This document shows positions 1-64,000 of a DNA stretch of 64,000 nt, one piece after another. Both the position numbers and the translations under genes were made by a program. Positions within the stretch are counted from its first letter, which is position 1. Every line of letters begins with the position of its first letter. The notes below the pieces were generated by a model. The model was given only the letters and a program-made list of their open reading frames with translations, searched no databases and was not told the origin of the DNA. The stretch is from Peribacillus sp. FSL P2-0133 (GTDB taxonomy: Bacteria > Bacillota > Bacilli > Bacillales > DSM-1321): NCBI RefSeq assembly GCF_037975445.1, contig NZ_CP150254.1, positions 3,842,001-3,906,000 on the forward strand, read 5' to 3'.

Positions 1-632
1 GCAATTGCCTTACGGATGCCGGTAACAGGTATTTCCTTGTCCCCAGCCACAGTCGGCACGTTTGTTACTGGACTGGTTTGACGATTAACTTGAGGGGCGA
101 TCTCTACAGGAGCCGAATCGGTTATTGCGGAAGGCTCCTCCGCCTTAGGAAGATTCCCTGATTCAACAAGTTTCAGTAAATCTTTACGGGTGATCCGTCC
201 CTCATTCCCCGTTCCTTTAACTTTTGAAAGATCTATCCCATGCTCCTGGGAAAGTTTTAACACAGCTGGCGAATAGCGAGCTTTCCTTGATGGTTCTGCC
301 GACGCTTGCTGCACATCTCTTGTAACAGGTGCATCAGCATTTTCCTCACTATGAGAAACTTGCCCAGCATTTCCGTTATCCGTCTTTGCCGCTTCAACTT
401 CAATCGAGCAAATGACTTCCCCGACTGCCAATGTTTGATTCTCATCCGCTTTCAATTCCTTGATGATGCCGGTGAAGGAAGAAGGAACCTCAGCATTTAC
501 TTTATCCGTCATCACTTCAGCTAGCGGGTCGTATTTCGTGACATGATCCCCAGGCTTCACAAGCCATTTACTGATGGTTCCCTCTGTGACACTTTCGCCT
601 AGTTGAGGCATCTTCATTAATTCCATAGCCAT
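1..632 (-). CDS. bkdB: Branched-chain 2-oxoacid dehydrogenase E2, dihydrolipoyl acyltransferase (3' part beyond window)
   Basis: This is the lipoate-carrying acyltransferase core of the branched-chain 2-oxoacid dehydrogenase complex, which moves the acyl group from E1 to CoA. About 210 N-terminal residues are visible. The translation begins MAMELMKMPQLGES, a typical lipoyl-domain start, and the lipoylated lysine lies in the VMTDKVNAEVPS motif near residue 44. An Ala/Pro/Glu-rich linker follows, then a peripheral-subunit-binding domain (RYSPAVLKLSQEHGIDLSKV). The catalytic domain lies outside the window. The start at 632 has a strong AAGGAGG ribosome site. It is the last visible gene of the minus-strand bkd operon, 26 bases after bkdAB. 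The family is certain; the exact 2-oxoacid substrate is inferred from the operon. Confidence 0.93.
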   Translation of the reverse strand, partial: MAMELMKMPQLGESVTEGTISKWLVKPGDHVTKYDPLAEVMTDKVNAEVPSSFTGIIKELKADENQTLAVGEVICSIEVEAAKTDNGNAGQVSHSEENADAPVTRDVQQASAEPSRKARYSPAVLKLSQEHGIDLSKVKGTGNEGRITRKDLLKLVESGNLPKAEEPSAITDSAPVEIAPQVNRQTSPVTNVPTVAGDKEIPVTGIRKAI

Positions 633-658
633 AATTCGTTCCTCCTTCTTAACAGTCA

Positions 659-1642
659 TTAATACTCGGCCAATTCCCTCATTGCTTTTTCCACTTTATC
701 AGGATTCACCATAAATTGTTTTTCCATCGTAGGCGCATATGGCATGGCAGGTACATCAGGTCCGGCCAATCGTTTTACAGGGGCATCCAAATCAAAAAGG
801 CAATGCTCGGCAATGATGGCTGCGACCTCACTCATGATGCTTCCTTCTTTATTATCTTCCGTAACCAGTAATACTTTCCCCGTTTTAGAAGCTGCTTCTA
901 TGATAGCATCCTTATCCAAAGGGTAGACCGTACGCAAGTCAAGAACATGTGCAGAAATTCCATCTGCAGCTAACTTTTCTGCTGCCTGAAGGGCAAAATG
1001 CACACAAAGGCCATAGGAGATGACAGTAATGTCTTCCCCTTCCCTTTTCACTTCCGCCTTACCGATGGGAAGTACATAATCTTCAGTCGGTACCTCACCC
1101 TTGATCAAGCGGTAAGCGCGTTTATGTTCAAAGAAAAGTACTGGGTCTTCATCGCGAATGGCGGCTTTAAGCAACCCCTTTACATCATACGGAGTGGAAG
1201 GCATCACAATTTTCAAGCCCGGCTGATTGGCAAAGATTGCTTCAACCGATTGTGAATGATAAAGGGCTCCATGAATCCCTCCTCCATACGGAGCACGGAT
1301 AACCATAGGACAGCTCCAGTCATTATTAGAACGGTATCTAATTTTGGCTGCCTCTGAAACTATTTGGTTAATGGCAGGCATGATGAAATCAGCAAATTGC
1401 ATCTCAGCTATCGGCCGAAGCCCATACATGGCGGCTCCAATTCCCACTCCTGCAATTGCAGATTCAGCGAGCGGGGTATCGATGACCCTGGCTTCACCGA
1501 ATTGGTCGTATAAACCATTAGTGGCTTTAAAGACCCCACCTTTTTTTCCTACATCCTCTCCCAATACGAACACACGGGAATCACGTTCCATCTCTTCCCT
1601 CATTGCCATTGTCACGGCATCTATATAAGAAATCACTGGCAT
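659..1642 (-). CDS. bkdAB: Branched-chain 2-oxoacid dehydrogenase E1 component, beta subunit
   Basis: E1-beta pairs with BkdAA to decarboxylate the 2-oxoacids from leucine, isoleucine and valine, using thiamine diphosphate, and to acylate the lipoyl arm of E2. The 327 residues are full length for the family. Visible family signatures are the N-terminal FVLGEDVGKKGGVF stretch, the GAAMYGLRPIAEMQFADF region and the C-terminal LLVTEDNKEGS segment. The gene lies 12 bases after bkdAA and 26 before bkdB, so the three are surely cotranscribed. The product precursors feed branched-chain fatty acid synthesis, important for membrane fluidity in bacilli. Confidence 0.95.
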   Translation of the reverse strand: MPVISYIDAVTMAMREEMERDSRVFVLGEDVGKKGGVFKATNGLYDQFGEARVIDTPLAESAIAGVGIGAAMYGLRPIAEMQFADFIMPAINQIVSEAAKIRYRSNNDWSCPMVIRAPYGGGIHGALYHSQSVEAIFANQPGLKIVMPSTPYDVKGLLKAAIRDEDPVLFFEHKRAYRLIKGEVPTEDYVLPIGKAEVKREGEDITVISYGLCVHFALQAAEKLAADGISAHVLDLRTVYPLDKDAIIEAASKTGKVLLVTEDNKEGSIMSEVAAIIAEHCLFDLDAPVKRLAGPDVPAMPYAPTMEKQFMVNPDKVEKAMRELAEY

Positions 1643-1654
1643 TCTATTACCCCC

Positions 1655-2653
1655 TTACTTTTGTGCATACACATGATTCATAGCACTTTCAGCCTTCGGA
1701 TATGGAGCATTTTCAGCATAATCTGTTGCTTCGTTTACTATCTTCATGACTTCATCATTCATTTGTTTCTCAAGGTTATCATCCATGATTCCCACTTCTT
1801 TTAAATACGCTCCAAATGTCATTATCGAATCCTTCGTTTTGGCTTCGGCCACTTCGTCCGCAGTCCGGTAGCTTCGGTCATCATCATCACTTGAATGAGG
1901 TGTAAGCCTGTATGAAACGGTTTCTACAAGTGTAGGGCCTTCTCCCCTTCGTGCACGGTCAGCCGCTTCTTTCACCGCTGCATACACTTCCAATGGATCA
2001 TTGCCATCCACCGTTATTCCAGGCATCCCATAGCCAATCGCCCTGTCGGAAACATTTTCACACGATAGCTGTTTCTCAATAGGAACTGAAATCGCATATT
2101 TATTATTTTCACACATGAAAATGACCGGTAGCTTGTGCACACCTGCAAAGTTGGCCCCTTCATGAAAATCGCCCTGATTGGATGAACCTTCCCCAAACGT
2201 TACGAATGTCACCAAATCCTTACCTTCCATCTTCCCTGCAAGGGCAATTCCAACAGCATGCGGGACCTGTGTCGTTACAGGCGATGAACCTGTGACGATC
2301 CTATTTTTCTTTTGACCAAAATGACCAGGCATTTGGCGCCCGCCGGAATTGGGATCTTCCTCTTTCGCGAAACCTGAAAGCATCAAGTCTTTTGCGGTCA
2401 TTCCGAAGGTCAGTACCACACCGACATCCCGATAATAAGGCAGTACATAATCCTTTTGCCGATCAAGCGCAAACGCAGCCCCAACCTGTGCAGCTTCTTG
2501 CCCCTGGCAGGAAATCACGAAGGGAATTTTCCCGGATCGGTTTAAAAGCCACATGCGCTCATCAATTCTGCGGGACAAAAGCATTGTCCGGTACATATCT
2601 AAAACCGTTTCCTCATTTAAGCCTAATTGTTCATGACGTTTTTCTACCATCAT
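1655..2653 (-). CDS. bkdAA: Branched-chain 2-oxoacid dehydrogenase E1 component, alpha subunit
   Basis: E1-alpha binds thiamine diphosphate and carries the decarboxylation active site. The 332-residue protein contains the ThDP/Mg motif as GEGSSNQGDFHEGANF, ending in the usual ENNKYAIS segment, and the phosphorylation-loop-like region SYRLTPHSSDDDD. Two tandem ATG codons follow an AGGAGG site: the first is 4 bases away and the second 7, so the true start could be either 2653 or 2650. It is followed 12 bases later by bkdAB and preceded by lpdV. Expression should follow the sigma-54/BkdR system, directly or by read-through from bcd. Confidence 0.95.
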   Translation of the reverse strand: MMVEKRHEQLGLNEETVLDMYRTMLLSRRIDERMWLLNRSGKIPFVISCQGQEAAQVGAAFALDRQKDYVLPYYRDVGVVLTFGMTAKDLMLSGFAKEEDPNSGGRQMPGHFGQKKNRIVTGSSPVTTQVPHAVGIALAGKMEGKDLVTFVTFGEGSSNQGDFHEGANFAGVHKLPVIFMCENNKYAISVPIEKQLSCENVSDRAIGYGMPGITVDGNDPLEVYAAVKEAADRARRGEGPTLVETVSYRLTPHSSDDDDRSYRTADEVAEAKTKDSIMTFGAYLKEVGIMDDNLEKQMNDEVMKIVNEATDYAENAPYPKAESAMNHVYAQK

Positions 2654-2674
2654 AAAACCTCCTGACCTTATTCT

Positions 2675-4096
2675 TTATGAATGAATGGCACGTCCATCGA
2701 CAGCAAGGGCCGCCTCTCCGATTGCTTCAGAAAGACTTGGGTGCGGATGAATTGTCTTGCCTATTTCCCAAGGTGTCGCATCAAGCACTTTTGCAAGTCC
2801 GGCTTCTGAAATCATATCCGTAACATGTGGTCCGATCATATGAACGCCCAGTATATCATCCGTTCTCTTATCGGCGATGATTTTGACAAAGCCATCCGCT
2901 TCCCCGAATACAAGGGCCTTACCAACTGCACGGAATGGGAATTTCCCAATTTTAAGGTCATAGCCTTCCTTGTTTGCCTGTTCTTCCGTCAAACCGACAC
3001 TTGCGGCTTCAGGGCTTGAATACACACATTTTGAAATGAGCGAATAATCCAGCCGTTCCGGTTTTTGGCCTGCGATATGTTCAACGGCCGTAATGCCTTC
3101 ATGAGAGGCAACGTGAGCCAATTGGAGACCGCCAATACAATCACCGATTGCATAGATATGTGATTCCTTCGTTTGGAAGAAGGCATTGGTTTCAATAAAG
3201 CCTTTTTCTTTCATAATTTCCGTATTTTCAATGCCGATCCCTTCAACATTTGCTGATCTGCCTACGGAAACCAGCATTTTTTCAGCTGTGAATCCCTCTA
3301 CCGAACCTTTGACTTCTGCAGATATGGAAACTGAAACATCCGTTTTCAGGGTTTCAGGCAATACCTTCGCACCCGTAACGAATTTGACTCCTTTTTTCGT
3401 TAGGAGACGAAGCATTTCACTGGAAATATCATGGTCCTCAGTCGGGATGATTCTATCTGCATATTCCAGTACTGTCACTTCCACACCAAAATCATTGAGC
3501 ATCGAAGCCCATTCAATGCCGATAACACCGCCGCCTACAATAATCATAGATTTTGGCAGGCTCTCAAGCTTTAGAGCTTCATCCGATGTAAGCACCAATT
3601 CCCCATCAATCGCTAAACCGGGCAGTGTCTTCGGACGCGAACCGGTAGCAATGATGACATTCTGAGGAATGAGCATTTCATTTTCACTGCCATTATTCAT
3701 TTCCACGGAAATTGTCCCAGGCATCGGTGAAAATATAGAAGGACCAAGTATACGCCCTAACCCTTCATAAACCGTTATCTTTCCTTGTTTCATCAAGTGC
3801 TGAACACCTTTATAGAGTTGATCGACCACTTTATTCTTTCTTTCCTGCACCTTAAGGAAGTCTACCTTTACATCCCCGGTAACAATACCGAATTCCTCAC
3901 TTTTCACTGCAGTCTGATAAACTTCCGCACTCCTTAAAAGTGCTTTCGAAGGGATACAACCTTTATGTAGACACGTTCCGCCGAGCTTGCCTTTCTCCAC
4001 GACAGCCGTTTTCAATCCTAATTGAGCAGCCCTTATTGCCGCCACATACCCACCTGTTCCTCCTCCGAGGATAACGAGGTCAAATTCTTCAGCCAA
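2675..4096 (-). CDS. lpdV: Dihydrolipoyl dehydrogenase (E3 of the branched-chain complex)
   Basis: This FAD flavoprotein reoxidises the dihydrolipoyl arm of BkdB with NAD+. The N-terminal dinucleotide fold is VILGGGTGGYVAAIRA, the redox-active disulfide is GGTCLHKGCIPSKALL, the second NAD fold is IIVGGGVIGIEWAS, and the C-terminal HPHPSLSEAIGEA segment supplies the active-site base. Two starts compete. A GTG at 4102 sits only one base after AGGAGG, while a TTG at 4096 sits seven bases after it and gives the expected MAEEFDLVILGGG start, so the TTG is preferred (473 residues). A 12-bp hairpin separates it from bcd upstream, so it may be expressed partly by read-through. Confidence 0.94.
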   Translation of the reverse strand: MAEEFDLVILGGGTGGYVAAIRAAQLGLKTAVVEKGKLGGTCLHKGCIPSKALLRSAEVYQTAVKSEEFGIVTGDVKVDFLKVQERKNKVVDQLYKGVQHLMKQGKITVYEGLGRILGPSIFSPMPGTISVEMNNGSENEMLIPQNVIIATGSRPKTLPGLAIDGELVLTSDEALKLESLPKSMIIVGGGVIGIEWASMLNDFGVEVTVLEYADRIIPTEDHDISSEMLRLLTKKGVKFVTGAKVLPETLKTDVSVSISAEVKGSVEGFTAEKMLVSVGRSANVEGIGIENTEIMKEKGFIETNAFFQTKESHIYAIGDCIGGLQLAHVASHEGITAVEHIAGQKPERLDYSLISKCVYSSPEAASVGLTEEQANKEGYDLKIGKFPFRAVGKALVFGEADGFVKIIADKRTDDILGVHMIGPHVTDMISEAGLAKVLDATPWEIGKTIHPHPSLSEAIGEAALAVDGRAIHS

Positions 4097-4175
4097 AACC
4101 ACTCCTCCTCACAAATACATACTATTTGTCACCATTTTTACTTGGCATATGTTTAATACGTTATCCATGTTGAAA

Positions 4176-4207
4176 ATTCCTGTGTTTATTTAAAAAAACA
4201 CAGGAAT
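4176..4207 (-). terminator. Hairpin terminator after bcd
   Basis: A perfect 12-bp stem (4176-4187 with 4196-4207, arm ATTCCTGTGTTT) with an 8-base loop begins about 20 bases beyond the bcd stop. On the minus strand it is followed by a short T run. It lies between bcd and lpdV, so the operon is probably attenuated here. Confidence 0.75.
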
Positions 4208-4228
4208 CTATAGCTTGTAAAACTACAA

Positions 4229-5326
4229 TCATTTTCTTCCATTCAAGATATGTTTTTCATTTTGCAAGAATTGGCTCCTTGAATTCCTCATGCGAGCAAT
4301 TCGCTCCTCTGCCATCCTATCCGCTGCTTTATATGTTGGGATTTGATCGCGTTTTGCAATCTCGATGACTCTTTCAATTGTATCATAAACCGTTTCCACT
4401 TTCTTAAGGGCTCTTTCCCGATTATATCCTAAAAGCTCATCGGCCACGTTTATGACTCCACCTGCATTAATTACATAATCAGGTGCATATATAATACCTT
4501 TTTCATGAATTTGATCGCCATGAACAGGTTCCTTCAATTGATTATTGGCCGCACCTGCAATGACCTTCGCCTTGATTTGATTGATTGTATGATCATTTAT
4601 GACAGCCCCTAACGCACAAGGTGCATAGATATCACAGTCTACTCCATAAATTTCATCAGGATTAACTGCAGTCGCCCCAAAGGATTCAACCGCACGGGCC
4701 ACACTTTCTTTATTGATATCCGTAACGATCAGCTGGGCGCCTTCCTCATGAAGGTGGCGGCATAAGTTATAAGAAACATTCCCGACGCCTTGGACTGCAA
4801 CCACCTTGCCTTCTAAGGAATCAGTTCCGAATGCTTCTTTTGCAGCAGCTTTCATACCGCGATATACCCCATAGGCAGTTACAGGGGAAGGATTTCCCGA
4901 AGAACCGAATGCAGGGGAAATTCCAGTGACAAAATCCGTCTCCTCATGAATGAGATCCATATCCTCAACCGTTGTACCTACATCTTCCGCTGTTATATAA
5001 CGCCCATTCAGTCCTTGGATATACCTTCCGAATGCACGAAACATTTCTTCATTTTTATCCTTACGGGGATCGCCGATGATGACGGTTTTTCCCCCGCCTA
5101 AATTCAAGCCGGCAGCTGCGTTCTTATATGTCATTCCTCTTGAAAGCCTTAAGGCATCTTCAATGGCATCTTCTTCAGTTGCATACGTCCACATCCTAGT
5201 GCCTCCAAGCGCAGGCCCTAATGTCGTATCATGAATGGCAATAATCGCTTTCAAACCAGATTGTTTATCCTGACAGAATAACAATTGCTCGTAATCATAC
5301 TTCTCAAGATATTTAAAAATTTCCAT
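4229..5326 (-). CDS. bcd: Leucine dehydrogenase (branched-chain amino acid dehydrogenase)
   Basis: This enzyme catalyses NAD-dependent oxidative deamination of leucine, valine and isoleucine to the 2-oxoacids used by the Bkd complex. The 365 residues match the family length. Visible motifs are the substrate region [10 protein letters not shown], the catalytic-lysine segment [14 protein letters not shown] and the Rossmann segment [18 protein letters not shown] longer reading to 5389 is possible, but the ATG at 5326 has GGGAGG at good spacing and matches the conserved start [15 protein letters not shown]. It is the first gene after a clear sigma-54 promoter. In B. subtilis ptb precedes bcd and buk follows it; neither is present here. 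Confidence 0.95.
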
Positions 5327-5490
5327 AAAGGAATCCTCCCTAGATGTTTTAATACATGTCAGATATGAGGACACTGTATTACTCCTCATTCTTACTTGTT
5401 ACTACGTTCATTTTAAATAAAATCCGCTACTTGCATGATATTTTCCCCATGGGGAATGGTTCCCTTTAAAGATCCATGCACTTTTAAATA

Positions 5491-5507
5491 TGCAAATAAC
5501 ATGCCAA
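5491..5507 (-). promoter_or_regulatory. Sigma-54 (SigL) -24/-12 promoter for bcd
   Basis: On the minus strand the sequence reads TTGGCATGTTATTTGCA, with GG and GC separated by exactly ten bases, a near-consensus sigma-54 promoter. The transcription start would fall near 5480, about 150 bases before the bcd start. The neighbouring gene encodes a sigma-54 activator, BkdR, which supports the call. Confidence 0.9.
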
Positions 5508-5668
5508 TAAAATACATAATGAGAGCCTTTTTATCCAAATAAAGGAGATGCTGGTTAATATGTTGGGCAACTATAGCCTATAACAAATTCAAAAAAATTT
5601 CATGTTAGAAGTGGAGTCTCGCTTAAATTAAAATAAATCAGAAAATTCCACGCAGTTTTTTTCATAGT

Positions 5669-5684
5669 ACGCAAATATTTGCGT
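5669..5684. promoter_or_regulatory. Candidate BkdR upstream activating site
   Basis: A perfect 16-bp palindrome, ACGCAAATATTTGCGT, lies just past the bkdR stop, about 170 bases upstream of the -24 element. The position suits an enhancer for a Fis-type HTH activator. Assignment to BkdR is inference from position and symmetry. Confidence 0.5.
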
Positions 5685-5694
5685 GCAAAAATTT

Positions 5695-7752
5695 TCACAG
5701 TTTTAGTTTTTCCATTTTGTAATATAGATTTCTAACTGAAATCCCCAGCGCTTTTGCCGTAAGTGTTTTATTTCCCTTGTGGGTATGGAACGCTTGCTGA
5801 ATGATTTCGGCTTCATACTGGTCTATTATCTCCGAGAGCGGTTTCCCCGATACGTAGCCAGAAGGCTTCATTAATAATTTCTCCTGCTTTAATGGAATCT
5901 CTTCGATAAAATCCGGAATATGATGTATATCAATGACCGTCTCGTTCAATTTCATGAAAATGATTGCCCGTCCTAAGATATTTTCCAGTTCCCTGACATT
6001 ACCCGGCCAGTTGTAAATTTGCATTTTATGTATAGCTGCTGCTGTAATTCCCTCTATGCTCCGTCCATACTCCTGATTGATTTTATTAATCAAATGCTCC
6101 GCCAATTCTCTCAAATCTTCTTTTCTCTTTCTTAATGGTGCAATGAAAATAGGCATGCGGTTCAGCCTGAAATACAAGTCTTCCCTGAATGATCCGTTTG
6201 CGATGGCCTGTTCAAGATTGATATTCGTAGCGGCTATCACCCGGACATTGATGGGGATTGGCTTAGTCCCCCCCACTCTGATGATTTCCTTTTCTTGTAA
6301 TACCCGAAGTAATTTAGCTTGGATGTTGGCTGGCAATTCACCAATTTCGTCCAAAAAGATACTCCCTTGATTTGCCTCTTCAAAAAAACCGACCTTTCCC
6401 CCCCTGCTTGCCCCGGTAAAGGCTCCTTCATCATAACCGAACAGTTCACTTTCAAGTAATGATTCCGAGATGGCCGCACAATTTACCCTTACGAATTTAT
6501 TGAATTTCCTATCGCTCGCATTATGTATGGCATGTGCAAATAACTCTTTGCCCGTCCCTGATTCCCCTCTTAATAAGACAGTAGCAGGTGTTCTTGCCGA
6601 TAATTTCGCCTGTTCAATGGGAAGCTTCATCTCTTCGGAAGCCCCAATTATATCATCAAAGGAATATTTAGCTTGCAACGTCCGGATAATCTGTCTTGCC
6701 CGATTCAATTCGTGGGTCAAGGCTTGAATTTCCGATACATCATGAATGACGCCAACGCTCCCTTTCAGGCACCCATCCACAATAATTGGAGCAACATTCA
6801 CGATCACTTCCTTATGTTTTGGTCCGACACGCATATTGACACCCCGAACAGGCTTTTTTGTTTGAAGCACTTTCATATGCATACTTTCACCTTCGTAAAT
6901 ATCGATGGAAGCCGGCTTACCGATCACTTGGGTCTTTGTTAAGCCGGTTATTCTTGTATATGCCGGATTGATCAAAAGCCCCCTGCCTTGATCATCCACA
7001 ACAGATATGGCTTCATCACTGGATTGAATGATCGCCTGGAGCATCGTCTGTATCTCTTTTAAATCAGTGATCTGCTCTGCCAATTGTACAGCTTCCGTTT
7101 TATTCCTAAACACGGAAAAAGCCCCTATGATTTCCTTATCGGCATTCACAAGAGGTATCCTTGTCGTTATGAGTTCCATCCCATTGCTAAGGGTGATTTC
7201 CTGATTCACTTCTTTTTGGTTCATTTGCATCACTCGCAGCAATCCAGTTGAAGGGATGAAATCTTTGATATGTCTGCCTATCACATCTTCGCGCTTTGTG
7301 TCAGATGCACGTTCCGCACTATCATTGAACATGATGATGAATCCTTCATGATCAATCACCACCATTCCTTCACTGGTCGTATTAAGGATCAAGTCCATTT
7401 TTGCCGAGGTATTCTCCAATTTACTTATTAATCGATTTTTCTCTTCAAATAACTTAGTCATAATGAGGGCGACACTTCCAGGAATGAGAATCGTTTGTTC
7501 TCCCATGTCCCTTTTTATCTTTTTATAGACAGATGGGTCTCCGGTCGTATCAAAAATGATGTCCAAATCCCGCTCCAATCCCATGCTCCAATCAGTCACT
7601 GTAGGAATCCTTCGTTCCTTTGCAGCAAGCATCCCTTCAGCGGATTCATTCGTATCAGCCATACAAACAATGGAGAATACTTCACTTTCCGATAGGAGTT
7701 TCAACACGGTTGTCCCTCCCACTCCTCCCCCTACTATCATGACCTTTTGCAT
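5695..7752 (-). CDS. bkdR: Sigma-54-dependent transcriptional activator of the bkd operon
   Basis: This enhancer-binding protein remodels sigma-54 RNA polymerase at the bcd promoter. The 685 residues carry an N-terminal Rossmann-like segment ([15 protein letters not shown]), two PAS regions (about 115-220 and 235-345), an AAA+ domain with Walker A GESGTGKE (about 396-403), an intact sigma-54 contact loop GAFTGA (about 443-448), and a C-terminal Fis-type helix-turn-helix (about 655-685). The N-terminal and PAS regions probably sense a metabolite; which one is not visible. It starts with ATG after AAGGGGG and is read toward its target genes. A short leader separates it from the divergent yqzF. 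Confidence 0.93.
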
Positions 7753-7892
7753 GAGCCATCCCCCTTAAGATATAATTAACCCTTTTAATAGATCATTCCC
7801 TGCAATTTTTTTCATACTCCCAACCATTTTACCATATCGGTACCCTTTAAAAACAGCCGCCAACTCCCAGTCATTATCTAGATTCCCGAAAC

Positions 7893-7920
7893 TTGACAAA
7901 TAATTTATATCCTTTATCAT
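7893..7920 (+). promoter_or_regulatory. Sigma-A promoter of yqzF
   Basis: A consensus -35 TTGACA (7893-7898), 16-base spacer and -10 TATCAT (7915-7920) lie 38 bases before the yqzF start. Confidence 0.7.
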
Positions 7921-7957
7921 TTTTTAAAGACGGAATTTTCGGAAGGGATTTGACCGC

Positions 7958-8194
7958 ATGAAACGTTTAATCGCTTTTTTGATTCTTTTTATACCTGGTG
8001 CCTTTGCTGCCTATGGCATAAAAATAATGAGGGACATGGTGTTCGGTATTTTACAGCCTCCCTATCCATTCCTTTGGCTGCAATTTTTAATAGGACTGCT
8101 CATTACGATTGGCGGAATAGCCTTTATCGCCGGCTTCGTCCTTCATCGAGATCGAAAACAAAATAAGGTCCAAAGCAGGTTCACTAAATTTTAA
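7958..8194 (+). CDS. yqzF: Small membrane protein YqzF (DUF2627 family)
   Basis: The 78-residue protein has two hydrophobic segments, about residues 4-24 and 38-62, with the charged stretch KIMRDMVFGILQPPYP between them and a basic tail. It matches the small integral membrane proteins found next to yqiK and bkdR in bacilli. No function is known. It starts at ATG after GGAAGGG, has its own sigma-A promoter, and ends at a bidirectional terminator shared with yqiK. Confidence 0.8.
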   Translation: MKRLIAFLILFIPGAFAAYGIKIMRDMVFGILQPPYPFLWLQFLIGLLITIGGIAFIAGFVLHRDRKQNKVQSRFTKF

Positions 8195-8202
8195 ACGTAA
8201 AT

Positions 8203-8233
8203 AGAAGGTGCCATGTATCATATGGCACCTTCT
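8203..8233. terminator. Bidirectional terminator between yqzF and yqiK
   Basis: A perfect 12-bp stem (8203-8214 with 8222-8233, arm AGAAGGTGCCAT) and 7-base loop lie between convergent genes, with T-rich sequence on the plus side. Confidence 0.85.
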
Positions 8234-8237
8234 TTCT

Positions 8238-8972
8238 TTATCTTGATTTCAATCCTTCTCTGATCCGTACGGCTGCCTCGGGAAAATCGGTAATGATGCC
8301 GCTGCACCCCAGTTTGAATAACCGCTTCATCTCTGCTTCTTTATTAATGGTATATGGCCGTACAGGAACACCCATACTCTCCGATGCTTGAATTAATGCA
8401 TCAGGGGCAGCCCTGATATTTGGGTGGATTGCACTTCCGCCTATTGCCTTTGCATATATCCACGGCATGTATAGACAATCCCTATAAAGCGGTGCGGTTT
8501 CCAATTCAGGTGCCAATTGATGGCAATTGACCAAACTGTAATGATTGAATGAAGAAAGGATTACCCTTTCCTCCATTTCGTATGTACGGATGAGCCGGAT
8601 GACTTTCTCTTCTAAGCCTGGATACAGAAAAAGCATATTTTTTAATTCAATATTGCAAAAAAGCTGATTATCGTAAAGCCAAATAAATAGTTCTTCAAGC
8701 GTCGGAATCTTTTCTTTACTCAATTTACCCTTATGGGTTGCAGAAGCATTAAGTGTTTTCAACTCCATCAAGGTCCGGTCTTTTACATACCCCGAGGCAT
8801 TCGTGGTCCGATCGAGCTTTTCATCATGAATGATGACCACTTCTCCATCTTTCGAGAGCTGGACATCCGTTTCAATTCCGTCCGCCCCGACACGGGCAGC
8901 TTCTTTGAACGCCGACATCGTATTTTCCGGATGTGTTCCTGCAGAGCCTCGATGCGCAAAGATTAAGGTCAT
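8238..8972 (-). CDS. yqiK: Glycerophosphodiester phosphodiesterase, cytoplasmic type
   Basis: The enzyme hydrolyses glycerophosphodiesters to glycerol-3-phosphate and an alcohol. The 244-residue protein shows the family signature: FAHRGSAGTHPENTMSAF at the N-terminus, then GADGIETDVQLSKDG and VVIIHDEKLDRTT, which supply the metal-binding Glu and Asp and the catalytic His residues. There is no signal peptide, so it acts in the cytoplasm, probably on lipid-turnover products. The C-terminal motif GCSGIITDFPE completes the TIM barrel. It is convergent with yqzF and probably monocistronic. Confidence 0.92.
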   Translation of the reverse strand: MTLIFAHRGSAGTHPENTMSAFKEAARVGADGIETDVQLSKDGEVVIIHDEKLDRTTNASGYVKDRTLMELKTLNASATHKGKLSKEKIPTLEELFIWLYDNQLFCNIELKNMLFLYPGLEEKVIRLIRTYEMEERVILSSFNHYSLVNCHQLAPELETAPLYRDCLYMPWIYAKAIGGSAIHPNIRAAPDALIQASESMGVPVRPYTINKEAEMKRLFKLGCSGIITDFPEAAVRIREGLKSR

Positions 8973-9056
8973 GATGAAACACCGCCTCTCTCAATAATTG
9001 CTATATCCCAATTTTATGAACAGAAACAGCAAATTATTTTTATTTAAATCAATCCT

Positions 9057-9152
9057 TCAATCAAAATGCAGGTGATTATTTTCTGGATAGAATGTTCCTT
9101 TCGCGATAATTGTTGGCTCTTTGATGCTCAGCTCATTTTGCAATACATGCAT
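9057..9152 (-). CDS. Possible 31-residue peptide, unknown
   Basis: An ATG at 9152 preceded by AGAAGG at six bases opens a short frame ending at 9057, with product MHVLQNELSIKEPTIIAKGT and a further 11 residues ending in HLHFD. An in-frame ATG 30 bases upstream lacks a ribosome site. It lies 54 bases after the end of another small unknown ORF on the same strand, so the two may be cotranscribed. I recognise no family. The case rests on ribosome-site spacing only. Confidence 0.3.
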   Translation of the reverse strand: MHVLQNELSIKEPTIIAKGTFYPENNHLHFD

Positions 9153-9206
9153 TAAATTCCTTCTCTCTAAAATATTCCCCATAATTACTGAATGGTTCTC
9201 TTTCAG

Positions 9207-9431
9207 TTAGTTTTCTGAACAATTGAGTTTTACACTTGCGGACATTTTATCAGCCGCTATGTCTAACTCCGTAATCGTCCGTCTTCCCAATTGAATTCTT
9301 TCCCCGCTTGCCTCTGTCAGTGCATACTTCAAGTCTTTGACGTTCTCAAGCATGATTTGCGAAAAATCCAATAGGATAGGATTCAACTGAAGAATGGAAA
9401 AGCCTTTTTGACAAACGGTGATAAAATTCAT
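9207..9431 (-). CDS. Hypothetical 74-residue protein
   Basis: The product is a soluble, helix-rich protein starting MNFITVCQKGFSILQLNP and ending KLNCSEN. The start at 9431 is chosen because GGAGG lies upstream (spacing about 11); a longer reading to 9449 would begin within that site. I recognise no domain. It lies between yqiK and spo0A, a place with no equivalent small gene in B. subtilis that I can recall. It faces the same way as spo0A but is separated from it by a strong terminator, so it has its own promoter, possibly in the AT-rich stretch at 9500-9540. Confidence 0.45.
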   Translation of the reverse strand: MNFITVCQKGFSILQLNPILLDFSQIMLENVKDLKYALTEASGERIQLGRRTITELDIAADKMSASVKLNCSEN

Positions 9432-9839
9432 ATCTTTATCCGCCTCCATTACAAAATGCTCATTTTTTCATAAATCATTAATTCCACTCATTCTATAGTG
9501 GTCATATATACCTATATTTTATATATATATATATCTAAAAGTTAAGGAAAAGGGAGCTTTATAACACCTACTTCGTCTAAAATGATTTGTACCGCTTTTT
9601 CGACAAAACAAAAACGCCTTTTATTTATGGGATTTCCTTCAAAATCCAATAAATAAAAGGCGTTTAATTTTTTTAACCGGCATAAAAAATTTGAAGTTGC
9701 CGATTAGAAAAAATCAAGAAGCAACTTCTTCCTGTCCTTTACCTCCAGACGGAGAGTTCCTATTTATATTTAGCGGCTCTAGCCTTTATATGGTCAATTG
9801 TTACCCTGAATCCTTACAACCGGTTTTTCCCTACCCCTG
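9432..9839. other. Intergenic between the small ORF and spo0A
   Basis: This region holds an alternating TA tract (about 9512-9533), the spo0A terminator (9612-9665) and about 170 bases with no recognisable gene. I see nothing else in it. Confidence 0.6.
9612..9665 (-). terminator. Terminator downstream of spo0A
   Basis: A perfect 17-bp stem pairs 9612-9628 with 9649-9665 (AAACGCCTTTTATTTAT and its complement). The stem is A/T-rich at both ends, so it could act in both directions. Confidence 0.8.
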
Positions 9840-10631
9840 TCAAGAAGCTTTATGTTCGAGGCGCAGCTTATCGGCAACCATGGCAATGAATTCCGAATTT
9901 GTAGGCTTTGCCTTAGTCATGCTTACGGTATATCCGAAAAGAGATGATATGGATTCTATATTTCCACGGCTTCAGGCCACTTCAATCGCATGCCGGATAG
10001 CACGTTCAACACGGCTGGCTGTAGTATTGTATTTTTTTGCGATATCCGGATATAAAACTTTGGTGATAGAACCCAATAGTTCAATATCATTATATACCAT
10101 TGATATCGCTTCCCTTAAATACAAATAGCCCTTAATATGTGCTGGCACTCCAATCTCGTGAATGATGCTCGTGATGCTGGCATCGAGGTTCTTCGGCTTG
10201 GATTCATTTTGGGGACGATAGCTAAATTGACTATGATTTTTTAAAACCGCCTGCCCTTTACTGCTTACCTGACGTATGTGATTGGCCAGATTTTCCATAT
10301 CGAATGGTTTCAGAATAAAGTAAGACGCACCCAAATCAACAGCTTTTTTCGTTACATCTTCTTGACCAAAGGCAGTAAGCATAATCACATTAGGCATAGC
10401 ACCCCGTTTTACTTCACGAAGTTTTTCAAGTACACCTAACCCATCTAAATGAGGCATGATAATATCGAGGATCAATATATCCGGATCAACACTTTCAAGC
10501 ATCCCCAAGCAATCTTGACCGTTATGTGCCACCCCAATTACTTCCATGTCTTCCTGTGCAGAAATGTATTCTTCCAGAAGGCCAACAAGTTCTCTATTAT
10601 CATCTACAACGCACACCTTAATTTTTTTCAC
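9840..10631 (-). pseudogene. spo0A: Master sporulation regulator Spo0A interrupted by an in-frame TGA
   Basis: Spo0A is the phosphorelay response regulator that starts sporulation. The receiver domain is intact ([14 protein letters not shown]; phospho-acceptor in [36 protein letters not shown]), as is most of the DNA-binding domain ([20 protein letters not shown], then [20 protein letters not shown]). Codon 220 (9972-9974) is TGA where the family has the Trp of EVAWSRGNI. Beyond it the same frame continues without error ([20 protein letters not shown] to LRLEHKAS) to the normal stop at 9840. The read-through product would be 263 residues; termination gives 219. The GTG start at 10631 has AGGAGG at nine bases and fits the family start better than the TTG at 10649. 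The lost 44 residues are in the domain needed for activation and dimerisation, so a null is likely unless UGA is read through. Confidence 0.92.
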
Positions 10632-10700
10632 GCTTGATTTCCTCCTCAACTACAATTGGTCTTTTTTTCTATATGACTAAATTCTATTGTAATTGAACTT

Positions 10701-10707
10701 TTCGACA
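10701..10707 (-). promoter_or_regulatory. 0A box upstream of spo0A
   Basis: The minus strand reads TGTCGAA, an exact 0A box, about 70 bases before the start codon. It overlaps the likely -10 region of the sigma-H-like promoter. Confidence 0.6.
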
Positions 10708-10717
10708 ATGGAAACTA

Positions 10718-10726
10718 AATTCCTTT
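10718..10726 (-). promoter_or_regulatory. Sigma-H-like -35 element of spo0A
   Basis: The minus strand reads AAAGGAATT, fitting the sigma-H -35 consensus RNAGGAWWW, with a possible -10 GTCGAAAAG eleven bases downstream. The B. subtilis gene has a sigma-H promoter at the equivalent place. Confidence 0.5.
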
Positions 10727-10811
10727 TATTTTTGAAAAAATATAAGGAATTCAATATTATTCTCCGGATATCTCTTGTTTTCGACTTCGTTTGCTATTCG
10801 AATAAAGCGAT

Positions 10812-10818
10812 TGTCGAA
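10812..10818 (+). promoter_or_regulatory. Second 0A box upstream of spo0A
   Basis: An exact TGTCGAA on the plus strand lies about 185 bases before the spo0A start, in opposite orientation to the proximal box. Multiple 0A boxes in this promoter fit the known autoregulation of the gene. Confidence 0.5.
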
Positions 10819-10929
10819 AAATCTTCATATCGTTATCATTTTATCACATCGTTACAAAAAAACCTCTATTTTTTGAAGAAATCAAATTTAATTCCTACCC
10901 AAAACCTATGCTAACCATAACTTTCCATT

Positions 10930-10955
10930 AAAAAGGGGCATCCAAAAGGATACCC
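10930..10955 (-). terminator. Terminator of spoIVB
   Basis: An 8-base stem with one mismatch (10936-10943 with 10948-10955) and an AAAA loop is followed on the minus strand by TTTTT, just past the spoIVB stop. Confidence 0.7.
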
Positions 10956-10961
10956 GGATTC

Positions 10962-12263
10962 TTAGCTTGCCTTTTCATAATTATTTTTGTCGTATATATT
11001 TATACCGGCTTCGTTTAACATCCATTCGATATGGACTCCATACCCACTTGTAGGATCATTAACGAATACATGGGTGACTGCACCGATTAATTTCCCATTT
11101 TGTATGATAGGACTGCCGCTCATACCTTGAACGATCCCACCTGTTTTTTGCAGCAATTCCTTATCCGTCACTTTTAAGACCATTCCTTTAATTGCAGGAA
11201 ACTTCTGTGGTATAGAACTGACGATTTCGACATCGAATTCCTCCACTTCAGAACCATCCACCACTGTAAGGATTTTTGCTGGTCCTTCCTTTACCTCATG
11301 GGAAAGGGTGATGGGGAGTGGCTTGTCGTTAATTCCATTTTTAAAATCTTGATTTAATTTCCCAAAAATACCAAAGGGACTATTGCGATTGATATTTCCT
11401 ATTTTTTCTTTATTAGAAGAAAAGCGTGCCAATTTTTCTCCGGGATCACCATTGCTTCCTTTTTCGATGGATGTGACCGTCGATTGAACAATCTGTCCGT
11501 CCTTAACAACAATCGGCTTTTTTGTATCCATATCGGATATGACATGTCCCAACGCCCCATATTTTTTTGAATCCGGGTGATAAAACGTCATCGTTCCGAT
11601 ACCAGCTGCCGAATCACGGATATACAAACCCAATTTGTAAGTTCCTTCATTCTTATCTTTTAGAGGTAATAGGGTACTGTGGAGCACTTCATTATCACGA
11701 TTAATGACAAGATTCAACGCCTCACCCTTTTCGCCTGCCTGCTGAACAAAAGGGGTTACATCCCCCATCTTCTTTATCGTCTGACCATTGATTTCTGTAA
11801 TAATATCACCGATTTCAATTTTCGCTTTTTCTCCCGGTGATTTTTTCCCCTGCGCAGTATCAATAAGATGATGACCTACTACGAGCACCCCAAGAGTATT
11901 AAGCTTTACTCCAATGGATTGGCCACCAGGCATGACTTTAAAGTCTTTTAACACCCTGATGTCGACCTTTTTGGCAGGCAGGCCTGCTACATCGAGTAAC
12001 ACTTCATTCGTACCTGGCTTCTCAGCACCAAGCGTAATCGAAGCTTGTTCATCATGAAGCGAAATTCCATCACTGGATCCCGAAGTTTTTGCAGAAACAG
12101 GCAATGATTTGGAAATACTATATTGACTTCCTTCAAATAGTACAAGATGATTTGGAATTAAAAAATATTCACGAGATGGCTGGTATAACCCTAATGTTAA
12201 TAGCGAAACAAGGAGAATTCCACCGATGATCCTGTTTATCCATATAAATTTCAATCCATTCAC
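10962..12263 (-). CDS. spoIVB: SpoIVB intercompartmental signalling serine peptidase
   Basis: SpoIVB is made in the forespore, secreted into the intermembrane space, and triggers pro-sigma-K processing through SpoIVFA. The 433-residue protein has an N-terminal membrane anchor (about 9-28), a PDZ domain (about 110-195) and an S55-family peptidase domain. Catalytic His and Ser are visible in [12 protein letters not shown] and [15 protein letters not shown], and the C-terminus matches the family ([14 protein letters not shown]). It starts with ATG after GAGGAG. It is intact, lying just upstream of the broken spo0A, as in B. subtilis. Forespore-specific control is expected from the family; I did not confirm the promoter. 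Confidence 0.95.
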
Positions 12264-12343
12264 TCTCCTCGCTCTCTGAAACTTAATGGCTACACCTTTA
12301 ATTTAGCCCTCATGACAGTCATTTATAACAGGTGCAAAAAATA

Positions 12344-12369
12344 AAAGCTATCCGTTTTTGGATAGCTTT
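12344..12369 (-). terminator. Terminator of recN
   Basis: A perfect 10-bp stem (12344-12353 with 12360-12369, arm AAAGCTATCC) with a GTTTTT loop is followed on the minus strand by an AT-rich TTTTATTTTTT tail. Confidence 0.85.
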
Positions 12370-12415
12370 ACAATGAATGCTTATGATTAGTTTAATTAAT
12401 CTTCTTACCGGCCCA

Positions 12416-14131
12416 TCAAGATGTAATTTTCAGCCTTTTGGCAAGCTGGATTAATTCATTTGCATGTTGTTTCGTCAAATCCGTTATCTCTACTCCTGAA
12501 ATCATCCTGCCAATTTCTTTTATTTTTTCAGTTTCAATTAACGGCTTTACCGAAGTATTCGTGCGTCCGGCCCTTACATTTTTCGCAATGAAAAGGTGTG
12601 TATCCGCCATAGCTGCCACCTGTGGCAAATGGGATATGCACAGTACTTGTGATCCGGTTGCCACTTTATAGATCTTTTCGGCAATGGATTGCGCAACCCG
12701 TCCGCTCACACCTGTGTCCACTTCATCAAAGATAATGGACGTTATACCTTGGTGCTTGGAGAATATGCTTTTCAATGCCAGCATGATCCTCGACAGTTCA
12801 CCACCAGATGCGATTTTAGAAAGAGGTTTTAATGGTTCACCTGGATTGGTGGAAATATAAAATTCCATTGAATCCAGCCCTGACTGATTGATGCCCCTAT
12901 CTGACAATTCATCGAAAGTATAGGCCGTTTGAAGGAAATGTGGTTCAAAAATTGTCTTTTCCATGTATAAGTCTTTTAATTCCTGATGAATCTTTTTGGT
13001 TAGCTGCTGAGCAAATTTCTGGCGAAGTTCAGACAGATTCTTTGCTTCGACAATTAAATCTGCCTTGATGGATTTCATTTCCTTTTCAAGCTTCGCTATA
13101 TGGGTTTCCCTATTTTGCAGCTTTTCGACTTCTTCTTCAATAGCGGCCCCATACTCCAGGATTTCCTCGATGGTCCGCCCGTATTTACGCTTTAATTGAT
13201 TTATTTCATTAAGGCGACTTTCAATGAATTCCACTCGCTCTGTATCATAATCCAAAGAGTCTAATTGGTCACGGATGTTAGACACGGCCTCCTCAAGCAG
13301 GAAGTAGCTATTTGAAACGGTTTCAGAGCTGTTCTTTAAACCTTCATCAAGCCCTGCCGCTTCCTCCAAATTATTCATGGCTACGGAAAGCCAATCAATT
13401 GCATGCTGCTCACCATTTAAAGCATTATAACTGGTTTGCAGCGCTTCATGGATTTTTTCGAAATTATTAATTTTCTTCCGCTCTTCCATCAATTCTTCAT
13501 CTTCGCGTAATTTCAAATCAGCTTTTTGGATTTCATCGAATTGAAATTGGATCAAATCAAGGCGGTGGACCATTTGCTGTTCATTTTGGCTCAAACCATT
13601 CAATTGTTTAGAAGCGGTTTCATAACGTTTATATAGCTTTTGGTATTCAGTGAGTGCAGATGCGATTTTTTCACCGCCGAATTGATCGAGCAGTGGAAGA
13701 TGGAGTCGTTCGTCCATTAATTCCTGATGTTCATGCTGACCATGGATATCTATCAACGTCCGTCCTATCTCACGTAAGGTGGAAATCGTTACAAGCTTTC
13801 CGTTTACCCTGCAAACGCTTTTGCCGCTCAGTGAGATATCCCTTCGAAGTATCGCCATCCCATCATTCATATCGATGCCAAACTCTTCCGCTTTGGCAAA
13901 GACCGGGTGTTTTACATCTTCAATTTGGAATAATCCTTCTATTTCAGCCTTCGACTCACCATGCCGAATGAACTCTGCAGAACCACGTCCCCCAACCAAA
14001 AGATGAACGGCATCTATTATGATTGACTTCCCTGCCCCTGTTTCTCCTGTCAAGACCGTCAAGCCTTTCTCAAATGAAACGGACAGGCTGTCTATGATCG
14101 CAAAATTCCTAATCGATAGTTCTGTTAACAA
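12416..14131 (-). CDS. recN: DNA repair protein RecN (SMC-like ATPase)
   Basis: RecN gathers DNA ends early in double-strand-break repair. The 571-residue protein has the SMC arrangement: Walker A GETGAGKSIIIDA near residue 30, a long coiled-coil middle (about 155-380), the ABC signature ASGGELSRIMLALK, and Walker B IIFDEVDTGVSG followed by the D-loop and HLPQVAAMAD. It starts with MLTELSIRNFAIID at ATG, 22 bases after the ahrC stop. As in many bacilli, it shares a transcription unit with ahrC and possibly upstream genes, and ends in its own terminator. Confidence 0.96.
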   Translation of the reverse strand: MLTELSIRNFAIIDSLSVSFEKGLTVLTGETGAGKSIIIDAVHLLVGGRGSAEFIRHGESKAEIEGLFQIEDVKHPVFAKAEEFGIDMNDGMAILRRDISLSGKSVCRVNGKLVTISTLREIGRTLIDIHGQHEHQELMDERLHLPLLDQFGGEKIASALTEYQKLYKRYETASKQLNGLSQNEQQMVHRLDLIQFQFDEIQKADLKLREDEELMEERKKINNFEKIHEALQTSYNALNGEQHAIDWLSVAMNNLEEAAGLDEGLKNSSETVSNSYFLLEEAVSNIRDQLDSLDYDTERVEFIESRLNEINQLKRKYGRTIEEILEYGAAIEEEVEKLQNRETHIAKLEKEMKSIKADLIVEAKNLSELRQKFAQQLTKKIHQELKDLYMEKTIFEPHFLQTAYTFDELSDRGINQSGLDSMEFYISTNPGEPLKPLSKIASGGELSRIMLALKSIFSKHQGITSIIFDEVDTGVSGRVAQSIAEKIYKVATGSQVLCISHLPQVAAMADTHLFIAKNVRAGRTNTSVKPLIETEKIKEIGRMISGVEITDLTKQHANELIQLAKRLKITS

Positions 14132-14153
14132 ACTAGGTCACCTCACAACATTT

Positions 14154-14603
14154 TTAGAGCATGTCCAAGAATTTGCCGGAAATGATCTTTGCATCTTCCT
14201 CAGAACGGCAGATAATTAAACAAGTATCGTCGCCGCCGATCGTCCCGAGTATTTCTTGCCAATTTAGATTATCAATCAATGCACAGATTGCCTGGGCATT
14301 ACCTGGGAGCATCTTCATAACCAGTAAATTGTTGGCTGAGTCAATGCGTACAAATGCATCGACAAGGATTCTCTTTAATTTTTGAAGTGGATTGAAACGT
14401 TGGTCGGCCGGCAGACTGTATTTATACCTTCCATCTGTTAAAGGAACTTTTACAAGGTGAAGCTCTTTAATATCCCTAGAAACAGTAGCTTGAGTTACAT
14501 TGTATCCAGCTAATTTCAATTCTTCAACTAACTCATCCTGGGTTTCGATATCATTATTCGTTATAATGTCCCTTATTTTTATATGTCGTTGTCCTTTATT
14601 CAT
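14154..14603 (-). CDS. ahrC: Arginine-responsive transcriptional regulator (ArgR/AhrC)
   Basis: AhrC is a hexameric regulator that represses arginine synthesis and activates catabolism with arginine as co-effector. The 149 residues include the winged HTH ([34 protein letters not shown]) and the arginine-binding, oligomerising C-terminal domain ([27 protein letters not shown]). The ATG at 14603 is preferred: a GTG four codons earlier lies inside the ribosome site. It sits directly upstream of recN, as in B. subtilis. Confidence 0.95.
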
Positions 14604-14930
14604 AAGTAGAAGCACCTCTTCTCAACTGTTGCTCATTTAATGGTAATGGTATCACTTTCATTTCTTACTTAAGCAGGCTGTCCCACTATGGGATTGCTTC
14701 GGTCATCAGTAAGTGCAAATAGGCCGCTATAGAAAGTGGCTAATATTAATGTTATCGGATTTTTATGCAATTGTACAACTTTTTCTCTAAAAATGAATAC
14801 AAGTCTATTATTTGTACTTACCTATTTTATGTATCCACCGATAAATGATCCAAGTTCATGACGCACAATGTATAGTTAAAAAGCTCCTTTAGCCAACCAT
14901 TCAGCCAAAGGAGCCCATACAAAGTTCTAG
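14604..14930. other. Intergenic upstream of ahrC
   Basis: This stretch holds the tlyA-like gene's terminator (14883-14914) and an AT-rich region that should carry the ahrC promoter. Arg-box-like half sites (TGAATA, ATTCAT) occur near 14793-14800, too weak to call. Confidence 0.5.
14883..14914 (-). terminator. Terminator after yqxC
   Basis: An 8-bp stem (14883-14890 with 14907-14914, arm GCTCCTTT) with a 16-base loop is followed on the minus strand by TTTTT. Confidence 0.75.
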
Positions 14931-15758
14931 CTATTCTTTTTTAAATTGGGCATGGGCATCTCCAACGATGTCATCAACCGTTTTCGAAAGCAATATCGCT
15001 CCATCTTCCTTCGACCCTTGCCAGTGTAAATGAAGTAAGAATTCAATATTTCCATCACCGCCGGTAATCGGTGAGAAGGAGGCATCCTTAATATCATAGC
15101 CTTCCTTTAAAGAAAAAGAAATGATCTTATCCAACACTTGTTTATGGATTTTGGGATCACGAACAATCCCCTTTTTACCCACTTGATCCTTCCCAGCTTC
15201 GAATTGCGGTTTAACCAAGGCAACGACATCACTATTCGGGACGAGTAAGGTCTTTAGGACCGGTAAAATTAACGTAAGCGAGATGAAAGAAACATCAATG
15301 CTTGCAAAGTTTGGCATCTCCCCATCGAGATCGGCGGGTGTAACATAACGGAAATTGGTCCGTTCCATTACTTTTACCCGCTCATCCTGTCTAAGCTTCC
15401 AGGCAAGCTGATTATAGCCGACATCAAGCGCATAAGACATTATGGCGCCGTTTTGCAAAGCACAATCCGTGAACCCACCAGTTGATGATCCTATATCAAG
15501 CAGTATTTTTCCATTCACTTGCAAATCGAATTCCCTTAATGCCTTCTCAAGTTTAAGACCGCCTCTTGAAACGTAAGGCATGACTTTTCCTTTGATCGTA
15601 AATTCGAGATCGACCGGCACTTTTTCCCCCGGTTTTTCGTACCTTTCTTCATTCGCGTAGACAAGGCCAGCCATAACCATACGCTTCGCTTTTTCACGTG
15701 TATCGGCCAAGCCTTGTTCTACAAGTAATACATCTACTCTTTCTTTCATCACTTTCAT
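14931..15758 (-). CDS. yqxC: TlyA/YqxC family S4-domain rRNA methyltransferase
   Basis: The family comprises 2'-O-ribose rRNA methyltransferases, some linked to haemolysis and to capreomycin sensitivity; the target here is not proven. The 275 residues open with an S4 RNA-binding domain (ERVDVLLVEQGLADTREKAK) and continue with a Rossmann methyltransferase (motif I LLDIGSSTGGFTDCALQNGA; catalytic Lys in VALVKPQFEAGKDQVG). The ATG lies four bases after the dxs stop, showing translational coupling with dxs. An internal ATG three codons on is an alternative start. Confidence 0.9.
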   Translation of the reverse strand: MKVMKERVDVLLVEQGLADTREKAKRMVMAGLVYANEERYEKPGEKVPVDLEFTIKGKVMPYVSRGGLKLEKALREFDLQVNGKILLDIGSSTGGFTDCALQNGAIMSYALDVGYNQLAWKLRQDERVKVMERTNFRYVTPADLDGEMPNFASIDVSFISLTLILPVLKTLLVPNSDVVALVKPQFEAGKDQVGKKGIVRDPKIHKQVLDKIISFSLKEGYDIKDASFSPITGGDGNIEFLLHLHWQGSKEDGAILLSKTVDDIVGDAHAQFKKE

Positions 15759-15762
15759 ATTG

Positions 15763-17655
15763 TCAGGCCCTTTTTTCTTTTTTGGGTGTTATCATTTTAA
15801 TCTTTTTGATGGCTGTCTCAGTCGTTAAACCGATTTCTTCAAGAAGCTCATCGACACTTCCATGTTCAATGAAATAATCAGGTATTCCCATTCGATCTAT
15901 AATTGCCCCATAAAATCCTTGATCATGAGCATATTCAAGTACAGAGCTACCAAAACCACCTTGAAGAACCGCTTCTTCTATTGTCAAGATTGGCATTTTT
16001 TCACCAAGGAGACTGCTTAGCATGTTCTCATCCAAAGGCTTAATGAACCGGGCATTGATCACCTTAACTGAATAATCCTCTTTCTCCAGCAATTCTGCCG
16101 CTTCAAGAGCCATGGGAATCGTTGTTCCGAACGTTAAGATGGCAGCATCCGTTCCTTCTTTAAGAACTTCCCACGAACCGATTGGAATCTGCTTTAATTC
16201 GGTATCCATCACAACTCCCCAACCATTCCCACGAGGGAAACGCATAGCAATCGGACCATCATTATAGTTTAAGGCTGTATTGACCATATGCTGACCTTCG
16301 TTTTCATCTTTAGGCATCATCAACACCATATTCGGAACATGGCGCAAGAAAGCAATATCGAAAACGCCTTGATGCGTTTCACCATCGGAACCAACCAATC
16401 CGGCACGATCGATCCCTATGAATACGTTCAAATTTTGACGGCAGATATCATGAACGACCTGGTCATAAGCTCTTTGCAGGAAGGTTGAATATATAGCCAG
16501 GAAAGGTTTCATTTTTTGCGTTGCCAATCCTGCAGCAAAAGTTGCAGCATGCTGCTCGGCAATCCCTACATCATAGAAACGCTCTGGGAACTCTTGAGAA
16601 AAGCCCACCAACTTCGATCCTACAGGCATTGCAGGTGTAATCGCGACAATCCGCTCATCGTCACGAGCTAGCCTGCTGACAGTATCGCTTACAAGAGCGC
16701 TCCAAGCAGGACCTTTACTAGGGGATTTAACGAAATCGCCAGTCTCGATCTTATATGGGCCTGTCCCATGCCAGTTCCCTGTTGTATCCAATTCGGCAGG
16801 TGAATATCCTTTGCCTTTTTTCGTGATGACATGCAGCAGTACAGGTCCCTTCGTTTTCTTGGCATATCTTAAATTCTCCAGCAATTCTTCATAATTATGA
16901 CCATCTACTGGTCCAAGGTATGTGAAACCAAGCTCTTCGAAAAAGATTCCTGAAACCAATAAGTACTTCATGCTATCCTTCAAGCGTTCCGCTGTAGCTG
17001 CAAGTTTACCACCGACTGCAGGAATTTTTTTCAAAAGCAGCTCCAATTCATCTTTTGCCCAGTTATATTTACCTGCTGTCCGCAATCTTCCCAATACCGT
17101 GTGTAAAGCACCTACGTTAGGGGCTATGGACATTTCATTATCATTCAGGATAACGATCATGTCCTTTTTTTCATCACCGATATGATTCAACGCTTCAAGC
17201 GCCATTCCGCCTGTTAGTGCACCGTCCCCGATTACAGGCAAAATAAAACTGCTTTCACCTTTGATATCACGGGCAGCCGCCATTCCCATTGCAGCTGAAA
17301 GGGAAGTCGAACTGTGACCTGTTTCCCAAACATCATGGGGGCTTTCAATCATTTTAGGAAAACCGCAAAGACCTTTATATTTCTTTAAGGTGTCGAACTC
17401 TCCTGCTCTGCCAGTCAGGATTTTATGGACATAGGATTGATGTCCGACATCCCATAAAATTTTATCATTCGGACTGTCGAATTCTTTATGCAAGGCTATA
17501 GTCAACTCGACGACACCTAAATTGGGCCCAATATGCCCACCGGTCACCGATAATTTTTCCACAAGGAATTTACGTACTTCCACACTTAACTCGACAAGTT
17601 CTTCATTATTCATCTTCTTCAAAAAAGAAGGGTCTTTTATAGATAGAAGATCCAA
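15763..17655 (-). CDS. dxs: 1-deoxy-D-xylulose-5-phosphate synthase
   Basis: Dxs condenses pyruvate and glyceraldehyde-3-phosphate in the first step of the MEP isoprenoid pathway. The protein has the thiamine diphosphate motif ([18 protein letters not shown] to [14 protein letters not shown]), the catalytic His in [16 protein letters not shown], and the transketolase C-terminal domain ([17 protein letters not shown]). No ATG with a ribosome site lies upstream: the frame opens at 17709 without one. The TTG at 17655 gives the conserved [12 protein letters not shown] start and 630 residues. Its ribosome site is weak (GAGTGG), so the start is less certain than the function. Confidence 0.93.
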
Positions 17656-17761
17656 ACAGGACCACTCACTTTCTGTAATTTTCGGTTGTAAGCATAAACA
17701 AAGCCTCATTAAAGAGGACTATGGACGACTAGACCGAAAAATTGGTTTTAAGTTAAAAAAT

Positions 17762-17792
17762 AGCCGCCAACACCCAGGTGATTTCGGCGGCT
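17762..17792 (-). terminator. Terminator after ispA
   Basis: A 7-bp GC-rich stem (17762-17768 with 17786-17792, arm AGCCGCC) is followed on the minus strand by ATTTTTT, separating ispA from dxs. Confidence 0.75.
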
Positions 17793-17904
17793 TATTATAC
17801 CTATTTTATCACGTATCTCAATAAAAAAATTCATTTTGATTTTCTCATATTTTTGCACAATGAGTATACCATAAAACCTCAATTGATAACAAATTTAGCC
17901 ACAA

Positions 17905-18798
17905 TCAATGATTACGGTTTGCTATTAAATCAGTTAGTTCATTCAACAAACCCGTTTGTAAGGTTGTTTTTCCTAAAGCGGCATGGGCAAGTTCTATATG
18001 ATGTTCCAACTTTTCCTTTGCCCCTTGAAGCGTAAGTAAAGATGGATATGTGCTTTTATGATTCCCCACATCACTGCCAACCGGCTTGCCGATCAACTCG
18101 ACTGACCCTTCAATATCCAGAATATCATCGCGAATTTGAAAAGCAAGCCCCAGGTGGTATGCAAAGTCACGTAAATGCAGTTGCTGTTCTTCATTCGCCC
18201 CGGCTAATATAGCACCGGAAAGGATGCTTGCAGTCAATAACTTCCCTGTTTTATGTTCATGTATATACTCCAATTCCTGAAGGGTCAACTGTTTATTTTC
18301 ACCTTCCATATCCGCAACTTGACCTCCAACCATTCCTTCGGCTCCGGCAGAATTCGCAATTTCACTTACTAGGTTCAGCTTCATTTCAGCCGTCACCTCG
18401 GGATCGATCATATCCGTCACCAATTGAAAGCTATATGTAAGAAGCGCATCACCTGCCAGTATTGCTACCGCTTCACCGAACACTTTATGGTTCGTCGGTT
18501 TTCCGCGGCGGAGATCATCATCATCCATCGCAGGAAGATCATCATGAATCAAAGAATATGTATGAATCATTTCAATGGCAGCCGCTGCAGGAATCCCCAT
18601 CCTCAAGTTTTTTCCAAAGGCCTCCAGAACCGCAAAGACCAATAACGGGCGAATCCGTTTACCTCCTGCCTCCAGTGAATAGATCATGGCTTCTTTGACC
18701 ACTGCCGGAGCTTTAAGTTTATTTACATATTCCACGATTTCCCGTTCTATAACCGCCTTATATTCTTTAGAAAACATTTCAAAGGACGCCGTACCCAT
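17905..18798 (-). CDS. ispA: Farnesyl diphosphate synthase (geranyltranstransferase)
   Basis: IspA makes farnesyl diphosphate from IPP and DMAPP/GPP. The 297 residues contain both aspartate-rich motifs, DDLPAMDDDDLRRGKPTNH and FQIRDDILDIEG, and the usual GGKRIRPLLVFAVLEA motif. The ATG at 18798 has AGGAGG nine bases upstream and starts one base after the xseB stop, so translation is coupled. It forms an operon with xseA and xseB upstream. Confidence 0.95.
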   Translation of the reverse strand: MGTASFEMFSKEYKAVIEREIVEYVNKLKAPAVVKEAMIYSLEAGGKRIRPLLVFAVLEAFGKNLRMGIPAAAAIEMIHTYSLIHDDLPAMDDDDLRRGKPTNHKVFGEAVAILAGDALLTYSFQLVTDMIDPEVTAEMKLNLVSEIANSAGAEGMVGGQVADMEGENKQLTLQELEYIHEHKTGKLLTASILSGAILAGANEEQQLHLRDFAYHLGLAFQIRDDILDIEGSVELIGKPVGSDVGNHKSTYPSLLTLQGAKEKLEHHIELAHAALGKTTLQTGLLNELTDLIANRNH

Positions 18799-18799
18799 G

Positions 18800-19033
18800 T
18801 CATTCTTCCTCCTGTACAGCGAAGTTTTCAAGTTCCCCATCTTCGCGTAAAATTTGAGTCAACTGATCTTCAACAGCCTTAAGCTTTGAATGGCAAAGCC
18901 TTGATAAATCCATTCCTTGTTTATATATGGAGATGGCTTCTTCCAGGGGTACATCGCCTTCTTCCAACTGCTCTACAATTTTTTCGAGATTCTCCATCGC
19001 TTCTTCAAATGTAGCTTCTTGTTTTTTTGTCAT
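18800..19033 (-). CDS. xseB: Exodeoxyribonuclease VII small subunit
   Basis: XseB is the small accessory subunit of exonuclease VII, which degrades single-stranded DNA. The 77-residue acidic, helical protein carries the family signature [26 protein letters not shown] followed by a leucine-rich coiled coil. Its ATG overlaps the xseA stop in an ATGA arrangement, giving coupled, roughly stoichiometric synthesis. Confidence 0.95.
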
Positions 19034-20382
19034 GGTTCAATCCGCTCCTTTATTTCTTTAATTTCACATTCAAGTGTTCCATCTTTTATCGAAACCGCTA
19101 TCTTATCCCCTTTGGATACTTGCTGTGTACTTTTCACTAATGTTTCATCCTCAGCAAAAACCAAACCATAGCCCCGTTCCATGATTTTTAGTGGACTGAG
19201 GGCCGTTAAAGTGGCTGTAATATGGACGAACTGCTGTGATTTTTGCCGATAGATGGCCTCCATGGCCCTCCGTAAAACCTTTGCATGCTGCTGTAATTCA
19301 TCTTTCGCATTTTTTACCGCTTGTTCAGGATGCTGCTTTTTCAGAATATCGTTCAGCTGATTCAGCTCATCTCTCTTTTTCATGAAATATCGCGTGCTGG
19401 TCCTACCTAACCTGTCCATCGTCTTGTCTAGCTGTTCAAGCTTCTGTTCATACATTTTATGTGGATAACGGAAGGCATAAGACCTCTCCAGCCTGGTCAA
19501 ACGGGTTCGTTCAAAATTCACCGCTTCTTGAATGGATCGGGTCAATCGGTTCTTGCGGTTCATCAGGCGTTCGAGTATTTCATTCAAGTGAGGAACCGCT
19601 AACTCTGCTGCACCAGTCGGTGTAGGAGCACGCATATCGGCTACAAAATCAGCAATTGTAAAATCGGTTTCGTGACCGACAGCAGAAATTACCGGTATAT
19701 CGGAATCATAAATCGATTCAGCCACTATCTCCTCATTAAACGCCCATAGTTCCTCTATCGACCCGCCGCCCCTTCCGACAATGAGAACATCGCTTTCCGC
19801 CCTTGCGTTAGCCATGGAAATTGCCTTGGCAATCGATTTAGCTGCATTATTCCCTTGTACAAGTGCTGGATAAACGATGATCCTGGCGATTGGATATCTC
19901 CGCTTGATGGTTATCAGGATATCTCTTAATGCAGCTCCGGTCGGCGATGTTATGACACCTACAGACTTAGGGTACTGCGGGATCGGCTTCTTGTGTTCGG
20001 CCAAAAACAAACCTGCCGCCTCCAGCTTTTTCTTCAGCTGTTCATAAGCAAGATACAAATCCCCCACACCATCAGGGGCCATGCTTTTCACATAAAGCTG
20101 ATACTGTCCCCCTGCTTCATATAATGATATATCGCCCTTAACAAGTACCTTCATACCATTTTCGGGCAGGAATTTCATCCCTTTATTATTGGCGGCAAAC
20201 ATAACGGAGAGGAGTCGGGCCTTCTCATCCTTTAAAGTAAAATACATATGTCCGCTTGTATGTTGTTTAAAATTCGAAATTTCACCTTTTATGTATACAT
20301 TTTGCAAATGGGGGTCGGCATCGAACTTCCTTTTGATGTACTTCGTTAAAGCCGACACACTCAAATATTGTTGGTTGCTCAT
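19030..20382 (-). CDS. xseA: Exodeoxyribonuclease VII large subunit
   Basis: XseA is the catalytic subunit of exonuclease VII. The 450 residues start with an OB-fold ([24 protein letters not shown]), followed by the catalytic domain ([55 protein letters not shown]) and a long coiled-coil. The C-terminal signature is [11 protein letters not shown]. It is the first gene of the xseA-xseB-ispA unit. Confidence 0.96.
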
Positions 20383-20468
20383 ATAATGTCTCCTTCCGAT
20401 GGAAATCGGATATAAAGAAAACCGCCTATAGATTACACTAGAAACTTGATCAATCCATGAATGGAAAA

Positions 20469-20506
20469 AAGCGGTCTCCCGTTATTATAAAACAAGAGGT
20501 CCGCTT
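20469..20506 (-). terminator. Terminator after folD
   Basis: A stem with one bulge (AAGCGG at 20469-20474 with CCGCTT at 20501-20506, extended by TCTC/GAGG) lies 25 bases beyond the folD stop. Confidence 0.6.
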
Positions 20507-20530
20507 CTTTAAAATAATTTAACGTTTTTT

Positions 20531-21406
20531 TCAGCTTTTTAATGCTTGCTCGTTCTGTTCAAGTGCTTTTTGAGCAGATTTGACCGTATTCTTCATAAGC
20601 ATCGTAATCGTCATTGGACCAACGCCTTTAGGAACAGGTGTAATGAATGAAGCCTTATTTTTCACTTCATCAAACGCCACATCACCGCAAAGCTTCCCTT
20701 CATCATTCCTGTTCATTCCGACGTCAATGACGACTGCGCCTTCTTTAATATGGTCACTAGTGATCGTGTCCCTCTTTCCGACAGCTGCCACAACTACATC
20801 GGCTTGCTTAGTATAATAGGCAAGATCCTTTGTCCGTGAATGACAGTATGTAACGGTTGCATTTGCATTTAAAAATAATTGTCCGGCTGGTTTTCCGACG
20901 ATATTACTTCTCCCTACGATGACAACATGCTTACCTTCAAGGTCATAGTCGATATACTCAAGCATTACCATGACGCCATATGGAGTACAAGGTAAAAATG
21001 CATCTTGCCCCGTCATCATCCGCCCAATATTAATCGGGTGGAATCCATCAACATCCTTTTCAGGCGAAATCGCTTCAATGATCGCTTTTTCCTGAATATG
21101 TCCAGGCAAAGGCAGCTGCACCAATATACCATGAATACTGTCATCCTGGTTTAATTCAGCAATGCTCTGAATTAATTCCTCCTGAGAGAGTTCCGCAGGC
21201 TTTTTAATCAATACGGAATGCATGCCCAAGTCATCACAGGCCTTTTGCTTATTGCGCACATAAGTTTGTGATGCTTGATTGTCACCCACCAGGATTACTG
21301 CCAAACCCGGAACGATATTTTTTTCACGTAATTGTTGAACTTCCTTACTGATTTCCTGCCTAACTGACTCCGCAATTTCTTTACCATTAATGATTTGAGC
21401 TGACAT
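20531..21406 (-). CDS. folD: Methylenetetrahydrofolate dehydrogenase / methenyltetrahydrofolate cyclohydrolase
   Basis: The bifunctional FolD interconverts 5,10-methylene-, 5,10-methenyl- and 10-formyl-tetrahydrofolate. The 291 residues include the catalytic-lysine region YVRNKQKACDDLGM, the QLPLPGH segment, PEKDVDGFHPINIG, the NADP-binding GRSNIVGKPAGQLFLN and the C-terminal VPKGVGPMTITMLMKNT. It starts with ATG after a GGAGG site. It lies between nusB and xseA, as in B. subtilis. Confidence 0.96.
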   Translation of the reverse strand: MSAQIINGKEIAESVRQEISKEVQQLREKNIVPGLAVILVGDNQASQTYVRNKQKACDDLGMHSVLIKKPAELSQEELIQSIAELNQDDSIHGILVQLPLPGHIQEKAIIEAISPEKDVDGFHPINIGRMMTGQDAFLPCTPYGVMVMLEYIDYDLEGKHVVIVGRSNIVGKPAGQLFLNANATVTYCHSRTKDLAYYTKQADVVVAAVGKRDTITSDHIKEGAVVIDVGMNRNDEGKLCGDVAFDEVKNKASFITPVPKGVGPMTITMLMKNTVKSAQKALEQNEQALKS

Positions 21407-21475
21407 GTGTTTATTCCTCCCAAGTTAATTTCGCTAAAGAAATTGCAGTGAGAATCCTTGTTCAAGGCTGCAACT

Positions 21476-21868
21476 TTAGCTGCCGCTTTTCACCTTTACT
21501 TTGGATAAAACGGCATTTACAAAGCTGCTCGATTGATCATCACCGAATTTCTTAGCAATTTCAATAGCTTCATTCATTGCAACACTTACAGGAACATCTT
21601 CACTGTGAACCATTTCATAAACCGCGATCCGCAGTAAATTCCGATCAATGTTCGCCAGTCTTTCCAACGTCCAATTCTCTAAGTTGTCCCTGATCATTCC
21701 ATCAATTTGTTCTCGATTTTCCGTTATCCCCATTACTAATTTCCTGAAATATTCATCAGTTGGGGCACCATCCAGTACGCTTTCCATTGCTTCTTCTGCA
21801 TTCGAGTTGGCAATATCTATCTGATATAGTGCTTGAAGGGATTTTTCACGGGCTTCTCTTCTTTTCAT
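21476..21868 (-). CDS. nusB: Transcription antitermination factor NusB
   Basis: NusB binds boxA RNA with S10/NusE to protect rRNA transcription from termination. The 130 residues match the family (start KRREAREKSLQALYQIDIAN, middle LENWTLERLANIDRNLLRIAVYEM, and VPVSVAMNEAIEIAKKFGDDQS). It is probably cotranscribed with folD downstream (69-base gap without a strong hairpin). Confidence 0.95.
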   Translation of the reverse strand: MKRREAREKSLQALYQIDIANSNAEEAMESVLDGAPTDEYFRKLVMGITENREQIDGMIRDNLENWTLERLANIDRNLLRIAVYEMVHSEDVPVSVAMNEAIEIAKKFGDDQSSSFVNAVLSKVKVKSGS

Positions 21869-22317
21869 AATCTTACTCCTTTAACATCTACTATTATATA
21901 TGAAAATGCTAGAACAAACGAACATTAAATAACATTTTTTCAAAAATATTAAGATTTTCGCTATTTTTTTTAAAAATCAAGCTAAATCCCACTAAATTCA
22001 AGGCCAAAAGACTCAATATCTTGAATCAAGATAACATCTCAAGATTACTTTCCAATTAAACGGCCAACACAGTCCCATACTTTTTGAAAGTGTCAAAAAG
22101 CTCATGCCTAGCTTTCATGCTCATATTTCACCTTTTACACTCTAACAGAAATCACCCTTGAATTAAAGGGAAACTTCCAGACACCGCCTTATTATGTTCA
22201 TTTAAATTTAATATTATAAGCAGGCTCAAAATTCGGGGTATCATGGAGTATACATTCAAAAAAACAAAAACCCGGCTTTTTGCCGGGTTTTTGCAGGTGT
22301 GAATCGAATGAAGCCAC
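21869..22317. other. Intergenic between nusB and yqhY
   Basis: This 449-base AT-rich gap holds no credible gene. It contains the yqhY terminator (22266-22292) and a perfect 15-base palindrome ATCTTGA-A-TCAAGAT (22018-22032). The nusB promoter should lie in the part nearest nusB. Confidence 0.5.
22266..22292 (-). terminator. Terminator after yqhY
   Basis: A strong stem (AAAAACCCGGC at 22266-22276 with its complement at 22282-22292) has T tracts on both sides, 25 bases beyond the yqhY stop. Confidence 0.9.
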
Positions 22318-22731
22318 TTACACTTCTTGTTCGTAATCCGCTTCTTGTTTAGCGTTTTCAAACGCAATGCCCACTACATGAATGTTCACTTCGCCAGCGT
22401 CGATAGCGGTCATATTCAACAAAGCTTCACGAATGTTATCTTGCACTTCCTGAGCAACTTTCGGAATTGAAACACCAAACTTCATGACACAATAAAGTTC
22501 GACTTTGATGGATTCTCCCGTTAAGTCTACTTTAACACCTTTACCGTGGTTCTTTTTACCAAGCTTTTCAACAACACCCGTAGCGAAATTCCCGCGCATA
22601 TGTGCAACACCTTCAACTTCCGATGCAGCGATACCCGCAATTACCTCTATCACCTCAGGCGCAATCTCCACTTTGCCCAGCCCACTATTATAATCATTCA
22701 TTTCGAGTAATTGGCCTTCCATTTCACTCAT
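22318..22731 (-). CDS. yqhY: Asp23/Gls24 family protein YqhY
   Basis: The 137-residue Asp23/Gls24 domain protein has the motifs GKVEIAPEVIEVIAGIAASE, VEGVAHMRG and the C-terminal VNIHVVGIAFEN. Family members are cell-envelope-associated or alkaline-stress proteins. Its fixed linkage to accB-accC suggests a role connected with acetyl-CoA carboxylase; YqhY in B. subtilis has been linked to control of this enzyme. It follows accC by 28 bases with a GGAGG site and ends the accB-accC-yqhY operon. Confidence 0.9.
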   Translation of the reverse strand: MSEMEGQLLEMNDYNSGLGKVEIAPEVIEVIAGIAASEVEGVAHMRGNFATGVVEKLGKKNHGKGVKVDLTGESIKVELYCVMKFGVSIPKVAQEVQDNIREALLNMTAIDAGEVNIHVVGIAFENAKQEADYEQEV

Positions 22732-22759
22732 TCAAAAGCACCTCCTGTCTTCCTTTACA

Positions 22760-24112
22760 TTATGAGTTCATTACATCATATATTTCAAGGAATTTGGTAT
22801 TAAATTCTCCGGAAACAAATTGTTCATGTTGAAGTAACTTAATATGGAAAGGAATTGTGGTACTGATCCCTTCAATGACAAACTCACCTAAGGCGCGTTT
22901 CATCTTCTCGATCGCCTCTTCTCTAGTCGATGCATGGACGATCAATTTAGCGATCATGGAATCGTAATACGGCGGTATCGAGTACCCAGGGTATGCCGCG
23001 GAATCCACACGAACTCCGTAGCCGCCTGGCGGTAAATACATTTGAATCTTACCTGCGGAAGGCATGAAATTCTTTTCTGGATTTTCCGCATTTATCCGGC
23101 ATTCGATAGACCATCCGTTAAAAGTGACATCTTCTTGTGAAAGCGAAAGTTTGTTACCTGAAGCAACTTTGATCTGTTCTTTAATCAAATCCACGCCCGT
23201 TACCATTTCCGTAACTGGGTGTTCAACCTGGATACGTGTATTCATTTCCATAAAGTAGTATTTTCTATTCACATAGTCATAAATAAATTCTACTGTTCCG
23301 GCACCTGAATAGTTAACGGCAAGTGCAGCCGTTACTGCAGCCTGCCCCATTTCCGCACGTATTTCACCATCCAACGCTGGTGACGGGGTTTCTTCGACAA
23401 GTTTTTGCAAACGTCGTTGGACCGTACAATCGCGCTCACCTAAATGGATGGCGTTGCCATGATTATCTGCCATGACCTGTATTTCAACGTGACGGAAGTC
23501 CTCGATGAACTTTTCAATATACACGCCAGGATTCCCAAATGCCGTCGCAGCTTCCTGTTGCGTGATGTTAATGCCTTTAATGAGATCTTCTTCCGTCCTT
23601 GCGACACGGATACCTTTACCGCCTCCGCCAGCAGTAGCTTTGATGATGACTGGATAGCCCATTTCATTAGCTAGGGCTACACCCTCATCCGTATCTTTAA
23701 TTATGCCTTTAGAACCTGGTACGATCGGTACACCAGCTTTGCGCATAGTTTCCCTTGCTACATCCTTTGTTCCCATTTTATTGATCGCTTCGGGGCTAGG
23801 ACCGATGAAAATGATATTGCATTCACGGCATAGCTCAGCAAAGTCGGCATTTTCAGCTAGGAATCCATATCCTGGATGAATTGCATCAGATCCCGTTTTC
23901 TTGGCTGTGCTGATAATGTTCGTTGTATTTAAATAACTGTCTTTTGATAATTTAGGACCGATGCAATATGCTTCATCCGCAATTTGAACATGTAATGCTT
24001 CTTTATCTGCTTCTGAAAAGACTGCAACAGTCTCGATTCCTAATTCCTTGCATGCCCGGATGATTCGGACAGCAATTTCCCCACGATTGGCAATTAATAC
24101 CTTTTTAATCAT
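22760..24112 (-). CDS. accC: Acetyl-CoA carboxylase, biotin carboxylase subunit
   Basis: AccC carboxylates the biotin on AccB with ATP and bicarbonate in the committed step of fatty acid synthesis. The 450 residues show the N-terminal [18 protein letters not shown], the ATP-grasp glycine loop [30 protein letters not shown], and the catalytic [18 protein letters not shown]. It follows accB by 14 bases on the same strand. Confidence 0.97.
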
Positions 24113-24126
24113 TTAGAAACAGCTCC

Positions 24127-24618
24127 TCATTCAGGCTTTACTAAAAATAATGGTTGACCATATTCTACAAGTTGCCCTTCTTTTACAAGGACTTCAACGA
24201 TTTCACCGCTTACTTCAGCTTCGATTTCATTGAAAAGTTTCATGGCTTCCACGATGCAGACTATGGAATCCCCCGTTACTTTATCGCCTGTTTTTACGTA
24301 TGCAGGTGAATCCGGTGCAGGAGATTGGTAGAATGTTCCCACCATCGGAGAAGTGATTTTATGTAAATTTTCCTGTTCGGTGACGGCAGCAGCAGGTTTT
24401 GCAGGTTCAACAGCTTTCGGCACTGCCGGGGCCGCTGCGGGCTTGACCTCTACAGCTGCATTGGCTTGAACAACATCTGGAGCAGCTACTGGTTGTAATA
24501 CTGTACCCGTTTCAGTTTTTTTCAATTTAATTTTCGTTCCTTCATTTTCAAAAACGAATTCACTGATATTTGATTGATCGACTAGCTTAATAATTTCACG
24601 AATTTCTTGCACTTTCAT
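24127..24618 (-). CDS. accB: Acetyl-CoA carboxylase, biotin carboxyl carrier protein
   Basis: AccB carries the biotin that shuttles carboxyl groups between AccC and the carboxyltransferase. The 163 residues have a conserved N-terminal domain ([20 protein letters not shown]), an Ala/Pro-rich hinge (about 45-85) and the C-terminal biotinyl domain with the acceptor lysine in [16 protein letters not shown]. It is the first gene of the acc operon, with an ATG at good distance from a GGGG-rich site. Confidence 0.96.
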
Positions 24619-25238
24619 TTTGTGGCACCCCTTGTCTAATTTAATATGAGTTTGTGAGGCAATAATATTTTATGTAACCTTACCCTTAGCTTATCCTACT
24701 TTGTCCAATACTGCACAAAGTAGCCGCTTTCTTTATGCGAATGCGAATAAACTGAATACAAACCTCATCTGTATTATAACAGATTTTTCACTTTCTCAAA
24801 ATATTGTTTCCCTAAGAGAAATGAAAAGTTTATGACCAGCTTCTAACATCATACAATATTAGCTTATACAAATTCAATGATAGATTAGTTGTAACTTATT
24901 ATCCGTACTTCTATCTTACACCTTTATTATAATATTGTGAATTTTTTTCACCTGGGGCACCTTAACGCCTTCTCTTGAATTTCGCATTTAATTCCTAAAA
25001 AATCAGCAATAATATCCAGTTTAATTACTTTTCTAGAATATTTCGGATGATCGTAATCACCATTTTTATTTGAGTTCCTTATGCCAATTGACATAAAAAA
25101 ACTTTTCCTCTAAAGTTTCCAGATTGTAAGATAGTTAAAAAACATAATAAAAAAAGCCTCCTTTTTTTTATTAAGGGGGCTTTCAAAATTTTATGACGTT
25201 GAACTGTTCTGTATCAGCATTATTTTCTGTAAGTGTGT
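24619..25238. other. Intergenic between accB and the spoIIIA operon
   Basis: This 620-base AT-rich gap has no open frame that I can support. It contains the spoIIIA terminator (25153-25183) and should hold the accB promoter. I see no clear riboswitch or operator. Confidence 0.5.
25153..25183 (-). terminator. Terminator of the spoIIIA operon
   Basis: A 9-bp stem with a wobble pair (25153-25161 with 25175-25183, arm AAAGCCTCC) is followed on the minus strand by TTTTTTT. Confidence 0.8.
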
Positions 25239-25826
25239 TTACTTTTCCGGTTGGAAATCGACCACAACATTTTGTGCATCGCTCACTTCTTTCCTTACGA
25301 GGCGGATAATGTTATTGGCCTCTGTTTTCGTCTGTTTATCAGCCTTGACACTCACCTTTACATCCGTACCGTCCACCCGGACCAGTGCGGCATTGTAATC
25401 CATGGCAACTATTAAGTTTTCGATGATATTTTCTTTTACTTTCGTTTCACTTAATTGTTCGATTTTTGCATAAGCCTCGTCTCTTTCTTCAGCTGATAGT
25501 TCTGTATTGCCCATCTTTGCAGTCAATTCTTCATTCAGCTTCGCCCGTTCATCTTCAATCTGCATCCTTAACGATTCGAACTCATCTCCAGATGCAATGG
25601 TTACAGAGGAACCTTCTGTATTTTTGGACGTTTCTTTTTCACTTTTATTTTCCTCTTTTGTATCTGCTTTGTTCTCTGTTTTAGTTTCTGTTTTATTTCC
25701 TTCCTGTTGCTCTGTTGCCGTCATATCGGCGGCATTTTCTTCAGGAGCGGTTAAATAATAGACTGAAAGCACAACGACCAGACTTAGCATAGTCAATAAC
25801 CAAACGGTTTGTTTTTTTAATAACAT
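25239..25826 (-). CDS. spoIIIAH: Stage III sporulation protein AH (forespore-mother cell channel)
   Basis: SpoIIIAH lies in the mother-cell membrane and binds forespore SpoIIQ across the intermembrane space, forming a channel or feeding tube. The 195-residue protein has one N-terminal membrane segment (about 8-26), a long charged Glu/Lys/Thr linker (about 30-75), and a C-terminal domain resembling ring-forming secretion proteins (FESLRMQIEDERAKL to VVDFQPE). It is the last gene of the eight-gene operon and is slightly shorter than the B. subtilis protein. Confidence 0.93.
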   Translation of the reverse strand: MLLKKQTVWLLTMLSLVVVLSVYYLTAPEENAADMTATEQQEGNKTETKTENKADTKEENKSEKETSKNTEGSSVTIASGDEFESLRMQIEDERAKLNEELTAKMGNTELSAEERDEAYAKIEQLSETKVKENIIENLIVAMDYNAALVRVDGTDVKVSVKADKQTKTEANNIIRLVRKEVSDAQNVVVDFQPEK

Positions 25827-25840
25827 GTAGATTTTCCCCC

Positions 25841-26512
25841 TTATTTTTTAGGCATGACAGAAACCCTGTGACTCGGTACATCAAGTGAGCGTGTGACAGC
25901 CTCGATGATCCACTTCTTTATTTGAATGTTTTCGGCCCCTTTAGCGACAACCAGAACTCCTCGTACACTAGGTTTTTTCGTTTCCGAAATGATCGGTCCT
26001 TCTTTTTCACCGCTCTTGACCAAAACTAGCTGTTCATCAACAGATGTGTCTTCGACCGTCCTTTTGCCGCCTTCCTGGTCGGTTTCTTCAGTGACTTGTT
26101 TTTGGGTGACTTTGTTTCTTTCATATACTTTTTTCTCGGATGCATCGACGTAAATTACGACTTTTACATCCTGGACGCCTGCGATGGATTCAAGCGCTTC
26201 CTTCATTTCATTCTGAAGATATATTTCATAGTCTTTTGTTGTCTTGAATTCTGATTTCTTCTGCCCGAATGTTTCAACATCCCCCTCATCATCCTGCTGT
26301 TTATCATTATTGAATACAGTCTTCACTTCAGGTGTTTGTCCAGTCTGGTTGGTGGTTAACAAATTCCCGGCCATCATGATTCCCGCTCCCAAAAGGACAA
26401 CTATTAGAGCATAGACATACAGGGAAGGTTTTTTTTCCTTAGGCTCTTTTTGGTCAGGGTCTTTATTTAATAGTTTTTGCAGCCAGGATAATGGACCTTT
26501 GTCTTTGTTCAA
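25841..26512 (-). CDS. spoIIIAG: Stage III sporulation protein AG
   Basis: SpoIIIAG forms a large ring in the intermembrane space as part of the SpoIIIA-SpoIIQ complex. The 223 residues include one membrane segment (about 30-48) and the ring-building domain, ending in the conserved VRGVLVVAKGAENIQIKKWI and DVPSHRVSVMPKK. The TTG at 26512 is the likely start, about ten bases after an AAGGAAG site, and lies 7 bases past the spoIIIAF stop. Confidence 0.92.
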   Translation of the reverse strand: MNKDKGPLSWLQKLLNKDPDQKEPKEKKPSLYVYALIVVLLGAGIMMAGNLLTTNQTGQTPEVKTVFNNDKQQDDEGDVETFGQKKSEFKTTKDYEIYLQNEMKEALESIAGVQDVKVVIYVDASEKKVYERNKVTQKQVTEETDQEGGKRTVEDTSVDEQLVLVKSGEKEGPIISETKKPSVRGVLVVAKGAENIQIKKWIIEAVTRSLDVPSHRVSVMPKK

Positions 26513-26519
26513 TACTCAG

Positions 26520-27128
26520 TCACTTCCTTTCCCCGGCGATTTCAATGATTTCTTCATCAACAGACCAACTTGTTGCCAGAAACCTTTTGACAGCATCCAG
26601 ATTGGCATCATTCGAAGTGGATGGGCTATCTGCATTGATATCAACCTTCGCTACTGCCTCTATCTCCGAGTTTTCTTTCCCTTCTGCCTTTTCCAATGAG
26701 ATGGTTATGTTCTGCAGATCATCAACACCCGGTTCTTCCTCATTCTTGACCCCTACATCAATTGAACTAATCTTCATGTTATAATCCACCATCAGCTCCT
26801 CTTCCACTTCTGCCTGTAAGTCAACAGCCATTTGTTTTAAAATATATGCACCCTGGGTAGCTTGTATTTCTTTTTTCTTCATTTCTGTCAAATTTCCTAA
26901 ATCTTTTTTTTCCTGATCCTCAAATTCACTAGTAGCCGCAGTGAGAATATCGTCGAAATCCATATTGAATAATCCCAATATAGGAGTGATGATGATCGCA
27001 ATCAGTAAAAGTCCGATGACCATTTTTGCATACTTCTGTAAAGCTGAATTCGGAAGAAGCATATCAATCACAGTAGCCAGCAATACAAATATGATGATGT
27101 TGGATACCCAGCCAGCTAAAAAACTCAC
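26520..27128 (-). CDS. spoIIIAF: Stage III sporulation protein AF
   Basis: SpoIIIAF is a membrane component of the SpoIIIA complex. The 202 residues have two N-terminal membrane segments (about 8-26 and 33-52; IDMLLPNSALQKYAKMVIGL between them) and a soluble C-terminal domain resembling SpoIIIAH. The GTG at 27128 after GGAGGAGG fits the family start VSFLAGWVSN better than the TTG one codon earlier. It sits between spoIIIAE and spoIIIAG with very short gaps. Confidence 0.92.
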   Translation of the reverse strand: MSFLAGWVSNIIIFVLLATVIDMLLPNSALQKYAKMVIGLLLIAIIITPILGLFNMDFDDILTAATSEFEDQEKKDLGNLTEMKKKEIQATQGAYILKQMAVDLQAEVEEELMVDYNMKISSIDVGVKNEEEPGVDDLQNITISLEKAEGKENSEIEAVAKVDINADSPSTSNDANLDAVKRFLATSWSVDEEIIEIAGERK

Positions 27129-27144
27129 CAAGCCCTCCTCCTTT

Positions 27145-28353
27145 CTAACGAACCATCAGGGTAATGTTTCCAGAGGCGATAATTACCGTGACACTTAAAA
27201 AAAACATGAGTGAGACAATGGCCAATGCAGCGAAAATATAAATCATGCTTTTACTTATAATGTCAAGGCATTTTATAACAGGTCCTCCGCCCAGCGGCTG
27301 CAAAAGACTCGCTGCCAATTTATATACAAAAGAAATCATCAAGATTTTTATGGCGGGAAATGTGGTAATGAGCAAGAGAATGATGACGCCTGACAAGCCC
27401 ACTGTATTTTTCAATAGGACGGAGGCACTGATGACGGTATCCGTTGCATCGGTAAACATGCGCCCTATTACCGGTATAAAGTTACCTGTCACGAATTTGG
27501 CTGTCCTGATGGTCACTCCGTCAGCTACAGCTGAGGATGCTCCCTGAACGGAGATCACACCAAGGAATATGGTCATGAATGCTCCAAGGATACCGATGGC
27601 AAAATTACGGAGAAGTTGTGCCATCTGAGTCACTTTGTAATGTTCGGTCAGCGTGCTGACTATGCTTAAAATCGCTGCAAAGAATAATAACGGAAGGACG
27701 ACAAACTGGATCAAGATGCCGCTTGTATTCATCAAAAACATCAATACCGGATGAAAGAATGCTGCCGATACAAGTCCGCCTGAAGCAGCTATCAATGCCA
27801 AGAGTAAAGGGATGAGCGCCATTAAAAAGGAAATCATCAAATCTATCGTATCTTTTGTATATTCCATCGCCACATGAAAACTGTTAAGTGCCAAAATGAT
27901 CAGAACCATATAAACGATTGCATAAGCGACCTTACTTACGGAGCTTTGCTCGAACGCATTCTGCAAAGATTGGAGGAACATGCTGAAAACGGTTAATAAA
28001 ATGAGTGATCCCAGCAGCTTTCCATTCACGAGCAGTTCATGAAAAATGAATTTTGTCATTCCCTTTATCCATTGCTCAAAGGAAAATTTCTTATCGCCGC
28101 TTACAAAATCCATGAAGCTCCCTTTCTGGCTTTCCGGTAAGAATCCTCCGTATTCCGTAACGATGTCATCCCAATATTGTTTGAGTTCATCAACACCAAG
28201 CCTTTCTATTTGGGCTTGTACCAGTTCGGACTGCATGATCGGCTCTTGATCGATTTCACCATTTTCTGGATTTTCGGCAGCTTGTCCAATAGATGCATGC
28301 AAAAAAAAGAGTAAAACGAATAGAATGGATAAGTAAGGCATCCGCTGCTTCAT
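27145..28353 (-). CDS. spoIIIAE: Stage III sporulation protein AE
   Basis: SpoIIIAE is the large polytopic membrane subunit of the SpoIIIA complex. The 402 residues start with a cleavable-looking signal peptide (LSILFVLLFFLHASIGQAA), then a soluble region (about 27-110) and roughly seven membrane segments to the C-terminus. The conserved FVTGNFIPVIGRMFTDATDT and CLDIISKSMIYIFAALAIVS are visible. It starts at ATG after a GAGGTG site. Confidence 0.94.
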   Translation of the reverse strand: MKQRMPYLSILFVLLFFLHASIGQAAENPENGEIDQEPIMQSELVQAQIERLGVDELKQYWDDIVTEYGGFLPESQKGSFMDFVSGDKKFSFEQWIKGMTKFIFHELLVNGKLLGSLILLTVFSMFLQSLQNAFEQSSVSKVAYAIVYMVLIILALNSFHVAMEYTKDTIDLMISFLMALIPLLLALIAASGGLVSAAFFHPVLMFLMNTSGILIQFVVLPLLFFAAILSIVSTLTEHYKVTQMAQLLRNFAIGILGAFMTIFLGVISVQGASSAVADGVTIRTAKFVTGNFIPVIGRMFTDATDTVISASVLLKNTVGLSGVIILLLITTFPAIKILMISFVYKLAASLLQPLGGGPVIKCLDIISKSMIYIFAALAIVSLMFFLSVTVIIASGNITLMVR

Positions 28354-28386
28354 ACATTCACCTCATTGACTAGTAGGAGTAATCCA

Positions 28387-28776
28387 TTAACTAGGGAGCA
28401 TCTGTAAAATCGTTTCGATAATGACCGTCAAAATCGGAATCGCCATGGCAAGAATCAAGATTTTTCCGCTCAATTCTATTTTGGAAGCGAGCGAACCTTG
28501 CCCCGCATCTTTTGTAATTTGAGAAGCGAATTCTGCAATATAGGCAATTCCGATTATTTTTAAGATGGTCTCTAGATACACGGTATTTACATTCGCATTA
28601 ACTGCAATTTTTTCTAACATTAAAATGATTTCGTATATTTTGTCAGCTAAAAAAAGAAAGATGGAGCATCCTACAAAAACGACTAGCAGGAATGCGAAAT
28701 TTGGTTTTTGCTCTTTGACGATCAGTGCCAAAAAGGTGGCAACTAGGGCAATGGCCACGATTTTTATGATTTCAAT
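28387..28776 (-). CDS. spoIIIAD: Stage III sporulation protein AD, probable ATT start
   Basis: SpoIIIAD is a small polytopic membrane subunit of the SpoIIIA channel complex. The sequence matches the family strongly (ATFLALIVKEQKPNFAFLLVVF; AEFASQITKDAGQGSLASKI). The first standard start in frame, GTG at 28758, has no ribosome site within reach: the only one, GGGAGGG, lies 25 bases upstream. An ATT codon at 28776 lies seven bases after it and gives the N-terminus IEIIKIVAIALV, close to the family length. I therefore place the start at the ATT (129 residues). The shorter GTG form would lose part of the first membrane segment. Confidence 0.85.
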   Translation of the reverse strand: MEIIKIVAIALVATFLALIVKEQKPNFAFLLVVFVGCSIFLFLADKIYEIILMLEKIAVNANVNTVYLETILKIIGIAYIAEFASQITKDAGQGSLASKIELSGKILILAMAIPILTVIIETILQMLPS

Positions 28777-28790
28777 CGCGAATCCCTCCC

Positions 28791-28994
28791 TTACTGAAAT
28801 AGAAATACAGATTTAATTTTTTGAAATAAATCCTCTACAACAGAAGCAACCATGAATAAAATATAGATAAATCCGAAAAGTGTCACCCATTGGGCATATT
28901 CCTTCTTCCCAACCTGATCGAGTATCGTGTGAAGAAATGCCACAACTAGCCCAACACCCGCTATTTTAAATATGATGTCCACATCAATGCCCAT
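28791..28994 (-). CDS. spoIIIAC: Stage III sporulation protein AC
   Basis: SpoIIIAC is a 67-residue protein with two membrane segments (about 7-25 and 34-53) that belongs to the SpoIIIA membrane platform. The match is clear: VVAFLHTILDQVGKKEYAQW and VTLFGFIYILFMVA. The ATG at 28994 follows a GGGGGG site at suitable spacing; longer readings to 29009 begin inside that site. Confidence 0.94.
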   Translation of the reverse strand: MGIDVDIIFKIAGVGLVVAFLHTILDQVGKKEYAQWVTLFGFIYILFMVASVVEDLFQKIKSVFLFQ

Positions 28995-29015
28995 TTTCAT
29001 TCCCCCCACATATTC

Positions 29016-29531
29016 CTACATCAGCAAGATGATCAATAATAGCCCTGATAAAAAACCAAGACTTTTCATCATTTTTTCATATTTTCCCTGGCGGTCGAGT
29101 GCATCGCTCTCTTCCCGTTCCAAATGTGCCATCGTTAGCATGATTTGCTTTTGCTGATGATATTTATCGCTTTTTCCAAGCGTCTCCCCAAACTGTGAAA
29201 GAATCTCGAATTCTCCCTGTTGTAAAGCAAGGGATTGCCATATTTTCTTCAAACTATCATCCCATGCTTCTTTGACGGTGGTCTCACCTGACTCGAGTCG
29301 ATTTGCAAATGTATCGAAAAAGATGGATAAAGGTTTAGCCATCTGTTTAGAAAGTTTCCTTGCTGCTTCTTTCAAAGGTGTATGACCATACATGATTTCA
29401 GCTTCAAGCGATTGCATGGCGACTTTCAGCTGTCTCAGTTGACGAGGCCTCATACTTAATTTTTTCGCAGCTTCGAAACCTGCCCATGTCGTTGCAATAA
29501 TAATTATCGCTGCTCCTATTATCTTAAACAT
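29016..29531 (-). CDS. spoIIIAB: Stage III sporulation protein AB
   Basis: SpoIIIAB resembles the GspF/PilC-type platform proteins of type II secretion systems. The 171 residues have membrane segments at both ends (about 3-20 and 152-170) around a helical domain with LRQLKVAMQSLEAEIMYGHTPL and EREESDALDRQGKYEKMMKS. Its start overlaps the spoIIIAA end by eight bases, so translation is coupled. Confidence 0.93.
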   Translation of the reverse strand: MFKIIGAAIIIIATTWAGFEAAKKLSMRPRQLRQLKVAMQSLEAEIMYGHTPLKEAARKLSKQMAKPLSIFFDTFANRLESGETTVKEAWDDSLKKIWQSLALQQGEFEILSQFGETLGKSDKYHQQKQIMLTMAHLEREESDALDRQGKYEKMMKSLGFLSGLLLIILLM

Positions 29532-30456
29532 GCGGGCTCACACCTTCTCCCAAGAAAATGGGAACCCCCGCTGCATCAAGGACTTTGTAGCTCCTCTTAC
29601 CGGATTTACTTCTCTGTAATTCTATAAAACGTTCAAAGATGTTTTGCTTTAATATTTCCGCGATAAAAGGTCGCTTCTTAATCTCACCCAGTGTATGGCC
29701 ATGTGTGGTTATCATGAGTTTAATACCTGCATTCACCGCTTCCAGCACAGCCTGTGTATCCTCTGCACGACCTATTTCATCCACGATCAATACATCCGGG
29801 GACATTGAACGGATCATCATCATCATCCCTTCCGCTTTAGGACATCCATCGAGCACATCAACCCTTGTTCCAAATTCGAGTTGCGGCACTCCATGAACAC
29901 ATCCGGCAATTTCCGAGCGCTCGTCCACTATCCCCACCTTTTGAGGAGCAATGCCGCGTTTTTCATTACCACTGGATATCATTCTTGCAATATCACGTAA
30001 TATGGTCGTTTTTCCCGTTTGCGGAGCACCGATCAACATAGTATGCTGCCATTCCCCGTCAAATAAATATGAAGTGAGTGGTTCAGCTGCACCTATTTTT
30101 TCACGTGCAACCCGAATATTGAATGAGGATATATCCCTGATCGCTTTGACCGACCCATTTTCAAGGATCACCTTCCCAGCAAGCCCCACCCGATGTCCGC
30201 CCGCTATGGTTATATAACCTCGCTTTAATTCTTCCTCAAGTGTATATAACGAAAATTGGCCTATTTGATTCAATAATTGATCTGCATCCAGATGGGTCAC
30301 TTCATAGGAAAAGAAGTATGGTTCCCCTCCTACAATGACCTCAAGCGGCCTTCCAACCCGAATTCGCAGCTCTTCCATCTTATCGATCATCATCGGTGTC
30401 ATACCCCGGAGTTGCTCGTTTAATTTTTTCGGTAAAAAAGAAAGAATCGTTTCCAT
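29524..30456 (-). CDS. spoIIIAA: Stage III sporulation protein AA (ATPase)
   Basis: SpoIIIAA is the AAA+-type ATPase of the SpoIIIA channel, related to type II/IV secretion ATPases. The 310 residues contain Walker A GAPQTGKTTILRDIARM, the Walker B DVLIVDEIG, and the conserved GIVDERSEIAGC and TTHGHTLGEIKKRP motifs. It is the first gene of the operon, with an ATG after AGGAGG. Mother-cell sigma-E transcription is expected from the family; I did not confirm the promoter. Confidence 0.95.
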   Translation of the reverse strand: METILSFLPKKLNEQLRGMTPMMIDKMEELRIRVGRPLEVIVGGEPYFFSYEVTHLDADQLLNQIGQFSLYTLEEELKRGYITIAGGHRVGLAGKVILENGSVKAIRDISSFNIRVAREKIGAAEPLTSYLFDGEWQHTMLIGAPQTGKTTILRDIARMISSGNEKRGIAPQKVGIVDERSEIAGCVHGVPQLEFGTRVDVLDGCPKAEGMMMMIRSMSPDVLIVDEIGRAEDTQAVLEAVNAGIKLMITTHGHTLGEIKKRPFIAEILKQNIFERFIELQRSKSGKRSYKVLDAAGVPIFLGEGVSPHV

Positions 30457-30589
30457 TTTGACAATCCTCCTGTATACACCACTTTCAATAAAATATATGC
30501 CGACAAGCCCATAATGATGACAGGCTATTAAAGAAACAGACCTATTATTGATTTTTTATATCTTCCGAGATAAAAAAAAAAACAAAAAA

Positions 30590-30613
30590 AGACCGAGAAA
30601 TTAATCTCGGTCT
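30590..30613. repeat. Hairpin copy 1 of a flanking pair
   Basis: AGACCGAGA and TCTCGGTCT form a perfect 9-bp stem around AATTAA. It differs from copy 2 at 31203-31226 by one base pair, an A-T here and a G-C there. A poly-A tract precedes it, so it is also a plausible minus-strand terminator. Confidence 0.75.
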
Positions 30614-30689
30614 ACAGTCTGTAGACAAATTCGAAGAAAACGAGTTTGCCTAAGTTTTTTTATGGCTTGTACAATTTGGACGTTGATTT

Positions 30690-30815
30690 CCACTCCAGGC
30701 ACTCGCTTTCCGCGGGCGGTCCGGGAGCCTCCTCGGCGCCTTTGCGCCTGTGGGGTCTCCCTTGGACACGCTTTTCCCGCAGGAGTCTCGTACCTTCCGT
30801 TCCCAATCAACTTTG
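30690..30815. repeat. GC-rich intergenic repeat with internal duplication
   Basis: The segment is far richer in GC than its surroundings. It contains two related blocks, CACTCGCTTTCCGCGGG (30699-30715) and ACACGCTTTTCCCGCAGG (30766-30783), around GGGAGCC...GGGTCTCCC and GGCGCC...GGCGC-like pairing. From memory it resembles a repeat family common between genes in Bacillaceae. It yields spurious ORFs on both strands. Its ends are not precise. Confidence 0.6.
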
Positions 30816-30901
30816 GTTTAACATTAAGATAGACCCCTTCCTACAGTCTTTTTAAAATAGGCGGATGAAAAAACTTGAGGTGATAAGGATTCTTTTTAAA
30901 A

Positions 30902-31140
30902 CATGATTCTATTCAGCGAGATCAGCTTGAAATGATTACTTTAGACCAAATGGAGCCAGCTTGTAAAATGGAGATTAAAGAGGGCTATCGTGTGTACAAA
31001 TCATCCTAATCCATTTGTGCGACTCGTTCATTTTTATCACAGTGTACAGAAAGTAAGGATCATCAGAAAGTGGTGACACTCCATATTTGGCAAGAATAAA
31101 TGGAAGAAGCAGATCATCTGCGTCATCATGAAGTCCAATC
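30902..31140 (+). pseudogene. Decayed IS1182-family transposase remnant
   Basis: One plus-strand frame reads HDSIQRDQLEMITLDQMEPA, then CKMEIKEGYRVYKSS, a stop, SICATRSFLSQCTESKDHQK, VVTLHIWQE, a stop, and MEEADHLRHHEVQSNKK. The first block resembles the N-terminus of IS1182-type DDE transposases. The later blocks resemble the mid-region with YR.Y..P..C..C...SQCT.SK.H.K and W.....EADHLRHT. Most of the catalytic middle is deleted and two stops interrupt the frame, so the element is dead. The family assignment is from remembered motifs. Confidence 0.65.
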
Positions 31141-31152
31141 CAATAAAAAATC

Positions 31153-31190
31153 AAAAAGGTTTCGGAATAAGACCATTCCGAAACCTTTTT
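31153..31190. terminator. Strong bidirectional terminator upstream side of the efp hairpin
   Basis: A perfect 16-bp stem (31153-31168 with 31175-31190, arm AAAAAGGTTTCGGAAT) with loop AAGACC and A/T ends suits termination in both directions. Confidence 0.8.
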
Positions 31191-31202
31191 GTCTACAATT
31201 TG

Positions 31203-31226
31203 AGGCCGAGAAATTAATCTCGGCCT
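31203..31226 (-). terminator. efp terminator, hairpin copy 2
   Basis: AGGCCGAGA and TCTCGGCCT form a 9-bp stem around AATTAA eight bases beyond the efp stop. It matches copy 1 at 30590-30613 in 22 of 24 bases, with the two changes forming a compensatory pair. Confidence 0.75.
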
Positions 31227-31234
31227 CCTTTCAT

Positions 31235-31792
31235 TTATGCACGTGATACGTAAGAACCTTCATTAGTGTTGATCAATAATTTGTCACCTTGGTTGATGAA
31301 GAATGGAACTTGAACCGAAAGGCCCGTCTCAAGTACGGCTGATTTCGTGCCGCCTGAAGATGTATCTCCTTTAATTCCCGGCTCAGTCTCCGCCACTTCA
31401 AGTTCAACTGTGTTTGGAAGCTCGACCCCAAGTGTTTCCGCTTGGAAAGTCATGATATGTACTTCCATATTTTCCTTAAGGAATTTAAGTTCACGTTCAA
31501 TGCTTGAAGCAGGCAGTTCGATTTGGTCATACGTTTCGTTATCCATGAATACATGGCTATCTCCACTTGCATAAAGGTACTGCATCTTGCGGTTTTCGAT
31601 ATGTGCTTTAGCGACTTTTTCACCAGCACGGAATGTTTTCTCTTGAATTGAACCCGTACGAAGGTTACGAAGTTTAGAACGTACAAAAGCTGCACCTTTA
31701 CCAGGTTTAACATGTTGGAACTCGATAACCTGCCAAATTCCATTATCTACTTCAATTGTAACACCCGTGCGAAAATCGTTTACAGAAATCAT
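31235..31792 (-). CDS. efp: Translation elongation factor P
   Basis: EF-P relieves ribosome stalling at proline runs. The 185 residues start [20 protein letters not shown]. The modified lysine is Lys32, in [11 protein letters not shown]. subtilis modifies the equivalent residue with 5-aminopentanol. Domain III ends [15 protein letters not shown]. It follows papA by 26 bases and has a strong AGGAGG site. Together with papA it probably forms one unit, ended by the hairpins at 31153-31226. Confidence 0.96.
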
Positions 31793-31818
31793 AAATTTGT
31801 CCTCCTACATGTACATGT

Positions 31819-32880
31819 TTACAGAATGATTAACTCTTTGGTTGAATGAGTAAGTGCTTCGTTACCTTCAATTGTAACGATTGTATCATCTTCAATCCGC
31901 ACTCCGCCTACACCCGGTAAGTAAATGCCCGGTTCAACGGTTACAGCCATACCTGGTTCTAAAATGATATCAGACCTTAAGGATAATGCTGGACCTTCAT
32001 GTACTTCAAGACCGATTCCATGTCCGGTCGAATGACCAAAATACTGCCCATATCCCTTTTCTTCAATTAGATTACGAGTTAGTGCATCCGCTTCCCTGCC
32101 AGTCATACCAGGTTTGATCCCAGCCATTCCTCGCAGTTGAGCTTCCAAAACAATGTCATAAATATTAATAAGTTCTTCACTTGGCTTGCCAACTGCTAAT
32201 GTCCGAGTGATATCAGACACATACCCGTTATAGTATGCCCCGTAATCCAATGTGACAAAATCGCCTTTTTCGATGATTTTATCCGTAGCCACTCCATGTG
32301 GAAGTGCGGACCTTATGCCGGATGCTACAATGATATCGAAGGAAGAAGAAGTTGCCCCTTGTTTCCTCATAAAGAATTCAAGTTCATTGGATACATCCAG
32401 TTCCGAGATCCCTGGACGCAGGAAATCCAGAATATGTGTAAACGCAGCATCAGCAATAGCAGCCGCTTCCTTTAATATCTTAATCTCTGATGAAGTCTTT
32501 ATCAAGCGTAAATTCTCAATAACACCCGACACCGGCGAAAGTTGACCATCAATGGCCGCTTCGTATGCCTTATATGTAGCATAAGTCAGGTGCTCTTGCT
32601 CAAAGCCCAGCTTGCCGATATTCATCGCTTTAGCCTGCTTGCCTACTTCTTCGATGATGGTTCCTTTGTGTTGAACGATCTCATAATCCGGTGCCTGCTT
32701 GCCCGCTTGTTCCACGTATCGGAAATCAGTGATGAATTTAGCTTCTTTTTGGGAAATAAGGACAACGCCTGCACTTCCCGTAAAGTTGGTCATGAATCGG
32801 CGGTTATATGTACTGGTGATCAAAAAACCATCAATGCCCACCTTTTCCATTGAGGCCCTTAAGCGCATTAGTTTATTCAT
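31819..32880 (-). CDS. papA: Xaa-Pro aminopeptidase / M24 family peptidase
   Basis: This M24B peptidase removes N-terminal residues before proline. The 353 residues include the creatinase-like N-terminal domain and the pita-bread catalytic domain with all metal ligands visible: Asp in TLDYGAYYNGYVSDITRTL, His in GHSTGHGIGLEVHEGP, Glu in VTVEPGIYLPG and Glu in RIEDDTIV. The ATG directly follows the TAA of aroQ, so translation is coupled. Linkage with efp is conserved in bacilli. Confidence 0.93.
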   Translation of the reverse strand: MNKLMRLRASMEKVGIDGFLITSTYNRRFMTNFTGSAGVVLISQKEAKFITDFRYVEQAGKQAPDYEIVQHKGTIIEEVGKQAKAMNIGKLGFEQEHLTYATYKAYEAAIDGQLSPVSGVIENLRLIKTSSEIKILKEAAAIADAAFTHILDFLRPGISELDVSNELEFFMRKQGATSSSFDIIVASGIRSALPHGVATDKIIEKGDFVTLDYGAYYNGYVSDITRTLAVGKPSEELINIYDIVLEAQLRGMAGIKPGMTGREADALTRNLIEEKGYGQYFGHSTGHGIGLEVHEGPALSLRSDIILEPGMAVTVEPGIYLPGVGGVRIEDDTIVTIEGNEALTHSTKELIIL

Positions 32881-33327
32881 TTAATTTCTCCCCTTTGCAA
32901 TCTTTGTGATCGCCTGCAACGCCAATTCATATCCGTGTATCCCCAAGCCGACAATCTGTCCCGCCGATACCGCCGCGGTCACTGATTCATGCCGAAAGCT
33001 TTCACGGGCATGTATGTTCGAAATATGCACTTCCACCACTGGAACATCAATTCCGGCTATTGCATCACGAATCGCATAGCTATAATGAGTAAAAGCTCCA
33101 GGATTAATGATAATCCCGTCGATCCCATGATCCTCTGACCAATGGAGCTTGTCGATAATTGCTCCTTCATGGTTAGTCTGAAAAGAGGTTAATTCCACAT
33201 TTAACCCTTGAGCTTGCTGCATTAATTGCGCTTCCACATCCGCAAGCGTCGAGGATCCATAATGCGCAGGTTCCCGCTTCCCCAAGCGATTTAAATTCGG
33301 ACCATTGATTAGTAAAATTTTTGTCAT
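32881..33327 (-). CDS. aroQ: 3-dehydroquinate dehydratase, type II
   Basis: AroQ dehydrates 3-dehydroquinate to 3-dehydroshikimate in the shikimate pathway. The 148 residues contain LLINGPNLNRLGKREPAHYG with the catalytic Tyr, NPGAFTHYSYAIRDAI, and VEVHISNIHARESFRHES with the catalytic His. The ATG at 33327 lies seven bases from AGGTG; the upstream frame to 33345 has no better site. It is known as yqhS in B. subtilis and starts the aroQ-papA-efp unit. Confidence 0.93.
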   Translation of the reverse strand: MTKILLINGPNLNRLGKREPAHYGSSTLADVEAQLMQQAQGLNVELTSFQTNHEGAIIDKLHWSEDHGIDGIIINPGAFTHYSYAIRDAIAGIDVPVVEVHISNIHARESFRHESVTAAVSAGQIVGLGIHGYELALQAITKIAKGRN

Positions 33328-33421
33328 CATCAAACACCTGCTCATGTTAAAAGAATGCTTTCCATGAACATTCTATCATAATTACAAATTGTCTTACTAC
33401 TTTTTTACAACCAAGAAACAA

Positions 33422-33934
33422 TCAGCTTTCCGATTGCTTCTCGGCTTTGTTTTTTTGACGTATATACTCCTGATGATCGTATGATATAGAAAACCCTATA
33501 AAAAGACCGTATATAATAAAAATGCAGACACTTGTTATAACCGTATTTGCTGACATCTTAGAAAAGGTTGGCAAATCGACGAACATCGGTTTTAGGACAA
33601 ATACCATCAAAGCCCAGCAAACCACTCCGAAAAAAACACCCGAAAAAATACTCTTCATCCTTTTAAAAAGACTATAGTATATAAAAGCGATCCCCACGGA
33701 TAGAATTCCGAATAAAATTATGGTCATTACCGTACCGAGCCAATGATCGATCCAGGTCATGTTGGACCATGAAGTTAGTATGAATTTTGGGCTAAAATCC
33801 ATAAAATTAAAATAATGGGCAATGATTCCGATAGAACTGGCTAAAGCCCCCCCAACAAAACCGACAGCAAGTACATTGTAGATTAACATGCTTTGATATT
33901 CCTGTTGAATTTGTCCATTTTCATTAGAAGACAT
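33422..33934 (-). CDS. yqhR: Conserved membrane protein YqhR
   Basis: The 170-residue protein has four hydrophobic segments (about 16-40, 62-84, 97-115 and 130-152) with a basic, charged C-terminus (YDHQEYIRQKNKAEKQ). It matches the position and type of YqhR. No function is known. The ATG at 33934 has GGAGG eight bases upstream; the earlier GTG overlaps that site. It is divergent from yqhQ and upstream of aroQ. Confidence 0.85.
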   Translation of the reverse strand: MSSNENGQIQQEYQSMLIYNVLAVGFVGGALASSIGIIAHYFNFMDFSPKFILTSWSNMTWIDHWLGTVMTIILFGILSVGIAFIYYSLFKRMKSIFSGVFFGVVCWALMVFVLKPMFVDLPTFSKMSANTVITSVCIFIIYGLFIGFSISYDHQEYIRQKNKAEKQSES

Positions 33935-34268
33935 ATCAATCACCTCCGCTACGTAGTATGCCCTTTGTTAATTAGAACTATTTTTTTTTATTCTTAGGAA
34001 GGAGAATCACTAGAGGTTTTGTGATTTATTCTGTATGATTAAATCATAAATAATCTACTTTTTTCAGAGGAAAATACCCATCCTCTGTTGAAGATTATAA
34101 TGTACACAGGATACTATCTTCCTGTGATTCAACATTCATAAAGTAATCGCAGGGTTAAAGCTTCCATTCAATTTTATTGGAACACCTTTAAACCCTTGTG
34201 ATGCTTGATAATAAACATGTTAGCACCCTTGAGAGAGCTACGTGAATAACTATTAGGTTGGTGTAGAA
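33935..34268. other. Divergent promoter region between yqhR and yqhQ
   Basis: No gene is present. Two small hairpins occur, CAGAGGA/TCCTCTG (34065-34087) and CACAGGA/TCCTGTG (34105-34126), neither with a clear T tract. Their role is unknown. Confidence 0.4.
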
Positions 34269-35222
34269 ATGTCTGAGGTTCAAAAACCCGTTTATGGAGG
34301 GCAGGCTGTAGTGGAAGGCGTCATGTTTGGGGGCAAACATCACACAGTCACTGCGGTACGCCGCAAAGATTCAACGATCGCTTATTATCATTTACCGCGT
34401 GAATCGAAGCCTGCTGTAAAGCTTATGAAAAAAATACCGTTTCTACGGGGGATCGTATCATTGATCCAGTCAAGTGCCACCGGCTCGAAACATCTGAACT
34501 TTTCCACAGAACAGTATGAAGAAGAAGACGGGGAAAAACAGGTCGAAACGAAACAAGAAACGAAAGAACCCTCTAAATTAAGTCTTTGGCTAGGTGTTGC
34601 CGTGATCGGTGTGATCTCCTTCCTATTTGGGAAATTGCTTTTCACCTTGGTTCCTGTCTTCCTCGCAAAATTGACAGAACCCATTTTCAGTGGCCATACG
34701 GCTCAGGTATTAGTGGAAAGCTTGTTCAAGCTGATCTTACTGCTCGTATATATTTATGTAGTTTCCTTGACGCCATTAATCAAGCGGGTCTTTCAATATC
34801 ACGGAGCTGAGCATAAGGTGATCAATTGCTTCGAAAGCGGAAAAGAATTGACTGTGGCAAATGTGCAGGCAAGTTCCCGCCTTCATTATCGCTGTGGCAG
34901 CAGTTTTATTTTATTTACTGTCATTGTAGGGATGTTTATCTATCTTCTCGTACCAACGGATCCGTTATGGGTTCGTGTCGTCAATCGCATTTTGCTTATC
35001 CCCGTCGTGCTAGGCATTGCCTTCGAGGTATTGCAGGCAACGAACAAATTAAAGGATATTCCTGTTCTGCGCTACCTTGGTTACCCTGGACTTTGGCTTC
35101 AGTTATTGACGACCAAGGCTCCCACCGATGATCAAGTCGAAGTCGCATTAGCATCCTTCCATGAACTGTTAAGGATGGAAAAAGAGACAGAAAAAAGTTT
35201 AGAATCCGATGTAATTGTGTAA
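34269..35222 (+). CDS. yqhQ: DUF1385 membrane protein YqhQ
   Basis: The 317 residues include the family hallmarks VYGGQAVVEGVMFGGKHHT near the N-terminus, the central YHGAEHKVINCFESGKELTV and LHYRCGSSFILF. Four or five membrane segments lie between about 105 and 270. The family is widespread in Firmicutes and of uncertain function. It is transcribed away from yqhR and followed by yqhP. Confidence 0.9.
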   Translation: MSEVQKPVYGGQAVVEGVMFGGKHHTVTAVRRKDSTIAYYHLPRESKPAVKLMKKIPFLRGIVSLIQSSATGSKHLNFSTEQYEEEDGEKQVETKQETKEPSKLSLWLGVAVIGVISFLFGKLLFTLVPVFLAKLTEPIFSGHTAQVLVESLFKLILLLVYIYVVSLTPLIKRVFQYHGAEHKVINCFESGKELTVANVQASSRLHYRCGSSFILFTVIVGMFIYLLVPTDPLWVRVVNRILLIPVVLGIAFEVLQATNKLKDIPVLRYLGYPGLWLQLLTTKAPTDDQVEVALASFHELLRMEKETEKSLESDVIV

Positions 35223-35360
35223 AACATCTATACACATTTTGATTATGGAAAATCATATACTAACTATGGGAATGCCTTTTACTTTTTTTCAAATATTTTA
35301 CATTAACGATGTTTAAAATAAGCTAATAATGCTTATGATGCTCTTAAGGAGGTGTCTTTG

Positions 35361-35735
35361 TTGAAACGTTTCATATCTTTCATGATATACGGAATCATCG
35401 CCCTCGGAGTCCTCGGACTAATGAGCCGACTATTTAATGACCCGATTGGCTTTTTTAGAAACATTCTCATAATAGCCATTGTCGCAGGGATTATTTATAT
35501 GATTTATACCGGATTAACAAAGGGAAAACCAGTTAAGAAAGAGCAGCAAGCATTCCGAAAGGCTGCCCGCCAATCGAAAAAAAGGCTAAAAAACCGAACT
35601 TCGAAAAAAGATAATGTGGCTAGCTTCTCTGCAGCAAAATCATCAAAGAAAATAAAATGGAGAAAGAAAACGGATAGTCACTTAACCGTCATCGAAGGGA
35701 AAAAGAATAAAAAGAAAAATCGGGCTTCTTTTTAA
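35361..35735 (+). CDS. yqhP: Small membrane protein YqhP
   Basis: The 124-residue protein has two membrane segments (about 4-22 and 34-52) and a highly basic Lys/Arg/Ser tail (about 58-124). The TTG at 35361 is chosen as start because AGGAGG lies eight bases upstream; the GTG at 35352 overlaps the site. Its stop lies inside the loop of the following terminator. No function is known; the basic tail may bind an acidic partner, which is a guess. Confidence 0.8.
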   Translation: MKRFISFMIYGIIALGVLGLMSRLFNDPIGFFRNILIIAIVAGIIYMIYTGLTKGKPVKKEQQAFRKAARQSKKRLKNRTSKKDNVASFSAAKSSKKIKWRKKTDSHLTVIEGKKNKKKNRASF

Positions 35736-35748
35736 GAGCCCGATTTTT
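35715..35748. terminator. Bidirectional terminator between yqhP and yqhO
   Basis: A perfect 12-bp stem (35715-35726 with 35737-35748, arm AAAAATCGGGCT) is followed by T-rich sequence on both strands and lies between convergent genes. Confidence 0.9.
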
Positions 35749-35758
35749 CTTTTTATAA

Positions 35759-36640
35759 TCAATAAGTCCATTTTTTTAGGAATTCTTTCGTGCACTGCCT
35801 TCCCCGATTCATCAATTCACCTTTTTTTTCATCATTCAGATTGAAATCCATTGCAGAAATTCCCTTCATCGGGATAAATACAATATTATGGACGTGTTTC
35901 TTGGAAATATACCGTGCATCATGGGCATCTTTCATCGTTTTGAATAATGCGGAGAACAATTCAACCGCATTATCCACCTTATGCGGTTTCCATATCTCAT
36001 CGACACTTAGCCGCAAGCCGATGACCGGCCTTTCCTTTCTTACATGATCTGAATTGAATAGCCACATTGGAAAATTGCTTAACACACCTCCATCAACAAA
36101 AAGGAACTTGCTTTTTCCGACATCAAGTTTGACTGGCTCAAAAAAATAAGGAATGCTACAACTCATTCTTACTGCCTTTGCCACTGGAAAAGTGCTCGGA
36201 TCAATGCCATAGTTCGGTAAATCATCAGGCAGTACCACCAATTTCCCATTTGTAATGTCAGAGCTTATGATTCGGAGGGATTTCGGTCGAATATCCTTAA
36301 AGGTGACTACATTCCTTTCGGCAAGTTTACCGGCGACCCATGTCTCCAGTGCGTTGCCTTTATAAAGGCCAAGTTTCCAATATAAAAGGAGCCATTCGGC
36401 AAACGGGATAGGCAAAAGACCACGCCTTTTGTCCAGCAGGCCGCTTAAATCTATATCAAGAAAAAGCTTTTCCATTTCTTTACCTGTGTACCCAGCTGCT
36501 ACGAAAGCTGCAATTATGGACCCTGCACTCGTACCGGCTGTTCGATGGAATACAAATCCCCGTTCTTCCAATTCCTGCAGGGCTCCCACTAAACCATAGC
36601 CTTTAATCCCGCCTCCGGAAAAAACGCCGTCAATAATCAT
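35759..36640 (-). CDS. yqhO: Patatin-like phospholipase YqhO
   Basis: Patatin-family serine lipid hydrolases use a Ser-Asp dyad. The 293 residues show the oxyanion loop FSGGGIKGYGLVG, the nucleophile elbow GTSAGSII and the catalytic Asp in FVDGGVLSNFP. There is no signal peptide, so the protein is cytoplasmic or peripheral. Substrate is unknown. It starts with ATG after AGGGGAG and converges with yqhP. Confidence 0.9.
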   Translation of the reverse strand: MIIDGVFSGGGIKGYGLVGALQELEERGFVFHRTAGTSAGSIIAAFVAAGYTGKEMEKLFLDIDLSGLLDKRRGLLPIPFAEWLLLYWKLGLYKGNALETWVAGKLAERNVVTFKDIRPKSLRIISSDITNGKLVVLPDDLPNYGIDPSTFPVAKAVRMSCSIPYFFEPVKLDVGKSKFLFVDGGVLSNFPMWLFNSDHVRKERPVIGLRLSVDEIWKPHKVDNAVELFSALFKTMKDAHDARYISKKHVHNIVFIPMKGISAMDFNLNDEKKGELMNRGRQCTKEFLKKWTY

Positions 36641-36725
36641 AGCTGCCCTCCCCTAATCCGGTCTTTACATTTCTAAGCAGGATTAGAGCGATTTATGACA
36701 GTTTTAAATAGAAAAATGCCTTGAT

Positions 36726-37751
36726 TCAGGTAAAATACTGAATTTCCGCTTTAGGGAAGAATTCCGCTATATACCCACGAATAGTCGTTTCCAGTTCTGC
36801 GGCTTCGTCTTTTTGATAAACATATTTACCAATTCCATATCGGCCCCATTTATATTTACGCTTCGTTTCGTCCAGTTCCAATTTTGTTTTAGGGTAGTTT
36901 TTTTGAATCACTTTTTTTGCTGGGCCAGTAAACCGATGCTGAATTAATTCGAAAGTCAAGTCAGGGATATCCACCCCATTTAAAGCCTCACTCAACCGTT
37001 CGAATAATTCATGGTAGCCCTCCTTCCATGCTTCATGACGATATATTGGAGCTACGATAAAACCGAGGGGATATCCGGCACCTGCCACTTTACGTGCCGC
37101 TTCCATCCTTTCTTCGAAGCTCGAAGTGCCGGGCTCGAAATTCTTTATCACATAACGTGAATTTATACTGAAGCGAAATCTTGTTTTTCCATTATGTTCA
37201 GCATCCAATAGATGGTCGACATGATGAAATTTAGTTACGAACCTTAGAACCCCATATTCACTTTTCCCAAAATATTCTATGGCCCTTTTTAACGAATGTG
37301 TCAAATGGTCAATTCCCACGATATCCGATGTACAGGCTGCCTCAAAACGAGTAATTTCAGGCTTTCTCTCATTTATATATTTTTCGGCTGCTTCGAAAAT
37401 CTCATCAAGATTCACATATGTCCTAATATATGGTTTTGATCCGAGTGTGGTCTGTAAATAACAATAGTGACAATGCCCCATACACCCTGTAGCAAGAGGT
37501 ATGGCATATTCAGCAGATGGCTTTGAGGAATCGAATTTCAATGTTTTTCTGATTCCTACCACAAGCGTTGATTTTGCGACACGATATTTTTGCAGATCAT
37601 TTTCTCCAGGAAGATCCCTAATTTGGTTATGCGATGTGGTCTCACGGATTTCAATGTTCAAATCTTCGAATTTCTTTTTTAACTCCCGGCCAAGCGGGTA
37701 TTCCAGTGCCCTTGGCTCAATATATACTAACTGTGGCATAAATGGTTTCAT
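36726..37751 (-). CDS. splB: Spore photoproduct lyase (radical SAM)
   Basis: SplB directly reverses spore photoproduct, the UV thymine lesion in spore DNA, during germination. The 341 residues contain the radical-SAM triad GCMGHCHYCYLQTT and the conserved lyase cysteine in RFEAACTSDIVGIDHLTHSL. They also have the C-terminal FELIQHRFTGPAKKVIQKNY and KWGRYGIGKYVYQKD. The ATG at 37751 has GGAG at six bases. In B. subtilis splB is elsewhere, next to splA; here it stands alone between yqhO and a small plus-strand gene. Confidence 0.95.
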   Translation of the reverse strand: MKPFMPQLVYIEPRALEYPLGRELKKKFEDLNIEIRETTSHNQIRDLPGENDLQKYRVAKSTLVVGIRKTLKFDSSKPSAEYAIPLATGCMGHCHYCYLQTTLGSKPYIRTYVNLDEIFEAAEKYINERKPEITRFEAACTSDIVGIDHLTHSLKRAIEYFGKSEYGVLRFVTKFHHVDHLLDAEHNGKTRFRFSINSRYVIKNFEPGTSSFEERMEAARKVAGAGYPLGFIVAPIYRHEAWKEGYHELFERLSEALNGVDIPDLTFELIQHRFTGPAKKVIQKNYPKTKLELDETKRKYKWGRYGIGKYVYQKDEAAELETTIRGYIAEFFPKAEIQYFT

Positions 37752-37888
37752 TTCGATCTCCAATCTTTTATCGATTTGTTCATATTTTCAATCGAACTAC
37801 ACAATCTATATTATAAGGATAGTTTTTCTTTATTCTGTTAGCCTCATGATTGTTTTTACTTGGAAATTCAAAATGAAGGAGATGCGAT

Positions 37889-38074
37889 ATGGTTAATAAA
37901 CGAGACTTCTTGACAAATGGAACGGGGAAACAAGCGATCACCGTCCAAACAGATAATAAATTTCCAAATCCAAGGAATATACCTGGAGACTCGGTCGATG
38001 AATTTTCGGTATTGAAAGATGGCAACCAATATCTAGCTGAAAAGGAAATAGGGCAGCAAAATGAAAATGGTTGA
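37889..38074 (+). CDS. Small hypothetical hydrophilic protein (61 residues)
   Basis: An ATG with AAGGAG seven bases upstream opens a 61-residue hydrophilic protein, MVNKRDFLTNGTGKQAITVQ, then NKFPNPRNIPGDSVDEFSVL and an acidic tail. The composition (Asn, Gln, Gly, Lys; no Cys or Trp) recalls small spore proteins, but no SASP motif is clear. It is divergent from splB and followed by a hairpin (38087-38116). A spore role is only a guess from splB next door. Confidence 0.6.
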   Translation: MVNKRDFLTNGTGKQAITVQTDNKFPNPRNIPGDSVDEFSVLKDGNQYLAEKEIGQQNENG

Positions 38075-38086
38075 TTGAACGCAAAA

Positions 38087-38116
38087 GGAAGACCGAATTT
38101 ACGATGATTCGGTCTT
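38087..38116 (+). terminator. Hairpin after the small plus-strand gene
   Basis: A perfect 11-bp stem (38087-38097 with 38106-38116, arm GAAGACCGAAT) lies 13 bases past the stop. The downstream T content on the plus strand is modest. Confidence 0.6.
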
Positions 38117-38155
38117 CTATGTAACTGAACAGACTGTTACTACCCCACATATATG

Positions 38156-38195
38156 AAAAAAGCCGTTAAGATAGCTTTGCAGCATACTTAACGAC
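38156..38195 (-). terminator. Terminator of nrdJ
   Basis: CGTTAAG (38164-38170) pairs with CTTAACG (38187-38193); TTTTTT follows on the minus strand (38157-38162). Confidence 0.75.
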
Positions 38196-38210
38196 TTCCC
38201 ATCCATCAGC

Positions 38211-40781
38211 TTATAGCCCGCATTTTAATTGCGCTCCGCAATTCGTGCAAGTATTGCATCCGCCCATTTCCTGGACTTCACCTTTACGGCAGACCGGGCA
38301 AGTGTTACCCACTTCCGATCCAATTGTAACATTCGTCGAACGCAGTTCATTTATCGTATCGACCAATACAACTTTTTTCTTAACTTCCACATCTGTCAAT
38401 TCATCCATTTCAAGCTGCTCGTCCATTTGGTTTTCTTCCGCTTTAAGCGTAAGGACCTGACTGTCACGGCTGCCATCCACATATACAGTACCGCCTTTTG
38501 CTCCGCCTTTGTATAGACGTTCATATACTTTTTCAACTTGTTCGACAGTATATCCTTTTGGAGCGTTGACTGTCTTACTGATCGAGCTGTCAATCCAGCG
38601 CTGAATGATGCATTGAACATCAGCATGTGCTTCTGGAGCTAATTCCATAGCGGAAATGAACCATTTTGGAAGCTCTTCTGAATCGGCTTCTGGATGACGG
38701 TCCAAGTATTCCTGTACAATGTCAGCCTTCACTTCAATGAATTTACCCAGACGGCCGCTGCGGAAATACGTAAAGGAGAAATATGGTTCAAGACCTGTTG
38801 ATACCCCAACCATCGTTCCTGTACTTCCTGTAGGAGCCACTGTCAATAAATGAGAGTTACGGATGCCATGTGCAGCAACACTTTCCCTGATATCTTCCGG
38901 CATTTTTTCCATAAATCCGGTTTGTGTGAAACGTGTTCTAAGCTCATTGGTTTCTTTGTCCGTTGCCCCAATCAGGAACGGGAAACTGCCTTTTTCTTTT
39001 GCGAGTTCCACGGAAGCCCTGTAAGCTGTAGTCGCAATCGTTTCAAACACCTTGTCAACCAGGATATTTCCTTCTTCAGAGCCATATTCCGTTTCACAGT
39101 AGATCAACAGGTCATGCAGACCCATTACACCAAGTCCAACCCGTCGCTCACCCAGTGCCTGTTTTTTGTTTTCATCCAAGAAATAAGGAGTTGCGTCAAT
39201 GACATTGTCCTGCATACGCACACCGACTTCGACGGTTTGCTTAAGCTTCTCGAAATTGACCGTTTTGCTATCTTTATCAGCCATTTCAGCCAGATTGACT
39301 GCCGCAAGGTTACAAACCGAATATGGGGCCAATGGCTGTTCGCCACAAGGGTTCGTGGCTACGACCTGCTGACCGTATGCTTTGGCATTCGTCATTTCAT
39401 TAGCATTATCGATAAAGAAAATACCTGGTTCAGCAGAATATGTGGCACAAATGTTTATTAAGTTCCAAAGCTCTTTAGCTCGGATTTTACGGTAAACACG
39501 GACTTTGTGACCCATTTTCTCCCATTCACGAACATCACCGACATTATGCCATTCTTCATTGTAAATGGCCATTTCCTCGGCATTATAGCTCTCTACATCA
39601 GGAAAACGCAATTCGTATTCCGCATCTTGTTCCGCTGCTTCCATAAATTCCTTAGTCAGGCAAATAGAGATATTGGCTCCAGTCAGAAAATCCGAATTAT
39701 GGACACTATACGTTCCACCTGTACGGATCTTTTCTTCTGCATCCCTAATGATTTTCTCGCTAAATCCACCTTGGCCAGGAATCTCCTTATAATTGATGAT
39801 CCCTTGATACATAGCCGTTTCCTGTTCCGTGTGCGGCGTGAATTTCAATTTATCAGTCGCATATTTCTTGATGGCTTCATCTTTAGTGTTTTCCACTAGG
39901 TAACGCAGAATCCTTGGATTTTGCATTTTGGAAATGATGAACTCCGCAATATCAGGATGCCAATCAGCAAGCATGATCATTTGCGCGCCGCGTCTGCTAC
40001 CGCCCTGTTCAACAAGATGCGTCAGTTTCGCAATATCGTCAAGCCATGAAACTGAACCCGAGGATTTTCCATTCACCCCTTTTGCCAGAGTGTTTCTTGG
40101 ACGCAGTGTCGATCCGTTCGTACCCACTCCGCCGCCGCGGCTCATGATTTCCATCACTTGTTTCCTATGTTCTGATATCCCTTCACGTGAATCCGGGACG
40201 AATGGCATTACATAGCAGTTGAAATAAGTAACGTCCGTATTGGAACCTGCACCGTACAATACTCGTCCTGCCGGGACAAAATTAAGGTTCTTTAATTCTT
40301 CATAGAATTTATTGAACCATTCCGTTCTTTTTTCTTCCGTGGTTTCCACTGATGCCAAGCCCGTTGCATTACGTTTCGCAATTTGTTCATAGTATATTTC
40401 AAGCGGCTTTTCAATTATATCCAACGGACGGTTTACAATTCCCGTCTCCACTTCTTCCGGATTATCCAATACGCCACGGAATTCTTCATCCACCAATACC
40501 TTGGCTTTTTTGGTTTCCCAATCAATTTCAACGATGTAACCGAGACCCCTTGCCGGGAATTTCGGATCTTCCTTAATCGTCAACACGACGAAATCGCCTG
40601 CCGAGAGTGTGATTTTTTCAGTATCCTTAAAAGAATAGCGGTCAAGCATGACTAGACGGGACACTCCCTTATGCGCCATTTTCATATCAGCAGTTACAGG
40701 GTGAACCTGGGGAAATAAAGAAATATCCTTATTCAACCTTTCTAGATCAACCTTTAAAGCTTCTTTTATTACAACCGACAT
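38211..40781 (-). CDS. nrdJ: Adenosylcobalamin-dependent ribonucleotide reductase (class II)
   Basis: NrdJ reduces ribonucleotides to deoxyribonucleotides with a B12-generated thiyl radical, so it needs no oxygen. The 856 residues include SVSWLDDIAKLTHLVEQGGS, the active-site cysteine region NPCGEQPLAPYSVCNLAAVN, the VAPTGSTGTMVGVSTGLEP loop and a C-terminal Cys cluster (CPVCRKGEVQEMGGC, CTNCGAQLKCGL) that carries the redox cysteines. It starts with ATG after AAAGGAG. Two NrdR-like boxes lie upstream. B. subtilis uses the class I NrdEF; whether this genome also has that cannot be seen here. Its location between splB and lipM is not the B. subtilis arrangement. Confidence 0.95.
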   Translation of the reverse strand: MSVVIKEALKVDLERLNKDISLFPQVHPVTADMKMAHKGVSRLVMLDRYSFKDTEKITLSAGDFVVLTIKEDPKFPARGLGYIVEIDWETKKAKVLVDEEFRGVLDNPEEVETGIVNRPLDIIEKPLEIYYEQIAKRNATGLASVETTEEKRTEWFNKFYEELKNLNFVPAGRVLYGAGSNTDVTYFNCYVMPFVPDSREGISEHRKQVMEIMSRGGGVGTNGSTLRPRNTLAKGVNGKSSGSVSWLDDIAKLTHLVEQGGSRRGAQMIMLADWHPDIAEFIISKMQNPRILRYLVENTKDEAIKKYATDKLKFTPHTEQETAMYQGIINYKEIPGQGGFSEKIIRDAEEKIRTGGTYSVHNSDFLTGANISICLTKEFMEAAEQDAEYELRFPDVESYNAEEMAIYNEEWHNVGDVREWEKMGHKVRVYRKIRAKELWNLINICATYSAEPGIFFIDNANEMTNAKAYGQQVVATNPCGEQPLAPYSVCNLAAVNLAEMADKDSKTVNFEKLKQTVEVGVRMQDNVIDATPYFLDENKKQALGERRVGLGVMGLHDLLIYCETEYGSEEGNILVDKVFETIATTAYRASVELAKEKGSFPFLIGATDKETNELRTRFTQTGFMEKMPEDIRESVAAHGIRNSHLLTVAPTGSTGTMVGVSTGLEPYFSFTYFRSGRLGKFIEVKADIVQEYLDRHPEADSEELPKWFISAMELAPEAHADVQCIIQRWIDSSISKTVNAPKGYTVEQVEKVYERLYKGGAKGGTVYVDGSRDSQVLTLKAEENQMDEQLEMDELTDVEVKKKVVLVDTINELRSTNVTIGSEVGNTCPVCRKGEVQEMGGCNTCTNCGAQLKCGL

Positions 40782-40899
40782 AATTCCCTCTCCTTTATAT
40801 GTTTCAAGATCCGTTCTTGCTGCCGCAAAAATCCTTATGTAGCCTTACATGTCCGTTTCGCTTAACAAGTACCCTAAATTTATCATAGCGAAACTCAAA

Positions 40900-40915
40900 A
40901 ATCAACATATAGTGT
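40900..40915. promoter_or_regulatory. NrdR box 1
   Basis: AATCAACATATAGTGT matches 13 of 16 positions of the NrdR consensus ACACWATATATWGTGT, as I recall it, and starts 33 bases from box 2, about three helical turns, as is typical for paired boxes. Confidence 0.65.
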
Positions 40916-40932
40916 CGTATTAAATATTTCAA

Positions 40933-40948
40933 CTACTATATATTGTGT
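40933..40948. promoter_or_regulatory. NrdR box 2
   Basis: CTACTATATATTGTGT matches 14 of 16 consensus positions. It lies about 150 bases before the nrdJ start, so with box 1 it could bind the NrdR repressor. Confidence 0.7.
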
Positions 40949-41174
40949 TTGTTTTGAATAACTTTTAATTTTGTCAAACGATAAATCAATTAATATAGTT
41001 AGTAAAAGGGAGGAAAATGTCGATTTACAATAATTTTTCATCAGATTTCAATTAATTTGGACCTTGCTTTTTCCCCCATCCCTTTTAGGGCTTATCCCTG
41101 CAAGGGATAGCTTATTTGGTCAAAAAAATCTGAAAAAACTTTTTTATTTAATCACTCTAATTATCCCACTTCGT

Positions 41175-42011
41175 CTATCTCATGAAATTCCATTCATCGC
41201 TTTCATATTTGCTTTCTGCAATGGCCTTCACTTCCAGCAATTGCTTTTCAGTTAGGACGTATGGCTCTAACTCGATCGAAAGTCCTTCCGCAAAACCTTT
41301 TTCAAAAGCTTCTTTCGCTTCAGGTATGGTAATCTTTCTTCCGGCAATGTCATTTATGGCCACAGCTTTATTTTTTAAATTTTTTTGCATTCTCTCTTTA
41401 ACCCTGTCATTTGAGAATTTAAATACGCTAAAGAGCTTATCATCATCAAGTTCAAGCAAAATGGAACCGTGCTGAAGGATGACGCCTTTTTGCCTGGTTT
41501 GAGCGCTGCCAGCGACCTTCCTGCCCTCGACGACCAGTTCATACCAGCTTGGAGCATCAAAGCAGACGGAAGACCTGGGCGTTTTTAAAGCCGCTTTTTC
41601 CTGATCGGTTCTAGGCACGGCAAAATAAGCATCCAATCCCAGATTCCTGAACCCCATTAATATTCCTTCAGAAATGACACGATATGCTTCAGTAACGGTA
41701 GTTGGCATTCCCGGATAGGATTCTGGAACGATTACGCTATAAGTCAATTCATGCTCGTGCAGTACCGCTCGTCCTCCTGTCGGCCTGCGAACAAAACCAA
41801 GGCCCTGCCTTTTGACCTCTTCCAAATCAATTTCCGCTTCAGCCTTTTGAAAATAACCAATCGACAATGTCGCTGGATCCCAGCCGTAAAAGCGTATAAT
41901 TGGCGGAATTTCAGCTTTGCTTTGCCAGTTTAACAGTGCTTCGTCCAACGCCATATTAAAAGCCGGTGAACAATACCCCGAATCTATAAAACCCCATTTT
42001 TCTTTAGTCAT
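41175..42011 (-). CDS. lipM: Octanoyltransferase LipM
   Basis: LipM transfers octanoate from acyl-ACP to the glycine cleavage H protein, the first step of lipoate assembly in bacilli. The 278 residues have the family motifs [20 protein letters not shown], the catalytic cysteine in [27 protein letters not shown] and LQHGSILLE. The ATG at 42011 gives the conserved [12 protein letters not shown] start and has an AGGGG site; the frame to 42161 is not supported. It sits next to the gcv operon, whose H protein is its substrate, and the Bkd complex also needs lipoate. Confidence 0.95.
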
Positions 42012-42213
42012 CCTTACCCCTCGTTTCAATAGACTGTTTTTCATTCCCCCACAAAAACTCACATGTAGTAGTTTAACAGACTTTAACACTCTAAAAAAGA
42101 AAGTGCTATCAAGTCGATGAAGAATTTGATGAAAATTCTTTTTGATTATTGGGTAAAGCAATTATATAATAAAGATTGTCTGTATTCGTTAAGGTAGAAG
42201 GGAGTTTTTATGT

Positions 42214-42597
42214 TTGGAAATATTATATACACTGCTCATCATCTTGGGAGTGGTTATTGCGTATTCACTTTTTAATTGGTACCGCCAGCGTAAAATCGTT
42301 AAAACATTAACACAGGACGAATTTATCGCTAACTACAGAAAAGTGCAGCTAATCGATGTGCGGGAACCGAATGATTTCGATAATGGTCATATCTTAGGCG
42401 CAAGAAACATCCCTATGACTCAAATGAAAACCCGCTTGGTCGAAATTAGACCGGACAAGCCTGTATATTTGTATGCTCAAAGCGAAATCATCAGCGGAAG
42501 AGCTGCAGCCATGCTATACAAAAAGGGCTACAGGGAACTTTTTCACCTAAAGGGCGGTTTCAAGATGTGGACCGGGAAAATCAAAGCAAAGAAATAA
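42214..42597 (+). CDS. yqhL: Rhodanese-domain protein YqhL lacking the catalytic cysteine
   Basis: The 127 residues have an N-terminal membrane helix (about 2-20) and one rhodanese domain (TQDEFIANYRKVQLIDVREP, HILGARNIPMTQM). The active-site loop, normally C-x4-R-[ST], reads YLYAQSEIISGRAA, with Ala where the sulfur-carrying cysteine should be. It therefore cannot be a sulfurtransferase and may be a binding protein. The TTG at 42214 is used as start. An ATG four bases upstream opens a 21-codon out-of-frame peptide and may only reflect a ribosome site. Confidence 0.8.
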   Translation: MEILYTLLIILGVVIAYSLFNWYRQRKIVKTLTQDEFIANYRKVQLIDVREPNDFDNGHILGARNIPMTQMKTRLVEIRPDKPVYLYAQSEIISGRAAAMLYKKGYRELFHLKGGFKMWTGKIKAKK

Positions 42598-42710
42598 GAC
42601 CCCATCACCGCATGGGCTCTTTTAAATTAAAAAGCATTCTTGTGCATCATGCGGGCTCTAGGAAAATGAAAGTTAACTGTTGAACTTTAATGAATTCTTA
42701 CATAAACATG

Positions 42711-42740
42711 AAAAATCCCCGCCGGCAGGCAGGGATTTTT
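42711..42740. terminator. Terminator after gcvPB
   Basis: AAAAATCCC (42711-42719) pairs with GGGATTTTT (42732-42740) around a GC-rich loop. T tracts exist on both strands. Confidence 0.8.
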
Positions 42741-42758
42741 TTCGTGTAAGCTATCAGT

Positions 42759-44216
42759 CTATGCTTGATAACGCAGAACAGGTTTTCTTGCAGCAAGAGT
42801 TTCATCAAGCCGCTTTATAACGGTTGTATGCGGAGCTTCCTGAACGATTTCCGGGGTTTCTTCCGCTTCCTTGGCAATCTGGATCATCGCATCGATGAAC
42901 GCATCCAGCGTTTCTTTTGACTCGGTTTCAGTCGGTTCTATCATCATTCCTTCTTCCACGTTCAACGGGAAGTAAATGGTTGGAGGATGATACCCGAAAT
43001 CCAGCAATCTTTTGGCTATATCGAGAGTCCTTACCCCTAATTTCTTTTGACGGCGTCCGCTTAATACGAATTCATGCTTACAATGACGATTATATGGTAA
43101 GTCAAAAAATGGTTCTAACCTACGCATCATATAATTGGCATTGATGACCGCATTCTCCGTGACGGCTTTAAGGCCATCAGGACCCATTGACCGAATGTAC
43201 GTATATGCCCTCACGTTTATCCCAAAATTACCATAATAAGGTTTTACCCTGCCAATGGATTGCGGACGATCATAATCAAGAACGAATTGCTCACCTTGTT
43301 TGACCACAAGCGGTTTAGGCAAGTAAGGAATCAAGTCCGACTTCACCCCTACAGGACCAGAACCCGGGCCGCCGCCGCCATGCGGGCCTGTGAATGTTTT
43401 ATGGAGATTTAAGTGAACCACATCAAAGCCCATATCACCCGGGCGTGCTTTTGATAGGACTGCATTCAGATTGGCTCCATCATAATAAAGCTTCCCGCCT
43501 GCGTCATGGACAAGTTGTGCCATTTCCAAAATGTTTTCTTCAAATAATCCCAATGTATTGGGGTTCGTCAGCATCAAGGCCGCCGTATCCGGTCCGACAA
43601 CACGCTTTAAATCCTCAAGGTCGACTAACCCATTTTCATCCGACTTCACTGTAATCGTTTCAAGTCCGGCAACAGTTGCAGAAGCAGGATTCGTACCGTG
43701 TGCAGAATCAGGTACAATCACTTTAGTCCGTTCTGTATCGCCATTCGCTTCGTGAAAAGCGCGAATCATCATCAATCCAGTCCATTCACCGTGAGCACCC
43801 GCTGCAGGCTGTAGTGTCACTTGGTCCATCCCGGTGATTTCCGTTAAGTGTTCCTGCAAATCAAATAATAGTCCCAATGCTCCCTGAACAGTAGCCGGAT
43901 CCTGATATGGATGGATATGGGCAAAACCGTTGAAGCGTGCCACATTTTCATTTATTTTCGGATTATATTTCATCGTGCATGAACCCAGCGGATAAAAACC
44001 CGAATCCACCCCATGATTCCGTTTGGAAAGTGCTGTATAATGACGCATGATATCCAGTTCGGACACCTCAGGAAGCTCTGCCTCTTCTTCACGGATGTAG
44101 TCGGCAGGAAGAATTTCTTCGAGCGGAATAGTTGCAACATCCATTTCTGGCAGACTGTATCCGATTCGACCGGAAGTACTGATTTCAAAAATGAGTGATT
44201 GATCTTGATTATTCAT
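42759..44216 (-). CDS. gcvPB: Glycine dehydrogenase (decarboxylating) subunit 2
   Basis: GcvPB is the PLP-binding half of the split P protein that decarboxylates glycine and transfers aminomethyl to lipoyl-GcvH. The 485 residues have the PLP lysine in [20 protein letters not shown] and the conserved [13 protein letters not shown]. They also have [13 protein letters not shown] and the C-terminal [17 protein letters not shown]. The ATG at 44216 has GGGGG upstream and matches the family start [13 protein letters not shown]; it overlaps the gcvPA stop by eight bases. Confidence 0.96.
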
Positions 44217-45555
44217 GTTGATCCCCCAATTCCTGCGCAAGTGCATCAATTTCTTCTTTTGTTCTAAGTTCAGTTACCGCGACCAGCATATGGTCTTTCA
44301 GCTCAGGATAAACCGTCCCTAAATCGAAGCCGCCAATCATCCCTTTTTCAAAAAGGTTTTTATTGATTTCTGAAAACGAAGCAGGCAGTTTAATGACAAA
44401 TTCATTAAACGAAGGACCGTCGAATATCACTTCCACCCCTTTTGCCATAATTACTTTTTTCGCATAATGCGCTTTTTGAATATTTTGCACGGCCATTTCT
44501 TTGACACCCTTTTTCCCAAGCGCGGTCATTGCAACAGAAGCTGCCAAGGCATTCAAAGCTTGATTGGAACAAATGTTGGATGTGGCTTTGTCACGGCGAA
44601 TGTGCTGTTCACGAGCTTGAAGAGTCAGTACAAACCCCCTTTTTCCATTTTCATCCACCGTTTGACCGACGAGTCGGCCCGGAACTTTCCGAACAAGTTT
44701 ATTAGTAACGGCAAAATATCCACAATGAGGTCCCCCAAATGCCGCTGGAATGCCGAATGGCTGGGCATCCCCCGCTACGATATCTGCACCGAGTGCACCA
44801 GGGGATGTCAAAGCTCCCAATGCAAGCGGGTTACTGGAAACGATAAACATGGACTTGACTCCATGAATGATTTCCTCCATTTCTTTCAATGGCTCGATGC
44901 GGCCAAAAAAGTTCGGATATTGCACGATCACTCCTGCAATGTCATCATTCGCCAATTCCCTTAAAGCAGCTAAGTCCGTCACACCGTCTTTATAAGGAAC
45001 TTCGACCACTTCCACCCGTTGCCCTTTCGCATATGTCTTCACAACTTCTCTTGATTCAGGATGAACGGTTCCTGAAATGAGAATCTTCTTGCGTCGTGTC
45101 TGGCCTGAAGCAAGCATGGCTGCTTCAGCTAGCGCCGTCCCGCCGTCATACATGGAGGAGTTAGCAACATCCATGCCCGTCAATTCACATATCATCGTTT
45201 GATATTCAAAGATCGCCTGAAGCTCGCCCTGTGAAATTTCAGGCTGATAGGGTGTATAAGCCGTATAAAACTCAGAACGGGATAAAACATGATCGACGAT
45301 GACCGGTGCGTAATGGTCATAGACACCCGCACCAAGGAAGGAAGCATAGTTTTTAAGGTCCGCATTCTTGGCAGCAAGCCTTGATAATTCTTTCATTAAT
45401 GCAGGTTCCGATTTAGCAGGCTTGATATCGTATTCTCCTTGAAAACGAACGCTTTCAGGGATATCATTGAAAAGTTCTTGAACAGTAGATACCCCTATCG
45501 CTTCCAGCATTTCTTGTTTATCTTGCTCTGTCATGGGTAAATAACGATGTTTCAT
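44209..45555 (-). CDS. gcvPA: Glycine dehydrogenase (decarboxylating) subunit 1
   Basis: GcvPA is the N-terminal half of the split P protein; it pairs with GcvPB but lacks the PLP lysine. The 448 residues begin [15 protein letters not shown] and include [40 protein letters not shown] and [11 protein letters not shown], all typical. It follows gcvT by 17 bases with an AGGAATG site and overlaps gcvPB. Confidence 0.96.
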
Positions 45556-45572
45556 CTAATGACCATTCCTCT

Positions 45573-46679
45573 CTATTTACGTGGTTTTTTATAAAAAGGT
45601 GTTTGTATGATAACGGCTTTCAAACGTTTGGAACGGATTTCCACTTCGACTTCCGCATCCAGCACCGAAAATTCCTTATCGATAAGTACCAATCCCACGT
45701 TTTTCTTCAACGTTGGTGATTGGGTACCGGTCGTGACCTCGCCAATGGCTTTATCACCGCTGTAGACCTTATACCCATGACGTGGAATGCCACGGTCAAT
45801 CATTTCAATTCCCACAAGCTTGCGGGGAGCTCCTTTCTCCTTTTGCTCAGCAAGAACGGCTTTCCCGAAAAAATCCACTTCCTTATCCACTTTTACTGCA
45901 AAACCAATACCGGCTTCCATCGGGGTGATGTCCGCTGAAAGCTCCTGTCCATACAGCGGCAGTTTCGCTTCAAAACGCAGGGTATCACGAGCACCTAAAC
46001 CAATCGGCTGAACCCCCTCTTCCTTTCCGGCTTCCATAATCGCCTTCCAAAGGGCAGGACCATTTTCACTGTCGCTATATATCTCAAACCCATCTTCACC
46101 AGTGTATCCAGTACGGGATACCAACGTGGAGATACCGTTGATCAGGACATTTTCCTTGAACTTGAAAAATCCAATTTCACTTAAGTCAGTATTTCCCGAT
46201 AGTTTTTGTAATATCTTTTCTGCAGATGGTCCTTGAAGTGCCAGCTGTGTATAGTCACTCGATACATTCGTAATTTGGACATCTTCCGTTAAATTAGCTT
46301 GCAGCCAATTGAAATCTTTTTCTGTATTCGCTGCATTGACCACGAGCAGATAGTCGTCCTCAGCCCTTTTATACACGATAAGATCATCAACCGTGCCTCC
46401 GTTTTCATAACACATGGCGGTATATTGGGCACCGCCCTGTTGCAGCTTTGATATATCATTAGTCAGCATCTTCTGTAAAAAGGAAAGGCTCCCAGGACCC
46501 TTAACATCGACTTCCCCCATATGGGAAACATCGAATAACCCCGCTTTTGTACGTACGGCTTCATGTTCGTCCTTTATACCCGAAAATTGGACAGGAAGTT
46601 CCCAGCCGCCAAAATCAATCGTTTTACCTCCGTATTCACGATAAACCTCAAATAGTGGTGTTCTTTTTAAATTGGTCAA
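45573..46679 (-). CDS. gcvT: Aminomethyltransferase (glycine cleavage T protein)
   Basis: GcvT moves the one-carbon unit from aminomethyl-lipoyl-GcvH to tetrahydrofolate, releasing ammonia. The 368 residues include [50 protein letters not shown] and [20 protein letters not shown]. The TTG at 46679 is chosen: it has GGGGG seven bases upstream and begins [13 protein letters not shown]; the frame to 46748 extends into the riboswitch leader. It is the first gene of the operon and lies directly after a glycine riboswitch terminator. Confidence 0.95.
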
Positions 46680-46747
46680 AAAATGACCCCCTTCAGATTT
46701 TTTTAAATTAATTGGCTTCATTATCAAAAGCTTCTTGTCATTACGCA

Positions 46748-46764
46748 TCAGGTATATCCTGATT
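46748..46764 (-). other. Palindrome in the gcvT leader
   Basis: ATCAGG-TATAT-CCTGAT forms a perfect 6-bp stem between the riboswitch terminator and the gcvT ribosome site. Its role is unknown. Confidence 0.4.
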
Positions 46765-46788
46765 CATGATGTGAAAAAAGCACAAAAA

Positions 46789-46826
46789 AGGACAGAGAAA
46801 GCCCGTTTGAGCTTTTTCTCTGTCCT
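46789..46826 (-). terminator. Expression-platform terminator of the glycine riboswitch
   Basis: AGGACAGAGAAAGC (46789-46802) pairs with GCTTTTTCTCTGTCCT (46811-46826), followed on the minus strand by TTTTTT. It overlaps the 3' end of the second aptamer, as expected for a glycine-on switch. Confidence 0.85.
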
Positions 46827-46990
46827 GAAACCTGAAAGTTTACCTATGTAATAGGTTTTCCCCTTTGGTGGCCGTCCCAAAACGGGCGGCGCTCTCCAGA
46901 GTTGCGTCCAATAAGAGTTCTTTTGCCTGAGAGATTCACTGCTAAGTTTGCTCCTTCGGCGCTACATCCGTAGTCTCTCCCCTTATCTTC
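46790..46990 (-). promoter_or_regulatory. Tandem glycine riboswitch upstream of gcvT
   Basis: The minus strand shows two glycine aptamers in tandem. The first has GGGGAGAGACTACGGATGTA, GCGCCGAAGGAGCAAAC and TCTCTCAGGCAAAAGAAC. The second has GGAGAGCGCCGCC, GACGGCCACCAAAGGGG and TTTCAGGTTTCAGG. They are followed at once by a terminator and the gcvT-gcvPA-gcvPB operon. Family knowledge: glycine binding prevents terminator formation and turns the operon on. Aptamer edges are approximate. Confidence 0.93.
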
Positions 46991-47367
46991 ACCCGCATAT
47001 GAATGGTCTACCAATGAAAGGAAGCGAAATAGCCCCAAGCATCGGTAAAACCTTTGAGCATCATGGAATGCATTCTCTGCCAATTCTCCTAAAACTTCAG
47101 AAACCGTTTGAGTGATCTCCTTCAGTAATCTTGGATAAATTAGGAGCCTATAGCTCATACTAAGAAAACACGAACTGCAAAATCGATGTACAAAGATTCT
47201 TTGTAGCGTTTGGAAATTGGAATTTTCTAAATATACTTATATCCTACCCTAAGAAACTTATCTCTGCAATATCTTTTGAAAAGAAATATTTTTCTTACTT
47301 CACATACGAAATGTTCGGGTTTTGACCTTTTATTAAGGAAATTATGATTTAAGAGGGAGTTATTTCT

Positions 47368-49056
47368 ATGAAAATCAATATATCCTTCAATTCTGAATGG
47401 AATGACGAGTTTCTGCAAAAAATGGAAAATGACGGTCCATGGGGAAATTGGGAGCTTTATAAGTTGGCGGTTCAAATGGAGGAAAATCTTATCATCCCTG
47501 ATTTTGAAGGTTTACAGGCGCCCAAGCACCTTCCGCAGTTAACCCCGCTTCCCCATCAATTGGAAGCAGCCAAGCAAGTGGTGGAAAAGATGAATGGAAA
47601 GGCCATTTTAGCTGATGAGGTGGGGCTCGGAAAAACAATTGAAGCAGGCTTGATCCTAAAAGAGTATATGATTAGGGGCCTTGTAAAAAAAGTATTGATC
47701 CTTGTTCCAGCCTCCCTTGTCACACAATGGGCTTTTGAATTGAATACCAAGTTTCATATACCGGCAGTCGTTCAGAGAAAAAGTTATGTTTGGGAATCCT
47801 GTGATGTGGTCATTTCATCCATTGATACAGCGAAACGCGCTCCACATCGAGATATCATTTTTACTCAGGAATATGACTTCATCATTATTGATGAAGCTCA
47901 TAAACTTAAAAACAATAAGACGAAGAACTATGAATTCGTCCAAAATCTGAAAAAGAAATTTTGTTTACTCCTGACAGCCACTCCGATTCAAAATAAAGTC
48001 GAGGAGATTTTTCACCTCGTTTCGTTATTGAAACCGGGCCACTTGGGAAATGCCTCACTCTTTTCGGAAAAGTATAAAGGGAAAGGCCGGAACATCATTG
48101 AAGATGAACACCTAAAGGAACTGGTCAATACTGTCATGATTCGAAACCGGCGGGCCGATACTGGCATTGAATGGACAAAACGGCATGTGGAAACCATCAC
48201 CATTGAATTTTCTCCAACGGAACAAGCATTGTACGATGCTGTTTCCAAATTCAAGCCTATTTCGGATGGATCAAAAGGAAGCGCCTTTTCGGCTCTCACT
48301 CTCCAAAGGGAAGCATGCAGCAGCAGAGAGGCGGTCTTTTATACATTAAAGAATATGAAAGAAAAATATGATCAGCCTTCCCCTGACTTTTTGGCAAAGC
48401 TTGATGATTTATTTTCTAAAGTGAATGAAACAGTTCAGAACTCCAAGGCTGAAAAAGCACTGGAACTGATCAAGAAAATTGATGACAAAGTGATTATCTT
48501 TACCGAATACCGGGCGACTCAGCTATATCTCCAATGGTACCTACAGCAGAATGGAATTTCTTCGGTTCCCTTCCGAGGCGGTTTTAAGCGCGGAAAGAAA
48601 GACTGGATGCGGGAATTATTCCAAAAGAATATACAGGTATTAATAGCAACAGAAGCTGGCGGGGAAGGGATAAACCTTCAGTTTTGCCATCACTTGATTA
48701 ATTTTGACCTGCCATGGAACCCCATGAGGCTCGAACAGAGAATTGGACGGATTCACCGCCTTGGTCAGGAAGAAGATGTGATGATTTATAACTTTGCCAC
48801 GAAAAATACAGTAGAAGAACATATTCTGAAGTTACTATACGAAAAAATAAATTTATTTGAAAAAGTAATTGGAGAATTGGATGATATTCTAACCAAACTG
48901 GATATTAACAACATTGAAGAATATTTAATTGATGTGGTCGGCGAGTCCAAAACAGAGGGCGAAATGAAGATCAAGATGGATAATTTTTCATCGTTAATCC
49001 AATTCGCTCAATCAATGAAGGAAGGTGAGGTTCATGCAGCAACGGGAAATTCATGA
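47368..49056 (+). CDS. yqhH: SNF2-family helicase/ATPase YqhH
   Basis: This is a RapA/SNF2-type dsDNA translocase whose role in bacilli is not settled. The 562 residues have Walker A ADEVGLGKTIEAGLILKEY, the DEAH box IIIDEAHKLKN, motif III LLTATPIQN, and helicase C motifs V (ATEAGGEGINLQFCHHLI) and VI (RLEQRIGRIHRLGQEEDV). It is transcribed away from the gcv operon. It overlaps yqhG at its 3' end and presumably works in the same pathway. Confidence 0.93.
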   Translation: MKINISFNSEWNDEFLQKMENDGPWGNWELYKLAVQMEENLIIPDFEGLQAPKHLPQLTPLPHQLEAAKQVVEKMNGKAILADEVGLGKTIEAGLILKEYMIRGLVKKVLILVPASLVTQWAFELNTKFHIPAVVQRKSYVWESCDVVISSIDTAKRAPHRDIIFTQEYDFIIIDEAHKLKNNKTKNYEFVQNLKKKFCLLLTATPIQNKVEEIFHLVSLLKPGHLGNASLFSEKYKGKGRNIIEDEHLKELVNTVMIRNRRADTGIEWTKRHVETITIEFSPTEQALYDAVSKFKPISDGSKGSAFSALTLQREACSSREAVFYTLKNMKEKYDQPSPDFLAKLDDLFSKVNETVQNSKAEKALELIKKIDDKVIIFTEYRATQLYLQWYLQQNGISSVPFRGGFKRGKKDWMRELFQKNIQVLIATEAGGEGINLQFCHHLINFDLPWNPMRLEQRIGRIHRLGQEEDVMIYNFATKNTVEEHILKLLYEKINLFEKVIGELDDILTKLDINNIEEYLIDVVGESKTEGEMKIKMDNFSSLIQFAQSMKEGEVHAATGNS

Positions 49057-49834
49057 TTTTTTAATAACTTTTTTTAAGGCCAACGATTGTGAAATACTGG
49101 ATAATGCACCAACCCACCTTACAGTCCAATTGACGATTGAAATGGATAAAGAATTAATGAACAGACCCTTTTACTGGCATTATCTAGAAAAAACAGGTGG
49201 CGTTCCGAACCCAGCACAGATGACTTTCATTACCGATCCAGAACAAGCTCCATCCGATTTAAAGGGAGAAATGATTCATTTTGGCTCCCCACGCCTTCAT
49301 CAAATTATTCAATCAACCAAAAAGCTGGCAGGGTATACTAGACTTTTTGAGGATACTCCTCCATTAAAAGGCGGCGGAAATAATCCTTTGTTTCCTTGGC
49401 TGACCCTGAATGTGAAAATATCCTATCAATGCGACCGTAAAAAAGATACTTTCATGTCGATAGGACTGAATCTAATCTCAGGTGAGATCATGGAAAAGTT
49501 TCACCATCGGGTTTTACCGATAAAGGTCACCCCAAAAATACCGGATTACTCCTTTACGCTTTCACCTTTGATCATGCCCAAGAGTGGATTGGCAAGACTG
49601 GATACATACATCAGGACCAGTTTCGAGGATGATGACCATTCTTGGGCGGAGGAAGCAATGCTGCGCTGGCAGAATGATTTGAATTTATTGGAGCATTTTT
49701 ACAAAGATATGGACGAAAAAAGTGAGAGTTATTATACCGAGAAAGAAGCACTAAAAGCTCAATATGAACCCAACATCAGAATATCCATCATCAACGGAGG
49801 ATTATTTTACCTTTCAGATAGGGCGTTGGGATAA
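49034..49834 (+). CDS. yqhG: YqhG family protein
   Basis: The 266-residue protein starts MQQREIHDFLITFFKANDCE. It includes FYWHYLEKTGGVPNPAQMTF, IHFGSPRLHQIIQSTKKLAG and a C-terminal acidic region, all consistent with the YqhG family. No catalytic motif is visible. It overlaps the yqhH end by 23 bases, so the two are coupled. Function unknown; a partner of the YqhH ATPase is an inference from the fixed pair. Confidence 0.85.
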   Translation: MQQREIHDFLITFFKANDCEILDNAPTHLTVQLTIEMDKELMNRPFYWHYLEKTGGVPNPAQMTFITDPEQAPSDLKGEMIHFGSPRLHQIIQSTKKLAGYTRLFEDTPPLKGGGNNPLFPWLTLNVKISYQCDRKKDTFMSIGLNLISGEIMEKFHHRVLPIKVTPKIPDYSFTLSPLIMPKSGLARLDTYIRTSFEDDDHSWAEEAMLRWQNDLNLLEHFYKDMDEKSESYYTEKEALKAQYEPNIRISIINGGLFYLSDRALG

Positions 49835-49849
49835 GTAAAGAACGAAAAG

Positions 49850-49882
49850 AAACAGATGTCCTAATTTTCGGGACATCTGTTT
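49850..49882. terminator. Bidirectional terminator between yqhG and yqzE
   Basis: A perfect 12-bp stem (49850-49861 with 49871-49882, arm AAACAGATGTCC) with T tracts lies between convergent genes. Confidence 0.9.
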
Positions 49883-50067
49883 CACTTTTTGATATTTTTC
49901 CTTACGAACATCGACAAAGCAAAAGGGACAATGCCAAACCAATGGGACATACCATGATTTTTATCCTCTTTTCTGTGACGGCGCTTTTCTTTTCGTTCTT
50001 TTTTCGTCAGATTAAAATACTCGACAAGCTGCTGCGTCAGATATTTAATATAAGCGTTTGTAGACAT
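49882..50067 (-). CDS. yqzE: YqzE family protein
   Basis: The 61-residue protein has the family start STNAYIKYLTQQLVEYFNLT, a very basic middle (KKERKEKRRHRKEDK) and a hydrophobic C-terminus (WFGIVPFALSMFV), suggesting a small membrane-associated protein. In B. subtilis it ends the comG operon. Here it lies 117 bases after comGG on the same strand with no strong hairpin between, so it is likely cotranscribed. Confidence 0.85.
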   Translation of the reverse strand: MSTNAYIKYLTQQLVEYFNLTKKERKEKRRHRKEDKNHGMSHWFGIVPFALSMFVRKNIKK

Positions 50068-50184
50068 ATAAAATCATCACCCTATGCAAAGTATGCCCGT
50101 TTTACGCTCCTTTTATTCCTTCGCTTGTTCCCTGAACACGTGAACATGTCGCGTTCCGTTTTAAAAGAGTGTTGATTATCCGTA

Positions 50185-50571
50185 TTAGCCAGCTTGCTTT
50201 TCCAACCATTCTTTCACTTTCCCCGCTTCTTTATCGTATTGAATGATGACCCTGCCCTCGCGATCATTTTTAGTCGTGGAAGAAAACTCGATATATACGT
50301 AAGGACCTTCTTGTTTCATCAAGGAATACCGCACCACACCATTGGGATATGAAATTTCCCCCTGGATGATTTTTGGGATTTCTTCGCCCCACTCTGCCGT
50401 CACATCCATGATGGCTAGATGGACAAGATGGTCGGCCACAAGCGATTCTTCCACTTCTTTATAAAACTTTTTATCAATGATAAACTGGTCTATCATTAGT
50501 ATCGTGAACATGATGAAAACACTCGCTACAATCATGACCATCGGGAAAACGACTCCTTTTTGATTATTCAT
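50185..50571 (-). CDS. comGG: ComGG pseudopilin-related protein
   Basis: ComGG is the last core protein of the competence pseudopilus. The 128 residues have a short N-terminal leader (MNNQKGVVFPMVM) and one hydrophobic helix (about 6-28), without the usual Glu5 of prepilins, as is typical for ComGG. The ATG at 50571 is chosen; a longer frame to 50586 overlaps comGF. Assignment rests on position and shape as much as on sequence. Confidence 0.8.
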   Translation of the reverse strand: MNNQKGVVFPMVMIVASVFIMFTILMIDQFIIDKKFYKEVEESLVADHLVHLAIMDVTAEWGEEIPKIIQGEISYPNGVVRYSLMKQEGPYVYIEFSSTTKNDREGRVIIQYDKEAGKVKEWLEKQAG

Positions 50572-51043
50572 CGACTTTCGTAACATTCCTTATGAAAGGG
50601 TGAAATCTTCGACTGAAAGTAGTTCCTGCTTTATCCGTTATATTTATAACAATGACACCGCCATCCTTTTCAACCCGGAATTCCGAAATGTTCTGCAAGA
50701 TGACCTCATGCCCCATTCCATTCACTCGTCTTCGGACCTTATCTTCATATTGTTCAAACGATGATAATTGCTCACCTGAAAGCAAAAATAATTTATTTCC
50801 CATTACATCCTGAACTTTGGAACTCCGGACCTCCTGCTTCATTTGCATGGTAAAGACCTCCCACTCTTTAGGATGCAATTTATCAACGGACCCCATTTGG
50901 GTGTGAATGATAGAAAAAAGCTGTAGAACAAAAAGGGACGTAGTCATTAAAATCATTAAAGAAAAAAGCATTTCGATCATCGTAAAGCCATCATTTTTTC
51001 GCAGCATCACAAATGGATTCCAGATTACCCGATTCATCTTCAT
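50564..51043 (-). CDS. comGF: ComGF prepilin-like protein
   Basis: ComGF is a minor pseudopilin of the competence DNA-uptake machinery. The 159 residues have a prepilin motif, RKNDGFTMIEMLFSLMILMT, with Glu at +5 and a hydrophobic helix. The soluble domain has KMKQEVRSSKVQDVMG-like and RRRVNGMGHEVILQNISEFR segments. The ATG at 51043 has AAGGG ten bases upstream; the frame overlaps both comGE and comGG, so translation is tightly coupled. Confidence 0.85.
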   Translation of the reverse strand: MKMNRVIWNPFVMLRKNDGFTMIEMLFSLMILMTTSLFVLQLFSIIHTQMGSVDKLHPKEWEVFTMQMKQEVRSSKVQDVMGNKLFLLSGEQLSSFEQYEDKVRRRVNGMGHEVILQNISEFRVEKDGGVIVINITDKAGTTFSRRFHPFIRNVTKVDE

Positions 51044-51329
51044 AACGTACACACCCTTCAATCATTCCCGGGAAATCCCCATGGTCCTTCCAAACCATTT
51101 CATAGGATCTTTTTTTGTAAATGATTTCCTGACCAACTGCTTGTATCTCCCCATCCATGAACGCCGTCAATCTTTCATATAATAAATGGTGGGCTTCTGT
51201 CCTTACGGCAATATCTTTCCGATCCATCAATAACTCTTCAAGAATGGGTAAAATGGCAAGGACCAGGAATATACAAACGGCAAATGCGGCTATCAGCTCA
51301 AGGTAGACGTAACCTTTACAATTTCTCAA
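50991..51329 (-). CDS. comGE: ComGE prepilin-like protein
   Basis: ComGE is a minor pseudopilin. The 112 residues have a prepilin processing site, NCKGYVYLELIAAF, with Glu at +5 and a hydrophobic helix (about 10-30). The TTG at 51329 has GGGAGG seven bases upstream. It overlaps comGD by 14 bases and comGF by 53. Confidence 0.85.
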   Translation of the reverse strand: MRNCKGYVYLELIAAFAVCIFLVLAILPILEELLMDRKDIAVRTEAHHLLYERLTAFMDGEIQAVGQEIIYKKRSYEMVWKDHGDFPGMIEGCVRYEDESGNLESICDAAKK

Positions 51330-51759
51330 TCCTGAACCTCCCTTTACCGATATTGAGGATCAGCTTGTACTTTCCCTTTGAAGTGTCAATCATAATCGTT
51401 CCGGCTTTTGAAGCATTTCCATACTGATTAAAATGAAAGCTGAACCCCAAAGTGCCACTTAAAAACTGTATATCCTCTGGTATGATTCTCTCTAAAACGA
51501 TCCCCTCCTTATAAGACGAAACGGTATAAACCTTTTTGGTATTATCAATATGGAGGTAAATCAAGCTCTCATGACTGATGGCATACTGTTGTGCATAGAA
51601 AAGATCTTCATGGAATTGAGAAAGGAATAGCCTATTTTCCATTCCTTTGGTGAAGCTAGGATATAGATTAGGACCGATGGAAATCAGGAGTACAAAAATA
51701 ACGAGGACAATGAGGGTTTCAGATAGTGTATACCCCCCATTGGAATGCCGTATGTTCAC
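51316..51759 (-). CDS. comGD: ComGD prepilin-like protein
   Basis: ComGD is a minor pseudopilin of the competence apparatus. The 147 residues have the prepilin motif NGGYTLSETLIVLVIFVLLI with Glu at +5, followed by a soluble domain ending NIGKGRFRIEKL. A GTG at 51759 just after GGAG is preferred, with the TTG at 51774 as an alternative. It follows comGC by a few bases or overlaps it. Confidence 0.87.
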   Translation of the reverse strand: MNIRHSNGGYTLSETLIVLVIFVLLISIGPNLYPSFTKGMENRLFLSQFHEDLFYAQQYAISHESLIYLHIDNTKKVYTVSSYKEGIVLERIIPEDIQFLSGTLGFSFHFNQYGNASKAGTIMIDTSKGKYKLILNIGKGRFRIEKL

Positions 51760-51766
51760 TTCTCTC

Positions 51767-52078
51767 CTACTCAACGACCGTTATCTTTCCTTTACTATCC
51801 AAACTAATATCATCCCCATTAGGACAAGATGTCTGTTTGAGATAGCCTTGACTTTCCAACTCACCGATACTTCCGGGCAGTTTAGCATTGTCGATCTCAT
51901 AAGCCTGTACCTGCGCTTGGGCCATCTTCACGAATGCTTCACATCCTTTAGACTGAATCGTAGATTGGTTCTTCGTGATATTGGGGATCGTTATAATCAA
52001 TAGGATGGATATTACCAATAAAACAATAAGCATTTCAATTAATGTAAAACCACGTTCATTCATCACTTTCTTCAACAT
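51767..52078 (-). CDS. comGC: ComGC major competence pseudopilin
   Basis: ComGC is the major subunit of the competence pseudopilus. The 103 residues contain the prepilin peptidase site NERGFTLIEMLIVLLVISIL with Glu at +5 and the two cysteines (GCEAFVKM, QTSCPNGDD) that form the intramolecular disulfide. The ATG at 52078 follows AGGAGC by eight bases and gives a short leader; the frame to 52132 is not supported by a ribosome site. Confidence 0.93.
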   Translation of the reverse strand: MLKKVMNERGFTLIEMLIVLLVISILLIITIPNITKNQSTIQSKGCEAFVKMAQAQVQAYEIDNAKLPGSIGELESQGYLKQTSCPNGDDISLDSKGKITVVE

Positions 52079-52155
52079 ATCATCATGCTCCTGAAACCAT
52101 CTGAATACCAGATGACCTTCGAGCATTTTCACCTCCGGAATACAAAAATAAAATC

Positions 52156-53190
52156 CTATATACCTTCGAGCAGTGAGAACATCGGCAGCAAAACTGCCAA
52201 ATAAATGGATACAATCAAAAGACCTATAAGTGAGAACATAAGAGGCTGAATGATTTTCAAGATTGCATTCATTCTCTCTTCAATTTTCTCCAGTAAAAAA
52301 CGACTGTAATGAAGCAGCTCCGCATCAAGTCTGCCGTATTTTTGACCATTTGCAGCGACCACCGGTAAATTCCCATCAAAATATGGGAGCTCCCGAAAAA
52401 TCATTTCAAGTGATCTGCCCTCGATCAAATCATCCTTAATGATATTGCTTAGTTTTTGGTAAAAAGGCTGCTGTTGATTTATCGAGAATAATTTGATGCT
52501 ATCGTTTATCGATAGCCCTCCGGAAAGTAAGCCACTGAATTGGCTAGCAAAAAAATAAGTTTCGTATAATTTGATGAAGGTTCCGAATATCGGAATTCTC
52601 ATCAAAATCCTTCGCTGCCTTAATGGGCACAATCCGTTAAACCAAAATCGTTTGAGTATATACAAGAATAGGAGCAATCCGAGTAAAAAGAAGGGGAGTG
52701 CTGGAAGAATGAATGTGGAGGCTGCCATTAATTTTAAGAGTGTGTGCTGATCGACATCCATCGTGAAATAGATTGTCTGGAATTTGGGTAGGAGAATACT
52801 CTGAAGAATATAAAAAACGATGCTTACAAAAAAGACTAAGAATACGGGATACACCATTAACTTTTTTACTTTATCCATATCCTCGGTTCTTTTCTTCCAA
52901 TATCGCCCTCCTTCTTTCAACGCCCGTTCCAGGTCGCCATATTGTTCTCCATAAAATATATAACTTACAAGCTGCGGATGAAAACCAAGATGGGTCAGCA
53001 CCATGTGCAACGGGTAACCGTTCCTTAAATCGGCTTTAGCCTGAATGAAGTCTTCCGCTTTCTTCTTTGATTCCTGAAACTCAAGAAAATGTAAAGCGTC
53101 CGCCAAAGGATAACCATGATTCAATAATTCACCTAGCTTCGAAATAAAGACCGCCTGCTCTTTTACCTTCCATTTACTTTTTGGTTTCAT
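52156..53190 (-). CDS. comGB: ComGB competence pseudopilus platform protein
   Basis: ComGB is the polytopic membrane protein (GspF/PilC family) on which the pseudopilus assembles. The 344 residues have the duplicated GspF domain, with three membrane segments near 130-155, 180-205 and 310-335 and the conserved FRELPYFDGNLPVVAANGQKYG motif. The ATG at 53190 overlaps the comGA end by 17 bases; a frame to 53256 exists but would overlap comGA by 83. Confidence 0.9.
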   Translation of the reverse strand: MKPKSKWKVKEQAVFISKLGELLNHGYPLADALHFLEFQESKKKAEDFIQAKADLRNGYPLHMVLTHLGFHPQLVSYIFYGEQYGDLERALKEGGRYWKKRTEDMDKVKKLMVYPVFLVFFVSIVFYILQSILLPKFQTIYFTMDVDQHTLLKLMAASTFILPALPFFLLGLLLFLYILKRFWFNGLCPLRQRRILMRIPIFGTFIKLYETYFFASQFSGLLSGGLSINDSIKLFSINQQQPFYQKLSNIIKDDLIEGRSLEMIFRELPYFDGNLPVVAANGQKYGRLDAELLHYSRFLLEKIEERMNAILKIIQPLMFSLIGLLIVSIYLAVLLPMFSLLEGI

Positions 53191-54259
53191 CGTATACCAG
53201 CCGTTCATATTCCCCGGAATCCACATATCCCATCGCAACCGCTTTTCCGATTTCATCCTTCAATTGGCGGTAGCTGACCGTTGCCTTTCCTTTTTCATCT
53301 CCCATTATCCGGAGAACCTCAGCCAGGCTTTTTCCATATAGCAATTCATATACACTTGCCCTTTTATTCCTGGCAGTCATTTTGCAAGCTAAATCACAGT
53401 CCCCTTTACATGGAAGACATCGCAATTCAACCAGCCGCTGTGCTGTCACGCCAATCAAACTCTGTTCAACCTCAAGCAGGCTGACACCAAATTCCAGTAA
53501 CCTGGAGATGGCGCCCTGGGCGTCCCTGGTATGCATGGTTGTAAGTATCAAATGACCGGTCAATGCGGCACGCACTGCGATTTTGGCGGTTTCTGCATCT
53601 CTGACTTCCCCAACCATGATCACGTCAGGGTCATGCCTCAGAACAGCTTTTAGACCAACAGAATACGTAACGCCCGCCTTTTCATTGATTTGGACTTGCA
53701 ATACCTTTTCGGATACATTTTCAATGGGATCTTCAAGTGTAATAATATTTCGATTGATCATCTCATGGGCATGGTGAAGCAGGGAATATAGTGTCGTGGT
53801 TTTTCCACTGCCAGTCGGGCCGGTAAATATGAGCATGCCATGGGAATGCTTCAGGAGAGCAATCAATTTTTGAACGGTGCTTGGAAATAAGGATAACTGT
53901 TCTAGAGGAAGGATATTCTGTTGGGGTATTAAGCGGATGACCAAACTTTCGAGATGGGCAGTGGGTAAAGTGGAAAGGCGGAGTCCGACCACCTGGTTGG
54001 CCAAATTGATGGTGATGGCACCACTCTGGGGCCTCCTTTTCTCACCTATATCCATCGAGGCAAGGAACTTCAAATGAGCGATCAGCCTCTCTGCTTCAAA
54101 GAATGATAATGTTTCCTTTGGAACAAGCTTATTGTCTATCCTGAATTGGATGAGAGGTCCCTCCTTGCGAAAAAAAATGTGGATATCCGATGCCGATTCC
54201 TGTACAGCACGGGTCAGTATTTTTTCTGCGGTCTTTTCAATCGATATCAATTCATTCAT
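53174..54259 (-). CDS. comGA: ComGA competence traffic ATPase
   Basis: ComGA is the secretion-type ATPase that powers pseudopilus assembly. The 361 residues have Walker A GPTGSGKTTTLYSLLHHAH, the Asp box and Walker B (LEDPIENVSEKVLQVQINEK, DPDVIMVGEVRDAETA), the His box TGHLILTTMHT and a zinc-type cysteine group RCLPCKGDCDLACK. Start choice is uncertain: AGGAGGTGAT is followed by GTG, ATG (used here) and TTG in frame at increasing spacing. It is the first comG gene. Confidence 0.92.
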   Translation of the reverse strand: MNELISIEKTAEKILTRAVQESASDIHIFFRKEGPLIQFRIDNKLVPKETLSFFEAERLIAHLKFLASMDIGEKRRPQSGAITINLANQVVGLRLSTLPTAHLESLVIRLIPQQNILPLEQLSLFPSTVQKLIALLKHSHGMLIFTGPTGSGKTTTLYSLLHHAHEMINRNIITLEDPIENVSEKVLQVQINEKAGVTYSVGLKAVLRHDPDVIMVGEVRDAETAKIAVRAALTGHLILTTMHTRDAQGAISRLLEFGVSLLEVEQSLIGVTAQRLVELRCLPCKGDCDLACKMTARNKRASVYELLYGKSLAEVLRIMGDEKGKATVSYRQLKDEIGKAVAMGYVDSGEYERLVYDETKK

Positions 54260-54319
54260 CACCTCCTATGATTCTTGTTGTATGGATTCGACAATCCACG
54301 ACAAATTCCTGCTTCAGAA

Positions 54320-54353
54320 AAAAAAATTCCCGAAAGAAATTTCGAGAATCATC
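54320..54353 (-). terminator. Terminator after mgsR
   Basis: ATTCTCGAAA and TTTCGGGAAT, with one G-T pair, form a hairpin around TTTC followed on the minus strand by a run of nine T. It directly follows the mgsR stop and precedes comGA by about 60 bases. Confidence 0.8.
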
Positions 54354-54734
54354 TCACATGCTCATTTTCAAATCAAGCCTTTTGGAAACCAAATTTCTTA
54401 ATGCGTCTACATTATGACCAATCACCAGTTTTTGCCCGTCTATGAGAATGGGCCTTCTTAATAACTTCGGTTCTTTTGTTAATAATTGGATTACATCAGA
54501 AAGCATCATTTCGTCAATATTAACTTGTAAGTCTTTGTATGCTTCACTTCTTGTTGCTAAGACTTCATCAAGCCCTTCAGATGTCAATTCAAGAATTCTT
54601 TTTAACTCTGCTACAGTTGGAGTCTCTCTGAATAAATGTCGCTCATCGAAGGAAACTTGATTGGCCCTTAACCATTTTTTTGTTTTGCGGCAAGATGTAC
54701 AACTTGGATACGAAAAGAAAGTTAACTGTGCCAT
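54354..54734 (-). CDS. mgsR: MgsR, Spx/ArsC-family stress regulator
   Basis: MgsR is a Spx-like regulator that modulates part of the general stress response by binding RNA polymerase alpha. The 126 residues, the B. subtilis length, contain the redox CxxC in FFSYPSCTSCRKTKKWLRA and the family segments FDERHLFRETPTVAEL and PKLLRRPILIDGQKLVIGHN. The ATG at 54734 has GGGGAG at eight bases; a frame to 54767 lacks a site. In B. subtilis the gene is also called yqgZ and lies in the same place. Confidence 0.92.
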   Translation of the reverse strand: MAQLTFFSYPSCTSCRKTKKWLRANQVSFDERHLFRETPTVAELKRILELTSEGLDEVLATRSEAYKDLQVNIDEMMLSDVIQLLTKEPKLLRRPILIDGQKLVIGHNVDALRNLVSKRLDLKMSM

Positions 54735-54946
54735 ACTAATCACTCCCCGTTCACATTTTGTATACATTAATAATCTATATAATAATTGTATAATATTTGT
54801 ACAATCATTGTATATATTTTTGCTTATTAAGCCGCTTTATTTGTGAACATTTTTTAAACTAAAAGGAGTTTGCCCTTTCTCTTATTCCATTTTTTTCTGC
54901 CTGCATTATAATGGACATAGTTAAACTATGGAAACAGGAGGGTGTA

Positions 54947-55648
54947 ATGGAACAAACGTTAAAAATAACAAACGTGTTAGCTGATCCCACCAGATATTAT
55001 ATATATCAGCATATTGTGAACAAGCATGGTGATGTATCGGTACAGCAAATCGCCGATTCTTTTAACATCCATCCAAATGTTGCCCGTCTGCATTTGTCAA
55101 AACTTGAGGATATCGATATGTTGACCTCGGATGCCCGAAAGACGGGGAAAGGCGGTCGTCCCAGCAGACTTTATCGATTATCTGATAAAGTCATTCAGCT
55201 TCATTTTCCATATAGGAACTATCAGCTGCTTTCAAGGATTGCCATCCAGACGATGATGACATTAGGGGAACAAGGAAAACAGGCACTTTATGAAACGGGA
55301 AAAGTATTCGGGGAGGAATTGATCAATCAGCAACTAGCCCTGAATTCGACATCGATCGATCGACTTGGTTTTGGGGAAAAGGTCAATATGCTTAAAAATG
55401 CGGCTACGATCGCAGGGTTATCTCCTGAAATCCAAGCAAGCGAAGAAGAAAATAAAATATACTTCCGTATCTTCAATTGCCCGTTTAAGGAAGTTGCTGA
55501 AGTGGAGCCAAGAGCAATCTGCTCCATGCACAATTCATTTTTAGAAGGTATGTTCGAAGCCTTGTTTGAGAATGTCAATATTGTGGAATTAGAAAATATG
55601 ATGTCCAATTGTGCAACATGCTCATACCAGGCTTCGGTTCTCACATAG
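54947..55648 (+). CDS. HTH transcriptional regulator with C-terminal cysteine cluster
   Basis: The 233-residue protein has a winged helix-turn-helix (about 10-85; LADPTRYYIYQHIVNKHGDV, VQQIADSFNIHPNVARLHLS, GRPSRLYRL). A C-terminal domain has cysteines in FRIFNCPFKE, RAICSMHNSF and SNCATCSY. This layout is like SufR/MOD1-type regulators, whose cysteines hold an iron-sulfur cluster; that the cluster exists here is inference. The start at 54947 has AGGAGG five bases upstream; the frame to 54911 is not supported. It is divergent from mgsR and 85 bases upstream of yqgY. Targets are unknown. Confidence 0.8.
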   Translation: MEQTLKITNVLADPTRYYIYQHIVNKHGDVSVQQIADSFNIHPNVARLHLSKLEDIDMLTSDARKTGKGGRPSRLYRLSDKVIQLHFPYRNYQLLSRIAIQTMMTLGEQGKQALYETGKVFGEELINQQLALNSTSIDRLGFGEKVNMLKNAATIAGLSPEIQASEEENKIYFRIFNCPFKEVAEVEPRAICSMHNSFLEGMFEALFENVNIVELENMMSNCATCSYQASVLT

Positions 55649-55733
55649 AAACAAAAGGCATCCTTTACATTACCTTACAATTTCATTTATAATTATTTAG
55701 AATGTACACGTCTAGACATAAGGAGGGATTCGG

Positions 55734-55976
55734 GTGGAACGCATGTTCAGAGTATGTGGATTTTGGACAGGAATTATGGCAATTTTCTTTTATCTTGGCC
55801 ATATGCATCAAACGTCTTTGCTTTTCTTTGCACAAACGATCTTTTTTGTACTTTTAAGTTATTTGAAATTATCTGAGCGCATGTATATTTATGTTTTCGG
55901 CGCCTATCTTACCGTTTTCTTTGCAGGATTTTCCTACTGGAGCGTATTTATGATGACTCCGGGTACTGCGCATTAA
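55734..55976 (+). CDS. yqgY: DUF2626 small membrane protein YqgY
   Basis: The 80-residue protein has three closely spaced hydrophobic segments (about 6-24, 28-44 and 51-73). It matches YqgY (DUF2626) in length, position and start MERMFRVCGFWTGI. There is no known function. The start codon GTG/ATG has an AAGGAGGG site upstream. A bidirectional terminator follows. Confidence 0.85.
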   Translation: MERMFRVCGFWTGIMAIFFYLGHMHQTSLLFFAQTIFFVLLSYLKLSERMYIYVFGAYLTVFFAGFSYWSVFMMTPGTAH

Positions 55977-55994
55977 GAACAAGCAATATTACAT

Positions 55995-56020
55995 AACCCA
56001 TGAATTTTGATTCATGGGTT
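55995..56020. terminator. Terminator after yqgY
   Basis: A perfect 10-bp stem (55995-56004 with 56011-56020, arm AACCCATGAA) is followed by T on the plus strand, between convergent genes. Confidence 0.9.
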
Positions 56021-56028
56021 TTTACTTG

Positions 56029-57150
56029 TCACCATTCAGGAAAAATCCTCACATCTTCTGCTAAATTCTTCGATTGAAGCAGCACTTTGAAATGTTCACT
56101 AAATCCACCTGGAACAATTAGCCCCCGAATTGCACGATTACGCTTTGCCGTTTTCGAGAATGGATCAGTTCCTTGATGGTCCTTCAATTCATCTAATATC
56201 CTTGCTTTAAGCAAGAATTCATTTTGAAGGAATAGCCCCTGATTGGAAAGTTCCTTCCTTTTTCCAATCTCGATTAATGTGTCAAAATGGATATGTGTCG
56301 TCAAATCCATATCACCAGGATACATAAGCGCATCTTTAATCATTTGATGCTGATAATAGCCCCTCAAGCTCCCTTGAAGATGTGCTGGCTCCTTCCATTC
56401 TCTCTCGGTATAGCCATAATCAATCGTAAGGAGAATACCCGATTCGATACAGGAAACGATCTTCTCATATTCACGGACCATTTTTAGCGGAACTTCATAT
56501 CGTTGTTTTTCATTTAAGGTGATATTTCGTTCTGTAAGGTAAGATAGAATGACAGGATTGTCCAAAGGTTCCCTCACTTCTACCAAATCGCCTTCCTTTT
56601 CAGTGACGAATACCTCTACCAGGGCTCCCTTATACTTTTCAATAACATGTACAGGCAACGCGTCGAAAAGTTCATTTGAAAAGACGATTCCATTTACATT
56701 CGTCCATTTTTCTAAACTGGCGGCAGAAACTGCCTGTTTGAACATCCCTATACGTTCTTGCTGAACCTTTCTATGAAATGGACTGCCATCCACAAGGATA
56801 TATGTCAGAGAGTCCCATATCTGCGGTTCCATTTCTTTTATGAAAACGAGGATGTCATAAGCCAGCTTACCGTCCCCTGCGCCGACCTCGATGATTCTTG
56901 GTGAAACTCCGCACCTTTTTATCAAATAAACGAACCACCTGGCCAGTGATCTCCCAAATGCATCCCCAACATTGCCAGACGTATAAAAATCCCCTCTTGA
57001 GCCAATTTTCTCTTTTGCGCGTGCATAGTAGCCTATTTTTGGCGTATATAAAACAGCATCCATATAGTCATGATAGGAAATTCTTTTTTGGGGGCTTCCT
57101 GCAACCAATTCCTTCAAGTGATTTTTCAACACAATAGCCTCCGTCTCCAT
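56029..57150 (-). CDS. MidA-family SAM-dependent methyltransferase (DUF185)
   Basis: The 373 residues match the NDUFAF7/MidA methyltransferase family. They contain YHDYMDAVLYTPKIGYYA, KIGSRGDFYTSGNVGDAFG, the SAM loop IIEVGAGDGKLAYDIL, and GIVFSNELFDALPVHVIE. The C-terminal region has LLTIDYGYTEREW and RGYYQHQM. In mitochondria the relative methylates an arginine of complex I; the bacterial substrate is not known. It is monocistronic, convergent with yqgY. I do not recall an equivalent in the B. subtilis region. Confidence 0.88.
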   Translation of the reverse strand: METEAIVLKNHLKELVAGSPQKRISYHDYMDAVLYTPKIGYYARAKEKIGSRGDFYTSGNVGDAFGRSLARWFVYLIKRCGVSPRIIEVGAGDGKLAYDILVFIKEMEPQIWDSLTYILVDGSPFHRKVQQERIGMFKQAVSAASLEKWTNVNGIVFSNELFDALPVHVIEKYKGALVEVFVTEKEGDLVEVREPLDNPVILSYLTERNITLNEKQRYEVPLKMVREYEKIVSCIESGILLTIDYGYTEREWKEPAHLQGSLRGYYQHQMIKDALMYPGDMDLTTHIHFDTLIEIGKRKELSNQGLFLQNEFLLKARILDELKDHQGTDPFSKTAKRNRAIRGLIVPGGFSEHFKVLLQSKNLAEDVRIFPEW

Positions 57151-57526
57151 GATCTTCCATCATATTGAAAATTAAACTTTCCTTTTTCTTAATAAAACAC
57201 ATAAATAAGTTTTTTTATCGACAATCATACATGAAAACAAATTTAAGGTTCACAAAATGTTCAATTTTTCATCTCACAGTTCTTAAGAGTGCCACCATAA
57301 AAAAATGAATGCTTCCAGCAAATATTAAAATATGCATCTTACTTCAGAGCTGAATCAGAAGAGTCATCCACACAAGGAAGACCCCGGAAATTTCTTTAAG
57401 CCTTTTAAAGGTGAGTGTCAAAACGTTTTTTATATTAAGTATAGTTGTGGAAATGACCCATTTCAATATTTTTACATTATAAAGTCTAAAAATAAAACAG
57501 GTGCCATATGGCACCTGCAAAAGTCA
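57151..57526. other. Intergenic between the MidA gene and yqgX
   Basis: This 376-base AT-rich gap contains the yqgX terminator (57498-57517) and no supportable gene. The promoter of the MidA gene should lie near 57160-57230. Confidence 0.5.
57498..57517 (-). terminator. Terminator after yqgX
   Basis: CAGGTGCCATATGGCACCTG is a perfect 20-base palindrome that forms a hairpin followed on the minus strand by TTTTATTTTT. Its core AGGTGCCAT resembles the terminator at 8203-8233. Confidence 0.85.
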
Positions 57527-58153
57527 TTATCTCAAAAAGGGATTAGTATTCTTTTCATCCAAAATGGTCGTGACAGGCCCATGACCAGGAAAAACGATAG
57601 CATCATCAGAAAGTGTCAGCAGCTTCGTTTCAATGCTATTTAACAGCACTGCCTCGCTTCCGCCTATTAAATCGGTTCTGCCAACGCTTCCTTGGAACAA
57701 GACGTCCCCTGAAAAGAGGAGACGTTCTTCCTTCACATAATACGAAACGCTCCCTGGTGAGTGTCCGGGGGTTTCGAATACTTCGAAAGTGAATCCTCCA
57801 ATAGTGAGCTCCTGCTCATTTGCCAGGATGTGATCGGCAGGCTTCATTCGCATCGGATTTTCAGGGAACCAGTTTTGGGAACCATTCAACGCGGGATCAA
57901 GCAGCCACTTGGCCTCTTTTTCATGAATATATGCAGGTATCCCATAATGATCCCGAATAGCATCAAGAGCACCGATATGGTCAAAATGTGCATGTGTCAA
58001 TAAAATCGCCAAAGGCTTTAAATTTTTTGTTTGTATGTACTGTATGATTTTCTGTGGCTCTTCACCCGGATCGAAAATGATGCAATCCTGTCCATCGGAA
58101 ACTACATAACAATTCGTTTGTAGCGGGCCTAGAGGAATTTGTTTCCATTTCAT
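57527..58153 (-). CDS. yqgX: Metallo-beta-lactamase fold hydrolase YqgX (glyoxalase II-like)
   Basis: The 208-residue MBL-fold protein has the metal-binding motif LLTHAHFDHIGALD, then ETPGHSPGSVSYYV, the Asp in LLFSGDVLFQGSVGRTDL, and the C-terminal His in VFPGHGPVTT. This pattern fits hydroxyacylglutathione-hydrolase-like enzymes. In bacilli, which lack glutathione, the thiol is probably bacillithiol. The ATG at 58153 has GGAG nine bases upstream. Confidence 0.9.
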   Translation of the reverse strand: MKWKQIPLGPLQTNCYVVSDGQDCIIFDPGEEPQKIIQYIQTKNLKPLAILLTHAHFDHIGALDAIRDHYGIPAYIHEKEAKWLLDPALNGSQNWFPENPMRMKPADHILANEQELTIGGFTFEVFETPGHSPGSVSYYVKEERLLFSGDVLFQGSVGRTDLIGGSEAVLLNSIETKLLTLSDDAIVFPGHGPVTTILDEKNTNPFLR

Positions 58154-58385
58154 TTCCATCAACTCCAATATGATTTTCTATCTTCATCTTACACTAATTA
58201 AGCTGCTAATGTTAATCCAGTTTACTCAAGTCATAGAAGTGTCACCTATTAAACCTCGACAAATAATTGAAAAAATATTAAGATATTAACAAATGCAATC
58301 TTTTCTACATATTTTTGGTAGTTGCTTTATTCTCTGGGTATATTATTAGGGATTAGTATTCATTACGTAAAAAGGGGGTTTTGAC

Positions 58386-58559
58386 ATGATATTAATGGTT
58401 GTTTTCGGACTTGTGGCTATATTAGGAGTAGCAGCTGTGTTTACCTCATTAAAAAAGAGAAACTTCTTAGGATTCATTTTTGCAGCCGGCAGTGCAGTCG
58501 TGTTTGGCTGGTTCACTGTCATGACTGTCATCAACAGCGGTTTTCCTGTTGCCCATTGA
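58386..58559 (+). CDS. yqgW: DUF2759 small membrane protein YqgW
   Basis: An ATG after AAAGGGGG opens a 57-residue protein with two hydrophobic segments, MILMVVFGLVAILGVAAVFT and FAAGSAVVFGWFTVMTVI, separated by the basic SLKKRNFLGF. The length, pattern and position match YqgW (DUF2759). It is divergent from yqgX and followed at once by a terminator. No function is known. Confidence 0.8.
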   Translation: MILMVVFGLVAILGVAAVFTSLKKRNFLGFIFAAGSAVVFGWFTVMTVINSGFPVAH

Positions 58560-58563
58560 AGAA

Positions 58564-58589
58564 AAAAGCTCGCCATCCGGCGAGCTTTT
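58564..58589. terminator. Terminator between yqgW and yqgU
   Basis: A perfect 11-bp stem (58564-58574 with 58579-58589, arm AAAAGCTCGCC), loop ATCC, with T tracts, lies between convergent genes. Confidence 0.9.
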
Positions 58590-58600
58590 GTTTTAGGTCA

Positions 58601-59773
58601 TCATGTTTGTTTGAACAATCTTTGTATTTGATGGGTTTTCATATCAATGATTTTCTCAAATTGATATCCATATAAGCAGAAGTTGCCATCAAGCGAACAG
58701 CTTAATGGTTCATTTTCCATGTCCTTCATCAATTCTTCTTGTGTGCCTTTTTCCCAATTTAATTTAGTTAAGGTAAACCTTCCCTCATATTGGTCCGCAT
58801 CTTTTGATTCATTAGGAATGAACGTTATGAATTCCTTATTTTTTTCAATGAAATCATAGGATGGAATCACCCAATCTGAAAAGCTTTTCAATAGCGGCAC
58901 GGAAAAAGAGTGGATCGGCTTGTTTGTAGAATCATAAAATGCATATGTACCCCGATCTTGTTTTTCTGTCTCCACTTGAATTGTCATCAGCGCTTGTTTT
59001 ATCTTTTTAAAGTGAATGACATCGAGCATAAGACTGTCCGCTCCATCCTCATTCAGCGCTTTTCTTTCTAGGGGAGCCGTCAAAGCAGGTTCTTCCTTGT
59101 CCCAATCCAGAAACATCAATTCATTTTCACTTGCCCATTGCGCAAAGGGCTGCGGAAAGTCCAGAGTTTCCAAAGTTTGTTCATCTGGATTCAACACATA
59201 ACTGCTGTATGTCCAATCTTCATAAAAACTCGATACAAACAACTGGCCATCTTTAAATGAATTCCACTCATAAGCTAATTCATAGGCTGGGATCGCCACG
59301 GAATACAATGGATTTCCCGTTTTATCGAGTATTGTGATTGAAGCTTTATCCGAAGAGGTGAAGGACGATAACAAGATATGCTTACCAGACGGACTGATCG
59401 ATACTTCAGAAAACGCAAAAGCCGGCTGATAGAAAACGGAAGTATCATTCGTTTCCAAATTCCATGCCATCAACTGGGATAATTCATTACCATCCCGCTT
59501 CACAGAATATAAAATGGTTTTTGAATCCAGCCATCCAAAAATGGCTTCGATTTTTTCCGTTTCTGCAGTCGGGACCTTTAAATTGCTTACTGAAGTTTCC
59601 AGGTTAGATTGGGAGTGTTCTTTTTCCGTATCATTTACGGGTTTACTAAGGTCCTTGGAAGGCTCACAAGCCGAGATAAGAAGGATAGTGGAGATAAATA
59701 ATGGGACGAAACACAACATCTTACAAATGGAAAGCCGCATACAAAGTGCTGCTTTGGATACTTTAATCTCCAC
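58601..59773 (-). CDS. yqgU: YqgU-like lipoprotein
   Basis: The 390-residue protein has a lipoprotein signal peptide with the lipobox LLISAC at about residues 31-36, so the mature protein is anchored outside the membrane. The rest has a repeated pattern with Trp and Asp (KTILYSVKRDGNELSQLMAW, GKHILLSSFTSSDKA, NELMFLDWDKEE, EFITFIPNESK) suggesting a beta-propeller. The GTG at 59773 is used because of a nearby GGGAGG; an internal ATG at residue 12 is also possible. Function unknown. It is monocistronic between yqgW and yqgT. Confidence 0.8.
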   Translation of the reverse strand: MEIKVSKAALCMRLSICKMLCFVPLFISTILLISACEPSKDLSKPVNDTEKEHSQSNLETSVSNLKVPTAETEKIEAIFGWLDSKTILYSVKRDGNELSQLMAWNLETNDTSVFYQPAFAFSEVSISPSGKHILLSSFTSSDKASITILDKTGNPLYSVAIPAYELAYEWNSFKDGQLFVSSFYEDWTYSSYVLNPDEQTLETLDFPQPFAQWASENELMFLDWDKEEPALTAPLERKALNEDGADSLMLDVIHFKKIKQALMTIQVETEKQDRGTYAFYDSTNKPIHSFSVPLLKSFSDWVIPSYDFIEKNKEFITFIPNESKDADQYEGRFTLTKLNWEKGTQEELMKDMENEPLSCSLDGNFCLYGYQFEKIIDMKTHQIQRLFKQT

Positions 59774-59945
59774 ACACCTCCCACTTCAAAACTAAAACGC
59801 CTGGCATATGTGAGCGAGACATTAGAAAGAGAGTAAGGACAGACCAATCGAATCCTTACTCTCTTTCATTATAAAGTAAAAAAGAGAAAATGTGGCGGAT
59901 AATGATCTTATATTTTTTTGGAAGTATATTCCTTAGGGGGATGCA

Positions 59946-61112
59946 TCACATATATAGGCCTGCCATCAAAATCTTGACAGAATCTTCATATATACCAGGC
60001 AAATGGGATAGCGGAAGCGGATTGATGCCCTTTCCCAGTTCGATTGTGAATCCGCCGCGTTTAAATTCCTGGATGAACCAATCTTTATACCCGGCATGGC
60101 TGTCAACATATTGTACGGCCCGATATCCGCTGCGCTCCTCGAACTCCTTCGCAACATTCGCTGCCTGTTCAGGTTCATGGCCCTCATATCCCCAATAGAA
60201 TTCTTTTCCCTGGGTGTGAAGTGCAAGCACTCTTTCAAAATTCCGTCTTATTGCCAGCTCCTTCATGGCCAATGCTTCTGGTTCTGATAGCTCGGTCTCT
60301 CCTGGAAAATCCCTCGGAGCAGGGGCTTTTGGAATCTTTCTGCGCTTTTCAATCTCCCAATTGGCAGGATATTGATTATTCAGGTCTACACCGCGGATAT
60401 TGGCTTTCCAAGCATAAAAAGCAGGATTACCATTATTTATTTTTAAAACATCAACCTTCCCCTCAGCCGCCTCCTCCCCCTTTAGGACAAGATCGACTCC
60501 ATCCGGATTCACCATTGGAACCATCGAAATGGTCATATCCCGATAGAAGGGCATACAATCCATTCCACATAGTGTACGATCATTCGTTACCGCCAGCAGA
60601 AAATCGTTCAGCCATTTCATCAAAACAGCCGTAGTGATCCATTCATTAGCATGGAATGAACCGTTATAATGTATGATCTTTTCACCTTGACCGATTCTTA
60701 CCTCAAGTAGTTCTTTTCCCAATACACTCCTCCCGATCGATTCAACCTTAATAAAGGGGTAATGAAAAGATAGAATATCAAGATCGTCAAGAAGTGATTG
60801 ATATTCATAGGGCTTGTCGGTGACAATCATGGGATTCATCACCCGGACGGGTACGGAAAAAGGTTTTTGTCCATCTTGATTCAATAATATTATCCCATCG
60901 ATGGGCAGGTGATATTGTAAAGTGATTTCGGCAACATCGATATCTAACCGGGACTCTTCCTGAACAATGTACCCAGGTATCTGTACTTCCATGCCATTTG
61001 GCAAAACCCCGCCAGTAATGGCGGGATTGGCATCCTCAATCAAAACCCGAGGAATTTGAAACAATTGACTGTAATATGCCAAATCATCCCCGCTTCTGCT
61101 CACAACTTTCAT
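59946..61112 (-). CDS. yqgT: M14-family gamma-D-glutamyl-diamino-acid peptidase YqgT
   Basis: This zinc carboxypeptidase-family enzyme cleaves peptidoglycan stem-peptide bonds. The 388 residues start with LysM-like sequence (YYSQLFQIPRVLIEDANPAI to VQIPGY), which binds glycan. The peptidase domain has zinc ligands in IHYNGSFHANEWITTAVLM and LALHTQGKEFYW, and the catalytic Glu in GFTIELGKGINPL. No signal peptide is visible; members of this group act on recycled or spore wall peptides. It is upstream of yqgU and downstream of yqgS. Confidence 0.88.
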   Translation of the reverse strand: MKVVSRSGDDLAYYSQLFQIPRVLIEDANPAITGGVLPNGMEVQIPGYIVQEESRLDIDVAEITLQYHLPIDGIILLNQDGQKPFSVPVRVMNPMIVTDKPYEYQSLLDDLDILSFHYPFIKVESIGRSVLGKELLEVRIGQGEKIIHYNGSFHANEWITTAVLMKWLNDFLLAVTNDRTLCGMDCMPFYRDMTISMVPMVNPDGVDLVLKGEEAAEGKVDVLKINNGNPAFYAWKANIRGVDLNNQYPANWEIEKRRKIPKAPAPRDFPGETELSEPEALAMKELAIRRNFERVLALHTQGKEFYWGYEGHEPEQAANVAKEFEERSGYRAVQYVDSHAGYKDWFIQEFKRGGFTIELGKGINPLPLSHLPGIYEDSVKILMAGLYM

Positions 61113-61226
61113 TCAGCCTCCGCCCCTTTCATTGTTTTATCTTTATGAAGCGAAAAACAGAAAGATGTTCAGGAAGTCTCACGTGTTTCATAATTGTAAT
61201 GCTACTGATTCTCCTGAAAAAACAAA

Positions 61227-61247
61227 AAACCTGGATTCGCCAGGTTT
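61227..61247 (-). terminator. Terminator after yqgS
   Basis: An 8-bp stem (61227-61234 with 61240-61247, arm AAACCTGG) with loop ATTCG is followed on the minus strand by a T-rich run. Confidence 0.8.
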
Positions 61248-61253
61248 CCTTTT

Positions 61254-63107
61254 TCAACGTTGCTCATAAAATCGGAGCAAATCCCCATAAATGATTTTGT
61301 CGGAGTACTCAAGCTCCTGCTTAGCCTTATCCAAATACTTTTCACATGAATCCTTTGCAGTCGCCGCTCCGGTTTTTTTATCATAACAGGTATCCATCGT
61401 ATAGAGATAATCCTTTGTGATGAAACTGCTATCGCGAAGAACGGTGAATTCTAATTTTTCTTCAGAAAAAAGATCTTTGCCGAATTCGATATAATCATCA
61501 TTTTCAATCCCCAATAAATGAAGGAGAGTCGGCCTTACATCAATTTGGCCGGAAACGGTGGAAATCGTTTTCCCCTCCTGCCCAGGGACATGTATGATGA
61601 GCGGGACACGCTGAAGTTGGATGGATTCGAAAGGCGTGATTTCCTTCCCAAGGAACTGGCCCATGGCAGAGTTGTGATTTTCCGAAATTCCATAATGGTC
61701 CCCATATAGTACAATAATGGAATCCTCATATAATCCATCACGTTTCAAATCACCGATAAATTGTTCCAAGGCTTCGTCTGTATAACGTACGGTCGGAAAA
61801 TACTGATTCAATGTTTTGGAATTCGAATCGTATGGTTCCAATGTCCGGTCTTCTTCATTCAAAGTGAATGGAAAATGATTGGTTAACGTTATGAACTTGG
61901 CATAAAAAGGCTCAGGCAACTGCTTCAAGTGAGAGAGTGATTGCTTGAAGAACGATTTATCATTCAAACCCCAATTGATGGAATTCCCTTCAGAGACTTT
62001 GTATTCATCACTATCATAAAACCGTTGGTACCCAAGAGAACCGTACATTATGTCACGATTCCAAAAGCTTTTATTATTGGCATGGAAGGAAGCCGTATTG
62101 TAACCTTTTTCCGTTAAGATTTCGGGGGTGGCTTTGTATTCATTTTGGGCATGAGTGAAAAATACTGCACCCCTACCTAAAGGATAGAGGGAATTCTCAA
62201 TAATGAATTCTGAATCGGATGTTTTCCCCTGGCCAGTTTGGTGATAAAGGTTATTGAAATAATAGCTCTCTTTAATGAATTGGTTCAGAAAAGGAGTGAT
62301 TTCTTCACCGTTGACAGTTTTATTGATTACAAAGCTTTGAGTGGATTCCAATGATACTAGGATCACATTTTTGCCTTTTGCCAGACCATAAAGGTCATCA
62401 TTAACCTCTTTTTGATTCGCACGGACGTAATTTTCAATTTCCGACAATTCACTGCCATCCGCAAGGGCACGTTGAGCTGATGATTTCGTCTGTAATATTG
62501 CATCATAAAGGTGATAATGGTACGTACCGATATTCTTAACGAGGATTTCACGGTCAAACGTTCTTGTCAGGAGTTCAGGACGCGCCGCTTCCGCTAAAGC
62601 TAAGTTAAAAAATGTCACTCCCAAAGCCATTAACAAAAAGAATTTACGGTCCTGGGGATTGTATCGACATTCATGGAATGTTTTTGGTTTGTATTTAAGC
62701 AGAAGCATCAAGACCAGAATATCGGCAAAATACAAAAGGTCACTCGGATTGATCAATTCATGTACACTGCTTCCAAGGTCGTTCATATTGCTCGTTTGAA
62801 AAAGAACGGGAATGGTTAAAAAGTCATTGAAAAAACGAAAAAAAACAAGGTTGGCAAAAAGGACGAAGGTGATGAAAAAACTCATGATCAATAAGTATGC
62901 TGTCCTTTTATTTTCTTTTAAAAATATATTCACGCCAAGAGTAAGCAAGAGGAAACTGACAGGATTGATGAATAGTATGAACTCCTGGATCCAATTATCA
63001 ATATCTATCTCAAAACTTGTTTTATAAGCAATATATGTTTTAAGCCAAAGTGAAATTAATACGACCCAAAACAATGAATATCCCTGTTTTTTGAAGACCC
63101 TTTTCAA
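61254..63107 (-). CDS. yqgS: Lipoteichoic acid synthase-family protein YqgS
   Basis: LTA synthases transfer glycerol phosphate from phosphatidylglycerol onto the growing LTA chain outside the membrane. The 617 residues have five N-terminal membrane segments (to about 180) and a sulfatase-fold extracellular domain. The nucleophile Thr is in [13 protein letters not shown]. Other metal-site residues appear in [14 protein letters not shown] and [17 protein letters not shown] signal-peptidase-like site lies in QRALADGS. In bacilli YqgS is one of the minor synthases, active mainly in sporulation. It is upstream of yqgT and downstream of glcK. Confidence 0.92.
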
Positions 63108-63205
63108 TCCTGGTCCCTCCTCATCGAAAAAGCGCTGGAACTATGATGCAGAGCGCCTCAATCATGGGTCATGGTTCTCCCCCTATGCAAAAGCAGGAAC
63201 GATTG

Positions 63206-63236
63206 CCCCCGCCCCTCAAAAGGGGGGTATTTTTTG
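63206..63236 (+). terminator. Orphan plus-strand hairpin with T tract
   Basis: CCCCT (63212-63216) pairs with AGGGG (63221-63225), extended by neighbouring C and G runs, and is followed on the plus strand by TATTTTTT. It looks like a plus-strand terminator, but no plus-strand gene precedes it. A further hairpin, GCGCT/AGCGC, lies near 63133-63166. Confidence 0.5.
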
Positions 63237-63288
63237 AAGATTCCATCTTTTTTTCTTATAACCCTGTTTGCCACAGGGCAGCAAGGGA

Positions 63289-64000
63289 TCACGTATTCAG
63301 TTGGCTTTTAATGAGCCAGGCTGCACCTATTACCCCTGCATCATTGCCCAGTGTGGCCAGGCTGATTTTCGTTGATTTACTAACCCGTTTGAATGCATAC
63401 TTTCCGAAGGCAGAACGGACAGGATCAAGCAAAATGTCTCCCGCTTGCGAAACGCCCCCACCAATGACGATTTTATCTGGATTCATGACATTCCCAACAT
63501 GTGATAGTGCCAGCCCCAAATAATTGCCTACCTTATTTACGACAGCTTTGGACAAAGGATCACCTGCTGCAGCGCATTGGAATAACAGTTTGGAAGTAAC
63601 CGCATTTCCCTCTTCGACTTTCTGCTGAAGCATTGACTGTTCATCGGCGGTATTCAAGGCCTCTAAAGCCATACGGACAATTCCCGTTGCCGAAGCAACC
63701 GTTTCCAAACAACCAGTCTTACCGCAATTGCATGGTGCGTCTCCGTCCGTTACGACCGTTATATGCCCTATTTCACCAGCAGCCCCACTGGTACCATGGA
63801 CAATTTGCCCATTATGGATGATCCCGCCGCCTACACCCGTTCCTAGAGTTACACAAACGAGGTCTTTAGCGCCATTACCGGCACCTTTCCACATTTCTCC
63901 CAAAGCTGCCATATTGGCATCATTATCGATCACAGCCGGAAGAGATGTCTCCACCTCCAATAAATCTTTTAAAGGATAGTCCTTCCAGCCTAGATTGACG
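63289..64000 (-). CDS. glcK: Glucokinase, ROK family (5' part beyond window)
   Basis: GlcK phosphorylates glucose with ATP. About 237 C-terminal residues are visible. Motifs are the glucose-binding DNDANMAALGEMWKGAG, the LGTGVGGGIIHNG loop, the GEIGHITV segment and the ROK zinc motif CNCGKTGCLE. The C-terminus ends GVIGAAWLIKSQL. The start lies beyond 64000. Frame and family are certain. It reads toward yqgS, 181 bases away. Confidence 0.95.
   Translation of the reverse strand, partial: VNLGWKDYPLKDLLEVETSLPAVIDNDANMAALGEMWKGAGNGAKDLVCVTLGTGVGGGIIHNGQIVHGTSGAAGEIGHITVVTDGDAPCNCGKTGCLETVASATGIVRMALEALNTADEQSMLQQKVEEGNAVTSKLLFQCAAAGDPLSKAVVNKVGNYLGLALSHVGNVMNPDKIVIGGGVSQAGDILLDPVRSAFGKYAFKRVSKSTKISLATLGNDAGVIGAAWLIKSQLNT

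Follow-up and report, generated by a model that had tools for sequence, protein, structure and literature searches.

The spo0A gene of Peribacillus sp. FSL P2-0133 contains an in-frame TGA at codon 220, in place of a tryptophan codon, and this stop is probably a recent and real loss-of-function allele, carried by an asporogenous isolate or a laboratory derivative. The basis for this reading is the assembly sequence, the uniqueness of the stop among the relatives examined and the intact remainder of the gene; from there we infer the loss of function and the origin. The frame is otherwise conserved with this single lesion, close relatives carry intact copies, and the lesion would be a disabling one. 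As a spo0A stop mutation it is of an ordinary, known kind. An earlier note on this DNA had offered three readings, a recent natural or laboratory mutant unable to sporulate, a sequencing error or decoding of UGA. The first is the best supported, because the lesion is isolated, the changes around it are nearly all synonymous and the other sporulation genes examined are intact.

The window, the whole stretch of 64,000 nucleotides that was analysed, contains spo0A on the minus strand together with further sporulation genes (Table 1). With the premature TGA read as tryptophan, spo0A is an unbroken frame of 263 codons from the GTG start. Counted from the mechanical TTG at 10649 the length would be 269 codons; the aligned Spo0A frames contain six stops if read from the TTG and none if read from the GTG. 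Codon 220 presumably corresponds to position 224 in B. subtilis, counted from the C-terminus and with the B. subtilis protein taken to be 267 residues long. The start is thus normal, as the earlier note had it, and the codons that follow the premature stop remain in frame, match the family and end in the usual terminator.

Table 1. Positions of spo0A features and of other sporulation genes in the window.
Feature	Position	Strand	Description
spo0A reading frame	9840..10631	-	GTG start at 10629-10631 behind GAGGAGG; terminator TGA at 9840-9842
Premature TGA, spo0A codon 220	9972..9974	-	TCA on the + strand
219-codon truncated Spo0A product	9975..10631	-	Receiver domain, linker, and DNA-binding domain to the end of the recognition-helix region
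43 codons past the premature stop	9843..9971	-	Family match kept; the final two predicted helices (225-231, 245-260) lie here
spoIVB, intact	10962..12263	-	TIGR02860, 567 bits
spoIIIA region	25239..30456	-	SpoIIIAA, AB and AE confirmed by family models, open frames

The comparison with related strains that the earlier note had proposed gave TGG at codon 220 in all 110 loci fetched (L002-L111; these are counted as loci, since two collections, L002-L031 and L032-L111, were combined and share some genomes), and the replacement of the tryptophan codon is therefore real as far as the assembly goes. A single recent G-to-A transition (C-to-T on the plus strand) would have turned this invariant codon into TGA. 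The Spo0A_C domain was found in 59 of the 60 relatives searched, none of the 59 with a stop within the domain, and in 391 of 397 genomes of the order, the present genome included. Fifteen genomes with a low score, no Spo0A_C domain or some other oddity were searched again. In G084 (L251 / L258) and G148 (L252 / L259), both from other families within the order, the gene is spread over two frames. A contig end truncates it in G097, and in G026 it is interrupted by unknown bases and changes frame. Six of the genomes searched again gave no Spo0A match above the family cut-off. A genome from another genus of the same family, G264, has no Spo0A_C match above the cut-off while being 99% complete, and is possibly an asporogenous lineage.

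The nearest named relatives at the region are P. simplex RUG2-6 (locus L033, with an unbroken Spo0A; 97.6% over an alignment of 12.3 kb) and P. frigoritolerans RU293 (96.2%). Compared with the relatives G004, G030 and G033, spo0A has 10, 20 and 11 synonymous codon differences and, with the stop excluded, two, two and one non-synonymous ones, respectively. Downstream of the premature stop all differences are synonymous, so that the stop is either young or an error; the C-terminal residues that it removes are highly conserved. At codon 124 (10260-10262), in the linker past the receiver domain, the gene has Ser where 98 of the 110 loci have Gly. Four loci also have Ser at this position, and the residue is therefore probably tolerated.

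The lesion is isolated in the window as well. Among 52 window genes, tested from the frames of the relatives (all 52 aligned in G004 and G030, 45 in G033), spo0A alone has an in-frame stop that is absent from the relatives. The other stop-bearing frames flagged in the comparison of spo0A and its surroundings with these relatives lie on the opposite strand of a gene or in another of its frames, upstream of a likely start, or in short stretches between genes. A separate comparison listed three minus-strand frames of G004 that have a stop in the present genome. At codons where G004, G030 and G033 agree, the private changes comprise 280 synonymous codons, 76 non-synonymous codons and one stop, in a count that covers 45 of the 52 genes fully, one partly and six not at all. 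Genome-wide, no internal stop was found in 136 ABC-transporter domain matches (150 of 220 candidates scored), 22 sigma-factor matches or 35 HisKA kinase matches. Widespread gene decay or a poor assembly was considered and rejected, with no sign of either in the domain matches or the window genes.

Sigma factors F, E, G and K are full length according to NCBIfam models. The earlier note had described spoIVB and the spoIIIA operon as intact, and this was borne out for SpoIVB, SpoIIIAA, SpoIIIAB and SpoIIIAE; the frame at 25239-25826 in the spoIIIA region gave no NCBIfam hit. AbrB is identical to that of G004 over 94 residues, and no suppressor was seen in abrB. Directly downstream of spo0A lie about 490 bases (9104-9596) that do not align to G004, G030 or G033 and contain a small minus-strand frame (9207-9449). 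Matches in G017, G023 and G031 continue from about 9095 into this stretch, which on these alignments is an accessory segment.

The main rival to the loss-of-function allele is an error of sequencing or consensus at codon 220, in which case spo0A would be an ordinary gene. Only one base is involved; where it lies, the relatives have a CCAGG motif of which it forms the outer C, a type of context in which nanopore assemblies can err. The outer bases of CCWGG sites, with the codon 220 site included, are changed in 3 of 133 cases against a background of 0.81%; this slight excess is not significant (P about 0.09) and speaks neither for nor against an error linked to the motif. The genome is a single contig of 5,810,370 bases, 100% complete and 0.28% contaminated. 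Neither the 193 domain matches nor the other 51 window genes contain internal stops, although none of these figures tests one single base. Synonymous codons outnumber non-synonymous ones among the private changes of the window (280:76), as real divergence would give. An error is considered unlikely.

The third reading, that UGA is decoded, takes two forms of different weight. Efficient reading of UGA as tryptophan, by a changed code or a suppressor tRNA, would yield a normal Spo0A, and the preserved frame past the stop agrees with this. The tRNA set does not: ARAGORN gave one tRNA-Trp, with anticodon CCA, and none with UCA among 82 tRNA places (150 of 396 candidates scored). Of 11 relatives, 8 have exactly this tRNA-Trp, and the other three (G004, G030 and G033) differ from it at position 57. 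No tRNA-Sec was reported in the stretches scanned. The release factor RF2 (L264, 348 codons) keeps the CTTTGAC frameshift site and has no residue absent from six relatives; seven relatives were fetched, the G031 stretch missed the gene, and the comparison covers the part past the frameshift. Of the 61 long non-overlapping frames in the window, 23 end in TGA if the premature one is counted, and spo0A itself normally terminates with TGA, so that efficient decoding as tryptophan would extend the protein past its proper end. Such a code would also place TGA inside genes, and the 193 domain matches contain no internal stop. As an efficient, genome-wide property the decoding of UGA is thus unsupported by tRNAs, RF2 and stop usage, and its probability is close to nil.

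What stands of the decoding claim is a possible basal readthrough of a few per cent. Ordinary leaky termination at UGA would then supply a few per cent of full-length Spo0A, which might suffice for low-threshold targets and not for normal sporulation. In PMC7918605, which cites Karow 1998, 6% readthrough of the catA86 TGA is given for a prfB+ B. subtilis strain, and prfB mutations are said to suppress spoIIR TGA mutations. On the other side, no feature favouring readthrough was found and RF2 looks ordinary. A leaky allele of this kind is possible but quite improbable.

If the stop is a real allele, translation would end after 219 residues; the receiver would be kept, and the protein would lack the last part of the recognition-helix region as well as the two helices after it. 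The encoded 219-residue product scores 352 bits against the NCBIfam model for Spo0A (TIGR02875, cut-off 200), covering profile positions 1-218 of 262. D10, D11, D56, T86 and K108, residues with roles in the receiver domain, fall in invariant columns and are all present in the window sequence, in line with the normal receiver domain described in the earlier note. A complete C-terminal DNA-binding and activation domain (TIGR02875 / PF08769) is absent from the encoded product, which ends at residue 219; 44 residues are lost. The effector domain aligns end to end with the solved structures 1LQ1 and 1FC3. A structure model of low confidence (mean pLDDT 64.1, below 50 at residues 219-263 and in some stretches of the effector domain), consulted only for the order of the helices, places helices at residues 205-221, 225-231 and 245-260, of which the latter two would be lost.

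Such a truncated Spo0A would be unable to activate sporulation promoters, making the strain asporogenous and altering other traits under Spo0A control, while the intact receiver may go on drawing phosphate away from the phosphorelay. According to PMC9195935, deletion of the last 15 residues of Spo0A has been used to block sporulation at stage 0, and it is for this reason that loss of function is judged likely from the sequence. The same source speaks against it in one respect, as Paenibacillus polymyxa still formed spores with the C-terminal substitution A257V. Like the present stop, both of these alleles affect the C-terminal end of the effector domain. A257V differs in that it keeps abrB repression in B. 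subtilis and spores in P. polymyxa, whereas the truncated Spo0A described here has probably lost abrB repression too, because its missing 44 residues take in the last part of the recognition-helix region.

Alleles of this kind are known from culture. In B. subtilis 3NA, which is non-sporulating, spo0A carries a single nonsense mutation (spo0A3), as is the case here; the strain differs in having an AbrB elongated by eleven residues, while AbrB in the present genome is that of G004 (PMC8474915). Priestia megaterium, likewise a soil bacterium once placed in Bacillus, gives a parallel: in 9 of 16 populations evolved in TSB, the spo0A mutation that had reached the highest frequency by 21 days was a nonsense or frameshift one (PMC12016532). 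Gene and lesion class are the same as here, and the history is known there and inferred here. These populations also had prfB mutations, in contrast to the present genome, in which the RF2 frame has no private residue. Against this, one domestication of B. subtilis in rich medium kept sporulation (PMC7642357). The likeliest origin of the present allele would be propagation in rich medium, where such spo0A alleles can be favoured in relatives of Bacillus. Sporulating P. frigoritolerans has been described (PMC11678259) and Peribacillus are called spore-formers (PMC12067966). The literature search found no paper on this spo0A allele or on recurrent spo0A loss in Peribacillus.

Unusual changes in Spo0A were also found elsewhere in the genus, in a survey of 35 further genomes of the genus and two others against the columns of the 110 loci. 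Three genomes of the close group deviate at columns that are identical in all 110 loci: G004 (L298) has T86P, at the conserved threonine of the receiver, G007 (L301) has M59T, at a position which we take to be three residues from the Asp that is phosphorylated, and G001 (L330 / L245) has G161E. Outside the close group, G002 has the milder V93L, likewise at a column identical in all 110 loci, and G009, G020, G024 and G029 deviate at columns conserved in 107-109 of the 110 loci. With the stop at W220, 4 of the 21 species-level genomes of the close group thus have unique Spo0A changes at columns that are invariant in 75 outgroup loci.

In the close group spo0A is variable at only 12 columns, and four of these 12 are outgroup-invariant, each changed in one genome. 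The corresponding figure for seven control genes (spoIVB, recN, argR, tlyA, leuDH, bkdR and glpQ) is 20 of 506 clade-variable columns with a block in G025 included (P 0.0014) and 8 of 494 without it (P 8e-5); tlyA and leuDH, both also rich in invariant columns, have 0 of 44 and 0 of 38. Counted per cell the contrast is weaker, single-genome deviations numbering 4 in 2,877 for spo0A and 4 in 17,059 for the controls (P 0.019); with the first four controls alone, P was 0.0036, 0.035 or 0.065, according to the treatment of ancestral changes and of the G025 block. The count over all seven controls drops the G025 row of spoIVB (its 12 deviations sit in a single block that looks frame-shifted), changes shared by 2, 3, 15 or 19 genomes (glpQ I48M, bkdR E430D, E254D and K216R) and changes present in all 21 (recN E294D, argR G111C, bkdR E360Q and L577M). 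The outgroup comprised 75 loci for spo0A and spoIVB, 72-74 for recN, argR and tlyA, and 45-55 for leuDH, bkdR and glpQ; the last three were taken under a looser coverage rule, and eight leuDH rows are partial. The comparison of spo0A with the controls is post hoc, devised once the data had been seen. In G025 (L344), the spoIVB block spans residues of about 238-277 and alters 12 invariant positions, a picture that a compensated frameshift or an assembly error would give.

The pattern of T86P, M59T and G161E may reflect repeated loss of Spo0A among sequenced Peribacillus. In a stronger form, separate tip lineages of the Peribacillus simplex group would each have lost Spo0A function on their own, and the loss of sporulation would be a parallel adaptation still under way, whether in culture or in nature, and not a single accident; this is a tentative proposal to which we give somewhat less than an even chance. 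The pattern fits sequenced isolates that have passed through rich-medium culture, given the spo0A nonsense and frameshift mutations in 9 of 16 TSB-evolved populations of Priestia megaterium (PMC12016532), though the domesticated B. subtilis kept sporulation (PMC7642357).

Should the allele be real, the stock that was sequenced probably forms no spores, with consequences for its use as a species reference, an inoculant or a phenotype standard for the entry "forms spores". The possible recurrence of Spo0A changes across the group is the part most worth following. If the wider pattern is true, reference genomes of spore-formers can carry spo0A mutations selected in culture, and the rate of spo0A loss would be measurable from public assemblies.
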